Positions 1-40,967 of a stretch of 40,967 nt of DNA are shown here, one piece after another. Position numbers and translations under genes: made by a program. The notes beneath the pieces were generated by a model. The model worked only from the letters and a program-made list of their open reading frames with translations, ran no database searches and was not told where the DNA came from. The stretch is from Candidatus Nitrosopumilus sp. GTDB taxonomy: Archaea > Thermoproteota > Nitrososphaeria > Nitrososphaerales > Nitrosopumilaceae. Location: assembly GCA_029864235.1 (NCBI GenBank), contig JAOTTW010000005.1, positions 1-40,967 of the forward strand, given 5' to 3'. Numbering within the stretch: position 1 is the stretch's first letter; each line of letters starts with the position of its first letter.

Positions 1-1974
1 ACCGCCGTCATTGTTGGTAATACGTCCTCCTCCGATGGTAATGGTGCCACCATCGTTGTTGGTAATGGTGCCACCATCGTTGTTGGTAATGGTGCCACCA
101 TCGTTGTTGGTAATGGTGCCAGAGTTGGTGATGATGCGACCGTCGTTGTCTATGGTACCATTGTTGTTGATGTCGCCGTCATTGTTGGTAATGGTGCCGC
201 CGGAGTTGTTGTCTATGGTGCCGTCGTTGGTAATAGTGCCGCCGTCGTTGTTGATGTTGCCGAAGATAATGATGGTAATAGTGCCGCCGGAGTTGTTGCT
301 GATGGTACCGAAGTTGTTGTTGAAGTCGCCGTCATTGTTGGTAATGGTGCCGCCGGAGTTGTTGGTGATGGTGCCGAAGTTGTTGATGCCGACGTTGTTG
401 AAGCCGTTTGTACGACGGTTGAGGATGTCACCGTTGTTGATGATGGTACCGCCGTCATTGTTGATGATGGTGCCGCCGCCGTCGATGATTTCAATGGTAC
501 CGTTGTTGCTGATGGTACCGCCGTTGCTGATGGTACCTCTATTGATGATGGTACCGCCGTCATTGTTGGTAATAGCGCCGCCGTCGTTGTTGGTAATAGT
601 AGCGCCGCCGCCGTTGCTGATGGTGCCGTCGTTGTTGATGATTCCATTGTTCTCGATGGCTTCGTGGTTGGTAATAGTGCCGCCGGAGTTGTTGGTGATG
701 GTGCCGCCGTCATTGTTGGTAATGGTAGCGAATGTACTGTTGCTGATGGTACCACCGGGGTTATTGGTGATGGTACCGCCGTCGTTGTTGATGATGGTGC
801 CACCGGGGTTATTGGTGATTAAGCCTGAGTTGCTGATGGTACCGTCGTTGCGGATGGTGCCGGAGTTGTGGATGGTGCCGGAGTTGTTGTTTAGAATTAT
901 GCCTGATGCAATCGTCAAAGTCTCACCAGTGCTAACTGTAACTCCATTAATATTGCAGATATTTGGTGTACTCCAGACACCGCCTGCTGCTTCACAAGAG
1001 GACTGATCTTCTATTATTCCTGAAAATAAGTTACACTCTATGGGTTGATTGCCATTAATTGGATTGCCAGTTATTGTACCTGCAGCAGTTCCAGAGGGAC
1101 AATTGTCAATGATTCCATCATTGTTGATGATATTGTCGTTGATGATGATGCCGTCGGAGTTGTTGATGATGATGCCGTCGGAGTTGTTGATGGTGCCGGA
1201 GTTGTTGATGGTGCCGGAGTTGTTGATGGTGCCGGAGTTGTTGATGGTACCGGAGTTGTTGATGGTACCACCGTTGTTACGGATGCTGCCGGTGATGTTG
1301 ATGGTACCACCTTCATTGTTGGTAATGGTAGCGCCGTCATTGTTGGTAATACGTCCTCCTCCGATGGTAATGGTGCCACCATCGTTGTTGGTAATGGTGC
1401 CACCATCGTTGCTGATGGTACCGTCGTTGCTGATGGTACCGTCGTTGCTGATGGTACCGTCGTTGCTGATGGTACCGTCGTTGCTGATGGTACCGTCGTT
1501 GCTGATGGTGCCGTCGCGGTTGAAGATGGTACCGTCGTTGCTGATGGTGCCGTCGTTCTCGATGGTGCCAAAGTTGCGGATGGTACCGAATGCGTCGTTG
1601 TTAATGGTAGCGCTTGTCTTGTTGCGGATGGTACCGTCGTTGCTGATGGTACCGTCGTTGCGGATGGTGCCGTCGCGGTTGAAGATGGTACCGTCGTTGC
1701 GGATGGTGCCGTCGCGGTTGAAGATGGTACCGTCGTTGCGGATGGTGCCGTCGCGGTTGAAGATGGTACCGTCGTTGGTAACATCAGAATTAATTGTTAG
1801 TGTAACCCCCGGATTAACAGTCCAGGTCTCACCTGCTGCAATTGCTTGGTATGTAGTTATTACAGTATCTGTGGTAAAGGTCATTGATGCTGCATGAGCT
1901 TGCTGATCTATACTAGAAAACCCAAGAATCGCAGTTATTACAATTATCAAAGTTAGTATAATTTTACTTGTCAT
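1..1974 (-). CDS. Secreted NNxGTI-repeat surface protein A (partial, C-terminus outside window)
   Basis: The minus-strand frame is open from the ATG at 1974 to base 1 (658 codons, no stop), so the 3' end lies left of the window. Residues 1-28 are a signal peptide ending in AHA. A short leader follows (TFTTDT..., GETWTVNPGVTLTI), then tens of 5-7-residue repeats of the form N-N/D-x-G-T-I, which resemble stacked beta-helix rungs of adhesins. At residues 291-340 the repeats break at a Cys-containing cassette (NCPSG ... PIECN). A second leader-like stretch (VTVSTGETLTIASG, 345-358) then starts a second repeat block, so the gene looks internally duplicated. It is a paralogue of the gene at 3853-5559. 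The repeat DNA is much more GC-rich than its surroundings and gives long spurious ORFs on the other strand. A surface or matrix role is inferred; no enzymatic motif is seen. Confidence 0.85.
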   Translation of the reverse strand, partial: MTSKIILTLIIVITAILGFSSIDQQAHAASMTFTTDTVITTYQAIAAGETWTVNPGVTLTINSDVTNDGTIFNRDGTIRNDGTIFNRDGTIRNDGTIFNRDGTIRNDGTISNDGTIRNKTSATINNDAFGTIRNFGTIENDGTISNDGTIFNRDGTISNDGTISNDGTISNDGTISNDGTISNDGTISNDGGTITNNDGGTITIGGGRITNNDGATITNNEGGTINITGSIRNNGGTINNSGTINNSGTINNSGTINNSGTINNSDGIIINNSDGIIINDNIINNDGIIDNCPSGTAAGTITGNPINGNQPIECNLFSGIIEDQSSCEAAGGVWSTPNICNINGVTVSTGETLTIASGIILNNNSGTIHNSGTIRNDGTISNSGLITNNPGGTIINNDGGTITNNPGGTISNSTFATITNNDGGTITNNSGGTITNHEAIENNGIINNDGTISNGGGATITNNDGGAITNNDGGTIINRGTISNGGTISNNGTIEIIDGGGTIINNDGGTIINNGDILNRRTNGFNNVGINNFGTITNNSGGTITNNDGDFNNNFGTISNNSGGTITIIIFGNINNDGGTITNDGTIDNNSGGTITNNDGDINNNGTIDNDGRIITNSGTITNNDGGTITNNDGGTITNNDGGTITIGGGRITNNDGG

Positions 1975-1984
1975 TATAGACTTG

Positions 1985-2059
1985 TATGGTATAATACGAG
2001 ATACTTAAGCAAATGGGTCATAATCATAGCTGAATCTCTAAATAGAAAAACGACGTAAC
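1985..2059 (-). promoter_or_regulatory. Promoter and upstream element of repeat protein A
   Basis: Read on the minus strand, a TATA-like GCTTAAGTAT (2001-2010) lies about 30 nt before the ATG at 1974. Farther upstream are TTCAGCTATGAT (2023-2034) and a GTCGTT-containing block (to 2059). The same blocks, in the same order and spacing, occur before the paralogue at 5559. Confidence 0.6.
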
Positions 2060-2232
2060 AGAGGAGTCTCATTATCTTATTTGTCATGGAATATGCTTTC
2101 TCCAAACTCCTTTGGCATTTGAAATTAATGAGTTTAGAAAAAAGAAAAAGAGAAGTCATAGACATCTCCAACATACAGTACTGCCATTTTCAAAACCAGT
2201 AGAGGATAAAATTACATCGAGTAATAGAAATA

Positions 2233-2376
2233 TCATCCATGTTTTTTCTTTGGTTTATCCCAATACGGGCTTTTACATTTTGCACATCGTAATGGTTTTT
2301 CATTATTTCTTGATAACCACTCATGACTGCAACGGTCACACTTCCAAACTTTTCTGGTTACCCTGCCCAACACCAT
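2233..2376 (-). CDS. Zinc-ribbon microprotein (47 aa)
   Basis: This is a 47-residue protein with two Cys pairs, CDRC and CAKC, separated by about 16 residues, followed by SPYWDKPKKK. That is the layout of a rubredoxin-like or treble-clef zinc ribbon, and it is common among small thaumarchaeal proteins. The ATG at 2376 was chosen over farther in-frame starts because a TATA-like TATATA sits about 30 nt upstream, as expected for a leaderless archaeal mRNA, and because upstream residues show no pattern. The gene is divergent from the winged-helix gene at 2487 and shares an operator-like region with it. A nucleic-acid- or protein-binding role is likely; the partner is unknown. Confidence 0.75.
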   Translation of the reverse strand: MVLGRVTRKVWKCDRCSHEWLSRNNEKPLRCAKCKSPYWDKPKKKHG

Positions 2377-2406
2377 AGGTGAGCACTGTTGGTTTAAAGG
2401 CATATA

Positions 2407-2434
2407 TACACTATTGGTGTACACTATACGTGTA
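2407..2434. promoter_or_regulatory. Tandem palindromic operator, 2 x TACAC-N5-GTGTA
   Basis: Two perfect inverted repeats, TACAC-tattg-GTGTA (2407-2421) and TACAC-tatac-GTGTA (2420-2434), stand head to tail with a 13-bp period and share two bases. They lie between the divergent zinc-ribbon and winged-helix genes and overlap the TATA box of the former. The regulator at 2487 is the obvious candidate to bind here (inference). Confidence 0.65.
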
Positions 2435-2486
2435 TGAAACAAATTCCAAGAAGGAATCAGAAGTGTTTTAGGTAGTCAGGTATACC

Positions 2487-2780
2487 ATGGTAGCAATAAA
2501 TCAAGATATGTTTACGCTTCAAATGCTAGGCAATGATGCAGAGCGCAGGATTTTCCTGGAATTGCAAAAAAATGAGATGTCAGGTTATGATTTAGTTGAT
2601 AAAACTAAACTCCCTCAAACAACAGTTTACAGAAAAATAAAGTATTTGCAAAAGGCTGACTTGATTTTTCCCATTAGAGAAAGAAAAATGTCTCATGAAG
2701 TCTTCTATGATGTCTTGCACTCAAGGATACAAATTGATATCAGAAAAGGTGAGATAGATATTACTTACACACCAAAATAA
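2487..2780 (+). CDS. Winged helix-turn-helix transcriptional regulator (97 aa)
   Basis: Residues about 15-75 fit an ArsR/MarR-like winged helix: helix 1 (DAERRIFLELQ), helix 2 (SGYDLVDKT), recognition helix (PQTTVYRKIKYLQKADLI), then a wing (FPIRERKMSHEVFYDVL). The C-terminal beta-rich tail (RIQIDIRKGEIDITYTPK) may mediate dimerisation. No metal-binding cysteine motif is visible, so the ligand cannot be named. The gene begins 53 bp after the tandem TACAC-N5-GTGTA palindromes, which suggests autoregulation and control of the divergent zinc-ribbon gene. The family is certain at the level of wHTH only. Confidence 0.8.
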   Translation: MVAINQDMFTLQMLGNDAERRIFLELQKNEMSGYDLVDKTKLPQTTVYRKIKYLQKADLIFPIRERKMSHEVFYDVLHSRIQIDIRKGEIDITYTPK

Positions 2781-2865
2781 AAAAGAAAAAGAATCCCCAT
2801 TTTTGGACAGGAAAACATGTTGTGTTGTCATAATGCTTTTCTGCTAAGATCATAAAATAACAGAT

Positions 2866-3645
2866 GTGAGAAAAGATCTAATCACAATAACCGGTGTTGG
2901 GGTTCCAGTACTAATTATCATGATTGCAATTGGAGGTGGAGGACATTCGCCATCAATTGATTTTGAAGAGGATACTCCCATAATTGAAGAACCAAAACAA
3001 ACTGAGTCTACTTACCAAGTAACGCCTAAACCACCACCTCAAGATATTATTCCCTCATCACCTCAACTGTCTATTCAATCGTCATATTCATTGCAGGATT
3101 ATTCAGGAATTGCACGATGTATCATTGGAAAAGTAACTCAAGTCATTGATGGTGATACAATAAAGGTGGATTCCCAGTCAATAAGATTTGCACTGGCATC
3201 AGCTCCTGAACTTGATGAATCTGGAGGGATGGAGTCCAAGGAACTGATTGAAACTCTTTGCCCTATTGGTTCAACTGTCTTAGTTGATGAAGATGATGGC
3301 CAAACTCAGGGTAGTTATGGCAGAATTTTGGCTGTAATTTACTGCAATGATGTGAATCTCAATGAAGAGTTGTTAGATTCAGGTCTAGGATATTTAGCTT
3401 CTGAATTTTGCGATGATTCTGAATTTGTCTCAACTAAATGGGCAAAAAAACATGGATGTCAATACTCTGAACCACAAAGGATAGAAGTAGATTCTGATTG
3501 TGATGCTTCATACCCTGACTTTTGTATTTCTTCACCTCCTCCAGATTTGGATTGCAAAGATATTCCACAAAAAAGATTCACAGTATTGCAGCCCGATCCT
3601 CACAGATTTGATGGAGATAAAGACGGGATAGGGTGCGAAAGCTAG
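2866..3645 (+). CDS. Membrane-anchored thermonuclease (SNase domain plus Excalibur Ca-binding domain)
   Basis: The GTG start gives 259 aa. Residues 8-24 form an N-terminal membrane anchor or signal, followed by a Pro/Gln-rich linker (35-75). Residues 88-198 are a staphylococcal-nuclease domain: VIDGDTIK at 93-100, and Arg107, Glu115 and Arg153 (YGR) correspond to the catalytic Arg/Glu/Arg triad. Residues 227-259 match an Excalibur domain, with Cys, DxDxDG and a terminal GCES. The SNase fold cleaves DNA and RNA with Ca2+. The anchor predicts action outside the cell, for instance to degrade or salvage environmental DNA (inference). Cysteine pairs in the mature part fit an extracellular protein. 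Confidence 0.88.
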   Translation: MRKDLITITGVGVPVLIIMIAIGGGGHSPSIDFEEDTPIIEEPKQTESTYQVTPKPPPQDIIPSSPQLSIQSSYSLQDYSGIARCIIGKVTQVIDGDTIKVDSQSIRFALASAPELDESGGMESKELIETLCPIGSTVLVDEDDGQTQGSYGRILAVIYCNDVNLNEELLDSGLGYLASEFCDDSEFVSTKWAKKHGCQYSEPQRIEVDSDCDASYPDFCISSPPPDLDCKDIPQKRFTVLQPDPHRFDGDKDGIGCES

Positions 3646-3852
3646 ATGTCTGAGTTTTGGTAACTGTGTTTGATTGTCAAGTTCTGCATCAGGCAATTCA
3701 TGAATTACAATTCCACAATAGTCGTTTTGTAATGCGGGATCTTCACCCATACACGAATCTCATCATGTGATAATCACCTCACTGAAAATTCTAATCAATA
3801 TTCTTAGAGATTTGTTATATCAACTAAGAAAAGTGTTTAGAAAAAAGAAAAA

Positions 3853-5559
3853 CTAGTTTACTGTTGAATCATAAATTGGGCCATCATCAATTGGAGTTGA
3901 TTTTTTGTTGTGTGGCACGCCAACTGTGACTTCACCTGAACACATTCCGCCATTTCCATCATCAGCTGTAAATCCAATGTGGTATACTCTGCCATTCTCA
4001 TTTCCTGATCTTTCTGCTCTTACTTGTGCAGTGTCAGTTCCTATTCCCGCACCATCAGGCGATGTTTTTCCTGAGCCTTTTCCGCTGACTGCTTCGTCTT
4101 GGAATATTGAATCTATTGTAATGGCAATGTCATCTCCATCAGAGTCTGTTACTCCTAAAATGGAAACATCTACCATCTTGTGATTTGGTGGCCATAGCCT
4201 TTCAACACTTGGAGAAGATTCTGAGCATATAGGTGATGTAATGTTACACTCGATAGGCTGATTTCCATTAATTGGACTGCCAGTTATTGTACCTGGATTT
4301 CCAGAGGGACAGTTGTCAATGGTTCCATCGTTGTTGATGAAGCCGCCTTCGTTGTCGATGAAGCTATTGTTGTTTATGAAGCCATTGTTGTTTATGGTGC
4401 CGCCGTCGATGAAGGTAGAGATGTTGCCGTTATCTATGGTGCCACCTTCGTTGTTGTTTATGGTGCCGGAGTTATCGATGGTGCCGTGGCTATCGATGAT
4501 GCCGCCGTTGTTGGTGATTTCGCCGGAGTTGTTGATGATGCCGCCTTCGCTGTTGTCAATAATGCCTTGGCCACCGAAACCGTTGTTGTTACTGATAATA
4601 GTGCCGGAGTTATCGATGGTACCGGAGTTGTTGACGACGCCGCCGTTGTTGTTGATGGTGCCTTCGTTGGTAATATCGCCGCCTTCGTTGTTATTGATGA
4701 AACCGTTGCTGTTGAGGAGGCCATGGTTGGTAATATCGCCTTTGTTGTTTATGGTACCGCCGAAGTCGTCGGTGCCGCTGTTGTCGATGGTGCCATTGTT
4801 ATAGATGGTACCGCCGTTGTTGTTGTTAATGGTGCCGTCAATGTTGTTGTTGGTAATAGTGCCATTCAAGTCGTTGTTTATGGTGCCGTTGTTTTCGATA
4901 GTGCCGTCATTCTCGATGGTGCCAAAGTTGGCGATGTAATCGTCGATGTTTATGGTGCCGTCATTCTCGATGGTGCCAAAGTTGGCGATGTAATCGTCGA
5001 TGTTTATGGTGCCGTCATTCTCGATGCTGCCGACATTGTTGGTGATGGTGCCACCGCCAACGTTTGTGATTTGGCCGCCATCATTGTTGTTGATGGCGCC
5101 ATTGTTGTTGATGGTGATGATACCAGAGTTGAAGATGGCTCCAGAGTTATTGATAGAACCTCCTTCGTTGTTAATGGTGCCACCGTTGTTAATGGCGCCA
5201 GAGTCGTTGTTAATGGCGCTGCCTCTGTGATTGATTATACTGCCGCCATCGCCAATATTGAGGGTGCCGTCATTGTTGTTGATTCTGGTGCCGCTGATGA
5301 CGATTTGGCCGTCAATATTGATGGTGCCACCGTTGTTGGTGATGAAGCCGCCGTTGTTGATGGTAACACCAGAATCAATTGTTAGTGTAACCCCCTCATT
5401 AACAGTCCAGGTCTCACCTAATACAATGAACGCATCAGTAGTGATTGTGGTGTCTGTGGTAAAGGTCATTGAATCTGCATAGGCTTGCTGATCTATACTG
5501 GAAAAGCCAAGAATTGCAGTTATTGCAATTATTGAAGCTAGGATAATTTTACTTAGCAT
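3853..5559 (-). CDS. Secreted NNxGTI-repeat surface protein B (568 aa)
   Basis: The start at 5559 (MLSKIILASII) was chosen over the ORF's first Met at 5661: it begins directly at a signal peptide ending AYA, matches paralogue A, and has a TATA box about 30 nt upstream. After a leader with GETWTVNEGVTLTI come about 400 residues of N-N-x-G-T-I repeats, including a tandem copy of a longer unit ending in NIDDYIANFGTIEN. The repeats end in the cassette NCPSGNPGTITG...PIECN. The C-terminal 130 residues contain WPPNHKMV and an Ig-like beta-sandwich pattern (TDSDGDDIAITI, YHIGFTADDGNGGMCSGEVTVGVPH) often seen in archaeal and bacterial surface proteins. A surface filament or adhesin role is inferred. 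Confidence 0.85.
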   Translation of the reverse strand: MLSKIILASIIAITAILGFSSIDQQAYADSMTFTTDTTITTDAFIVLGETWTVNEGVTLTIDSGVTINNGGFITNNGGTINIDGQIVISGTRINNNDGTLNIGDGGSIINHRGSAINNDSGAINNGGTINNEGGSINNSGAIFNSGIITINNNGAINNNDGGQITNVGGGTITNNVGSIENDGTINIDDYIANFGTIENDGTINIDDYIANFGTIENDGTIENNGTINNDLNGTITNNNIDGTINNNNGGTIYNNGTIDNSGTDDFGGTINNKGDITNHGLLNSNGFINNNEGGDITNEGTINNNGGVVNNSGTIDNSGTIISNNNGFGGQGIIDNSEGGIINNSGEITNNGGIIDSHGTIDNSGTINNNEGGTIDNGNISTFIDGGTINNNGFINNNSFIDNEGGFINNDGTIDNCPSGNPGTITGSPINGNQPIECNITSPICSESSPSVERLWPPNHKMVDVSILGVTDSDGDDIAITIDSIFQDEAVSGKGSGKTSPDGAGIGTDTAQVRAERSGNENGRVYHIGFTADDGNGGMCSGEVTVGVPHNKKSTPIDDGPIYDSTVN

Positions 5560-5647
5560 AATATGGTGTATGACTTGATATAATGTATTTAAAATAAATT
5601 GGATATTATCATAGCTGAAAATTCTGAATACAAGAACGACATAAACT
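5560..5647 (-). promoter_or_regulatory. Promoter and upstream element of repeat protein B
   Basis: TATA-like TTTTAAATAC (minus strand, 5585-5594) precedes the ATG at 5559 by about 30 nt. TTTTCAGCTATGAT (5607-5620) and GTCGTT (5635-5640) are shared with the region upstream of the paralogue at 1974. Confidence 0.55.
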
Positions 5648-5797
5648 GGCCTTTTATTCAATGAAATGATTCATCTAAACTGTGACATTTCAAGATATTT
5701 CTACAGAGTTTATCGTAGAAAACCAGAACAATTTAGGCCAATTTATGCCAAAATCTCACAAGCGAGGTCCATCCTGTTCATATCGAATAATTTCTAA

Positions 5798-6019
5798 TTA
5801 AATGATGTTTATCGATAAAACTAATTGAATTTTGATTTTATTTGAAATTCTATTCATTTGATTTTGTATGATTTTCTTTTTAATATTCCATAATGTGGAT
5901 TTATTAATCCCCAATCGTTTTCTTTCCTCAACCGTCATACTCAAAATCCTTTCTTTCAATTTTTATTCTAATAATATTGAATTCAAATCATCTCTTTGTT
6001 TGGACATAAATTTATCCAA
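5798..6019 (-). pseudogene. Remnant resembling the C-terminal tail of Cas1/casposase
   Basis: The 361-bp gap between repeat protein B and the VirB4 gene holds one minus-strand frame (6019 to 5798) interrupted by a single TAA. It reads LDKFMSKQRDDLNSILLE, stop, KLKERILSMTVEERKRL, then GINKSTLWNIKKKI. The EERKxLGINKSTLWxxKKx block looks like the helix-turn-helix tail I associate with archaeal Cas1-family integrases. This is a resemblance by eye, not a search result. The end is replaced by low-complexity Asn/Ile/Lys sequence. If correct, it is debris of a CRISPR or casposon locus. An intact 46-codon ORF (ATG at 5938) is the alternative. Confidence 0.35.
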
Positions 6020-6020
6020 G

Positions 6021-7955
6021 TTATTCTGATGGCCTTGTATCAAACATCTCTCTTTCCTGGGCAGTCGGCATAAACTTTGCATGAATCCTATGATTCTTTG
6101 TGAGAAACAAGGCATGTCCTGCATTAAATGCACGAATTTTGTTTGTCTCAGAGTCAGACAACCTCAAGACAGTTCTTGCAGTTTCTGCTGCCTGCTCTTC
6201 GAGACCCAGTATGATTTTGGTCTCCATGTTATCAATGATTTTGCCAATTCCCGAGTCATCTTCTTTTGAGATGTCTTCTAATCTTTGAGAGATGAATCCA
6301 AATGTGATGTTGAGTTTCCTGCCCATTCGAACGATCATGTTGACATACTTTGCAGCATTTTTCATTCTAAGTAACATCCATGCCTCATCTATCAGTACAA
6401 TCTTCCTCGTTCTTGCAGGCAGGTCATTGCAAATCTTGAATATCTTGTTTAACAATAATAGCAAAATCATCTGTTCAGTCTCAGATCCAGTTGCACCCTC
6501 CATTGACATTATTACTTTTTTCTGGGAGTTTAATCTGGGCTCGCCCAAAATTATCCTGGATAGTGGGCCTTTCTTCAAGTTAATCAGGCTATCTTTGTAT
6601 TTTTTTGGAATCATCTCAAAGAATTCCTCGAAGGTTCTGGCCTTTCCACAGTATGTCTGAAACTGTCTCTTTACATCATCTGATGCATTTGTGATCTCAG
6701 CCAAAATGTCTGCGGCATCTAAAGGATCAAGTAAAACAAATGGGTCAAGGCCTAGCTGATCTTTTTCATCTTTGAGATACAATACATCCATTCCAAAGAA
6801 ATCAGCAATCCTAGAATACTCTCCCATGGGATCAATCACATACACGTAAGAGTCTGGAAATTTCTTCAGCAAACGATTCAACAGGATTTTGACGGTAAAT
6901 GATTTGCCAGAACCTGACTTGCCGATCACTGCAATGTTGTAGTTGGTACGCTTGCCAATGTCAAAAATTATTGGACCCTTGGAGTCCATGTTGATTCCAA
7001 GAGGAATGCCGTCAGGAATCTCAAGCATGTCAGCTGATGCAAAAGAATACAGAATTCCACAGGAGCCACGATCAAAGGTAATCTTTTTTCCAAATCCTTC
7101 AAAGAGCATTGCAGCCTGTTTTGCAGAAACTGCACTAAAATGTCCGCCATATCTTTTGAGATGCTTCTTGAATGTCTTGCAGTTTTCTTTTAATGACTTG
7201 CGGTCCTCTCCCACTACAGTACAGTTTACTATTACCTCATAGAGTCTGGTGGTATCTTTTCTCAAAGAGTTTTCAGCATCATCTGCCCTCTTGTATAATT
7301 CTGATGTTGTCCTGTTGGATTTGGCATCATCATATATGATGTTCTTGAATCGGACCATCCTTGTTATTGCCTCGTCTTTGTCAAGGGGGTTATACCACAT
7401 TTGTATCTGTGAGCAGATATCAAAAATTCTGGTGATCCATGCATAAGGTAATGTTGCTGGAATTCCATCAAGTGTAAAAGTTTTTGAGAATATTTTCTCT
7501 CCAGTGTCTGGTTCTTCATTCCCATAATTGTTATTGCTTGGATCATCTGGGATTATCTCTACCAGTTCCATCATGGAGAAATGCTCTTTTTTTATCTGAA
7601 ATTTTGGAGGAGTTGCACCTGAAATGTACTCAAGTCTGTTCTGCTCTAGTGTGTCTGCAATGGGAGTATGTGACTCTAGATGTACCTGCATTACAGGCAT
7701 GTTTTGAATCTGTCCTTCTACGGTAATTGGTACCATTCTCCTTGACATTGTGATTTTGATGCGGTCATCAATCACATTTAGAATGTCAAAGAACTGTCCC
7801 AGTCTTTGGAGTTGTGCCTCTTCTGAGAGATTGATAAAGTTTGTAGGTATTATTGAGTAACTGTATGCAAAGTTGGTAGATTTTTTCTTCTTTGGTATAG
7901 AATATAGAATAGTTTTTTTAGATTGTTTATTCTTTCCTGATAATTGTAGTTTCAC
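6021..7955 (-). CDS. VirB4/TraC-like conjugation ATPase (644 aa)
   Basis: Residues 1-300 form the alpha/beta N-terminal domain typical of VirB4-family proteins. The ATPase domain has Walker A GKSGSGKS (345-352), IDPMGEYS (about 373-380) and Walker B IVLIDEAW (519-526), followed by a conserved SQR (about 556-558) and a C-terminal FLTKNHR-AKF segment. VirB4 enzymes assemble at the inner face of type IV secretion channels and power substrate or pilin movement. CedB of the archaeal Ced DNA importer is a relative. The start is GTG, 25 nt after TATACA in a promoter nearly identical to that of the 287-aa gene at 11917. It is divergent from the SIR2-TM gene. No relaxase or coupling protein is visible nearby. 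Confidence 0.88.
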   Translation of the reverse strand: MKLQLSGKNKQSKKTILYSIPKKKKSTNFAYSYSIIPTNFINLSEEAQLQRLGQFFDILNVIDDRIKITMSRRMVPITVEGQIQNMPVMQVHLESHTPIADTLEQNRLEYISGATPPKFQIKKEHFSMMELVEIIPDDPSNNNYGNEEPDTGEKIFSKTFTLDGIPATLPYAWITRIFDICSQIQMWYNPLDKDEAITRMVRFKNIIYDDAKSNRTTSELYKRADDAENSLRKDTTRLYEVIVNCTVVGEDRKSLKENCKTFKKHLKRYGGHFSAVSAKQAAMLFEGFGKKITFDRGSCGILYSFASADMLEIPDGIPLGINMDSKGPIIFDIGKRTNYNIAVIGKSGSGKSFTVKILLNRLLKKFPDSYVYVIDPMGEYSRIADFFGMDVLYLKDEKDQLGLDPFVLLDPLDAADILAEITNASDDVKRQFQTYCGKARTFEEFFEMIPKKYKDSLINLKKGPLSRIILGEPRLNSQKKVIMSMEGATGSETEQMILLLLLNKIFKICNDLPARTRKIVLIDEAWMLLRMKNAAKYVNMIVRMGRKLNITFGFISQRLEDISKEDDSGIGKIIDNMETKIILGLEEQAAETARTVLRLSDSETNKIRAFNAGHALFLTKNHRIHAKFMPTAQEREMFDTRPSE

Positions 7956-7970
7956 AAAAACGAATGAATC

Positions 7971-7984
7971 ATTTGTATAAAAGG
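7971..7984 (-). promoter_or_regulatory. Island-type leaderless promoter of the VirB4 gene
   Basis: On the minus strand CCTTTTATACAAAT is followed by GATTCATTCG and the GTG start. The same 14-mer occurs before the gene starting at 11917, and close variants precede four other genes of the island. Confidence 0.6.
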
Positions 7985-8157
7985 CAGAAAACAGATAACA
8001 TTTCTTCGCTTCTATCCAAATGAATCATAGTTTTTCAATATCTGAACTATTGTATCTAATAGTATCATTTGAAAATTTGAAGGAGTTATAATATACTATG
8101 AAATAATCTCAGAAAAATAAAAAATAGTTAATATGCATAGATATTTTACCTATCACG

Positions 8158-10101
8158 TTGAAAATTGCTTTTCTATTTGGTGCAGGAACTTCAGCGCCAT
8201 CTGGCATTCCAATGACAAAACAGATGATTAGTGATATAATAAAAAAACCAATTGATTGGCCTCAAAAAGAATATCAAAATTGTGGAGATGTAATCCAAAA
8301 AATCCTAGGCAGTACAGAGTATAACAATATTGAAATTTTGATGGAAGAATTGGAGAAAGTTATCGATACGCCAAGAGAGTGGTTGGAGAAACATGGTTAT
8401 TGCAAAGAGGATATTATAACTATTGAAGATAATCAAGAAGAGGCCAAACTTCTTCTTAAAGAAATTAAAAATTACATAAGTAATGTATGTCATGTAAGGA
8501 CAAATTTAGATGATGGAAAAGAAGCTCTGAGACCAATAATCGAACTGGGTAAAAATCACATAGTTAAGATCTTTACTACAAATTATGACAATAATATTGA
8601 AGATACATGCAAAGATCTAGATGTTGAATATAGCACAGGAATTGGCGTAGACGAGAATAATAAAGAATATTTTTCACCTGTCTTCTTTAATGATGATAAA
8701 AAATTAGGCATTTACAAACTACATGGATCGGTGTATTGGTATAGAAACAAGAATGCACCAGGAACTATTATTGATCTTGATGCGCCAGACCTAACTGGTA
8801 AAACAATTGAGGATGCTATGATCTACCCAGGTAGAAAAAAAGAGCTATTGAACTATCCATATTCTGTCTTGTTTAGATTATTTGATCATGCCATGGACAA
8901 ATTAGATAAACTGGTGGTGATTGGTCATAGATTTGAAGATACACACATTATGGAAATGATAGAGCACCGTATAGGAAAAAATAATTTTGAATTAATCATA
9001 GTTAATCCAAAACCAAATGAAAGCGACAAGATAATAGAATTAAGCAAAAAACCTGGTGTAAAGATAATTCCTAAAACAATTCAAGAATGGACCGAAGATG
9101 AAAGTTTTAAGAATGTATCTGAAGAGATGGAGCCAATTCCAGATGAGGAAATAATTCCAGATAAGGAACCAATTCCCAAGAGAGAGAAAATACTAATGGG
9201 TGCACTAGTAGCATCTGTTGCACTAGTAATTATTTTTGCTCCTTTATCCTATGTATACAACGAACAAAATGATCTTCTGACAGTAATTCATGCAAATGAA
9301 ATTGCAAAAAATGAATATGATACAGTCAAAAAAGTGATCAAAGGTGACATAAGCAAGTCATTTGAAATAAGTGTTAATCTTAAAAATAATGCAATCGAAG
9401 AATATAATCAACATTTTCTACCTAAAGGTGTAAGCACAGAGGACTATCTAAATAACACACTAAGTAAAAAGTATGAAAATATTTCCATCTTTCAAGAACA
9501 AACAGATACAGTAATCCATGTGGATCCAATACATTATGGGATACTAGCAATGCAAAACGATGATGGAGGCTGCAAGTATATTTTGTATCCATATGAGCAA
9601 AGAATGTTAGACAACGGAGGTTCAGGCATACCACCACAGGAGTGGTGTCCTAGAATTGAGTCAAAGGCAGGGCCAATAATGACCGATGTTCTTCACTCTT
9701 ATGGGGGGGAAGATTTTGCAGTCGATGTTGGAATGAGGTTTGATCTAGATGGGGATGATGATCCTGACGGATACCATCTGATGGGAATGACTAGAGGTAA
9801 GATGTGCAATGAGGTAAGAGACTACAACATGCAGCATCAGTTTGTGTTGGTAAGTGACAACATGGAGATAATATTTGACACAGGTAAGGATAAAAAATGT
9901 AACAAGATAGACGCATACAAAAACGGTATTTTTGACGGTGAAAAATTCGGAGACATATCTCCAGGATTATTTGATAGATCAGATTATCCTACATTGTCAA
10001 ACGTGGAAGAGAAAATTCAACTGTCAGATTTTAAGGCAATACATGATTATGACATTCAAGAAAACAAGGATGTTTCTTGGACACTTTACATGTACAAATA
10101 G
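8158..10101 (+). CDS. SIR2-like NADase-type domain fused to a transmembrane segment and outside domain (647 aa)
   Basis: The TTG start at 8158 places a Rossmann GAGTS (8-12) at the very N-terminus, as in SIR2-like proteins. TTNYD (140-144), KLHGS (187-191) and VIGHRF (254-259) complete the pattern of the SIR2_2-type family, whose members include NAD-consuming anti-phage effectors. An acidic Pro/Glu linker (318-343) leads to KREK and one transmembrane helix (345-367). By the positive-inside rule the SIR2 domain is cytoplasmic. The roughly 280-residue C-terminal part has an initial helical segment (370-410) and a Cys-containing beta-rich region (DDGGCKYILYP, PPQEWCP), and would lie outside the membrane as a possible sensor. 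The gene is divergent from VirB4 and does not share its promoter type. A defence or signalling function is inference. Confidence 0.8.
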   Translation: MKIAFLFGAGTSAPSGIPMTKQMISDIIKKPIDWPQKEYQNCGDVIQKILGSTEYNNIEILMEELEKVIDTPREWLEKHGYCKEDIITIEDNQEEAKLLLKEIKNYISNVCHVRTNLDDGKEALRPIIELGKNHIVKIFTTNYDNNIEDTCKDLDVEYSTGIGVDENNKEYFSPVFFNDDKKLGIYKLHGSVYWYRNKNAPGTIIDLDAPDLTGKTIEDAMIYPGRKKELLNYPYSVLFRLFDHAMDKLDKLVVIGHRFEDTHIMEMIEHRIGKNNFELIIVNPKPNESDKIIELSKKPGVKIIPKTIQEWTEDESFKNVSEEMEPIPDEEIIPDKEPIPKREKILMGALVASVALVIIFAPLSYVYNEQNDLLTVIHANEIAKNEYDTVKKVIKGDISKSFEISVNLKNNAIEEYNQHFLPKGVSTEDYLNNTLSKKYENISIFQEQTDTVIHVDPIHYGILAMQNDDGGCKYILYPYEQRMLDNGGSGIPPQEWCPRIESKAGPIMTDVLHSYGGEDFAVDVGMRFDLDGDDDPDGYHLMGMTRGKMCNEVRDYNMQHQFVLVSDNMEIIFDTGKDKKCNKIDAYKNGIFDGEKFGDISPGLFDRSDYPTLSNVEEKIQLSDFKAIHDYDIQENKDVSWTLYMYK

Positions 10102-10144
10102 TAAGCAAAAATTCTAAATTCAATTTATGAGATCTGCAATCAAA

Positions 10145-10606
10145 TCACCAGAATTTTTGATTCTCTAATATTTCTCTAACATTTTTTCTGTTGTTCCACC
10201 AAGCTATTCCATGAAAGACTGCAACAATTCCTGCAAAGATTGCAGAAGATTGATAATCCCAAAATAATGGTACACCAAATTCTCTTGGAAATATCAAAGA
10301 TGGTAAAACAAGAACAAATACTGCTTCAATTGATAATTGTAAAATAACTGCAACTGATCTACGATACTTTGTGTAAAGAAATTGGAATATTCCATTCTCT
10401 TCATATCTTTTGATCAAATCCTTCAAAGATAAAGTGATTCTCATATCCAGAAACAACATCACAATCCAAGATCCATAAAGTGGCAAAATGATAGATAATG
10501 CCAGTTCAGGTCTATTAAACCACCATAAATAAAAAAAGAGAGGTGAGAGCAAAGCAGAGTAAAACAGAACTCCAAGAATCTTTTTCTTAGATCTTGTTTG
10601 ACTCAA
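10145..10606 (-). CDS. Four-helix membrane protein of unknown function (153 aa)
   Basis: The TTG start lies 12 nt after the stop of the 127-aa gene, so the two form an operon. Four hydrophobic segments are visible (about 11-28, 35-53, 88-106, 119-135), with a basic amphipathic cytoplasmic loop (DLIKRYEENG...YTKYRRS) between the second pair. No known motif is recognised. Position in the VirB4 island and operon with a two-helix pilin-like protein suggest a small channel or scaffold subunit, but it is far shorter than VirB6/CedA proteins. Confidence 0.7.
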   Translation of the reverse strand: MSQTRSKKKILGVLFYSALLSPLFFYLWWFNRPELALSIILPLYGSWIVMLFLDMRITLSLKDLIKRYEENGIFQFLYTKYRRSVAVILQLSIEAVFVLVLPSLIFPREFGVPLFWDYQSSAIFAGIVAVFHGIAWWNNRKNVREILENQKFW

Positions 10607-10618
10607 CTTTTGCTTCTG

Positions 10619-11002
10619 TTATTTTGTACCTTCGTTGTGACTATCTTGTTTGGCACCAAATTCTATTGGAATTGTTGAAGGTAGAATTCTGTATGTGACT
10701 CCCTTGTAGGCACCGATTCCGATGAATGCAAGTGCGATTCCTACAAGCAAGAAGCTATAGCCGTCTCCGATTATGGTCTTCACTGCATCAGTCAGGAACA
10801 CAGAATCATCACCACAATGGTTTGCAGTGATTCCACCAAGAATAGTATCCTCCACAATACAGAGTTCTTGCACATTCACACCAAGTACGTCAGGTACAAT
10901 GGTTGCAACGATGATTACTGCTACCAGGGCCACTACCAGCTTTATGAAAAAGCCACCAATGGATTCCCCTTCCTTCAGCTCACCGTCCTTTTTTCTAATC
11001 AT
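10619..11002 (-). CDS. Two-helix membrane protein, VirB2/CedA1-like topology (127 aa)
   Basis: A basic/acidic head (1-14) is followed by TM1 (about 17-40, ending VPDVLG) and an outside loop of about 40 residues with two cysteines (CIVEDT...NHCGDD) that could form a disulfide. TM2 (about 83-103) and a short tail follow. Two helices in a small protein next to a VirB4 ATPase match the topology of VirB2-type pilins and CedA1; sequence similarity cannot be claimed by eye. The ATG lies 25 nt after CTTTTAAGCAAATC, an island-type promoter. It is the first gene of an operon with the four-helix protein. Confidence 0.72.
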   Translation of the reverse strand: MIRKKDGELKEGESIGGFFIKLVVALVAVIIVATIVPDVLGVNVQELCIVEDTILGGITANHCGDDSVFLTDAVKTIIGDGYSFLLVGIALAFIGIGAYKGVTYRILPSTIPIEFGAKQDSHNEGTK

Positions 11003-11017
11003 TGAGTAATTATTCTG

Positions 11018-11031
11018 ATTTGCTTAAAAGC
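11018..11031 (-). promoter_or_regulatory. Island-type leaderless promoter of the 127-aa gene
   Basis: On the minus strand GCTTTTAAGCAAAT is followed by CAGAATAATTACTCA and the ATG at 11002. It differs at one position from the element before 13401. Confidence 0.6.
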
Positions 11032-11053
11032 ACAAAGAATGCCATCTTAGCCC

Positions 11054-11917
11054 TTAAGATATTATTGCCAGTTTGTTGTCATCATCATTATCTACAGTTG
11101 CCGTAACTTGGTAAGTTACATCAGGTCTGTTCTCCAGGATAAGTGAAAGCATATCATCGGATCTTATTGCGTATTGGGATTGCTCTAGTTCCTTTCCGTC
11201 AAGTGTTATGGTAATATGTTCTGCAAGATGTTCTTTGTGTGACGCGGTAATAGTGTGTTTTTTTGAGAGGTCACTTAGCATCTTTTCTACGGGATTGCTG
11301 TCATCATCACTATCATTTTGATTCTGTTTTGTTTTTTTGTAAAGTGAGATATTGAGGATGTTTTGATCAGTAAGTTCTATTTCACCTGAAAACCTCTTGT
11401 CTTCTGAAGGTTTTTGCATATTATCTTTTTGTGTTGTATCATTTTCATGTTGTTCTTTTTGTTGAATGTCTTTTTTCTTGAATAATGACTGTATCTCTGA
11501 GAGTATCTGATTTACTAATCCATGATTGTTTTTTTGTAATTCTTCTTTTTCTTGTTTTAAATTTGATATTGTATTATTGTCAGTTTGTTGATGTTGTTTC
11601 TTTTTTTTCTTTTCCATGTATTCGTGCTTGACATCAAGTGAAGTGCCTCTTACCAAAAGCATCAGGTGACTCTTTATCATCTGGTCTGCAGACATTACTC
11701 TGGAACCAATCAATCCCAATCCTAAAAATGCTGTAAAGATTAGACCCGACATTATCAGATTGTCAGTAGTCATAAAGACAAGAAAAGTCACCAGTATTCC
11801 TGAGAACAGTATGGCAGTTTGTCTGATTGATACTTTTCCTATGGGAAGTGAAATTGACTTTTGATTAAGTACAGAATCATTTTCAAATGTTACCAAATCA
11901 ATGTTTCTGGTGCTCAT
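11054..11917 (-). CDS. PrgI/VirB3-like two-helix membrane protein with coiled coil (287 aa)
   Basis: An ATG four codons upstream (11929) lies too close to the TATA element; the start at 11917 (MSTRNIDLV) gives the 26-nt spacing seen for the other island genes. The sequence ISLPIGKVSIRQTAILFSG, then two adjacent helices (about 34-50 and 54-72), then a basic segment ending MLLVRG, mirrors the arrangement of PrgI/VirB3 subunits that bind VirB4. The rest is cytoplasmic: a Lys/Gln/Glu-rich coiled coil (about 105-165) and a small acidic beta-rich C-terminal domain ending DDDNKLAIIS. The VirB3-like reading is inference from topology and context. Confidence 0.7.
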   Translation of the reverse strand: MSTRNIDLVTFENDSVLNQKSISLPIGKVSIRQTAILFSGILVTFLVFMTTDNLIMSGLIFTAFLGLGLIGSRVMSADQMIKSHLMLLVRGTSLDVKHEYMEKKKKKQHQQTDNNTISNLKQEKEELQKNNHGLVNQILSEIQSLFKKKDIQQKEQHENDTTQKDNMQKPSEDKRFSGEIELTDQNILNISLYKKTKQNQNDSDDDSNPVEKMLSDLSKKHTITASHKEHLAEHITITLDGKELEQSQYAIRSDDMLSLILENRPDVTYQVTATVDNDDDNKLAIIS

Positions 11918-11934
11918 CTGAGATACCATGTATC

Positions 11935-11948
11935 ATTTGTATAAAAGG
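11935..11948 (-). promoter_or_regulatory. Island-type leaderless promoter of the PrgI-like gene
   Basis: CCTTTTATACAAATGAT on the minus strand is identical to the VirB4 promoter over 17 bases. Spacing to the ATG at 11917 supports that start. Confidence 0.6.
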
Positions 11949-11967
11949 ATAAAAATTATTCAAATGT

Positions 11968-13401
11968 CTAGGTATCATCAGTCATGGCCTTGATGTCAAT
12001 GTGCAGTTTATCATCAAATTGAATAGTCTCTTTTACTGTGTGTTGTTGCTTTTTCTTTAGGGTCTTTTTGATTCCAGTCTTAAATCCAGATTCCTTGAAT
12101 TTCTTCAAGACTACAAAACCTGCAATCATTACAATCAACAATACTGCCAGTCCTGTAATTTTTACATAGTCAATATTATCAGATTGAGTAGTATCATTAG
12201 CAGAAATATTATCAATGTCATACTCATCTGGAACTACAACATCCTCCTCCTCAGCTTGAATCAGGTCCTCATCGATGACATCAATATCTGGAATTATGGA
12301 TTCATAGTATGCTGTATCATCCTCTTCCTCCTCAGCTGGAACCACTTCATCAGGAAATGTCAAAGCAATTGTGCCGGTCTCTGGGGGTAATTCAGAAATA
12401 ACATTATCAACATCTGATTCTTCTAAAACATGATTTGTACCCAAGTCCACATTCTTGTTGTTTGTAAGAAATGCCACTAGTTCAAACTCGTATTGCTTTT
12501 GAGGATGCATTATGTACACTGGATTATAAGAGACAGCCAATAACGGAAATGGTAATTCAGAGTATATCAAAAAATAATTTGTCACATTGTTATTGTCTTC
12601 CTCTTCTACGATCTTCTTTTTCTTTGTGTCATCAGATATGATGAAAGGATCAAAAATGTCAATCTCATAGCCTACTTTGAATGCATCTGCGATGTTTCTT
12701 GTAACTGGAATGTTATGATTATCAATCATCCGTATATTGTTTTGAGTCACAGAGTATTCCTGACTATTCTCAAGCACTGCCATGTTGGGGTTCTCTCCTC
12801 TTTCATGAAGTGCTTCAGTAACCTCGCCCCATTCTGTACCTATCTGTAATAGTTGTGGTTCAGGTGCAGTATACTTGAAAAGTGAAAACAGGGTTTTTTG
12901 CAGTGACTCCGCGTATTTTATGGTGTCAGGATGAATAGTATCAGCTGATCTTACCTCAAAGGTTTGTGTATCAACATGAAACACAGAATATCTGACGTCT
13001 CTTTTTGTTATAACATCACTGATTGCAGCCTGTACTACCCAAACATCGCTGTTAATGTGATTTTCATCAGAATTTAACAGATTTACAAAATCAAGCTTTA
13101 TCATATAACAAACACTGGAATTGTGATTCTCTTTTCCCTGGACAAAGTAATGATAGTTGGCAGCAGAGGTCTGGACTGCCTCAGGATCACATATCTTATA
13201 TGTGTATGAGTCTCCAACTGAGAGATTCTTTCCAAGATTCCACAAGAGGTCTTGTTGCCACAGGACTTGCTCATTGTAGTCTACTCTGATGTGAGGAGAT
13301 GATGATAACGCATATGAACTTGGAATTATCACATCAAATGTCAATCCGATTACACATATGGCAATCACAAAGAGTGGCAGATAGATTGTAGTTTTTTTCA
13401 C
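11968..13401 (-). CDS. Type I membrane protein with acidic stalk (477 aa)
   Basis: A GTG start gives a signal peptide (1-31, ending SYALS), then an ectodomain of about 330 residues rich in beta pattern with two cysteines (YKICDPE, SSVCYMI). A strongly acidic stalk (about 345-400) leads to one transmembrane helix (about 412-432, GLAVLLIVMIAGFVVL) and a basic cytoplasmic tail. No family is recognised. It starts 24 nt after CCTTTTAAGCAAATC and is flanked by the PrgI-like and SIMPL genes. A surface receptor or channel-associated part of the VirB4 system is a reasonable guess. Confidence 0.72.
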   Translation of the reverse strand: MKKTTIYLPLFVIAICVIGLTFDVIIPSSYALSSSPHIRVDYNEQVLWQQDLLWNLGKNLSVGDSYTYKICDPEAVQTSAANYHYFVQGKENHNSSVCYMIKLDFVNLLNSDENHINSDVWVVQAAISDVITKRDVRYSVFHVDTQTFEVRSADTIHPDTIKYAESLQKTLFSLFKYTAPEPQLLQIGTEWGEVTEALHERGENPNMAVLENSQEYSVTQNNIRMIDNHNIPVTRNIADAFKVGYEIDIFDPFIISDDTKKKKIVEEEDNNNVTNYFLIYSELPFPLLAVSYNPVYIMHPQKQYEFELVAFLTNNKNVDLGTNHVLEESDVDNVISELPPETGTIALTFPDEVVPAEEEEDDTAYYESIIPDIDVIDEDLIQAEEEDVVVPDEYDIDNISANDTTQSDNIDYVKITGLAVLLIVMIAGFVVLKKFKESGFKTGIKKTLKKKQQHTVKETIQFDDKLHIDIKAMTDDT

Positions 13402-13415
13402 AAAAGATTATCTTG

Positions 13416-13429
13416 ATTTGCTTAAAAGG
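13416..13429 (-). promoter_or_regulatory. Island-type leaderless promoter of the 477-aa gene
   Basis: CCTTTTAAGCAAATC on the minus strand; the GTG at 13401 lies about 24 nt after the central TAAGCA. Confidence 0.6.
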
Positions 13430-13453
13430 AAAAAAGGAAAAAATTGGAATTAG

Positions 13454-14248
13454 TTAGTTACTTCCAATTGTAAATACCACATTTGCAGTCGTACTAACAT
13501 CTTGATCAGATGAGAATATTGGTGTAGGAGCTGATTTCATTGCAAAGCTTTCCTCAAATGCCATGTCAAACATTGGTATTGGTGGTGGAAACATTCCAAA
13601 CTCAGACAGAGATATTGCCTTGACTCCAGTAATGGAATAATCAAGTGGAGCTAGTGCATTTTCTGCTTTGGTCTTTGCATTCATTATAGCTTGCTCAATT
13701 AGTTCATCTTTGAGTTGCAAGTGTTTTTCTGGAGACAATGTAAATGACACATTATCTACTCTGTTTGCACCTGCAATTACTGCACTATCTATGATGTCAG
13801 CTGCTAAATCCAGATTAATAGTTTCAACAGTTATGGTGTTAGTTACACGATATCCAATTAGTTCTTGTTTCCATCGTTTTGTTATTTCGTCTTCATATCC
13901 TTCATACACCGGATGGATGTTGAATCTAGATGTGCTGATTTCATCGGCTACAATTTCTGTTAATTGGATTGCATCTATTATTTCATTCATGGTTTGAGAG
14001 TTTGTATCAAGTGCCTGTCTGGCCGTAACTTCTTGTGTCTCTACCCCAAAGGTTATGACCAACATATCAGGCTCAACTGAAGTGGTTGCTGTGCCTGTGA
14101 CTGAAATTATTCTTTCATCTGTGCTTGAGGGTGTCTCTTGAGCTATCACTTGATTATTCTCAAGATACAAAGATCCTGCAGATATCATCATGATTCCTGC
14201 AAGTACTACACCTATAGCAAATGTCATTGATTTTGTGTTTGCTTTCAT
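13454..14248 (-). CDS. SIMPL (DUF541) domain secreted protein (264 aa)
   Basis: A signal or anchor helix (10-34) is followed by a SIMPL/DUF541 domain. Visible are RIISVTGTATTSVEPDMLVITFGVE cut into its typical first strands, a long helix (ARQALDTNSQTMNEIIDAI), YRVTNTITVET, then ADIIDSAVIAGANRVDNVSFTLS and the helix AIMNAKTKAENALAPL, ending in a final strand TTANVVFTIG. Family members (for example bacterial periplasmic oxidative-stress protein YggE) are envelope proteins of unclear mechanism. The promoter differs from the island type and carries a 20-bp inverted repeat (14283-14302). Membership in the VirB4 system is therefore doubtful. Confidence 0.88.
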   Translation of the reverse strand: MKANTKSMTFAIGVVLAGIMMISAGSLYLENNQVIAQETPSSTDERIISVTGTATTSVEPDMLVITFGVETQEVTARQALDTNSQTMNEIIDAIQLTEIVADEISTSRFNIHPVYEGYEDEITKRWKQELIGYRVTNTITVETINLDLAADIIDSAVIAGANRVDNVSFTLSPEKHLQLKDELIEQAIMNAKTKAENALAPLDYSITGVKAISLSEFGMFPPPIPMFDMAFEESFAMKSAPTPIFSSDQDVSTTANVVFTIGSN

Positions 14249-14282
14249 TATACTTTCATAAAATAATCAGAAGATAAGGTTT

Positions 14283-14302
14283 GATGAAATTACAATTTCA
14301 TC
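14283..14302. repeat. Inverted repeat GATGAAAT-TACA-ATTTCATC
   Basis: Perfect 8-bp arms with a 4-bp spacer lie 35 bp upstream of the SIMPL start and 43 bp beyond the end of the 65-codon ORF. It could be an operator of the SIMPL gene or a terminator hairpin. Confidence 0.5.
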
Positions 14303-14344
14303 GTAAACGTTATAAATTAAAAATAAAGGATTGGAAGAAAAAAA

Positions 14345-14542
14345 TTATTCGTCTTCATCAACAAATATCCAGGATAACCCTTGAACTTCTTCCCAATTTA
14401 GCTGTGAATTAGATTGATTCATGAGGATATCTTGCAAAGTTTGTATAAAAGATTCAGGAAGAACTTGTTCATACAAACCATCTTGGAATGATATGAAATT
14501 CAGATTATGTTTAAGATGGGAGTTGGGCCAAAGTTTGCCCAA
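14345..14542 (-). CDS. Possible small protein (65 aa), uncertain
   Basis: This TTG-initiated ORF encodes an acidic polypeptide ending WIFVDEDE, with no recognised motif. Its first codons fall inside a 26-nt perfect hairpin (14520-14545), which is odd for a start region, and no good Shine-Dalgarno site is seen. Composition is protein-like in the second half (LPESFIQTLQDILMNQ). It could be a remnant of a longer gene. Confidence 0.3.
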   Translation of the reverse strand: MGKLWPNSHLKHNLNFISFQDGLYEQVLPESFIQTLQDILMNQSNSQLNWEEVQGLSWIFVDEDE

Positions 14543-14545
14543 CTC
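14520..14545. repeat. Perfect hairpin, 9-bp stem
   Basis: GAGTTGGGC (14520-14528) and GCCCAACTC (14537-14545) are exact reverse complements around an 8-nt loop. It is GC-rich against an AT-rich background and is not followed by a T-run on either strand. Confidence 0.6.
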
Positions 14546-14699
14546 ATTATGGGACGTACTAGTCGGTTAAACGGATGAATAATGACTCCACCGAATGAAT
14601 TGTAATTATAAAATGAAATTTTGCAGTTAAAAGACAAACTGATGATTCATCAGCATGAACTAAATACTGTTGCTGAAATTTTGGCATAGCGAAGCAATA

Positions 14700-14747
14700 T
14701 GGAGCTGTCATCAAAGTACTACCGGTAGTTTTTGATCTTAAGCTCCA
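14700..14747. repeat. 48-bp imperfect palindrome centred on ACTACCGGTAGT
   Basis: Three nested paired segments are visible: TGGAGCT/AGCTCCA (14700-14706 with 14741-14747), ATCAAA/TTTGAT (14710-14715 with 14731-14736), and the 12-bp perfect palindrome ACTACCGGTAGT (14718-14729). It lies 35 bp downstream of the SRPBCC stop. It could be a terminator, a structured RNA or a protein-binding or recombination site. Confidence 0.6.
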
Positions 14748-14781
14748 AGATTATTTTTGATGCAATGACTGTCCTTGAGAT

Positions 14782-15228
14782 TCAAGGGTTTCCCAGAGCC
14801 TTGATCGTTGCATGTTTTCTATGCGCAAAGATTTGGTGGAGTTTATTTATGGCATACCACTCAAACATTTTTCCGATAAACCCATACTGCAGTTCAAATT
14901 GAATTTCATCTGTCACCCTTGTCTGATTTTCGTTTATTTTGTGAAAAACATGAGTGTGCCTCCAGCGCTTGAACAGGGCATTGCTCATTTCATCGACATA
15001 TGTGTACGGTTTGCAGGCTGTAATTTTGGTTTTCCAGGTCATGCGGGTCAGCAACTTGCTTGAAAAGTAAGCGGTTTGTCCCAGGGTTATTTTATTGCTG
15101 CTAGTCTCAATTATCTTGAGATCCAGCCTTTTTGGAGTGATTACCTGTAAATGATGCAAATCAGTGTAAAAGTCCCATACCTTGCCAACAGGTGCATCCA
15201 CGACAAAAGAGTGATTGAATGTTCTCAA
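14782..15228 (-). CDS. SRPBCC/START-like ligand-binding protein (148 aa)
   Basis: The TTG start gives the classic N-terminus of this fold, RTFNHSFVVDAPVGKVWDFY, followed by helix-grip elements: TDLHHLQVITP, TAYFSSKLLTRMTWKTKI, HTHVFHKINENQTRVTDEIQFEL, and a long C-terminal helix rich in His/Lys. Length matches polyketide-cyclase/dehydrase-like SRPBCC proteins, which bind hydrophobic ligands. No catalytic residue can be assigned. It is a single-gene unit with GAGATATATTAC about 35 nt upstream as likely TATA region. Confidence 0.82.
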   Translation of the reverse strand: MRTFNHSFVVDAPVGKVWDFYTDLHHLQVITPKRLDLKIIETSSNKITLGQTAYFSSKLLTRMTWKTKITACKPYTYVDEMSNALFKRWRHTHVFHKINENQTRVTDEIQFELQYGFIGKMFEWYAINKLHQIFAHRKHATIKALGNP

Positions 15229-15287
15229 CTGTATTGAAATTTTATGTTTGTAATATATCTCAAGTCTACTCGTCTTATGATCCAGAA

Positions 15288-15485
15288 TTATTTTTTAGTT
15301 TGACTGGGTTTTAAAATTATTATTTTCTTTTTATAGTTTACATTCAATACAATTTGATCTTCTTGATTCCAATCTAATCTTTTGATGATATAATCTGGAA
15401 TGTTGATTCTGTGCTGAACGTATTTTGTGGTATGGTCTGCACCAAGATATTCCCGATGCTGCAATCGAATATCTTTTTTTGTCAC
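15288..15485 (-). CDS. AbrB/SpoVT-like swapped-hairpin DNA-binding protein (65 aa)
   Basis: The segment HRINIPDYIIKRLDWNQEDQIVLNVNYKKKIIILKP (cut here into RINIPDYIIKRLDW and QIVLNVNYKKKIIIL) fits the AbrB fold: strand, short helix, basic hairpin, strand. Such proteins are dimeric transcription regulators or antitoxins. The GTG start is 25 nt after TATGAAAATC, in a promoter resembling those of the VirB4 island genes. It lies between the SRPBCC and 844-aa genes, and could be the regulator of the island (inference). Confidence 0.7.
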   Translation of the reverse strand: MTKKDIRLQHREYLGADHTTKYVQHRINIPDYIIKRLDWNQEDQIVLNVNYKKKIIILKPSQTKK

Positions 15486-15500
15486 AAATAGCCAAAGATG

Positions 15501-15514
15501 ATTTTCATAAAAAG
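15501..15514 (-). promoter_or_regulatory. Island-type promoter of the AbrB-like gene
   Basis: CTTTTTATGAAAATCAT on the minus strand, with GTG 25 nt from the TATG. It is a weaker match to the CCTTTTAWRCAAAT element but has identical spacing and a start region ending TTTGTG, as at 13401 and 18062. Confidence 0.45.
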
Positions 15515-15527
15515 AACAAAAGACATT

Positions 15528-18062
15528 CTATTGGCGCACTGTTCTGAAATACCATCTAACTGTTCTATACAGAATGTATGTCACAATAATTAATCCTAAA
15601 AGAATCGACACAAAGTCAAACAATGTCAGATTGAATATGGAATTAATCGGGTTAGGGGATACGGGGTTTAGCTGCTCAGGAGTAATTTCAGGTAATATGA
15701 TTTTGGATTCTCCTCCCCACATGTTAATCCCGATAATTTCCAGTTCTGCTAGCTGTTGCTCTTCTGGTACTGATACATAGCAAGCTCCACGTGACTTTAC
15801 ACCAAAGCATTCAGGCAGCTCATCATATGGTGTATCGTTTACTGACAGTGATTCTAGCACACCAAAGTTCTCATCATAGAAATATTTGAGCACCTTCATG
15901 TTTCCAGGATCTCTTTGTATGTTCAAAATGTTGGAATCATCCATGTTCAGCTGATAAAAATAATCAATTGAAAAGTCATACCATGTATGATCAAACTCGT
16001 TTGTATATTCTTCAGAACCGTTATCAGCGATGATTGATATTGTATATGGCGATAATGCATCAAGTCCTGTAGTCAATGGAATTGGAAGTATGCCATCCTC
16101 AGTATCTAGCAGATACTTGCCTGATACATCAACTATTTCATTTGGATCAAATGTTTGGTCAATTGTGGTGTCGTATTGCGTAAATGATGATAACACACGT
16201 CTGGTCTTTTCCAGTGATATGGCACCTGTTCCTTCAATGATAAGATTGTCTAGAGGATAGATGTCATGGCCATTTATTATTACAATGTCGTTTCCATCCA
16301 TGTCAAGTCCGGTTATTATTTGTGCAAACCCGTCATCATCAGTGTCAAAGATTACCTTGTCATGCACATATTGATCCAAATGAGTAGTTCCCTCAATCTC
16401 TTCTCGTGGAATTAAAGTTATTGAGATTTCAACAGAGTCATCCTGCATGCCATCTGAATCAACTGCCAATACGTTTACAGTATTGTGGAAAAAGGATTCA
16501 GGATACATGTATTCATCGGATGTGAGAAACGATACGTCATGTCCTGCAAAATGTACCGATTCCAACGTGTTGTACACTGTTGCGTTTTCATATCTTGGAA
16601 TCTTTAGCACAGGATCAAGTACTACATCAAGCAATCCGTCATAGCTGAACTTTACCTTACCGTATCCTGCCTTTAGAAAGTTTGCAGTACCGTGCTCTCC
16701 AACCTCATATGGAATGATTCCAGGAAATTCAGTTGGTATCAACTCGTCTTCTATCTCTGCTGATTTTCCAACTGGAATCTCATTTGTTATTATTCCAACA
16801 TGATTGGCCTCATCCCATGTTAATTGGATGTCTTCTGAGTAATCAGTTACAATAGGTGTAGTTCCATCAATAAAGTCAAACTCCCAGGGATCTGCACCCC
16901 ATGTCGAATAAAAGTAATCATTAATCTTAGAACGTCTGTCTTCATGGATTCCTATCTCATCATCAGGGTTTGAATCCGTGCTCTCGTTTCCAAAATAGTG
17001 CAGTGCATATCCTATCCTGTCATCAAATGCAACCTTTCCATCATCAGACAACACTGGATATACATAACTCTCATAGATTGGCTCATACTCTACTACCAGT
17101 TCATCAATTGTCTGTGTAAACTCGTCAATCTGTGGTACGATATTGTACAGTCTTGCAATGTATTTTATCTCATGCTCTCCAATGTCCTCCAAAGAAGTTG
17201 CGTTGAACACAGTATTTCCGCCACCATAATCAAATGTTCCAGTCCAGGGAAGAAATCCTGGAATCTCCATTGTGTTGACACACAGTGCTGCATCACAGAA
17301 AAATTCATCTTCTAACACTAACGGATCATGAATCTTTTCATATTCTACAAAGATTGTCCCAACTCTGTCATTTTTGAACAAGTAAATTGGGTTGTGCACC
17401 ACGTTGATTGCATCCCATACGTAATAGGACTCATCCAAGTTTCTTGATGTGTATCCTACATCTTCTGTAAACTCTTCTCCTACTGTCCACATGTCAACTG
17501 TCATGTTTGGTAGTCTCATTGGAATTCCTTGTGTTGCACTTGCAGATACGGTATTCCAAGAACAGCTCCACCCGTTATTGCCCTTTCTACACACATATTG
17601 TTCTGCCATTGCCTTTTTTGACAAGGATACCACGCCTGCCTCATAATTTGGAGATATTGCACCTGTTCCAGAGTCAGACTTGGCACCATATGTTTTATTT
17701 TTGATGCAATTGGAACCGTTTGGAACAGAATTGTTTGGTGTAGATTGAATTGGACATGGCTGGAAAAACTCACCACATCCACTCTTCCAAGTTGTAGTAG
17801 AATAATCAAATGCATCTCCAGGATAAAATGTCTTGTCAGGATTGTTTCGATGTAAATTATTATGATGTGCAGAATACACATCAATCTTTACATGAACAAA
17901 GCATCTCTCTTTGATTAGGTTTTCAGTTATTACTTCAGCGCTACCATCAACTACATGAATAGTAAACAACAGAATTCCGTCACCATATAAGTATTGTATA
18001 TTATTGATTGACATAGGAAAAATTACAAAAATTAACAAAACAAAAAATAGTCTTAATTTCAC
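15528..18062 (-). CDS. Large type I membrane protein (844 aa), unknown
   Basis: A signal peptide (1-27) is followed by about 780 residues outside. The first 220 are Cys-rich with several pairs (SGCGEFFQPCP, NGSNCIKN, QYVCRK, WSCSW). Beta-rich Ig-like stretches with Asp-rich turns follow (DSDGMQDDSVEISITL, DTDDDGFAQIITGLDMDGND). The protein ends in one transmembrane helix (about 812-832, FVSILLGLIIVTYILY) and a short basic tail. No family is recognised. The GTG start sits 24 nt after CCTTTTAAAAAAAT, linking it to the VirB4 set. It could be the large outer component contacting a partner cell or DNA (inference). Confidence 0.75.
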   Translation of the reverse strand: MKLRLFFVLLIFVIFPMSINNIQYLYGDGILLFTIHVVDGSAEVITENLIKERCFVHVKIDVYSAHHNNLHRNNPDKTFYPGDAFDYSTTTWKSGCGEFFQPCPIQSTPNNSVPNGSNCIKNKTYGAKSDSGTGAISPNYEAGVVSLSKKAMAEQYVCRKGNNGWSCSWNTVSASATQGIPMRLPNMTVDMWTVGEEFTEDVGYTSRNLDESYYVWDAINVVHNPIYLFKNDRVGTIFVEYEKIHDPLVLEDEFFCDAALCVNTMEIPGFLPWTGTFDYGGGNTVFNATSLEDIGEHEIKYIARLYNIVPQIDEFTQTIDELVVEYEPIYESYVYPVLSDDGKVAFDDRIGYALHYFGNESTDSNPDDEIGIHEDRRSKINDYFYSTWGADPWEFDFIDGTTPIVTDYSEDIQLTWDEANHVGIITNEIPVGKSAEIEDELIPTEFPGIIPYEVGEHGTANFLKAGYGKVKFSYDGLLDVVLDPVLKIPRYENATVYNTLESVHFAGHDVSFLTSDEYMYPESFFHNTVNVLAVDSDGMQDDSVEISITLIPREEIEGTTHLDQYVHDKVIFDTDDDGFAQIITGLDMDGNDIVIINGHDIYPLDNLIIEGTGAISLEKTRRVLSSFTQYDTTIDQTFDPNEIVDVSGKYLLDTEDGILPIPLTTGLDALSPYTISIIADNGSEEYTNEFDHTWYDFSIDYFYQLNMDDSNILNIQRDPGNMKVLKYFYDENFGVLESLSVNDTPYDELPECFGVKSRGACYVSVPEEQQLAELEIIGINMWGGESKIILPEITPEQLNPVSPNPINSIFNLTLFDFVSILLGLIIVTYILYRTVRWYFRTVRQ

Positions 18063-18076
18063 AAAATAGAATGATT

Positions 18077-18090
18077 ATTTTTTTAAAAGG
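18077..18090 (-). promoter_or_regulatory. Island-type leaderless promoter of the 844-aa gene
   Basis: CCTTTTAAAAAAATAAT on the minus strand followed by GTG at 18062. It has the same spacing and flanking CC as the other island promoters, with an A-run replacing AGC. Confidence 0.5.
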
Positions 18091-18316
18091 AAGAAAACCA
18101 TTACTATCTTTTTTATTTTTTGAGAAATTCCCATGTCTATCATATGTAATTCTAAATATTTTTCAATAAATCAAACATCATTTTGAATGAATCGTTTCTT
18201 ATATTATAGAATATTTTTATTCTCATCGGTTTCTTAATTTCTGCATTATTCCAAAACAGATACTTGCAACAAATCTATCAATCGTTTAGATTTGAATTTG
18301 CCAATAAGGAAAAATA

Positions 18317-19975
18317 TTATTTCCTTGATTTTAAATACTTACTAGTTGTGAATGCAACAGCTACAGGAGTTGCAATATACATTCCCAAGTTCAATGCAAT
18401 AACCAATAGTCCTAATCCTAATACTTCAATCTCAGAGCCATTTTCAGCTAAGGACATTATTGAAAGTGTAGAAATCATAGGAGTGATGAATATTTTAACA
18501 GATTCTCTGAACGTTGAGTTTTCACGTTCCCATTCTGCAATTGTTGGTGAGAATGAATAATATATTTGGTTAAAACCAGTCATAAAAACTGTACCAGACA
18601 TAGTACTCATTATAGTGTTATCTCTAATTTCTCTAAGGAATTGTACTTGTGGTGCCATCTCAGAACCAAACGCTGCTGTTGCTATCAAACATCCATTTTC
18701 TTGATCTTCCATAGTGAAATACGCAGCAGCTGAGGACTGATATCCAATTGCTCCAATAACAATCCAATTATTGTCAGAAATGGCTACACCCGATCCAAAC
18801 AGTTCGCCTGAATCCGGTGTTGGGTTTTCAAATGTTTGAAGCAAATTTCCAGATGTATCAAATAGGTATACAGATCCTGTGTCAGAATTGTTCGGTGCTC
18901 CAACCAATATGTTGTTGCCAGAAATGGCTACCCTCAATCCAAACAGTTCGCCTGAATCCGGTGTCGGGTTTTCAAATGTTTGAAGCAAATTTCCAGATGT
19001 ATCAAATAGGTATACAGATCCTGTGTCATCAGTAAAATTCTCTACGTTAGAAAATTCAGCTGCTCCAACCAATATGTTGTTGCCAGAAATGGCTACACTC
19101 AATCCAAACAGTTCGCCTGAATCCGGTGTTGGGTTTTCAAATGTCTGAAGCAAATTTCCAGATGTATCAAATAGGTATACAGATCCTGTGTCAGAATTGT
19201 CACCCGGTGCTCCAACCAATATGTTGTTGCCAGAAATGGCTACACTATATCCAAACAGTTCGCCTGAATCCGGTGTTGGGTTTTCAAATGTCTGAAGCAA
19301 ATTTCCAGATGTATCAAATAGGTATACAGATCCTGTGTCATCAGTAAAATTCTCTACGTTAGAAAATTCAGCTGCTCCAACCAATATGTTGTTGCCAGGC
19401 GTATGAAATAGATATACAGATCTTGTCTCTTCAGGAGTATCTGTGATAAAATCTTCAGGCGCTCCAACCAATATGTTGTTGCCAGAAATGGCTACACTAT
19501 ATCCAAACAGTTCGCCTGAATCCGGTGTTGGGTTTTCAAATGTCTGAAGCAAATTTCCAGATGTATCAAATAGGTATACAGATCCTGTGTCAGAATTGTC
19601 ACGCGGTGCTCCAACCAATATGTTGTTGTCAGAAATGGTTACACTATATCCAAACCAGTCACCGGCATATGGTGTTGGATTTGTAAATGTCATTACTTCA
19701 TTTTCTATTCCTGCTGGAAAAGGAAAATCCCAGAAATATACAGATCCTGGCAGTTTCTGAGGCCAATCACTGTAAATATCTCCCGGTGCTCCAATCAATA
19801 TATCATTATCATCAATAGCTACAGACCATCCAAAACCGTCAGATGTCATATTTTTTGGGAATGGGTTTTGAATTTTACTCAGCGGTTCCACATATTCAAT
19901 TGCAAATGTGTTTGTAGGTATTGCCAATATAATAATTGGAATAATGAAAACAAGAAAAATTGTTTTAATTTTCAT
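18317..19975 (-). CDS. FG-GAP-type beta-propeller surface protein with CFI-box C-terminus (552 aa)
   Basis: A signal peptide (1-26) leads into repeated blades of about 49-55 residues: GYSVAISGNNILVGAP...DTGSVYLFDTSGNLLQTFENPTPDSGELF, similar to FG-GAP/integrin-alpha propeller blades. The C-terminal 125 residues (NGCLIATAAFGSEMAPQVQF, then FNQIYYSFSP) match the CFI-box module frequent in thaumarchaeal surface proteins. It ends with hydrophobic helices and SRK, suggesting a membrane anchor. Several blades are almost identical in DNA. One blade is truncated, its VYLFHTPG joining directly to NNILVGAAEF, so repeats recombine. Extracellular attachment is the likely role. Confidence 0.85.
   Translation of the reverse strand: MKIKTIFLVFIIPIIILAIPTNTFAIEYVEPLSKIQNPFPKNMTSDGFGWSVAIDDNDILIGAPGDIYSDWPQKLPGSVYFWDFPFPAGIENEVMTFTNPTPYAGDWFGYSVTISDNNILVGAPRDNSDTGSVYLFDTSGNLLQTFENPTPDSGELFGYSVAISGNNILVGAPEDFITDTPEETRSVYLFHTPGNNILVGAAEFSNVENFTDDTGSVYLFDTSGNLLQTFENPTPDSGELFGYSVAISGNNILVGAPGDNSDTGSVYLFDTSGNLLQTFENPTPDSGELFGLSVAISGNNILVGAAEFSNVENFTDDTGSVYLFDTSGNLLQTFENPTPDSGELFGLRVAISGNNILVGAPNNSDTGSVYLFDTSGNLLQTFENPTPDSGELFGSGVAISDNNWIVIGAIGYQSSAAAYFTMEDQENGCLIATAAFGSEMAPQVQFLREIRDNTIMSTMSGTVFMTGFNQIYYSFSPTIAEWERENSTFRESVKIFITPMISTLSIMSLAENGSEIEVLGLGLLVIALNLGMYIATPVAVAFTTSKYLKSRK
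18801..19655 (-). repeat. Near-identical intragenic DNA repeats encoding propeller blades
   Basis: The segment starting AGTTCGCCTGAATCCGGTG recurs at 18801, 18945, 19110, 19257 and 19509. Spacing is 144, 165, 147 and 252 bp, all multiples of three. The 252-bp interval holds a blade that has lost its middle. Confidence 0.85.
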
Positions 19976-20290
19976 TATTTATTTCATAATATGCCTGCTC
20001 ATAACTTTTTTGTTATATTACTGAACATTTGAAATAATTTGTTATAAAAAATGATGATTAATATCAATATCTCTTAATGCGTCTTAGACATCATATTTCT
20101 TCCCGTTACACAATTGTAAATTCTTTGAAAGAATGGTAATCAGTATTAGAGGAGGAAGAAAATCTTGGATTCATTAACAATGTGTCATTTCTATTTATGG
20201 GAGATTGTTACAATGAATTATTCAAAATCCAGAATAGTTATTAAAGATTTAAAAGTAAGGATAGATGTTTGTTTCTGAGTTTAAACTATT
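19976..20290. other. Intergenic region between divergent surface-protein genes
   Basis: 315 bp, AT-rich. It should contain both promoters: TATTATGAAATAA precedes the leftward ATG, and ATTAAAGATTTAAAAG (about 20240-20255) precedes the rightward gene. Only a 14-codon ORF and no stable hairpin are seen. Confidence 0.5.
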
Positions 20291-22138
20291 ATGCACAACA
20301 TAATACATTATGATGATAATGGGAACATACAAGCAATTCAAGTTGACTTAACTTCCAAACCTTTGTTTACAATCCAACAATGCGAGGAAGAAAAATTTGA
20401 AATGAATTTACTAGACGGTTTGAAAAAGTGGATTACTAACAACACAGACTTGTACAAATTACCTACAGATGCCTGCCTAGACATGTCGAATATCAATCTA
20501 AGCAACATTACAACCTTTGTCAATAAGTGTATCAGTATATGTAGATTTGAGCAAACTTATCGTAAACTACCTGTTTATGGTCGGTCACAGTACATAACAT
20601 TGGCCGTTGTCAACAAGAGAGATGTTAGAAAGATTTCAGGACAAATTATTAACGAACAAGAATCCTATCACGGATTAAAAAATTCTATCTCAAAATTAGA
20701 ATCTCTTAAATTAATAAAAAAATATTGGGTGCAGCATTTTCCTGATACCGAAGTCTTTGTTAGAGATGTGCAAAAAGTAGTCATTCCTGAAAAAAAAATA
20801 ATTGGTTTTAAAGGGGAAATATGTAAAAGAATTTTTTCATCTAGTCGCATGATTCAAGGCATTGTAATAATTGAAGCAGAAACTGGCGATCTTGTTTTAC
20901 TAAATGATTTTAGAGCTGAAGCTACAGTTAGAGGTTTGGAAATGAAAGATAATCCACAAACAGACGCACGGATCAATTTTGATAATATCCCAGCAACTCA
21001 ATTTGGCAACACAATACATTTTGAGAATAATCCACTGCTAGATTGTAATCCACCAACTTGGCTAGACTTTCGAATGGGCAATAAAACTCGTTATACTATC
21101 TTGGATTTTAATGGTACAGATGGAAATAATACAAATCAATTCACGGTTGGAGGATGTTCATCTGGTGCACCTCCTCCACGTTTTCTGAATAATCTACTTT
21201 CTGATCAAAATTTTCGTTTCATAGCACAAGATCTTATTGTAAAAATTAATCATGCTCTTGCTGCTATTGATCCTCTTATGGGAGAGTTGATCACACATGG
21301 CTCTTCTCATTCATATTCATGGAATCATCATCCTGATGTTCCAGATATTGTTCACAGATCTCCATTGATATTTGCCCTTAATAGCACTATTGATAACCCA
21401 GGAGAGTATATTAGCACGTGGATTTCTGAAGACGATACAAAAAATTTAGAATTACCAAACCCCCACCCACTTACATATGTATGTCGTAATGCTAATGATG
21501 AAATTGTTAGCTGCAGTGATCCCAATGCAACTAAAAAAGAACAATATGCTAGTATAATTTATCTTAAAACTAAATTCCCCTTCTGGACCCGTACACTTTT
21601 TCATGAATTAGGTCACTATTATGATGACTTTAATACTCATGGATTTTTGGTAGATGATCTACGTGAAATAGTTCCACAATTATTCTCATTATATTTACAC
21701 AGAAAACTCTACCCTGATTTGATATATACCCTGTCTACAATGTCTGAAGAAGCATGTTGCAACTTACAACATCTCATTAGTCATTCTGCAGGACTTGTCG
21801 TTCATCCAGATTGCATCGATGACCTAACTGATATATCTCAATCAATTAAATTGGAAGGGAATGGGTATACTGTAAAATCTTTCACTCAAGCATATTGGTC
21901 TTTACTATTTGGCGTTTCCTGTAGCATAGAGAATAATTCTGTTGTATGTGTCCAACCAAATAATCTTCCCTCTGATTATGAAGATCGTTGGATGGAAGCT
22001 CTTCTTTTTGCAATGCAAATGGGAAACGAACAATCATTAGTAGAGTTTTGGGAGAATATGGAATTATTTATAGAATCAAATTATCCAGATGATCTTAATC
22101 TCATCCAATCGGCAAGGGCACTCCATGGACTACAATGA
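20291..22138 (+). CDS. Putative zinc metalloprotease with HELGH motif (615 aa)
   Basis: The motif TLFHELGHYYDDF places HExxH at 438-442. Downstream SEEACC (about 485-490) offers a candidate third zinc ligand as in gluzincins. The N-terminal 230 residues are globular without a signal peptide or anchor, which is unusual for a secreted protease. A middle part (MGNKTRYTILDFNGTDG, FTVGGCSSGAPPPRF) has several cysteines typical of extracytoplasmic proteins. Fungalysin- or anthrax-factor-like architectures are possible, but I cannot assign a family beyond zincin. Codon use is like its neighbours. It is followed 48 bp later by an RTX-like fragment that could once have been its C-terminal part. Confidence 0.65.
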   Translation: MHNIIHYDDNGNIQAIQVDLTSKPLFTIQQCEEEKFEMNLLDGLKKWITNNTDLYKLPTDACLDMSNINLSNITTFVNKCISICRFEQTYRKLPVYGRSQYITLAVVNKRDVRKISGQIINEQESYHGLKNSISKLESLKLIKKYWVQHFPDTEVFVRDVQKVVIPEKKIIGFKGEICKRIFSSSRMIQGIVIIEAETGDLVLLNDFRAEATVRGLEMKDNPQTDARINFDNIPATQFGNTIHFENNPLLDCNPPTWLDFRMGNKTRYTILDFNGTDGNNTNQFTVGGCSSGAPPPRFLNNLLSDQNFRFIAQDLIVKINHALAAIDPLMGELITHGSSHSYSWNHHPDVPDIVHRSPLIFALNSTIDNPGEYISTWISEDDTKNLELPNPHPLTYVCRNANDEIVSCSDPNATKKEQYASIIYLKTKFPFWTRTLFHELGHYYDDFNTHGFLVDDLREIVPQLFSLYLHRKLYPDLIYTLSTMSEEACCNLQHLISHSAGLVVHPDCIDDLTDISQSIKLEGNGYTVKSFTQAYWSLLFGVSCSIENNSVVCVQPNNLPSDYEDRWMEALLFAMQMGNEQSLVEFWENMELFIESNYPDDLNLIQSARALHGLQ

Positions 22139-22186
22139 GATGTATCTCTTTTTTGTAATTCCAGGCAGATTCACTTTTACGCGTAG

Positions 22187-22402
22187 TTGTTTGCCTTCAT
22201 CAATTACATCACTGCGGTATCTTGTAATTTTGGAAAAGACCAGGTATTTGGTGATGCAGGAAATGACAGAACCTATGGTGGTATCGGAAGCGATGTGGTA
22301 GATGGAGGAACAGGTGATGATATTATGAATGGTGGATTAGGAGATGACACATGCATCTCTGATGCAAAAGATACAACTCCTGCAGAATTATGTGGACCTT
22401 GA
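22187..22402 (+). pseudogene. RTX (hemolysin-type Ca-binding) repeat fragment
   Basis: Four nonapeptide repeats of the GGxGxDxxx type are readable (VFGDAGNDR, TYGGIGSDV, VDGGTGDDI, MNGGLGDDT), followed by a short Cys-containing tail ending ELCGP. The frame is closed by TAG immediately before the TTG at 22187, and no signal peptide or upstream domain is present. This is most likely the orphaned C-terminus of a secreted RTX protein, perhaps of the adjacent protease gene after mutation. Confidence 0.6.
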
Positions 22403-22681
22403 AAACTGGATTTTTCTAAACTATAATTCCAAATTCATCTTTTACTCTCACTCATTTCAGCATATCCAATTTGAAATCAAAACTATAATCTTCTTTTGTA
22501 AAACGACTAGTTCCATATTTGTATGACCAAAGTTCCAGATATAGTAATTAAAAGAATCTTTGAGAAACTAGACAACTTTTGAATTCAATGTTTGATTCTC
22601 AAATGTTTTGGAAGATAATAAAACAATTGATGGTAAACCATTCCAAAAAACACTAGAATCTCCAAAATAATTAGTTTCATT

Positions 22682-22855
22682 TTATTTGGATTCTAAAGAA
22701 TTCAGTTGTTGAGGTTTAAAGTGTAATTTCAGTAATGGTAACTCTTCCCAAACATATTTCTCTGAATTATAATCTACATCATCTGAATAATCAAAAAATA
22801 TGTTATCTTCAGTAATTGTAAATTTATGGCTACAACAAGGACATTTTATTTTCAT
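22682..22855 (-). CDS. Zinc-knuckle microprotein 2 of a pair (57 aa)
   Basis: It begins MKIKCPCCSHKF, an N-terminal CxxC (or CPCC) followed by His, then acidic and aromatic residues (FFDYSDDVDYNSEKYVWEEL). The ATG overlaps the stop of the upstream gene as ATGA, so translation is coupled. The start has nearly the same first five residues as its partner (MKIKC), suggesting an ancient duplication. With one visible metal-ligand cluster, zinc binding as a dimer is possible. Function unknown. Confidence 0.65.
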   Translation of the reverse strand: MKIKCPCCSHKFTITEDNIFFDYSDDVDYNSEKYVWEELPLLKLHFKPQQLNSLESK

Positions 22856-23013
22856 TTTCTTTCCTCCTCTTCTGGAGAATATGATCTTCTTTGGGAAGAA
22901 GACAATTCTGCTGCCAAATATGTTACAAATGTCTCTTCATCCGCGTTTTCAAAAATCAGTTTGTCAAGAGTAACATAAGTTGTTTTAGAACAGTGAGAAC
23001 ATTTTATCTTCAT
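22852..23013 (-). CDS. Zinc-knuckle microprotein 1 of a pair (53 aa)
   Basis: It begins MKIKCSHCSKTTYVTLDKLIF, with CxxC at residues 5-8, and ends in a charged tail SPEEEERK. It is the first gene of a two-gene unit, and its TGA shares bases with the ATG of the next gene. TTAAATTATT about 27-35 nt upstream is a possible TATA box. Neither gene contains a complete four-Cys ribbon, so the two proteins may pair to hold one zinc (inference). Confidence 0.65.
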   Translation of the reverse strand: MKIKCSHCSKTTYVTLDKLIFENADEETFVTYLAAELSSSQRRSYSPEEEERK

Positions 23014-23160
23014 AGAAGGGATATATTTGAAAATAATTTAACTGAGAGAGATAATTCTCAGATTCTAAAAATTCTCAAGAATCAAAGATTTGTTTTGAGA
23101 TTTATCGATAAATTAAAAAATTTATGAATATCTTAAATATCATTATTTCTAACAACAGTA

Positions 23161-23553
23161 ATGAGTAGTGGAGATTTTTCTTCAATTCTAGTCACTAATA
23201 TTATGAGTACCTCTCTAATCTCTGTGAGTCCTGCAACTACTGCACTTCAAATAGCAAAGATGATGGAACAAGGAGAAATAGGCGCAATTATTGTCAAAGA
23301 AAATGAGATTCCTGTTGGAATTATTACTGATAGGGATTTTGCAATAAAAATAGCTGCAAATAATCTCTCATTTGACACTCCAGTTGAAAAAATAATGTCT
23401 TCTCCATTAATTACAATCAATCATAGCGAATCAATATCTTCTGCAGCAAAGATAATGAGTAGTAAAAAAATCAGAAAACTTGCAGTATCTGAAAATGATA
23501 AAATTATTGGAATAATCACTTCGACTGATATAGTTAACCAGATTGCAAAATAG
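23161..23553 (+). CDS. Tandem CBS-domain protein (130 aa)
   Basis: Two CBS domains fill the protein. CBS1 has VTNIMSTSLISVSPATTALQIAKMM and GAIIVKENEIPVGIITDRDF; CBS2 has VEKIMSSPLITINHSESISSAAKIM and IRKLAVSENDKIIGIITSTDIV (each cut here at known strand breaks). Such stand-alone pairs bind adenine nucleotides and act as energy or redox sensors for partner enzymes or channels. The paired ITDRDF and ITSTDI motifs contain the Asp that contacts ribose. The partner is not indicated by context. Confidence 0.9.
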   Translation: MSSGDFSSILVTNIMSTSLISVSPATTALQIAKMMEQGEIGAIIVKENEIPVGIITDRDFAIKIAANNLSFDTPVEKIMSSPLITINHSESISSAAKIMSSKKIRKLAVSENDKIIGIITSTDIVNQIAK

Positions 23554-23683
23554 CTAAAACCTCTTTTGTTTTTTATGAAACACTGTATAGCTGTATATCT
23601 TGTTATTCTAGGGTACATATGATTTTACAGTTTAAGTAAGTGTGTAATGTGGATTTAGAGTTTTTTGCTATTGTATTTTTATC

Positions 23684-23911
23684 TCAAGTTTTAAAAGGTC
23701 TTGTCAACTTGTAACTTCCATCCTTTAATCTAATGAACAATGTCTTATTTCCATATGGGTTTCCCTTTCTATATCTGGATGGGATCTTACGGAATGACTC
23801 TACATTTTTTATTTTACATGCCTTTACTACCTCAAACGGGAAGAATGGTTCTTTTAGTTTACCAGACTTTACGGCTGAAACAATCTTGAGATATGAATTG
23901 GGTACTGTCAT
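23684..23911 (-). CDS. Small basic protein, unknown (75 aa)
   Basis: An N-terminal helix (TVPNSYLKIVSAVKSGKL) leads into PFFPFEVVKACKI, a helix-turn-helix-like second segment. A Lys/Arg-rich strand region follows: RKIPSRYRKGNPYGNKTLFIRL, ending KLTRPFKT. This could be a small winged-helix or other DNA-binding fold, with a wing-like GNPYGNKTLF hairpin. The ATG start is supported by the absence of an earlier in-frame start. It stands alone between the CBS and zinc-finger membrane genes. Confidence 0.6.
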   Translation of the reverse strand: MTVPNSYLKIVSAVKSGKLKEPFFPFEVVKACKIKNVESFRKIPSRYRKGNPYGNKTLFIRLKDGSYKLTRPFKT

Positions 23912-24024
23912 GATACTTCTTTGAAATATAGGAATTATTTATCATGTTCTACATCATTATACCGCTGGATTAGTCTATGACATTTCCAGTCTTAATAGAC
24001 GATTTGAGATTTCTTTGAAAGAAA

Positions 24025-24531
24025 TCAACAGGTATTCTCTTCTTTTATGTATAATACATCAGAATATCTTAATTTTGAATAACTTGGCCTACAAATTCCT
24101 TCTGCGATTGATTCGTGTTCATGGTTTTCCATGTAATGTTTTTCATAAGAGTCAACAGAATCAATTATCTCATCACATCCCGCCACAATACAATGGAGAG
24201 GCTCTTTTGTATTTCGTAATTTTTTTTCAATTGCCAAATCACATGAATCACAAAAACGATGATCATCTTTTATTGCTAGTCCACAATTTGGACACTTGTC
24301 CTTGTCTGCTATGGTGTACACATAAGAGATACCAAACCATATAAATCCGAGAAATATCCATACTCCAGTAATTCCAATTTTAGACCAAATGTCTTTTGTA
24401 TCGTCAGGAAATGTCATAAATCCTAAACCTGACATTGTCAGTACACAAAAAATCATGGATACACAAAAAGAAATTTTTCTTAGTTTTGAAATTTTGTATT
24501 CTCCTCCAGAATACAGATGAATGGGAGCCAC
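24025..24531 (-). CDS. Membrane protein with zinc ribbon and C2H2-like finger (168 aa)
   Basis: The GTG start is followed by two transmembrane helices (about 21-39 and 52-72). A cytoplasmic zinc ribbon (CPNCG ... FCDSC, about 80-97) and then a C2H2-like finger follow: CIVAGCDEII with HYMENHEHE (about 113-138). Eukaryote-like C2H2 fingers are uncommon in archaea and are seen mostly in mobile elements. The combination with a membrane anchor suggests binding of DNA or protein at the membrane. Neighbours are small hypothetical genes. Confidence 0.7.
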   Translation of the reverse strand: MAPIHLYSGGEYKISKLRKISFCVSMIFCVLTMSGLGFMTFPDDTKDIWSKIGITGVWIFLGFIWFGISYVYTIADKDKCPNCGLAIKDDHRFCDSCDLAIEKKLRNTKEPLHCIVAGCDEIIDSVDSYEKHYMENHEHESIAEGICRPSYSKLRYSDVLYIKEENTC

Positions 24532-24922
24532 ATTGTCAAATTAATTTTTGAAATACTTGAATTTTGTGATTTTAATATGTCTTTTTGTCTCATGATGTTC
24601 TATTTTGAATTTAATTAAATTAATAATATAATAGGGCTAAAACTTGTATTATCATTTGATTTCCTTTAAGGAAATCTATGACTGTCTGTCAAGACTGTGG
24701 ACTTTGACGAATTCTCTCAAGAATTTTTCAATCTAAAATGATTCAATCATAAAATGTATCAATTTTATTTTTAATCACTAATCATATGATTAATCATGTA
24801 ATGTATGTGCGATTATTAATCCTAAAGGACTTGTTCATAGTCTGTCACCAGATTCCTCAACGGTTTTGGTCTTTTGTATATTACGTTGATAATACGAAAA
24901 AATAGTATCTGAGAACTAGTAT
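24532..24922. other. Gene-free AT-rich stretch with one palindrome
   Basis: 391 bp. The only distinct structure is the 19-bp palindrome at 24659-24677. Repeated ATTAATCAT words (about 24778-24800) are noted. No convincing ORF in any frame. Confidence 0.5.
24659..24677. repeat. Perfect 19-bp palindrome GATTTCCTTTAAGGAAATC
   Basis: Nine-base arms surround a central T. A similar palindrome is at 25681-25700. It lies about 130 bp upstream of the zinc-finger membrane gene. Operator or cruciform. Confidence 0.55.
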
Positions 24923-25249
24923 TCAAAAATAATTTTGAAGTTCATTTGAAAATCCGATAACAAAATGAAATCCTACAAGTATGAAAAACCAGATTATCAG
25001 GATTTTTGATCTGGATTCTCCTGAAATTCTCTCGAAGATTTTTCTTGATAAAAGGTAAACAGATACCCCAACTAGAATGTATAATCCAAGGAGAAAAAAT
25101 ATTGGTAGAAAATTTTGAAGACTGTCAGGGATTATCTGGAGTAAATGTGGTACAAAGAGAAGAGCAAAGTAACTGCTTACTAGAATTAACACAAGATTAA
25201 GAAAGTATGGCCTCTGAGAAAAATCAAATTTTGGTTTAATGTATTCCAA
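24923..25249 (-). CDS. Small membrane protein, three helices (108 aa)
   Basis: Hydrophobic segments lie at about 17-36, 46-66 and 83-100, with basic residues between the second and third (SRKIFERISGESRSK). No motif is recognised. The TTG start lies only a few bases after TTTTATAC, so either that is not its TATA box or translation begins at another codon. Separate from neighbouring genes. Confidence 0.55.
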   Translation of the reverse strand: MEYIKPKFDFSQRPYFLNLVLILVSSYFALLFVPHLLQIIPDSLQNFLPIFFLLGLYILVGVSVYLLSRKIFERISGESRSKILIIWFFILVGFHFVIGFSNELQNYF

Positions 25250-25294
25250 GTATAAAACAGATGTAATTAGTACTTGTAATTTAGAGTTATTAAT

Positions 25295-25444
25295 TCATCT
25301 TGACTTTAGGTTGTCTATAATCTGCTCAATTGAATAGTTTTCGACATTCAGTGTATCCTTGTTTACGATAACTATTACTCTTCCAAACTTTTTGGATTCT
25401 CTCATTACCTTTTCTAAGAGTCTAAAATATTCAAGTTCGTTCAT
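25295..25444 (-). CDS. Microprotein, second gene of an overlapping pair (49 aa)
   Basis: The ATG at 25444 overlaps the stop of the 68-aa gene (ATGA). The product MNELEYFRLLEKVMRESKKF continues with a beta strand GRVIVIVNKD and an amphipathic helix (SIEQIIDNLKSR). An alpha-beta-alpha micro-fold with even charge distribution looks like a real protein. Function unknown; likely partner of the upstream gene product. Confidence 0.6.
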   Translation of the reverse strand: MNELEYFRLLEKVMRESKKFGRVIVIVNKDTLNVENYSIEQIIDNLKSR

Positions 25445-25647
25445 ATCAAATCCTCTAATTTCTGTGATTTATCATCACTAGAACACTCTATGACAATCAC
25501 CACCAGTAACTCATCAAAACTTTCTATGAATTTGATGTCAGTTACTTTTTGGGGACGTGAAGAATTTTCAATATCAACTATAGCTTTATTGATTTCCATA
25601 TGAAGATCTTTGTCTTCAAGATCATCTAGAATAATGACTTGTTTCAT
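25441..25647 (-). CDS. Small acidic protein, first gene of an overlapping pair (68 aa)
   Basis: MKQVIILDDLEDKDLHMEIN starts an alpha/beta protein with a strand LLVVIVIEC near the end and a charged tail. No family is recognised. It is translationally coupled to the 49-aa gene. A near-palindrome (25681-25700) lies 34 bp upstream of the start and could be its operator. The pair's size and coupling are reminiscent of toxin-antitoxin or viral modules, but no known signature supports that. Confidence 0.6.
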   Translation of the reverse strand: MKQVIILDDLEDKDLHMEINKAIVDIENSSRPQKVTDIKFIESFDELLVVIVIECSSDDKSQKLEDLI

Positions 25648-25680
25648 AGAGTATAGTCATTTGATTTTATTTAACCGTCT

Positions 25681-25700
25681 GATTCTCCTTAAAGAGAATC
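25681..25700. repeat. Inverted repeat GATTCTC-CTTAAA-GAGAATC
   Basis: Seven-base perfect arms, 34 bp upstream of the gene starting at 25647. It resembles the palindrome at 24659 (GATT..C-CTTTAA-G..AATC). Confidence 0.5.
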
Positions 25701-25923
25701 CAAAAAGAGATTCGTTAAAATTTGTCATCATAGAATCGTAAGATTCAAAAAAAAATTAATCATAAAATGTAGCTTATAGGTATAATTGCGAACTTTTTTT
25801 CTATTGGACATTTTAGTACAGTTTGCTCATTTTCTTTCCTTTGCATTTTATGCTCTGCTGAGTGATATGATTCCAATATGGAATGATTCAATTTTTTAAA
25901 AAACAGAAAAATTATGAAAAAAT

Positions 25924-26262
25924 TCATTGTGCATCAACCAGATTGACAAAAGTCTTACCTGCCTTTGTCTTGTCACTGACACACTTGAGTGGTCCAAGTG
26001 GAATGCTCTTCTCATTGACATCCTCCCTTATCTTCTCATTAGATAGAGCATTGACTACTGCAATCCTTGTGGTGTGAAATCGATTTACCTTGTTGCCATC
26101 AATATCAAATTCTTCTTTTGTTGTGAACTTGACTCCTTTTGTTGTTTCTTCTCCTTGTGTGTAATCTGAATCCTCAATTGATATTACAGTAAATGGCTTG
26201 TCATCAATTTTAGTCAGGCTGACTGAATTTCCAACTGTTACATAGTCTGATAATTTTCCTAT
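25924..26262 (-). pseudogene. 112-codon reading frame without a standard start (last of a microgene cascade)
   Basis: The open frame begins after the in-frame TGA (26271-26269) of the preceding zinc microgene and runs to TGA at 25924. It has protein-like composition: KLSDYVTVGNSVSLTKI, then FTVISIEDSDY, FHTTRIAVVNAL and IPLGPLKCVSD. Neither ATG, GTG nor TTG occurs in frame. A strong Shine-Dalgarno site (GAGGTGA) is followed by ATGAGATAG, whose ATG is in another frame and stops at codon three. A single lost base after this ATG would restore M-R-I-G-K-L, so a frameshift mutation, a sequencing error, or initiation at ATA (26262) are the options. Confidence 0.55.
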
Positions 26263-26268
26263 CTCATT

Positions 26269-26421
26269 TCACCTCGCCCTAACCTCAAGATTAGCAGAAG
26301 ATGCTCTTGTATCGGGAACTATGCTGCGACAGATTGAACAGGCCAGAACCACACTACCATTGTACAGTCTTACATTATTGGCAACTCGAATCAAGTCCTT
26401 GCAGAAATAACAATTTGTCAT
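26269..26421 (-). CDS. Zinc-binding microprotein, two CxxC (50 aa)
   Basis: It starts MTNCYFCKDLIRV and has a second pair CSIC about 25 residues later, giving a complete four-Cys zinc ribbon. The ATG at 26421 was chosen over an earlier in-frame Met because GGAGGT lies seven bases before it and it overlaps the previous micro-ORF's stop (ATGA). Its own stop sits within the Shine-Dalgarno region of the next frame. Probably part of a plasmid- or virus-derived gene string. Confidence 0.65.
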   Translation of the reverse strand: MTNCYFCKDLIRVANNVRLYNGSVVLACSICRSIVPDTRASSANLEVRAR

Positions 26422-26471
26422 TCCGAGACCTCCAGTAGGCGAAAATACTTTTTGCAAAAATTACAGTTCAT
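26418..26471 (-). CDS. 17-aa CxxC micro-ORF
   Basis: MNCNFCKKYFRLLEVSE, bounded by ATGA overlaps with both neighbours. Its start fuses to the stop of the 54-aa gene and its stop to the start of the 50-aa gene. It may be a true micropeptide, or a translational relay passing ribosomes to the next start, since its last codons contain that gene's Shine-Dalgarno site. Too short to judge on sequence alone. Confidence 0.35.
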   Translation of the reverse strand: MNCNFCKKYFRLLEVSE

Positions 26472-26632
26472 CTATTCAATTCCTCTCTTTCTTCAGAGTA
26501 CATCATGGAATGATTGCAGTAATCTGATTCTGTTGGAAGTGATATGGGGTGTCTTTGCAGTCCTTGAATGGTAAAGAATTTGGAATTGTATCTTGCAACA
26601 TAGTTGCATTGTGTACACCGTGCCACTATCAT
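26468..26632 (-). CDS. Zinc-binding microprotein (54 aa)
   Basis: MIVARCTQCNYVARYNSKFF continues to a second ligand group DYCNHSMMYS, giving a C-x2-C...C-x1-H arrangement typical of a small zinc finger. It ends in a charged helix EEREELNR. It overlaps the upstream gene by ATGA and the next micro-ORF likewise. Function unknown; nucleic-acid binding is plausible. Confidence 0.62.
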   Translation of the reverse strand: MIVARCTQCNYVARYNSKFFTIQGLQRHPISLPTESDYCNHSMMYSEEREELNR

Positions 26633-26853
26633 GGCATAACACCCTCCACTCTCAAGATTACACCTACCTCTCTTTGACCGTTACAGTAAATCCACTTTAG
26701 CTCATCTGAAATTATTCTGCAAGATTTTTTGCTTGTTACTTTTGAATCATAAACATCTACTGTATTTGCTGCATCATGTATGACTAGATCCCTTGGATCA
26801 CAATGAACGCTGAATGGTTTTGTATGATTGTTCTTGTATAGGACAATTTTCAA
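26629..26853 (-). CDS. Small protein heading the microgene cascade (74 aa)
   Basis: The TTG at 26853 is preceded at 9 nt by GGAGGT, so translation starts here. The beta-rich sequence (KIVLYKNNHTKPFSVHCDP ... CRIISDELKWIYCNG ... EVGVILRVEG) has three cysteines and resembles small beta-barrel or OB-like proteins without a definable family. It is the first of five reading frames that overlap by ATGA or share Shine-Dalgarno regions, a compact layout unlike the flanking core genes and typical of mobile elements. Confidence 0.62.
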   Translation of the reverse strand: MKIVLYKNNHTKPFSVHCDPRDLVIHDAANTVDVYDSKVTSKKSCRIISDELKWIYCNGQREVGVILRVEGVMP

Positions 26854-27019
26854 TGGTGGTGAACCTCCGAAATAATTTTAATTGTAGTTAGATTTTCAAG
26901 AAAAGATCTGTGAGAATCACAAGATTTTACAATTTTTCTTTGATTATTAATTAAAATTTGAAATTGAGTTTTGTTTGGTTTGTTGTCATTGCATTCCCAA
27001 GAAGAGAAAAATTTTGAAT

Positions 27020-27160
27020 TCATTTCTTTGACTCCATCTTTTCATATTCAGAGTCGATCAAAATTTCCAAAATTGCAGTTTTTGATAATTTTGTTTTATG
27101 GCATATGTCATCTAATTTTTTTAGATACTCAGGTTTGACATTTACGGTTGAATAACTCAT
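27020..27160 (-). CDS. Ribbon-helix-helix regulator (46 aa)
   Basis: MSYSTVNVKPEYLKKLDDIC is followed by a second helix (LSKTAILEILIDSEYEKM), the strand-helix-helix layout of Arc/CopG repressors. The short strand STVNVK would insert into the DNA major groove. It is divergent from another RHH-type gene at 27267; TACATGTA palindromes lie in between and overlap its own TATA-like TGTATAATA. A regulator of element genes or an antitoxin-type repressor is likely. Confidence 0.7.
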   Translation of the reverse strand: MSYSTVNVKPEYLKKLDDICHKTKLSKTAILEILIDSEYEKMESKK

Positions 27161-27175
27161 GTTTATACAGTATTA

Positions 27176-27260
27176 TACATGTACTTTCATGTTTAATAGT
27201 ATTCCTATTAATCAAAGCAATCCTTATGTCAAAAACAATTAATACATGTAAATACATGTG
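27176..27260. promoter_or_regulatory. TACATGTA operators between divergent RHH genes
   Basis: TACATGTA occurs at 27176-27183 and 27243-27250, and TACATGTG at 27253-27260. The last two lie in a 10-bp direct repeat (AATACATGTA, AATACATGTG), the one-turn spacing expected for tandem RHH dimers. They cover the TATA boxes of both divergent genes. Confidence 0.65.
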
Positions 27261-27266
27261 CAAGAT

Positions 27267-27629
27267 ATGGGCAAACGTGTAGGAGTAATTACTGTAGACA
27301 TAGAAGAACATCTCTACAAACAGATCACAAAAAAAGCTGAAAAACAGAACTTAAGCATAAGAAAATTTGTCAACCAGCTAATAGAGAAGAATTTTCAAAA
27401 AGAGGATTTTTTAAAATTAGTAGCTCCAAAAATAAGCATATTATCCATTGAACAAGAGGGGTTTGTTCTACGTGACGATACTGCAAAGAAATCACGTTTG
27501 GTAGAAGTCAAAATACGAAATGGAAAATTATGGTGTGATTTGGATGAGAAAAATGTCTGTGATCATATCCACTATGTGCTAATGTTGCCAGATATTGTAA
27601 ATTTCAAAGACAAGTTAAAGCAGATTTAG
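27267..27629 (+). CDS. RHH-type DNA-binding protein with Cys/His C-terminal motif (120 aa)
   Basis: Start ATG at 27267 (MGKRVGVITVDIEEHLYKQI) is preferred over GTG at 27258 because a TATA-like TTAATACATG lies about 27 nt upstream and the GTG falls inside an operator copy. Residues 5-42 form a strand-helix-helix DNA-binding unit (NLSIRKFVNQLIEKNF). The C-terminal half ends WCDLDEKNVCDHIHYVLMLP, a C-x7-C-x-H arrangement like the SWIM zinc motif found in small archaeal proteins. Its stop abuts the integrase stop. Probable regulator of integration or element copy control (inference). Confidence 0.68.
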   Translation: MGKRVGVITVDIEEHLYKQITKKAEKQNLSIRKFVNQLIEKNFQKEDFLKLVAPKISILSIEQEGFVLRDDTAKKSRLVEVKIRNGKLWCDLDEKNVCDHIHYVLMLPDIVNFKDKLKQI

Positions 27630-28760
27630 TTAACTAGATTTGGAAAGAGGATGAAAGTTAGACTCAAAGAGCATCTTTTCAAGTTTGCCTATTCTGTCTT
27701 CTTGAGAATCTAGTTTATTTTTGAGATTAGAATTTTCCTGTGTGGCAGCTTCTAGCTGATCAATCTTTTTCTGTTTCTCTTCAAGTTCTGCCTTTTGCCG
27801 TTCTGTAGGATTGACAGTTAGTTGAGGGGTTGCCTTTACAAATTCCTTAAAGCATTCCTCTCTAGTGGGTTGGAGATATACTCCATCCAGACCTCTTTTA
27901 TGAGCCATCAGCTTTTCTGCAATGTTAGAGTTTACAGAGTTTTCCATTTTCAATACACCATTGAATCTTTTTCTAAAACCATATGTTATTGCCAAATCAA
28001 ATCGATTTCCATTCTTTTCCCTAATTATTCCGGATTTCTTGTAAAGGGTGTTGAGAGTTTTGTAGACGGATTGCTGGCTAAGAAAACCATTTTTTCTGGT
28101 TCTGGCATTTTGTTTTGTTGCAAAAAGATAGCTTTCTTCATCAATATGCTCACCGTTTAGTTTTCTTGTTCTAATGTATGCATCAAGTGCATTGCTTGCC
28201 TCATTTGTCAAAAAGGCCCAATAGCCCTCTGCAGACTCGTCATAAATTTTGACTGCATATACATCATCAGACATTTTGTAAAGATGTTTGAATTTTAATG
28301 GAGGATCAGTCAGGACTGCTGGTCTTCCTCCAGTGCTTGCCAGAAAATGAATAATTGCGATCATTCTAAAGTCATTTGTTGCCTTTAGAAGCATCTGTAT
28401 CTCATCAGTTGTAATGGGTCGTTTTCCACCTTTTTCATGGTCAGAACGTGGAACCATCTTTCTAATCTTCTTTCTTGCCCATACGATCTCATTCATGTCA
28501 AGCAAAAGTTCAACTGCACTGAGTTTGACGTTTATCGTGTTACCCTTTAGTCCTGCATCCTTGTGAGATTTTATCCATGTTTTGAGCATCTCCTGAATGT
28601 CTTTTACAGGTGTATTGATTAGCTCATCATACGAATGCAGATCAAAATATCTCATGAATTCATTGATGTTTCTGGTATAGACATTCTTTGACTTTTCATT
28701 ATTCAAACCACTCTCAAAGTTGCTCCATGCTTCATCTTCTACAAGTGGTTCACGATACAT
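27630..28760 (-). CDS. Tyrosine recombinase/integrase (376 aa)
   Basis: An N-terminal SAM-like core-binding domain (1-105) precedes the catalytic domain. Recognisable catalytic residues are Arg146 in STGGRPAVL, Arg263 or Arg265 in YGFRKRF, His287 with Arg289 in LMAHKRG, and nucleophile Tyr295 in DGVYL. Residues 318-366 form a C-terminal coiled coil (EEKQKKIDQLEA), seen in several archaeal element integrases and possibly used for multimerisation. It lies at the border between the mobile-type small genes and the core gene rps11, 89 bp from the latter, so the attachment site probably lies nearby. No tRNA gene is present at this border. Confidence 0.88.
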   Translation of the reverse strand: MYREPLVEDEAWSNFESGLNNEKSKNVYTRNINEFMRYFDLHSYDELINTPVKDIQEMLKTWIKSHKDAGLKGNTINVKLSAVELLLDMNEIVWARKKIRKMVPRSDHEKGGKRPITTDEIQMLLKATNDFRMIAIIHFLASTGGRPAVLTDPPLKFKHLYKMSDDVYAVKIYDESAEGYWAFLTNEASNALDAYIRTRKLNGEHIDEESYLFATKQNARTRKNGFLSQQSVYKTLNTLYKKSGIIREKNGNRFDLAITYGFRKRFNGVLKMENSVNSNIAEKLMAHKRGLDGVYLQPTREECFKEFVKATPQLTVNPTERQKAELEEKQKKIDQLEAATQENSNLKNKLDSQEDRIGKLEKMLFESNFHPLSKSS

Positions 28761-28849
28761 GGATCATAAAGGTCACATGAAAATAAAAAAGGTATACATC
28801 CTATACTAAAAATCAATGTTTTTTAAACCCTTTAAGGTGTGAGTAGACA

Positions 28850-29344
28850 TTGTCAGAAACTGAGGTCAAGATTGAAGAGGCAGAGACGCCAGTTAAGGAA
28901 ACTAAACCTGAAACTGAGGTCAAGATAAGACAATCAGAACCAGAAACTAAAGAAGAAGAACCTGAGAAATGGGGAATCGCCCATATTTTCAGCAGCTATA
29001 ACAATACAATTATCCATATGACTGACCTTACAGGTGGGGAAACCATAGCCATAAGTTCTGGTGGAATTCATGTAAATGCTGACAGATACGAGTCATCACC
29101 ATTTGCTGCAATGAAAGCTGCGAACGCTGTAGTTGAGTCTGCAAGAACAAAAGGGTTCACAGGATTTCACATTAGAGTAAGAGCAGTAGGAGGAGTTGGC
29201 TCTAGAGTTCCAGGCCCAGGTGCACAAGCTGCAATTAGAGCCTTGGCAAGAGGTGGATTTAAGATTGGAAGAATTGACGATGTAACCCCAATTCCTCATG
29301 ACACCACTAGAAAGAAGGGTGGAAAAAGAGGAAGAAGAGTCTAG
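28850..29344 (+). CDS. rps11: 30S ribosomal protein uS11
   Basis: From residue 40 the sequence is a clear uS11: [38 protein letters not shown], then [20 protein letters not shown] and the basic tail [12 protein letters not shown]. It binds 16S rRNA in the platform of the small subunit. The TTG start adds an acidic N-terminal extension of about 40 residues with an internal repeat ([13 protein letters not shown], then [12 protein letters not shown]), typical of thaumarchaeal ribosomal proteins. A TTTAAA TATA region lies about 29 nt upstream. Its end overlaps the convergent 103-aa gene by 4 bp. The usual S13/S4 neighbours are absent. Confidence 0.95.
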
Positions 29345-29652
29345 TTTGAGATTTTTATTCTGACAACACAACCTCTAGTTTTGAAATAATCTGCAATAAA
29401 TTTTGCAAACTTTTCTGATGGTTGACCAGAGGGATATTTGTTGATCATATCTGCAAACTTTTCTTCAATTCCATTTTGTAAATTAGGTTTGAAAGCTAAT
29501 TTGAAAAATGTCCAACCAAAATTTGTAGATGGTTCACTAAGCAAATAACCATTGTAGCATCCTAGCAAGCTCTCCATGTGAGATAGTGCTTTTTTTATCA
29601 AAAGTAGATCATCAAGATAATTTTTTGTACTAATGTCTAAGATAATATCCAT
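29341..29652 (-). CDS. Conserved-looking protein downstream of PDCD5 (103 aa)
   Basis: It starts directly after the PDCD5 stop and is the last gene of the RtcB operon. A helical first part ([20 protein letters not shown]) is followed by an alpha/beta region ([16 protein letters not shown]), ending in a strand CVVRIKIS. No family is recognised. Operon position suggests a link to RNA metabolism or translation. Confidence 0.75.
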
Positions 29653-30063
29653 TTAATCATCACCAGTGTCAAGTGATTGCTTACTTAGTTTATCAGATAG
29701 AGAAACAAACTTTCCATCCTGCTCAACATTGATCTTTGTCTGCATTCTAATGTTTATTCCGACTGATCTAAACAATTGTAATAATTGTCCACCGTCAATT
29801 ACTTCGTTTATTTCTCCAGTATTGATTAACTCAGATAACTTTTCAACAATTATTTTTGTTTCATTTGGAAATTGTGATTCCGCATTTTGCAAAACTTCAA
29901 GACCCCGATATCCTAGTATAGGAACAAGAACTTCCCTAGGAGTCTTTTTTTCCTTGGGCTTTATATTAGATTGTTTTTGGGCATTCTGTTTAAAAGAGAT
30001 ATTTTTTTGCATTTCAGCTAGTCGCTTGGCCTTTAGTCTTTCAAGTTCCGAATCATCACTCAA
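29653..30063 (-). CDS. PDCD5-family DNA-binding protein (136 aa)
   Basis: The start MSDDSELERLKAKRLAEMQ and the core LVPILGYRGLEVLQNAE...ETKIIVEKLSELINTGEINEVIDGGQLLQLF match the archaeal PDCD5/TFAR19 family, a three-helix bundle with a basic N-terminal helix (pieces cut here). Archaeal members bind nucleic acid; the eukaryotic homologue acts in chaperonin and apoptosis pathways. It overlaps the rtcB stop by 4 bp (ATGA) and is followed without gap by the 103-aa gene. Confidence 0.88.
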   Translation of the reverse strand: MSDDSELERLKAKRLAEMQKNISFKQNAQKQSNIKPKEKKTPREVLVPILGYRGLEVLQNAESQFPNETKIIVEKLSELINTGEINEVIDGGQLLQLFRSVGINIRMQTKINVEQDGKFVSLSDKLSKQSLDTGDD

Positions 30064-31508
30064 CCCTTAATCACACCTATAGGTACTAGTTTTGCAACTT
30101 TTGTGGCTATTCCAAGATTATGTGATACATTAACTACAGCATCAACATCCTTGTATGCCTGAGGAGTCTCTTCCACTACGCCATCTCGAGTTAATGCCTT
30201 AATGAGAATTCCTTTATCATTGAGGGATTTTTTTACATCATTTTCAGTAAAGTTTCTTCGTGCTTTAGATCTTGACATTGTTCTTCCTGCACCATGTGCT
30301 GTAGACCCAAAGCTCAAGTCCATTGAATTTGGTTGTCCTAGTAGAATCCAGCTTGCAGTGCCCATCGAGCCAGGAATGAACACAGGTTGCCCAATATCAC
30401 GGTACTTTGAGGGAATCTCTTCGCGGTTTGCAGGAAACGCTCTAGTGGCTCCCTTTCTATGCACTACAAGTTTTCTTTCTTTTCCGTCAATTTTGTGTTT
30501 TTCAACTTTGGCAATATTGTGAGCAACATCATAAACTAATTTCATATCAAGATCAGACTCTGATTGACTGAAAACTCTTTCAAAGGATTTTCTGGTCCAA
30601 TGTGTGATCATCTGCCTATTACTCCAGGCAAAATTCAATGCTGCAAACATTGCTTTTCTATATGATTCACCCTCTTCGGATGTGTTGGGTACACATGCAA
30701 GTTCTCTGTCTGCCAAATGAATGTCATATTTTTCTAAAGCCTGCTCTGAAACACGTAGGTAATCGCTGCATACCTGATGACCAAATCCTCTTGAACCACA
30801 ATGAATCAAAACCGTGATGGTTCCTTCTGATATGTTCATTCTTTTTGCAGCTTCTTCATCATGAATCTCTGCAACTTTTTGAATTTCAAGGAAATGATTT
30901 CCAGAACCGAGACTGCCAAGTTGAGGGGCTCCTCTTTTTCTTGCCTTGTCTGAGACCTTGTTTGGATCTGCATTTGCAATTTTGCCATTTTCTTCACAAA
31001 CATCTGCATCATTTGATAAACCATATCCATTATTAATGGCCCAATTAACACCATTAACTAAGACCTCATCAAGTTGTGAGTGAGAAAGTTTTACAGCACC
31101 CTTTGAACCCACACCAGAAGGTATTGAACCAAATAAATCAGTGATGAGTTCTTTTAGCTTTGAGCGTACAGTGTCTTCATTCAAATTACTTCGCAATAAT
31201 CGTACTCCACAATTGATATCATATCCTACTCCTCCAGGACTAATCATTCCTTCTTCTGCATCCATGGCAGCCACGCCACCAACTGGAAAACCATATCCCT
31301 CATGACCATCAGGCAAAACAACTCCATGGCTAACAATTCCGGGAATGGATGCAACATTTTTTGCTTGCATGATTGTTCTGTCTGTAAGCATTTTTTGTAG
31401 TAGATTTTCATCAGCATAAATTTTTACTGGAACTTTCATTCCTGCATCAAAATCAGCCTCGATGAGGTACTGATTTTCGGCAATTTTTTTTGGAGTTATT
31501 GTAGACAT
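30060..31508 (-). CDS. rtcB: tRNA-splicing RNA ligase RtcB (482 aa)
   Basis: Hallmarks are PDGHEGYGFPVGG, GGVGYDINCGVRLL (metal-binding Cys), GSGNHFLEIQ, IHCGSRGFGHQV and the guanylylation-site region AHGAGRTMSR. RtcB joins 2',3'-cyclic phosphate and 5'-OH ends using GTP and Mn2+, after the splicing endonuclease has cut tRNA introns at BHB motifs. The length is standard. It is first in a three-gene operon with PDCD5 and the 103-aa protein. A doubly interrupted tRNA-Trp gene, a natural substrate, lies at the right end of this window. Confidence 0.96.
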   Translation of the reverse strand: MSTITPKKIAENQYLIEADFDAGMKVPVKIYADENLLQKMLTDRTIMQAKNVASIPGIVSHGVVLPDGHEGYGFPVGGVAAMDAEEGMISPGGVGYDINCGVRLLRSNLNEDTVRSKLKELITDLFGSIPSGVGSKGAVKLSHSQLDEVLVNGVNWAINNGYGLSNDADVCEENGKIANADPNKVSDKARKRGAPQLGSLGSGNHFLEIQKVAEIHDEEAAKRMNISEGTITVLIHCGSRGFGHQVCSDYLRVSEQALEKYDIHLADRELACVPNTSEEGESYRKAMFAALNFAWSNRQMITHWTRKSFERVFSQSESDLDMKLVYDVAHNIAKVEKHKIDGKERKLVVHRKGATRAFPANREEIPSKYRDIGQPVFIPGSMGTASWILLGQPNSMDLSFGSTAHGAGRTMSRSKARRNFTENDVKKSLNDKGILIKALTRDGVVEETPQAYKDVDAVVNVSHNLGIATKVAKLVPIGVIKG

Positions 31509-31597
31509 GAATAATAGTAAAATTTTTGTTCAATCCAATTTAAACCTAAAATTTTTCAATATTCGAATCTAATCTGTCATTAACGAATAATCATCAC

Positions 31598-32548
31598 TCA
31601 TGGTTTAAGAAAAACCTTGAGAGTATCTGGTTTTTTAGCATATTCAATTGCATCTTGGAATTTTTCCAGAGGATAAATAGAATCAATTAAGCCATCAACA
31701 GATACTTTTTTTGAGGCAAGAGCATCTATTGCAGGTCTAAATGTACCACATCTAGAACCAACCAATGTAATTTCGTTGACAATAGTAGGAGTGAGGTCAA
31801 GATTTTTCCTTGAAGCAATTGTTGATTTTAAAATTACAATTCCTCTTGGTTTTATCAATTTCATGGAATCAACAAATCCAGAATTATGACCAGTAGCCTC
31901 TACAACTAAATCAAATCTATGTTCATCATCGGGATTGATTCCCATCTTTGCATCAACTCCTAGTTTTCTTATAATTCCAAGTTTGTTTTCATGTCTTCCA
32001 AAGCACATAATGTTAGCACAGTAAAGTTTTAGAACATTTGCGATAAGACATGCCAATCTCCCATCACCAACAATGGCAATATTCCATTCAGATTTCAAAT
32101 CAACTTGTTCTATGATTTCAAAAGCAGCTGCTAGTGGTTCGACAAATACAGCCTGCTCATCAGTTATGGAATCAGGAATTATATGAAGATTTTTTTCAGG
32201 GAGAGATAAAAATTCAGCAAATGCGCCGTTTCGTTTTAGAATTCCCAATACGGTTCTGTTTGGACAATGTCTTTCCATTCCCTTCATACACAAAGTGCAA
32301 TTGCCACACCCTACATTAATTTCCCCTACAACTCTTTTACCAATCAGATCCTTGTTTTCTGATTTTATTACGGTTCCAACAAACTCATGCCCTAAAATAC
32401 CATGATAATCCATGTATCCATCCAAAATTTCCAAATCAGTTCCACATATTCCTGCCAGATTAATTCTAACAAGTACCTCATCAGAATTTGGATCTGGAAA
32501 GTCTTCAAGAAGAGACATCTTTTTTCCATCAAAGACAGTAGCCTTCAT
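31598..32548 (-). CDS. Zinc-dependent medium-chain alcohol/polyol dehydrogenase (316 aa)
   Basis: The GroES-like domain carries the catalytic zinc residues Cys and GHE (AGICGTDLEI; GILGHEFVGTV) and a structural zinc site (CGNCTLCMKGMERHC). The Rossmann domain starts NIAIVGDGRLACLIA, a slightly degenerate GxGxxG, and lacks a diagnostic specificity residue. Length (316) is a little below the usual 340-350. It resembles sorbitol/threonine dehydrogenases; the substrate cannot be named. It is a single gene, divergent from purB. Confidence 0.88.
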   Translation of the reverse strand: MKATVFDGKKMSLLEDFPDPNSDEVLVRINLAGICGTDLEILDGYMDYHGILGHEFVGTVIKSENKDLIGKRVVGEINVGCGNCTLCMKGMERHCPNRTVLGILKRNGAFAEFLSLPEKNLHIIPDSITDEQAVFVEPLAAAFEIIEQVDLKSEWNIAIVGDGRLACLIANVLKLYCANIMCFGRHENKLGIIRKLGVDAKMGINPDDEHRFDLVVEATGHNSGFVDSMKLIKPRGIVILKSTIASRKNLDLTPTIVNEITLVGSRCGTFRPAIDALASKKVSVDGLIDSIYPLEKFQDAIEYAKKPDTLKVFLKP

Positions 32549-32641
32549 GTAATCATGTTTTTTGATAACGATTTTAAAAGTTAAGATTTTGAAAAAAAAA
32601 TTGAATTAATAAGTAGATTTATTTTTGATGCATGGGCAGGT

Positions 32642-34009
32642 ATGATATTGGCAATTTTACCTATAGACAATGGCAGATATGGCACTAAAGAGATGATGGA
32701 GATCTTTAGCGAGCAAAAGAAAATAAACTATCAGTTAGAAATTGAAGGAACTGCTGCAATATCACAAAGTGAAATTGGAGTAATCCCAAAAAACATTGGA
32801 AAAAGAATTCTAATGACTGCAACTTCAGGAAAGATCACTGCAAAAAGAATCAAAGAGTTAGAGGCAAAAAGTGATCACGATACAGCCGCATTAGTGGAAT
32901 CACTCAGTGAGAAATGTCCCAAAGATGTAAGACCGTGGATTCATTATGGATTAACAAGTAACGATTTGGTAGATACTAGTAATTCAATGCAGATGAGAGA
33001 TGCATTGCAAATAATTGAACCAAAGGTTGCAAAAATGGCATTAATTCTTGCAAAAAGAGCAGTTAGGCATGCAAAAATTCCTGCAGTCGGAAGAACTCAT
33101 GGACAACATGCAAGCATAATATCATTTGGATTAAAATTTGCAAACTGGGCTGCAGAAATGGCAAAGCATGTAGAAAGGATTGAAGAGATTAAAAAAAGAA
33201 TTCTAATTTGTAAAACTCTCGGAGTAGTAGGTACAGGTTCACTGATGGGGGCAAAATCTCTGGAGGTTCAAAAAAGAGTTTCAAAACGCCTAAAACTTTA
33301 CCCTGCAGAAGTAACCACACAGGTAGTTCCTAGAGAGAGATATGCAGAATATGTTTTTGAGCTGGCGTTAATTGGTGCAACTCTGGAAAAAATTGCAATA
33401 GAGATTAGAAATTTGCAGAGAACAGAAATTGGAGAGGTTGCAGAACAATTCAAGAAGGGACAGATGGGAAGCAGTGCAGTTCCAGTAAAGAAAAACCCGA
33501 TCAAGAGTGAACGTGTTTCATCACTTTCAAAAATAATGCGTAGCCAGATTGGAATTACATTTGAAAACATCCCATTGTGGCATGAACGAGATCTTTCAAA
33601 TTCTGCAAATGAAAGATTTGTTCTTCCAACAGCATCAATTTTGGTCGATGAAATGCTTGAAACCATGACAAAGATTATTTCAAATCTAATTGTAAATGAA
33701 CAGAGAATTGTAGAAAATCTATACATCACAAAGGGGCAGATTTTTGCAGAATTTGTCCTTGAAGCATTAATCAAAAAAGGAGTACCACGATTTGTTGCTT
33801 ATAGGGATGTCCAGAGAGTTGCATTTGAGGCAAAAGACAAAGAAACACAATACATCGATGCAATCAAAAATGACAAGGCTTTCTTATCACGGCTTTCAGA
33901 AAAAGAGATAGATTTGATTTTTTCTCCAGAGAGACATCTTGGTGCATCATCTGCAATCATTAGTAATGTCAACAAAACTGTGCATAAAACAGTAAAAAAA
34001 TTCATCTAG
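32642..34009 (+). CDS. purB: Adenylosuccinate lyase
   Basis: The start ILPIDNGRYGTKEMMEIFSE, the catalytic His in GRTHGQHASI and the signature GSSAVPVKKNP(I)KSE identify PurB, which cleaves SAICAR and adenylosuccinate in purine synthesis. Length 455 is standard. ATG at 32642 is used; a TTG two codons later (32648) would match the usual N-terminus equally well. Its 3' end overlaps the convergent PP-loop gene by 8 bp. Confidence 0.95.
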   Translation: MILAILPIDNGRYGTKEMMEIFSEQKKINYQLEIEGTAAISQSEIGVIPKNIGKRILMTATSGKITAKRIKELEAKSDHDTAALVESLSEKCPKDVRPWIHYGLTSNDLVDTSNSMQMRDALQIIEPKVAKMALILAKRAVRHAKIPAVGRTHGQHASIISFGLKFANWAAEMAKHVERIEEIKKRILICKTLGVVGTGSLMGAKSLEVQKRVSKRLKLYPAEVTTQVVPRERYAEYVFELALIGATLEKIAIEIRNLQRTEIGEVAEQFKKGQMGSSAVPVKKNPIKSERVSSLSKIMRSQIGITFENIPLWHERDLSNSANERFVLPTASILVDEMLETMTKIISNLIVNEQRIVENLYITKGQIFAEFVLEALIKKGVPRFVAYRDVQRVAFEAKDKETQYIDAIKNDKAFLSRLSEKEIDLIFSPERHLGASSAIISNVNKTVHKTVKKFI

Positions 34010-34784
34010 TTTTTAGTAATGCCTTGTGAATTTTAGAACCGTATTGTAATGCTTTTTTTCTTTTATTGTAAGAGATTTCTGGAACCCCTACATCATTTGC
34101 TAGTTTTCTAATGATGTGTTTTCGATACAAATCCTCAGAGTCATGAATTTTTTCAGAGATTGGAATTGTTTTTGCAAATGTGATGAATTTTTGAGAGAGT
34201 AATGGTTGAATTATGTTTACTCCAAATTCAGAGGTAACAAGATTAACAGCCTTCATCATCTTGATCTCATTATCTAATTTTGAATTCATTACTTCAAGAA
34301 TTTTTGATTCACCTTCAGATATGGCATCTCTATATGTATTGTACCCGCAGAACAATTCATCAATTCCATTTGCAGTAACTACCACATCAAGACACAAATT
34401 GCTTGCAAGTTTTGAAACATAGTAAAAGGCAATGCAATTTTCATTCCATGAAAGATTTTCAGTCCTTATTTTTTGGTTTATTTTAAAAGAGATTTCATGA
34501 AAAGAGTTTGAATCAATTTCCAATATGTTATGAGGAAATTTTAGCTTCTCATTGACCTCCTTTGCAAACAAAATATCATGAGATTCTGAAAAACCAATTG
34601 TAAGCAGGGTTATGTCATATCCTAGATCATGACAAATTTTTGCAATAAGAGTACTGTCAACTCCCCCAGAAAACGCCACTCCAATTTTCTTTTTGAGTAC
34701 ATTTTCGGTAATACTGCTCTTAATATTCTTTAATAGTTCTTTTCTCATATTGTTCACTAGTGCAGTTTTTTTCGATTTTTGCAA
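34002..34784 (-). CDS. Asparagine-synthetase-like PP-loop ATP pyrophosphatase (260 aa)
   Basis: The N-terminal PP-loop is VAFSGGVDSTLIAKI, followed by LLTIGFSESHD and TANGIDELFCGY, as in the synthetase half of AsnB. The glutaminase half is absent, so ammonia or another donor must be used, or the substrate differs from aspartate. The C-terminus holds YRKHIIRKLANDVGVPEISYNKRKKALQYGS, cut at ISYN, typical of archaeal AsnB-related proteins. TTG at 34784 or ATG at 34748 may be the start. Divergent from the pterin dehydratase gene across a 50-bp palindromic promoter. Confidence 0.82.
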   Translation of the reverse strand: MQKSKKTALVNNMRKELLKNIKSSITENVLKKKIGVAFSGGVDSTLIAKICHDLGYDITLLTIGFSESHDILFAKEVNEKLKFPHNILEIDSNSFHEISFKINQKIRTENLSWNENCIAFYYVSKLASNLCLDVVVTANGIDELFCGYNTYRDAISEGESKILEVMNSKLDNEIKMMKAVNLVTSEFGVNIIQPLLSQKFITFAKTIPISEKIHDSEDLYRKHIIRKLANDVGVPEISYNKRKKALQYGSKIHKALLKTR

Positions 34785-34790
34785 TCGTGA

Positions 34791-34811
34791 TTAATACACT
34801 TTAAGTATTAA
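34791..34811. promoter_or_regulatory. Dyad-symmetric bidirectional promoter TTAATAC-N7-GTATTAA
   Basis: Seven-base perfect arms in the 50-bp gap between divergent genes. Each arm includes TATA-like sequence. Spacing to the ATG at 34835 (about 30 nt) fits the rightward gene; the leftward TTG lies about 20 nt away, which favours its alternative ATG at 34748. Confidence 0.5.
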
Positions 34812-34834
34812 TTTAGTGTTTGACAAAATGAAAC

Positions 34835-35113
34835 ATGACGCTATTATCATCTGAATCAATAGAACAAGAACTGAAAAACCTAAACGGATGGATTGTAAAA
34901 AATGGAAAATTACATAAAGAGTTTGAATTTGAAGGCTTTAACCAGACATTTGGGTTCATGACCAGAGCTGCTATGCATATTGAAAAAATGAATCATCACC
35001 CAGAGTGGTTCAACGTGTATAATAGATTAGTAGTGGATTTGACAACACATGATGCTGGAGGTATTACTCAAAATGATATCAAACTGGCCAGAATCCTAAA
35101 TTCACTAGTTTAA
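34835..35113 (+). CDS. Pterin-4a-carbinolamine dehydratase (92 aa)
   Basis: The family motif [16 protein letters not shown] and the ending [16 protein letters not shown] identify PCD/DCoH, which dehydrates 4a-hydroxytetrahydropterins. Length is normal. In archaea lacking aromatic amino acid hydroxylases its true substrate is uncertain. The next gene (35155) is a pterin-synthase-fold protein, so both may serve the same pterin or molybdopterin-related pathway. Confidence 0.92.
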
Positions 35114-35154
35114 TTTCAGAATTTATATACAGATCCCTAGTCAAATGACTTCAC

Positions 35155-35967
35155 ATGGCTTCAAGTCCAACAATTTTAGATTCTGATTTTAGATATATAG
35201 ATAAAAAAGGGAATCTTATGAGAACAAGAACTGAACTGACAATAGCACAGATGTTAACTTTTCTTGAAGAGGATTATGAATACGATTACAAGTTATCATT
35301 AAATGGAAAAACTGTCAGCATCGATTTTAAAACAGACAAGGGCCTTATTGAAGTAATTGACAATGAAGAGGACATAAAAAAATACAAAGAGATCAAAGAC
35401 AAGATAACTGAACAAAAAGTAATGGCAATTGGTCATCCTAAATACACTTCTCAAATTAAAGAATTGCAAGACATTGTATTTTATGATAAAACACCTCAAA
35501 CTGGTTCAATATTTCTTGAGGATCCGTCCTTTTCATTTGATTATGCACACATTCTTCCACTAGTTGAAAAATGCTCCATCTTGCATGGACATACATCTTC
35601 AGTAATGGTTGAATTGGTTGGACAGATGAAAGATAACCTACTTTTAGATTTTGGAGTTGCAAAAAAGATCATAAAAGGGGTTGTCAATGTTTTTGATCAC
35701 AAGTTCTTCATTAATAGAAAATATCTCAAAAACGAAGACGAGTCGCATTACAGAATAGAATTTGAGGGACCAAATGGCATGTTTGATTTACAAGTTCCAA
35801 AAAATACCACATATCTTTTGGAAGGAGAGGCAACTGTAGAGAATCTTTCAAGTGAAATTATCAAACTTCTAGTTCCAAAAATGCCCCAGAACGTAGAGGC
35901 AGTAGGAGTTTACATTTATGAAGGATACAACAAGGGGTCTCATATTATTTCAAATATTTCAAGATAG
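35155..35967 (+). CDS. PTPS/QueD-family protein with extra N-terminal domain (270 aa)
   Basis: Residues 118-265 are a 6-pyruvoyltetrahydropterin/6-carboxytetrahydropterin synthase domain. Zinc ligands are His132 (FDYAH) and HGH (145-147), the catalytic Cys is Cys140, DHKFF is at about 181, and the substrate Glu is in GEATVENLS. Residues 1-112 are not part of that family. RTRTELTIAQMLTFLEEDYE, then VSIDFKTDKGLIEVID, have the spacing of D and E/K residues seen in PD-(D/E)xK nuclease-like folds. Reaction: dihydroneopterin triphosphate to a tetrahydropterin product, for deazaguanine (archaeosine) or pterin synthesis. Its stop is 7 bp before valS, so the two are cotranscribed. Confidence 0.85.
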   Translation: MASSPTILDSDFRYIDKKGNLMRTRTELTIAQMLTFLEEDYEYDYKLSLNGKTVSIDFKTDKGLIEVIDNEEDIKKYKEIKDKITEQKVMAIGHPKYTSQIKELQDIVFYDKTPQTGSIFLEDPSFSFDYAHILPLVEKCSILHGHTSSVMVELVGQMKDNLLLDFGVAKKIIKGVVNVFDHKFFINRKYLKNEDESHYRIEFEGPNGMFDLQVPKNTTYLLEGEATVENLSSEIIKLLVPKMPQNVEAVGVYIYEGYNKGSHIISNISR

Positions 35968-35974
35968 TTAGAAA

Positions 35975-38290
35975 ATGGAACCAAAAATTACAGAAAAAGC
36001 ATGGAACCCAGAATTAGAGTTACAGGTTTTAAAAAAATGGGAGGAGAATAATCTTTACGACTTTGTCCCAACTGAAGAAAACTATACAATAGATACTCCA
36101 CCACCTTATCCCTCCGGTCGTCCATGGCATATTGGGGCAGCATCTCACTATTCACAGATTGACATGATTGCAAGAACTGCACGTATGGCAGGAAAGAATG
36201 TCTACTTTCCCATTGGTATTGACAGAAATGGCCTTCCAGTAGAACTGTACACTGAAAAAAAACATAACATTAGAATGCGTGAGACTGAACGTGGGAAATT
36301 TTTGAATTTGTGCAGGAATGCATTAGATGATTTAGAGTCTGAAATGATCCTGATAATGAAGAGTCTGGGAATAAGTGGAGGAATCAAAGATCACTACAGG
36401 ACAGACTCTGAAGAATATAGAACATTGACGCAGTCGACTTTTATCGAGTTGTGGAAAAAAGGGCAAATATATCTGGCAACAAGGCCAAATAATTATGATT
36501 GGGTTTCAGGAACCACAATTGCTGATGCTGAAATCACATATCTTGATATTCCAACAAAACTTGTTTACATGAAGTTTAGCGTAAAAGATTCTGAACAGCA
36601 TATAGTTATTGCAAGTACAAGACCTGAGCTGCTATGCGCGTGCAAGACAATAATAGTTAACAAAGACGATGAGAGGTATGCCAGTCTTGTTGGCAAGAAG
36701 GTAGTTATTCCAATTACAAACCAACAAGTTGAGATTAGAACTCATCACTCTGCACAAAAGGAGTTTGGTTCGGGAGCCGTCATGGTTTGTAGCTATGGTG
36801 ATCAAAATGATGTTGCGCTGTTTCGTGAACTAAAACTAGAAGAGGTAGTTGCAATTGGCCTTGATGGAAAGATGACTGAAGCTGCAGGAGATTATGCAGG
36901 ACTCAAACCAAAACAAGCAAGGGCAAAAATAATTGAGGATTTGGAAAATAATGGATTTGTTGAAAAAATTGAAGATATATCTCATAGAACACCAGTGTCT
37001 GAGAGAAGCAAGAACCCCATTGAAATCATTCCAATGGAGGAATATTATCTAAAGCAGATGGATTTCATTGAGAAGATGAGAGAGCTCGGCTCTGAAATTA
37101 CGTTTTATCCTGAGATGCACAAGCAGATTTTGATGAACTGGCTTGACTCTATCTCAATTGACTGGCCCATATCAAGAAGGAGGTATTATGGAACAGAGAT
37201 TCCAATTTGGTACTGTAAGAGCTGTTCTGAGCCCCATGTACCAGAGCCTGGGAAATATTATAGGCCGTGGAAGGAAGATTGTCCGATTAAAAACTGCTCA
37301 AAATGTGGAGCCACTGAATTTGTAGGAGAGGAGAGAACATTTGATACATGGATGGACTCTAGCGTATCACCATTATTTGTTACAAAGTATCACAAAGACG
37401 ATGAATTTTTCAAAAAGACATATCCAGTATCGATCAGACCCCAAGCAAAAGACATTGTCAGGACATGGCTTTACTATACGCTTTTGAGATGCCATCAGCT
37501 TACAGGCAAAAAGCCATGGTCTGAGGCATGGATTATGGGGTACGGTCTTGATGAAAAGGGGATGAAAATGTCAAAAAGCAAAGGAAATGCACTTGATCCA
37601 CTACCGGTAATTCAGAGAATTGGGGCTGATACGTTTAGGTTTTGGAGTGCAAGTGAGATTAATCATGGGTATGACTTTAGGTGCTCTGAGCAAAAAATGG
37701 ACGCTACAAAAAAATTCCTAAGCAAACTATGGAATGTTTCAAGGTTTTTGTCTAGCTTTAAGAGTGTAGAGTCTACAAAGCCAACAGAAACAGACAAGTG
37801 GATTTTATCTGAATTAGACAAATTGATAATAGAATGTCACAAAGGATACAAGAAATACAACTTTTTTGTTCCAGCAATTGCGATTCGTGAGTTTACTTGG
37901 AATCTTTTTGCAGCAAATTACATAGAGATGGTAAAGGCAAGAGCATATGGCATTGGATTCTCTGAACAAGAAAGAGATGCTGCAATCCATACCTTGCACA
38001 AGGTATTATCAACTATTCTAAAACTGCTGGCTCCAATCACTCCGTTTATCACCGAATACCTCTGGCAGACGCTGTACTCTAAAGAAAGCATACACAGACA
38101 GAGACAGGCAGAATCAGAATCTCATAAAGACTATACACACTTTACAAAAGAGATTACAGAGTTTAACTCCAAGGTTTGGAATGAAAAGAAGAGTAAAGGA
38201 CTGTCATTGAAGGATTCTATTGCAATTTCTGTTCCAGAGAACTTGTCAGCATTTGCAAAAGACATTGCATCAATGCACAATTTATCATAA
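35975..38290 (+). CDS. valS: Valyl-tRNA synthetase (771 aa)
   Basis: The class I core shows PPPYPSGRPWHIGAASHYSQ (HIGH-region at 52-55, reading HIGA), the editing domain (ASTRPELLCACKTI, GSGAVMVCSYGDQ), DWPISRRRYYGTEIPIWYC, a zinc ribbon (CKSC, CPIKNCSKC) and KMSKS at 531-535. GIDRNGLPVE and TFDTWMDSS are typical of ValRS rather than IleRS/LeuRS. Length is slightly below archaeal ValRS because the C-terminal region is short. The HIGH motif's last His is replaced by Ala, a variant tolerated in some synthetases. Confidence 0.92.
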   Translation: MEPKITEKAWNPELELQVLKKWEENNLYDFVPTEENYTIDTPPPYPSGRPWHIGAASHYSQIDMIARTARMAGKNVYFPIGIDRNGLPVELYTEKKHNIRMRETERGKFLNLCRNALDDLESEMILIMKSLGISGGIKDHYRTDSEEYRTLTQSTFIELWKKGQIYLATRPNNYDWVSGTTIADAEITYLDIPTKLVYMKFSVKDSEQHIVIASTRPELLCACKTIIVNKDDERYASLVGKKVVIPITNQQVEIRTHHSAQKEFGSGAVMVCSYGDQNDVALFRELKLEEVVAIGLDGKMTEAAGDYAGLKPKQARAKIIEDLENNGFVEKIEDISHRTPVSERSKNPIEIIPMEEYYLKQMDFIEKMRELGSEITFYPEMHKQILMNWLDSISIDWPISRRRYYGTEIPIWYCKSCSEPHVPEPGKYYRPWKEDCPIKNCSKCGATEFVGEERTFDTWMDSSVSPLFVTKYHKDDEFFKKTYPVSIRPQAKDIVRTWLYYTLLRCHQLTGKKPWSEAWIMGYGLDEKGMKMSKSKGNALDPLPVIQRIGADTFRFWSASEINHGYDFRCSEQKMDATKKFLSKLWNVSRFLSSFKSVESTKPTETDKWILSELDKLIIECHKGYKKYNFFVPAIAIREFTWNLFAANYIEMVKARAYGIGFSEQERDAAIHTLHKVLSTILKLLAPITPFITEYLWQTLYSKESIHRQRQAESESHKDYTHFTKEITEFNSKVWNEKKSKGLSLKDSIAISVPENLSAFAKDIASMHNLS

Positions 38291-38554
38291 CTATGCAGAA
38301 CTATATAATTTTTTCAAAAGAATTCCAATCTAGCATTAAAGAACTGTTTCCATTTCAAAACTATTTGGATAAATAGTTCTCTTAAGTTAGTTTGTTGTAT
38401 TGTATGTATGGCATCGCAATCAAAATCATCTTGCTTTTTTTAAGAAAATTTTTATAAAATAGTTTTATATATGTAATTTTTAGGTATGCAATACAAAATA
38501 TATGAATAGATCCACAACATAAATAATTCAAAAAAAATAAAGCCGAATTTTTTA
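38291..38554. other. Intergenic region with AT-rich hairpin
   Basis: 264 bp between the convergent ends of valS and pdxT. AACTATTT-GGAT-AAATAGTT (38359-38378) is a perfect 8-bp hairpin. T-runs (CTTTTTTTAAG, about 38434-38444) could stop valS transcription. Confidence 0.5.
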
Positions 38555-39169
38555 CTATTTTACTTGCTTTACCAAGTTTACAAAGTACTTATGCAGTGAC
38601 ACATCATATGTCAGTTCCGGATGAAATGACGTCCCAATGACATTTCCTTTTTTGACTGCAATAATTTTCTCATTAAACTTTGATAATACCTCAACATCAG
38701 ATCCGGTTTCTGTGACAGATGGGGCCCTAATGAATACTCCATTAAATTTTGGAATATCAATTAAGTCCATTGAGATGTCTGCCTCAAAAGAATCCTTTTG
38801 TCTTCCAAAGGAATTTCTCTCAATTTTAATGTCAAGAAATTCCAAGAGTGGCTGATCTGTTTTTCCAATAACACGATCATCAGCTGTTTTAGACAGCATA
38901 ATCATTCCTGCACAAATTCCCAATACGGGCATTCCGTTTTCAATTTTCTCTTTGATTTTCTTCAGAGAGCTGTTTACCAAAGATAGTTGCCCTATGGTTG
39001 TGCTCTCACCGCCTGGAATTATCAAACCATCAAGATTGGAGATTTCTTCAGGAGTTGTAACACCATTTACAGTTCCCTCAATTCCTAATTCTTTTAGTGC
39101 AGTTTGGGTGGATAGAATATTTTCTTGAACATCACCCTGAATTGCCAATATTCCCACATTAAGACTCAT
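38555..39169 (-). CDS. pdxT: Pyridoxal 5'-phosphate synthase glutaminase subunit
   Basis: Glutamine amidotransferase with [22 protein letters not shown], nucleophile Cys in [22 protein letters not shown] and the His-Glu pair in TSFHPELT. It delivers ammonia to PdxS for direct PLP synthesis. Its ATG overlaps the pdxS stop by 4 bp, so the subunits are made together. Length is normal. Confidence 0.96.
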
Positions 39170-40134
39170 GCTGAGCCCCCGCGGTCCTGCATTCTTAGCT
39201 CCAAGGTTTTAACATCTAATCCTAGCATGGATTGTCTTTCATCAATCATTTTTTGTGCTTCCTTAACTTTTTCAGGTTCATTCCAAAATGTTGTTGCCAA
39301 GACAATTGATCTTGCTCTTTCTTTTGCATCATCTGCATTAAATATTCCAGAACCGACAAAGATTCCATCACAGCCAAGTGACATCAGATATGCTGCATCA
39401 GCTGGGGTTGCAATTCCACCTGCTGCAAAATTTACAACAGGTAGTCTTCCAAGTTTTGCAGTTTCTTCTACAATATCATAAGATACTTTGAATTCCCGTG
39501 CCATCCTAACCAAATCTTGATTGTCTCCAGAATCATAAATTGATTTGATTGCTCGCAACTCATCGTTTACTTTTTTGATATGAGTTACGGCTTCTGCCAC
39601 GTTTCCTGTACCAGGTTCTCCCTTTGTTCTGATCATTGCAGCACCTTCTTCAATTCTGCGCAATGCTTCAGATAAAGAACGTGCACCATTTACAAAAGGA
39701 GTAGTAAAATCCCATTTCCAAATGTGATGATGCTCATCAGCTGGGGTTAGGACTTCGGATTCATCAATCATATCAACATCGGTCTCCTCAAGTACTCTGG
39801 CTTCGTAGACATGACCGATTCTACATTTAGCCATTACAGGGATTGTAACTGAATTCATAATCTCTTCAATAATTCTAATACTTGCAGTTCTTGCAACTCC
39901 ACCTGCTTTTCTTACATCAGATGGAAGCTTATCTAAAACCATGACAGACACGGCTCCTGCCTCCTCAGCAATCTGTGCTTGCTCTACATTGGTGACATCC
40001 ATTACTACGCCATTTTTTAACATGTGGGCAAAGCCACGCTTCAGAGTTGATGTCCCACGCAAAGTATAACCAGAATCAGATTTTTGGCAGACTATTCCTT
40101 TTGCATCACTTCGTTCACCAGAGAGAGGAAGCAT
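39166..40134 (-). CDS. pdxS: Pyridoxal 5'-phosphate synthase lyase subunit
   Basis: The TIM-barrel synthase shows [40 protein letters not shown] and [14 protein letters not shown]. It builds PLP from ribose 5-phosphate, glyceraldehyde 3-phosphate and ammonia. With ATG at 40134 it carries about 24 extra N-terminal residues; a TTG at 40062 (before [10 protein letters not shown]) would give the usual length. First gene of the pdxST operon. Confidence 0.96.
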
Positions 40135-40165
40135 ATCGAAAGTTTTGTCATAAGACTATTTGTAC

Positions 40166-40699
40166 CTATTTACCAATCTGTTCAATTATTTGGTCTAGTT
40201 GAGATTTGACCATTGTAATAATTGGAGGAATAAACTTTGCAGTAGCATTTTGTTCTGGCCAGTGAATCTGGTTTACTTTGCCATTTAGAGTAACTTTGAC
40301 ATTTGACTTTTGATACTCTGTTACATTTTCTAAAATTGGAAATGATTCTGATGGGATTGCAATAAAGCCAGTTTCTTTGATTAGTGCTTTTAGTTTCTTG
40401 TGCTTTTCATCATCCATCTTTGATTTAATGTCTGGATTAGGATAACCTGCCTCAGTTAAGCTGTACCTTATTTCACCATCATTTTTAATAACAAGAATTT
40501 CTGTTTTTTGTGATGCAACTCTTTCTGTAACACCATATGAGATTTTTTTTAATTGATGTTTTGTGTATTCAATTTCAATTTTGTCATTGGGAGTAGATGC
40601 AGAATAAGGAATGTCAGGTTTTGTAAGCAATGGAACTGCAATTAAAATTGCAATTATAACAGGAATTGCCCCTAATGCCAATACTATTGGTTTTACCAT
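40166..40699 (-). CDS. Membrane-anchored extracytoplasmic protein, unknown (177 aa)
   Basis: One N-terminal helix (5-26) is followed by about 150 residues outside with beta pattern (KTEILVIKNDGEIRYSLTE, VKVTLNGKVNQIHWPE) and helices (EKHKKLKALIKETGF). The absence of an AxA site and the Lys after the helix fit an uncleaved anchor. No family is recognised. It lies 31 bp upstream of pdxS in the same direction but has no obvious link to vitamin B6. Confidence 0.75.
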   Translation of the reverse strand: MVKPIVLALGAIPVIIAILIAVPLLTKPDIPYSASTPNDKIEIEYTKHQLKKISYGVTERVASQKTEILVIKNDGEIRYSLTEAGYPNPDIKSKMDDEKHKKLKALIKETGFIAIPSESFPILENVTEYQKSNVKVTLNGKVNQIHWPEQNATAKFIPPIITMVKSQLDQIIEQIGK

Positions 40700-40816
40700 G
40701 ATTTCTTTACAGATTCATTTCATGTGAATTGCAAATAAATCTTGGTTAAAATAACTTAAAATTCAAGTCCAATTCATTCTTGTTTGTGGGGTCGTAGCCT
40801 AGCCTGGTAGGGCGAC

Positions 40817-40842
40817 AGTGTCTACGAATAGATCACCGCTAA
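40817..40842 (+). other. Non-canonical tRNA intron (position 28/29), 26 nt
   Basis: A bulge-helix-bulge motif can be drawn: GGCG (exon) pairs with CGCT (intron end), flanked by 3-nt bulges ACA and AAG cut after the second base. The intron folds on itself (GTG-TCT with AGA-T-CAC). The outer exon helix is weak, so it is a relaxed (hBH) form. Confidence 0.75.
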
Positions 40843-40851
40843 GGGCTCCAG

Positions 40852-40905
40852 AGGTTAAACTAAGCTAAACTGACTAACGGATGATGTGAGTTTGGAGCTG
40901 TAGTG
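40852..40905 (+). other. Canonical-position tRNA intron (37/38), 54 nt
   Basis: It lies right after the anticodon. CTCC of the exon pairs imperfectly with GTAG (40900-40903), and GGTT-AAAC pairs with GTTT-gg-AGCT inside the intron. It contains CTGA (40870-40873) followed by ATGATG (40881-40886), which resemble box D' and C' of C/D guide RNAs. Confidence 0.7.
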
Positions 40906-40967
40906 ACCCGTAGGTCGCCGGTTCGATTCCGGTCGGCCCCACGTTACTATCGGATTCATATACTTGA

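Follow-up and report, generated by a model that had tools for sequence, protein, structure and literature searches.

The window (the whole stretch of 40,967 nucleotides that was analysed) carries on its minus strand a chain of small coupled genes, the last of which, a gene of 112 codons, belongs to a family that appears to be initiated at a conserved AUA codon across the genus Nitrosopumilus. The evidence for this initiation codon, drawn from comparison of sequences, is strong but indirect. The explanation that we consider probable for the locus as a whole is an integrase-side operon of an ICE-like (integrative-conjugative-type) element seated at the 5' end of rps11 in the genome of a marine-type ammonia-oxidising archaeon (Nitrosopumilaceae), with an AUA-started, OB-fold-like gene as its last member. 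For a gene that is conserved, a start at AUA in place of AUG is highly unusual. No earlier report of a conserved archaeal AUA start was found in the open literature searched, which was covered in part, and within that coverage the genus-wide AUA start appears to be unreported. If true, it would widen the set of real archaeal initiation codons and offer a natural substrate for testing start-codon discrimination by archaeal initiation factors, and gene finders restricted to ATG, GTG and TTG would miss or truncate the 112-codon gene.

A chain of seven coupled microgenes next to an integrase

Consecutive frames of 74, 54, 17, 50 and 112 codons occupy positions 25924-26853 of the minus strand, and all five are present as the preliminary description had them. 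The three ATGA overlaps that it reported (26632-26629, 26471-26468 and 26421-26418) were likewise found, as were the embedded Shine-Dalgarno (SD) sites, which read GGAGGT ahead of the 74- and 50-codon frames, GGAGG ahead of the 54-codon frame and GAGGTGA ahead of the 112-codon frame. CxxC motifs are indeed carried by three frames: the 50-codon frame has two, and the 54- and 17-codon frames have a single one each. Two points had escaped the picture of a five-member cascade. Two further coupled minus-strand frames, 27160-27020 (46 aa) and 27023-26850 (57 aa), lie upstream, and a canonical start codon is lacking in the 112-codon frame. The full chain is therefore seven, in the order 46, 57, 74, 54, 17, 50 and 112, with the 46- and 57-aa frames joined via ATGA and the 57- and 74-codon frames via TTGA.

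Searches of Pfam, PHROGs and NCBIfam with the small proteins of the chain gave weak or sub-threshold matches only. The first gene (27020-27160, minus strand), which has no upstream SD, encodes a small RHH-like protein of 46 aa (RHH_1, E = 0.009, below the Pfam cut-off); a 52-aa gene stands in its position at three related loci (L099, L100 and L101), and the RHH genes align weakly. At the same loci a gene of 53-56 aa takes the place of the 57-aa frame (26850-27023, minus), with marginal sequence similarity. The 74-codon frame (26629-26853, minus) begins with TTG in its TTGA overlap with the preceding stop, and no counterpart was seen in the related loci that were fetched; neither it nor the 57-aa frame has clear homologues. 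The 54-aa gene (26468-26632, minus) encodes a C2H2-like zinc protein (CxxC...H...H) and is followed by the 17-codon frame MNCNFCKKYFRLLEVSE (26418-26471, minus) and by a 50-aa zinc-ribbon-like protein (26269-26421, minus), whose TGA stop codon doubles as the TGA in the SD that serves the following gene. This SD, GAGGTGA (26269-26275, minus), lies 6 nt ahead of the ATA (26262-26260) from which the 112-codon gene (25924-26262, minus) is counted.

Facing the seven tightly coupled genes is a divergent Arc/RHH-type regulator of 123 aa (27258-27629, plus strand; PHROG Arc-like repressor, E = 4e-6) with a C-terminal C...C.H motif, of which C93, C101 and H103 are invariant across four aligned loci. 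Behind it lies a tyrosine recombinase/integrase of 376 aa (27630-28760, minus; PHROG integrase, E = 2.7e-8 and 1.5e-5; 23% identity to the psiM100 integrase). The chain is probably an integrase-side regulatory operon, and as such adds one more example to a kind already known.

The gene string recurs in other genomes

The preliminary description had proposed a search for conserved gene order in related elements, and a similar string was found. Homologues of the 54-aa zinc protein, 50-56% identical, are present on contigs G154:C117, G154:C95 and G153:C4. On each of them the order is a small RHH-like gene, a gene of 53-56 aa, at most one or two further frames and the 54-aa gene, and on the opposite side of the string stands a divergent regulator of 123-135 aa with the C...C.H motif invariant. 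Integrase genes are present on both G154 contigs; none was identified in the G153 stretch examined around the string. At L099 and L100 the 54-aa gene is followed by a gene of 31 and 33 aa, respectively, with the motif CxxC-x16-Hx3-4H. A similar string of divergent regulator, small RHH-like gene, gene of about 55 aa, 54-aa zinc gene and short C2H2-like gene thus recurs in two Nitrosopumilus genomes.

Counterparts of the 54-aa protein (E = 1e-10 to 1e-13) occur in similarly arranged strings elsewhere, which indicates that the chain is not a product of chance, and so does the overall dN/dS of about 0.1 in the 112-aa family. With the string, the mobile elements of ammonia-oxidising archaea, of which little is known, gain a conserved, putatively regulatory module. 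As a separate observation, a possible glycosidase, secreted-looking and with a SYSPxR...P...I..DM motif, lies on the integrase/regulator side at the related loci (L099:1527-2462, L100:1288-2394 and L101:10840-11757) and is absent from the cascade region of the window.

A probable ICE-like element at the 5' end of rps11

Synteny with four other Nitrosopumilaceae genomes is intact rightward of position 28808 and stops leftward at exactly that base, 48 bp from the integrase gene. The region from 28808 to 29163, which comprises the rps11 promoter and the 5' part of its coding sequence, is the right attachment region, and contig C53 of the same genome terminates in a second copy (98.5% identical over 336 bp; G000:C53:10594-10949, L116). 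C53 also bears the gene found to the left of rps11 in the relatives, whose site is empty. Because of the synteny break at 28808 and this second att/rps11 copy, we conclude that the element was inserted at the 5' end of rps11. The att repeat is found on contigs C51 and C53, the latter ending inside it, and C53 could either carry the left att copy or represent the empty-site allele. The element is incomplete on the window's contig, its left end lying off it.

A VirB4/HerA/TraG-type ATPase of the same element is encoded at about 6021-7955 on the minus strand (AAA_10, E = 4e-17; TraG P-loop, E = 4e-14; DUF87). Relatives of the window's 6-18 kb segment occur, with order kept, in G153:C4 and G013:C78, and at a distance of about 23 kb from this DNA G153:C4 also bears the string with the 54-aa gene. 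Among the window proteins tested, on a contig that holds part of the element, no VirD4/TraG coupling ATPase, TFIIB or ParB was seen; a TFIIB-like reading frame was recognised by eye in the G153 relative. Two other features of this part of the window were noted. A SIR2-domain protein of 647 aa (8158-10101, plus) matches the PADLOC SIR2 anti-phage defence model (E = 4e-28) and is probably defence cargo of the element. Positions 1-1897 form a long GC-rich repetitive stretch, strongly skewed, which probably encodes a repeat-rich surface protein and is a likely cause of the contig break.

The preliminary description had suggested a virus or plasmid origin for the chain. Its mobile nature is borne out by the integrase, the break at 28808, the att/rps11 copy, the VirB4/TraG ATPase and the similar strings elsewhere, but the element looks like one of the ICE type rather than a virus. 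Archaeal viruses typically have RHH and zinc microgenes, one distant 112-aa homologue sits on an IMG/VR contig, and L101 carries a primase-helicase and a Dam methylase, all of which would suit the early region of a provirus. We nevertheless regard this origin as unlikely: the element has a VirB4/TraG-type ATPase, no capsid, packaging or terminase match worth trusting was obtained among the window proteins tested from this partial element, and the 54-aa gene has no relative in IMG/VR viral contigs and only a weak 44% match, to a Microviridae record, among phage records.

With the ICE and cryptic integrated elements of thaumarchaea, as portrayed in the main text of Krupovic et al. (2019; PMC6563490), the ICE-like element of the window has in common an end-located tyrosine integrase, a VirB4/TraG-type ATPase, RHH regulators, a host-gene target and modular content; the G153 relative, moreover, shares TFIIB-like and primase-helicase genes with them. 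The targets in protein genes given in that main text are 3'-distal ends, and ribosomal proteins are not mentioned there, whereas the window element targets the 5' end and promoter of rps11. No description of the zinc-microgene string was found in the passages of that survey compared here.

SD sites mark operon-internal genes

Strong SD use in the chain had been read as a pointer to a viral or plasmid origin, and this reading did not survive comparison with resident genes. SD sites are also found at the resident coupled genes behind an rtcB-type gene (AGGTG at the start at 30063, GGTGAT at the start at 29652), and the 112-aa gene has a perfect SD also as a resident of the Nitrosopumilus chromosome. 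In the small sample that the window provides, first genes are mostly without SD in resident and element DNA alike, and genes coupled behind another have one in both. Since resident operon-internal genes use SD sites too, the SD is a mark of operon-internal position, and its use as a sign of foreign origin can be discarded.

Overlaps of the NTGA type are the commonest gene spacing in archaea and bacteria, and translational coupling at such pairs has been demonstrated experimentally in Haloferax volcanii (PMC12548453). The ATGA and TTGA overlaps of the window resemble these pairs but link six to seven microgenes of a mobile element into one chain, for which coupling is predicted. In the operon as we picture it, the first cistron would start without an SD, and the later cistrons would be translated by termination-reinitiation aided by the internal SD sites. 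The RHH and zinc proteins may be DNA-binding regulators of excision or replication.

The 17-codon frame had been proposed to be a relay peptide, that is, a functional member with the sole role of carrying ribosomes to the next start. The next frame's SD does lie within it, and an ATGA overlap borders it on either side. Its positional relatives at L099 and L100, however, encode 31-33 residues with the full zinc motif, and the window frame matches only the first ten of these. The relay role is accordingly weakened and seems to us improbable; the frame looks like a truncated copy of the 31-33-aa C2H2-like gene.

A probable conserved AUA initiation codon in the 112-aa family

The family search turned up close homologues of the 112-codon gene in one other genus (g14), spread over about 40 genomes, the named loci being mostly Nitrosopumilus, and in a class-wide sample of 400 genomes no strong homologue was seen outside that genus and the window's genome. 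At the Nitrosopumilus loci inspected, the gene is resident between genes for small basic or Lrp-type proteins and a cobalamin adenosyltransferase-like gene. The window copy is 55-67% identical to its relatives, and the last gene of the operon would thus be a copy of a protein resident in Nitrosopumilus. Direct descent of this copy from one host lineage was considered and set aside: the tree is unresolved, and the window copy, L028 and L032 sit on long branches.

The window frame has no in-frame ATG, GTG or TTG at its start. ATA stands at the same codon in 37 of 39 distinct sequences, which are related by descent and do not amount to 37 independent events, and the SD (GGAGGTG/GAGGTGA) ends 6-7 nt upstream. 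Elsewhere in the protein, conserved Ile columns mix ATT, ATC and ATA (20/1/14 at column 69, 23/5/6 at column 26), so the fixed ATA at the start is not a matter of codon preference. An in-frame stop, mostly the TGA of the SD itself, lies three codons upstream in 31 of the 37 copies; six of the 37 have an in-frame GTG or ATG two to three codons upstream, inside or adjoining the SD. The two diverged copies that carry ATG have it at the exact ATA codon (L028) or one codon later (L032, on a viral contig). The combination is also rare: five Nitrosopumilus genomes contain a perfect SD followed by N4-7 and ATA just one to three times each, and in every one of them this gene is among the occurrences. 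The window's genome has 14 SD-ATA places, among which only this one opens a frame of at least 30 codons without an upstream canonical start.

Translation might instead begin at an internal codon, with the conserved SD-ATA as a mere leader. The first canonical start is a TTG at codon 16 in 21 of the 37 copies, and codons 2-18, where synonymous change is low, are less strictly conserved than the rest of the protein (a noisier dN/dS of 0.41, vs. 0.06). Yet other copies have TTA, CTG, CTA, CTT or CTC as codon 16, and in three of the copies ATG, GTG and TTG are absent throughout. In addition, the frame and the residues TLADY are preserved upstream of codon 16, the SD spacing suits the ATA, and two homologues have ATG at or beside its position. 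An internal start is therefore quite improbable. It is less probable still that the window copy alone has decayed, its ATG lost by an indel, even though ATGAGATAG lies just upstream, with an out-of-frame ATG AGA TAG ahead of the frame: the ATA is exactly at the ATA position of the resident relatives, most of which have no nearby ATG, and the frame is otherwise intact. The same lack of an ATG near the start in most relatives speaks against a frameshift from an upstream ATG.

Initiation at AUA is thus the reading we prefer, and translation of the 112-codon gene would begin there, at a spacing of 6-7 nt from an SD that is close to perfect. As a weak codon, AUA would probably throttle initiation, and the strong SD would maintain a low, adjustable expression; the 50-aa gene's stop codon overlaps this SD in the element and may also help to keep the gene expressed there. 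RNA structure at the ribosome-binding site does not stand out (median z of 0.13) and so gives no sign of a structural RNA switch in the leader.

Bacterial infC has a conserved AUU start and is autoregulated by IF3. The likeness to infC is that a rare initiation codon, preceded by a strong SD, has been retained throughout a clade, which suggests regulation through start-codon strength; the 112-aa gene differs in being archaeal, in using AUA and in encoding no known initiation factor, and its autoregulation, though possible, is hypothetical. We put forward only tentatively, as a rather doubtful extension, that AUA is an obligatory regulatory start, through which the product, as a nucleic-acid binder, or the stringency of the archaeal initiation machinery would control synthesis by start-codon discrimination, as an archaeal counterpart of infC, and that mobile elements carry the same device.

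The product of the 112-codon gene

No match of the 112-aa family to known families was found in Pfam, NCBIfam or PDB sequences. The AlphaFold model (pLDDT 75) has the order b-b-b-a-b-b, a topology compatible with a five-stranded OB barrel. Foldseek matches were weak (best E = 0.14, low TM-scores), and PriB and SSB proteins came first among them. The predicted order and several of these top matches are in common with OB-fold SSB and PriB proteins, to which there is no sequence similarity and no significant structural match. The product is probably an OB-fold-like protein binding (single-stranded) nucleic acid.

A second family in Nitrosopumilus genomes, paralogous to the first and picked up as weak hits, has members of 101-127 aa with about 38% identity in the core (L044-L050, e.g., L044:4862-5164). 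It was dismissed as a sharer of the AUA feature, the copies read having ATG near the start. At L041 (JADFLN010000056), the copy of the 112-aa gene that starts with ATG is separated by about 4 kb from part of an integrase, 46% identical to that of the window, and another mobile element may carry the 112-aa gene there.
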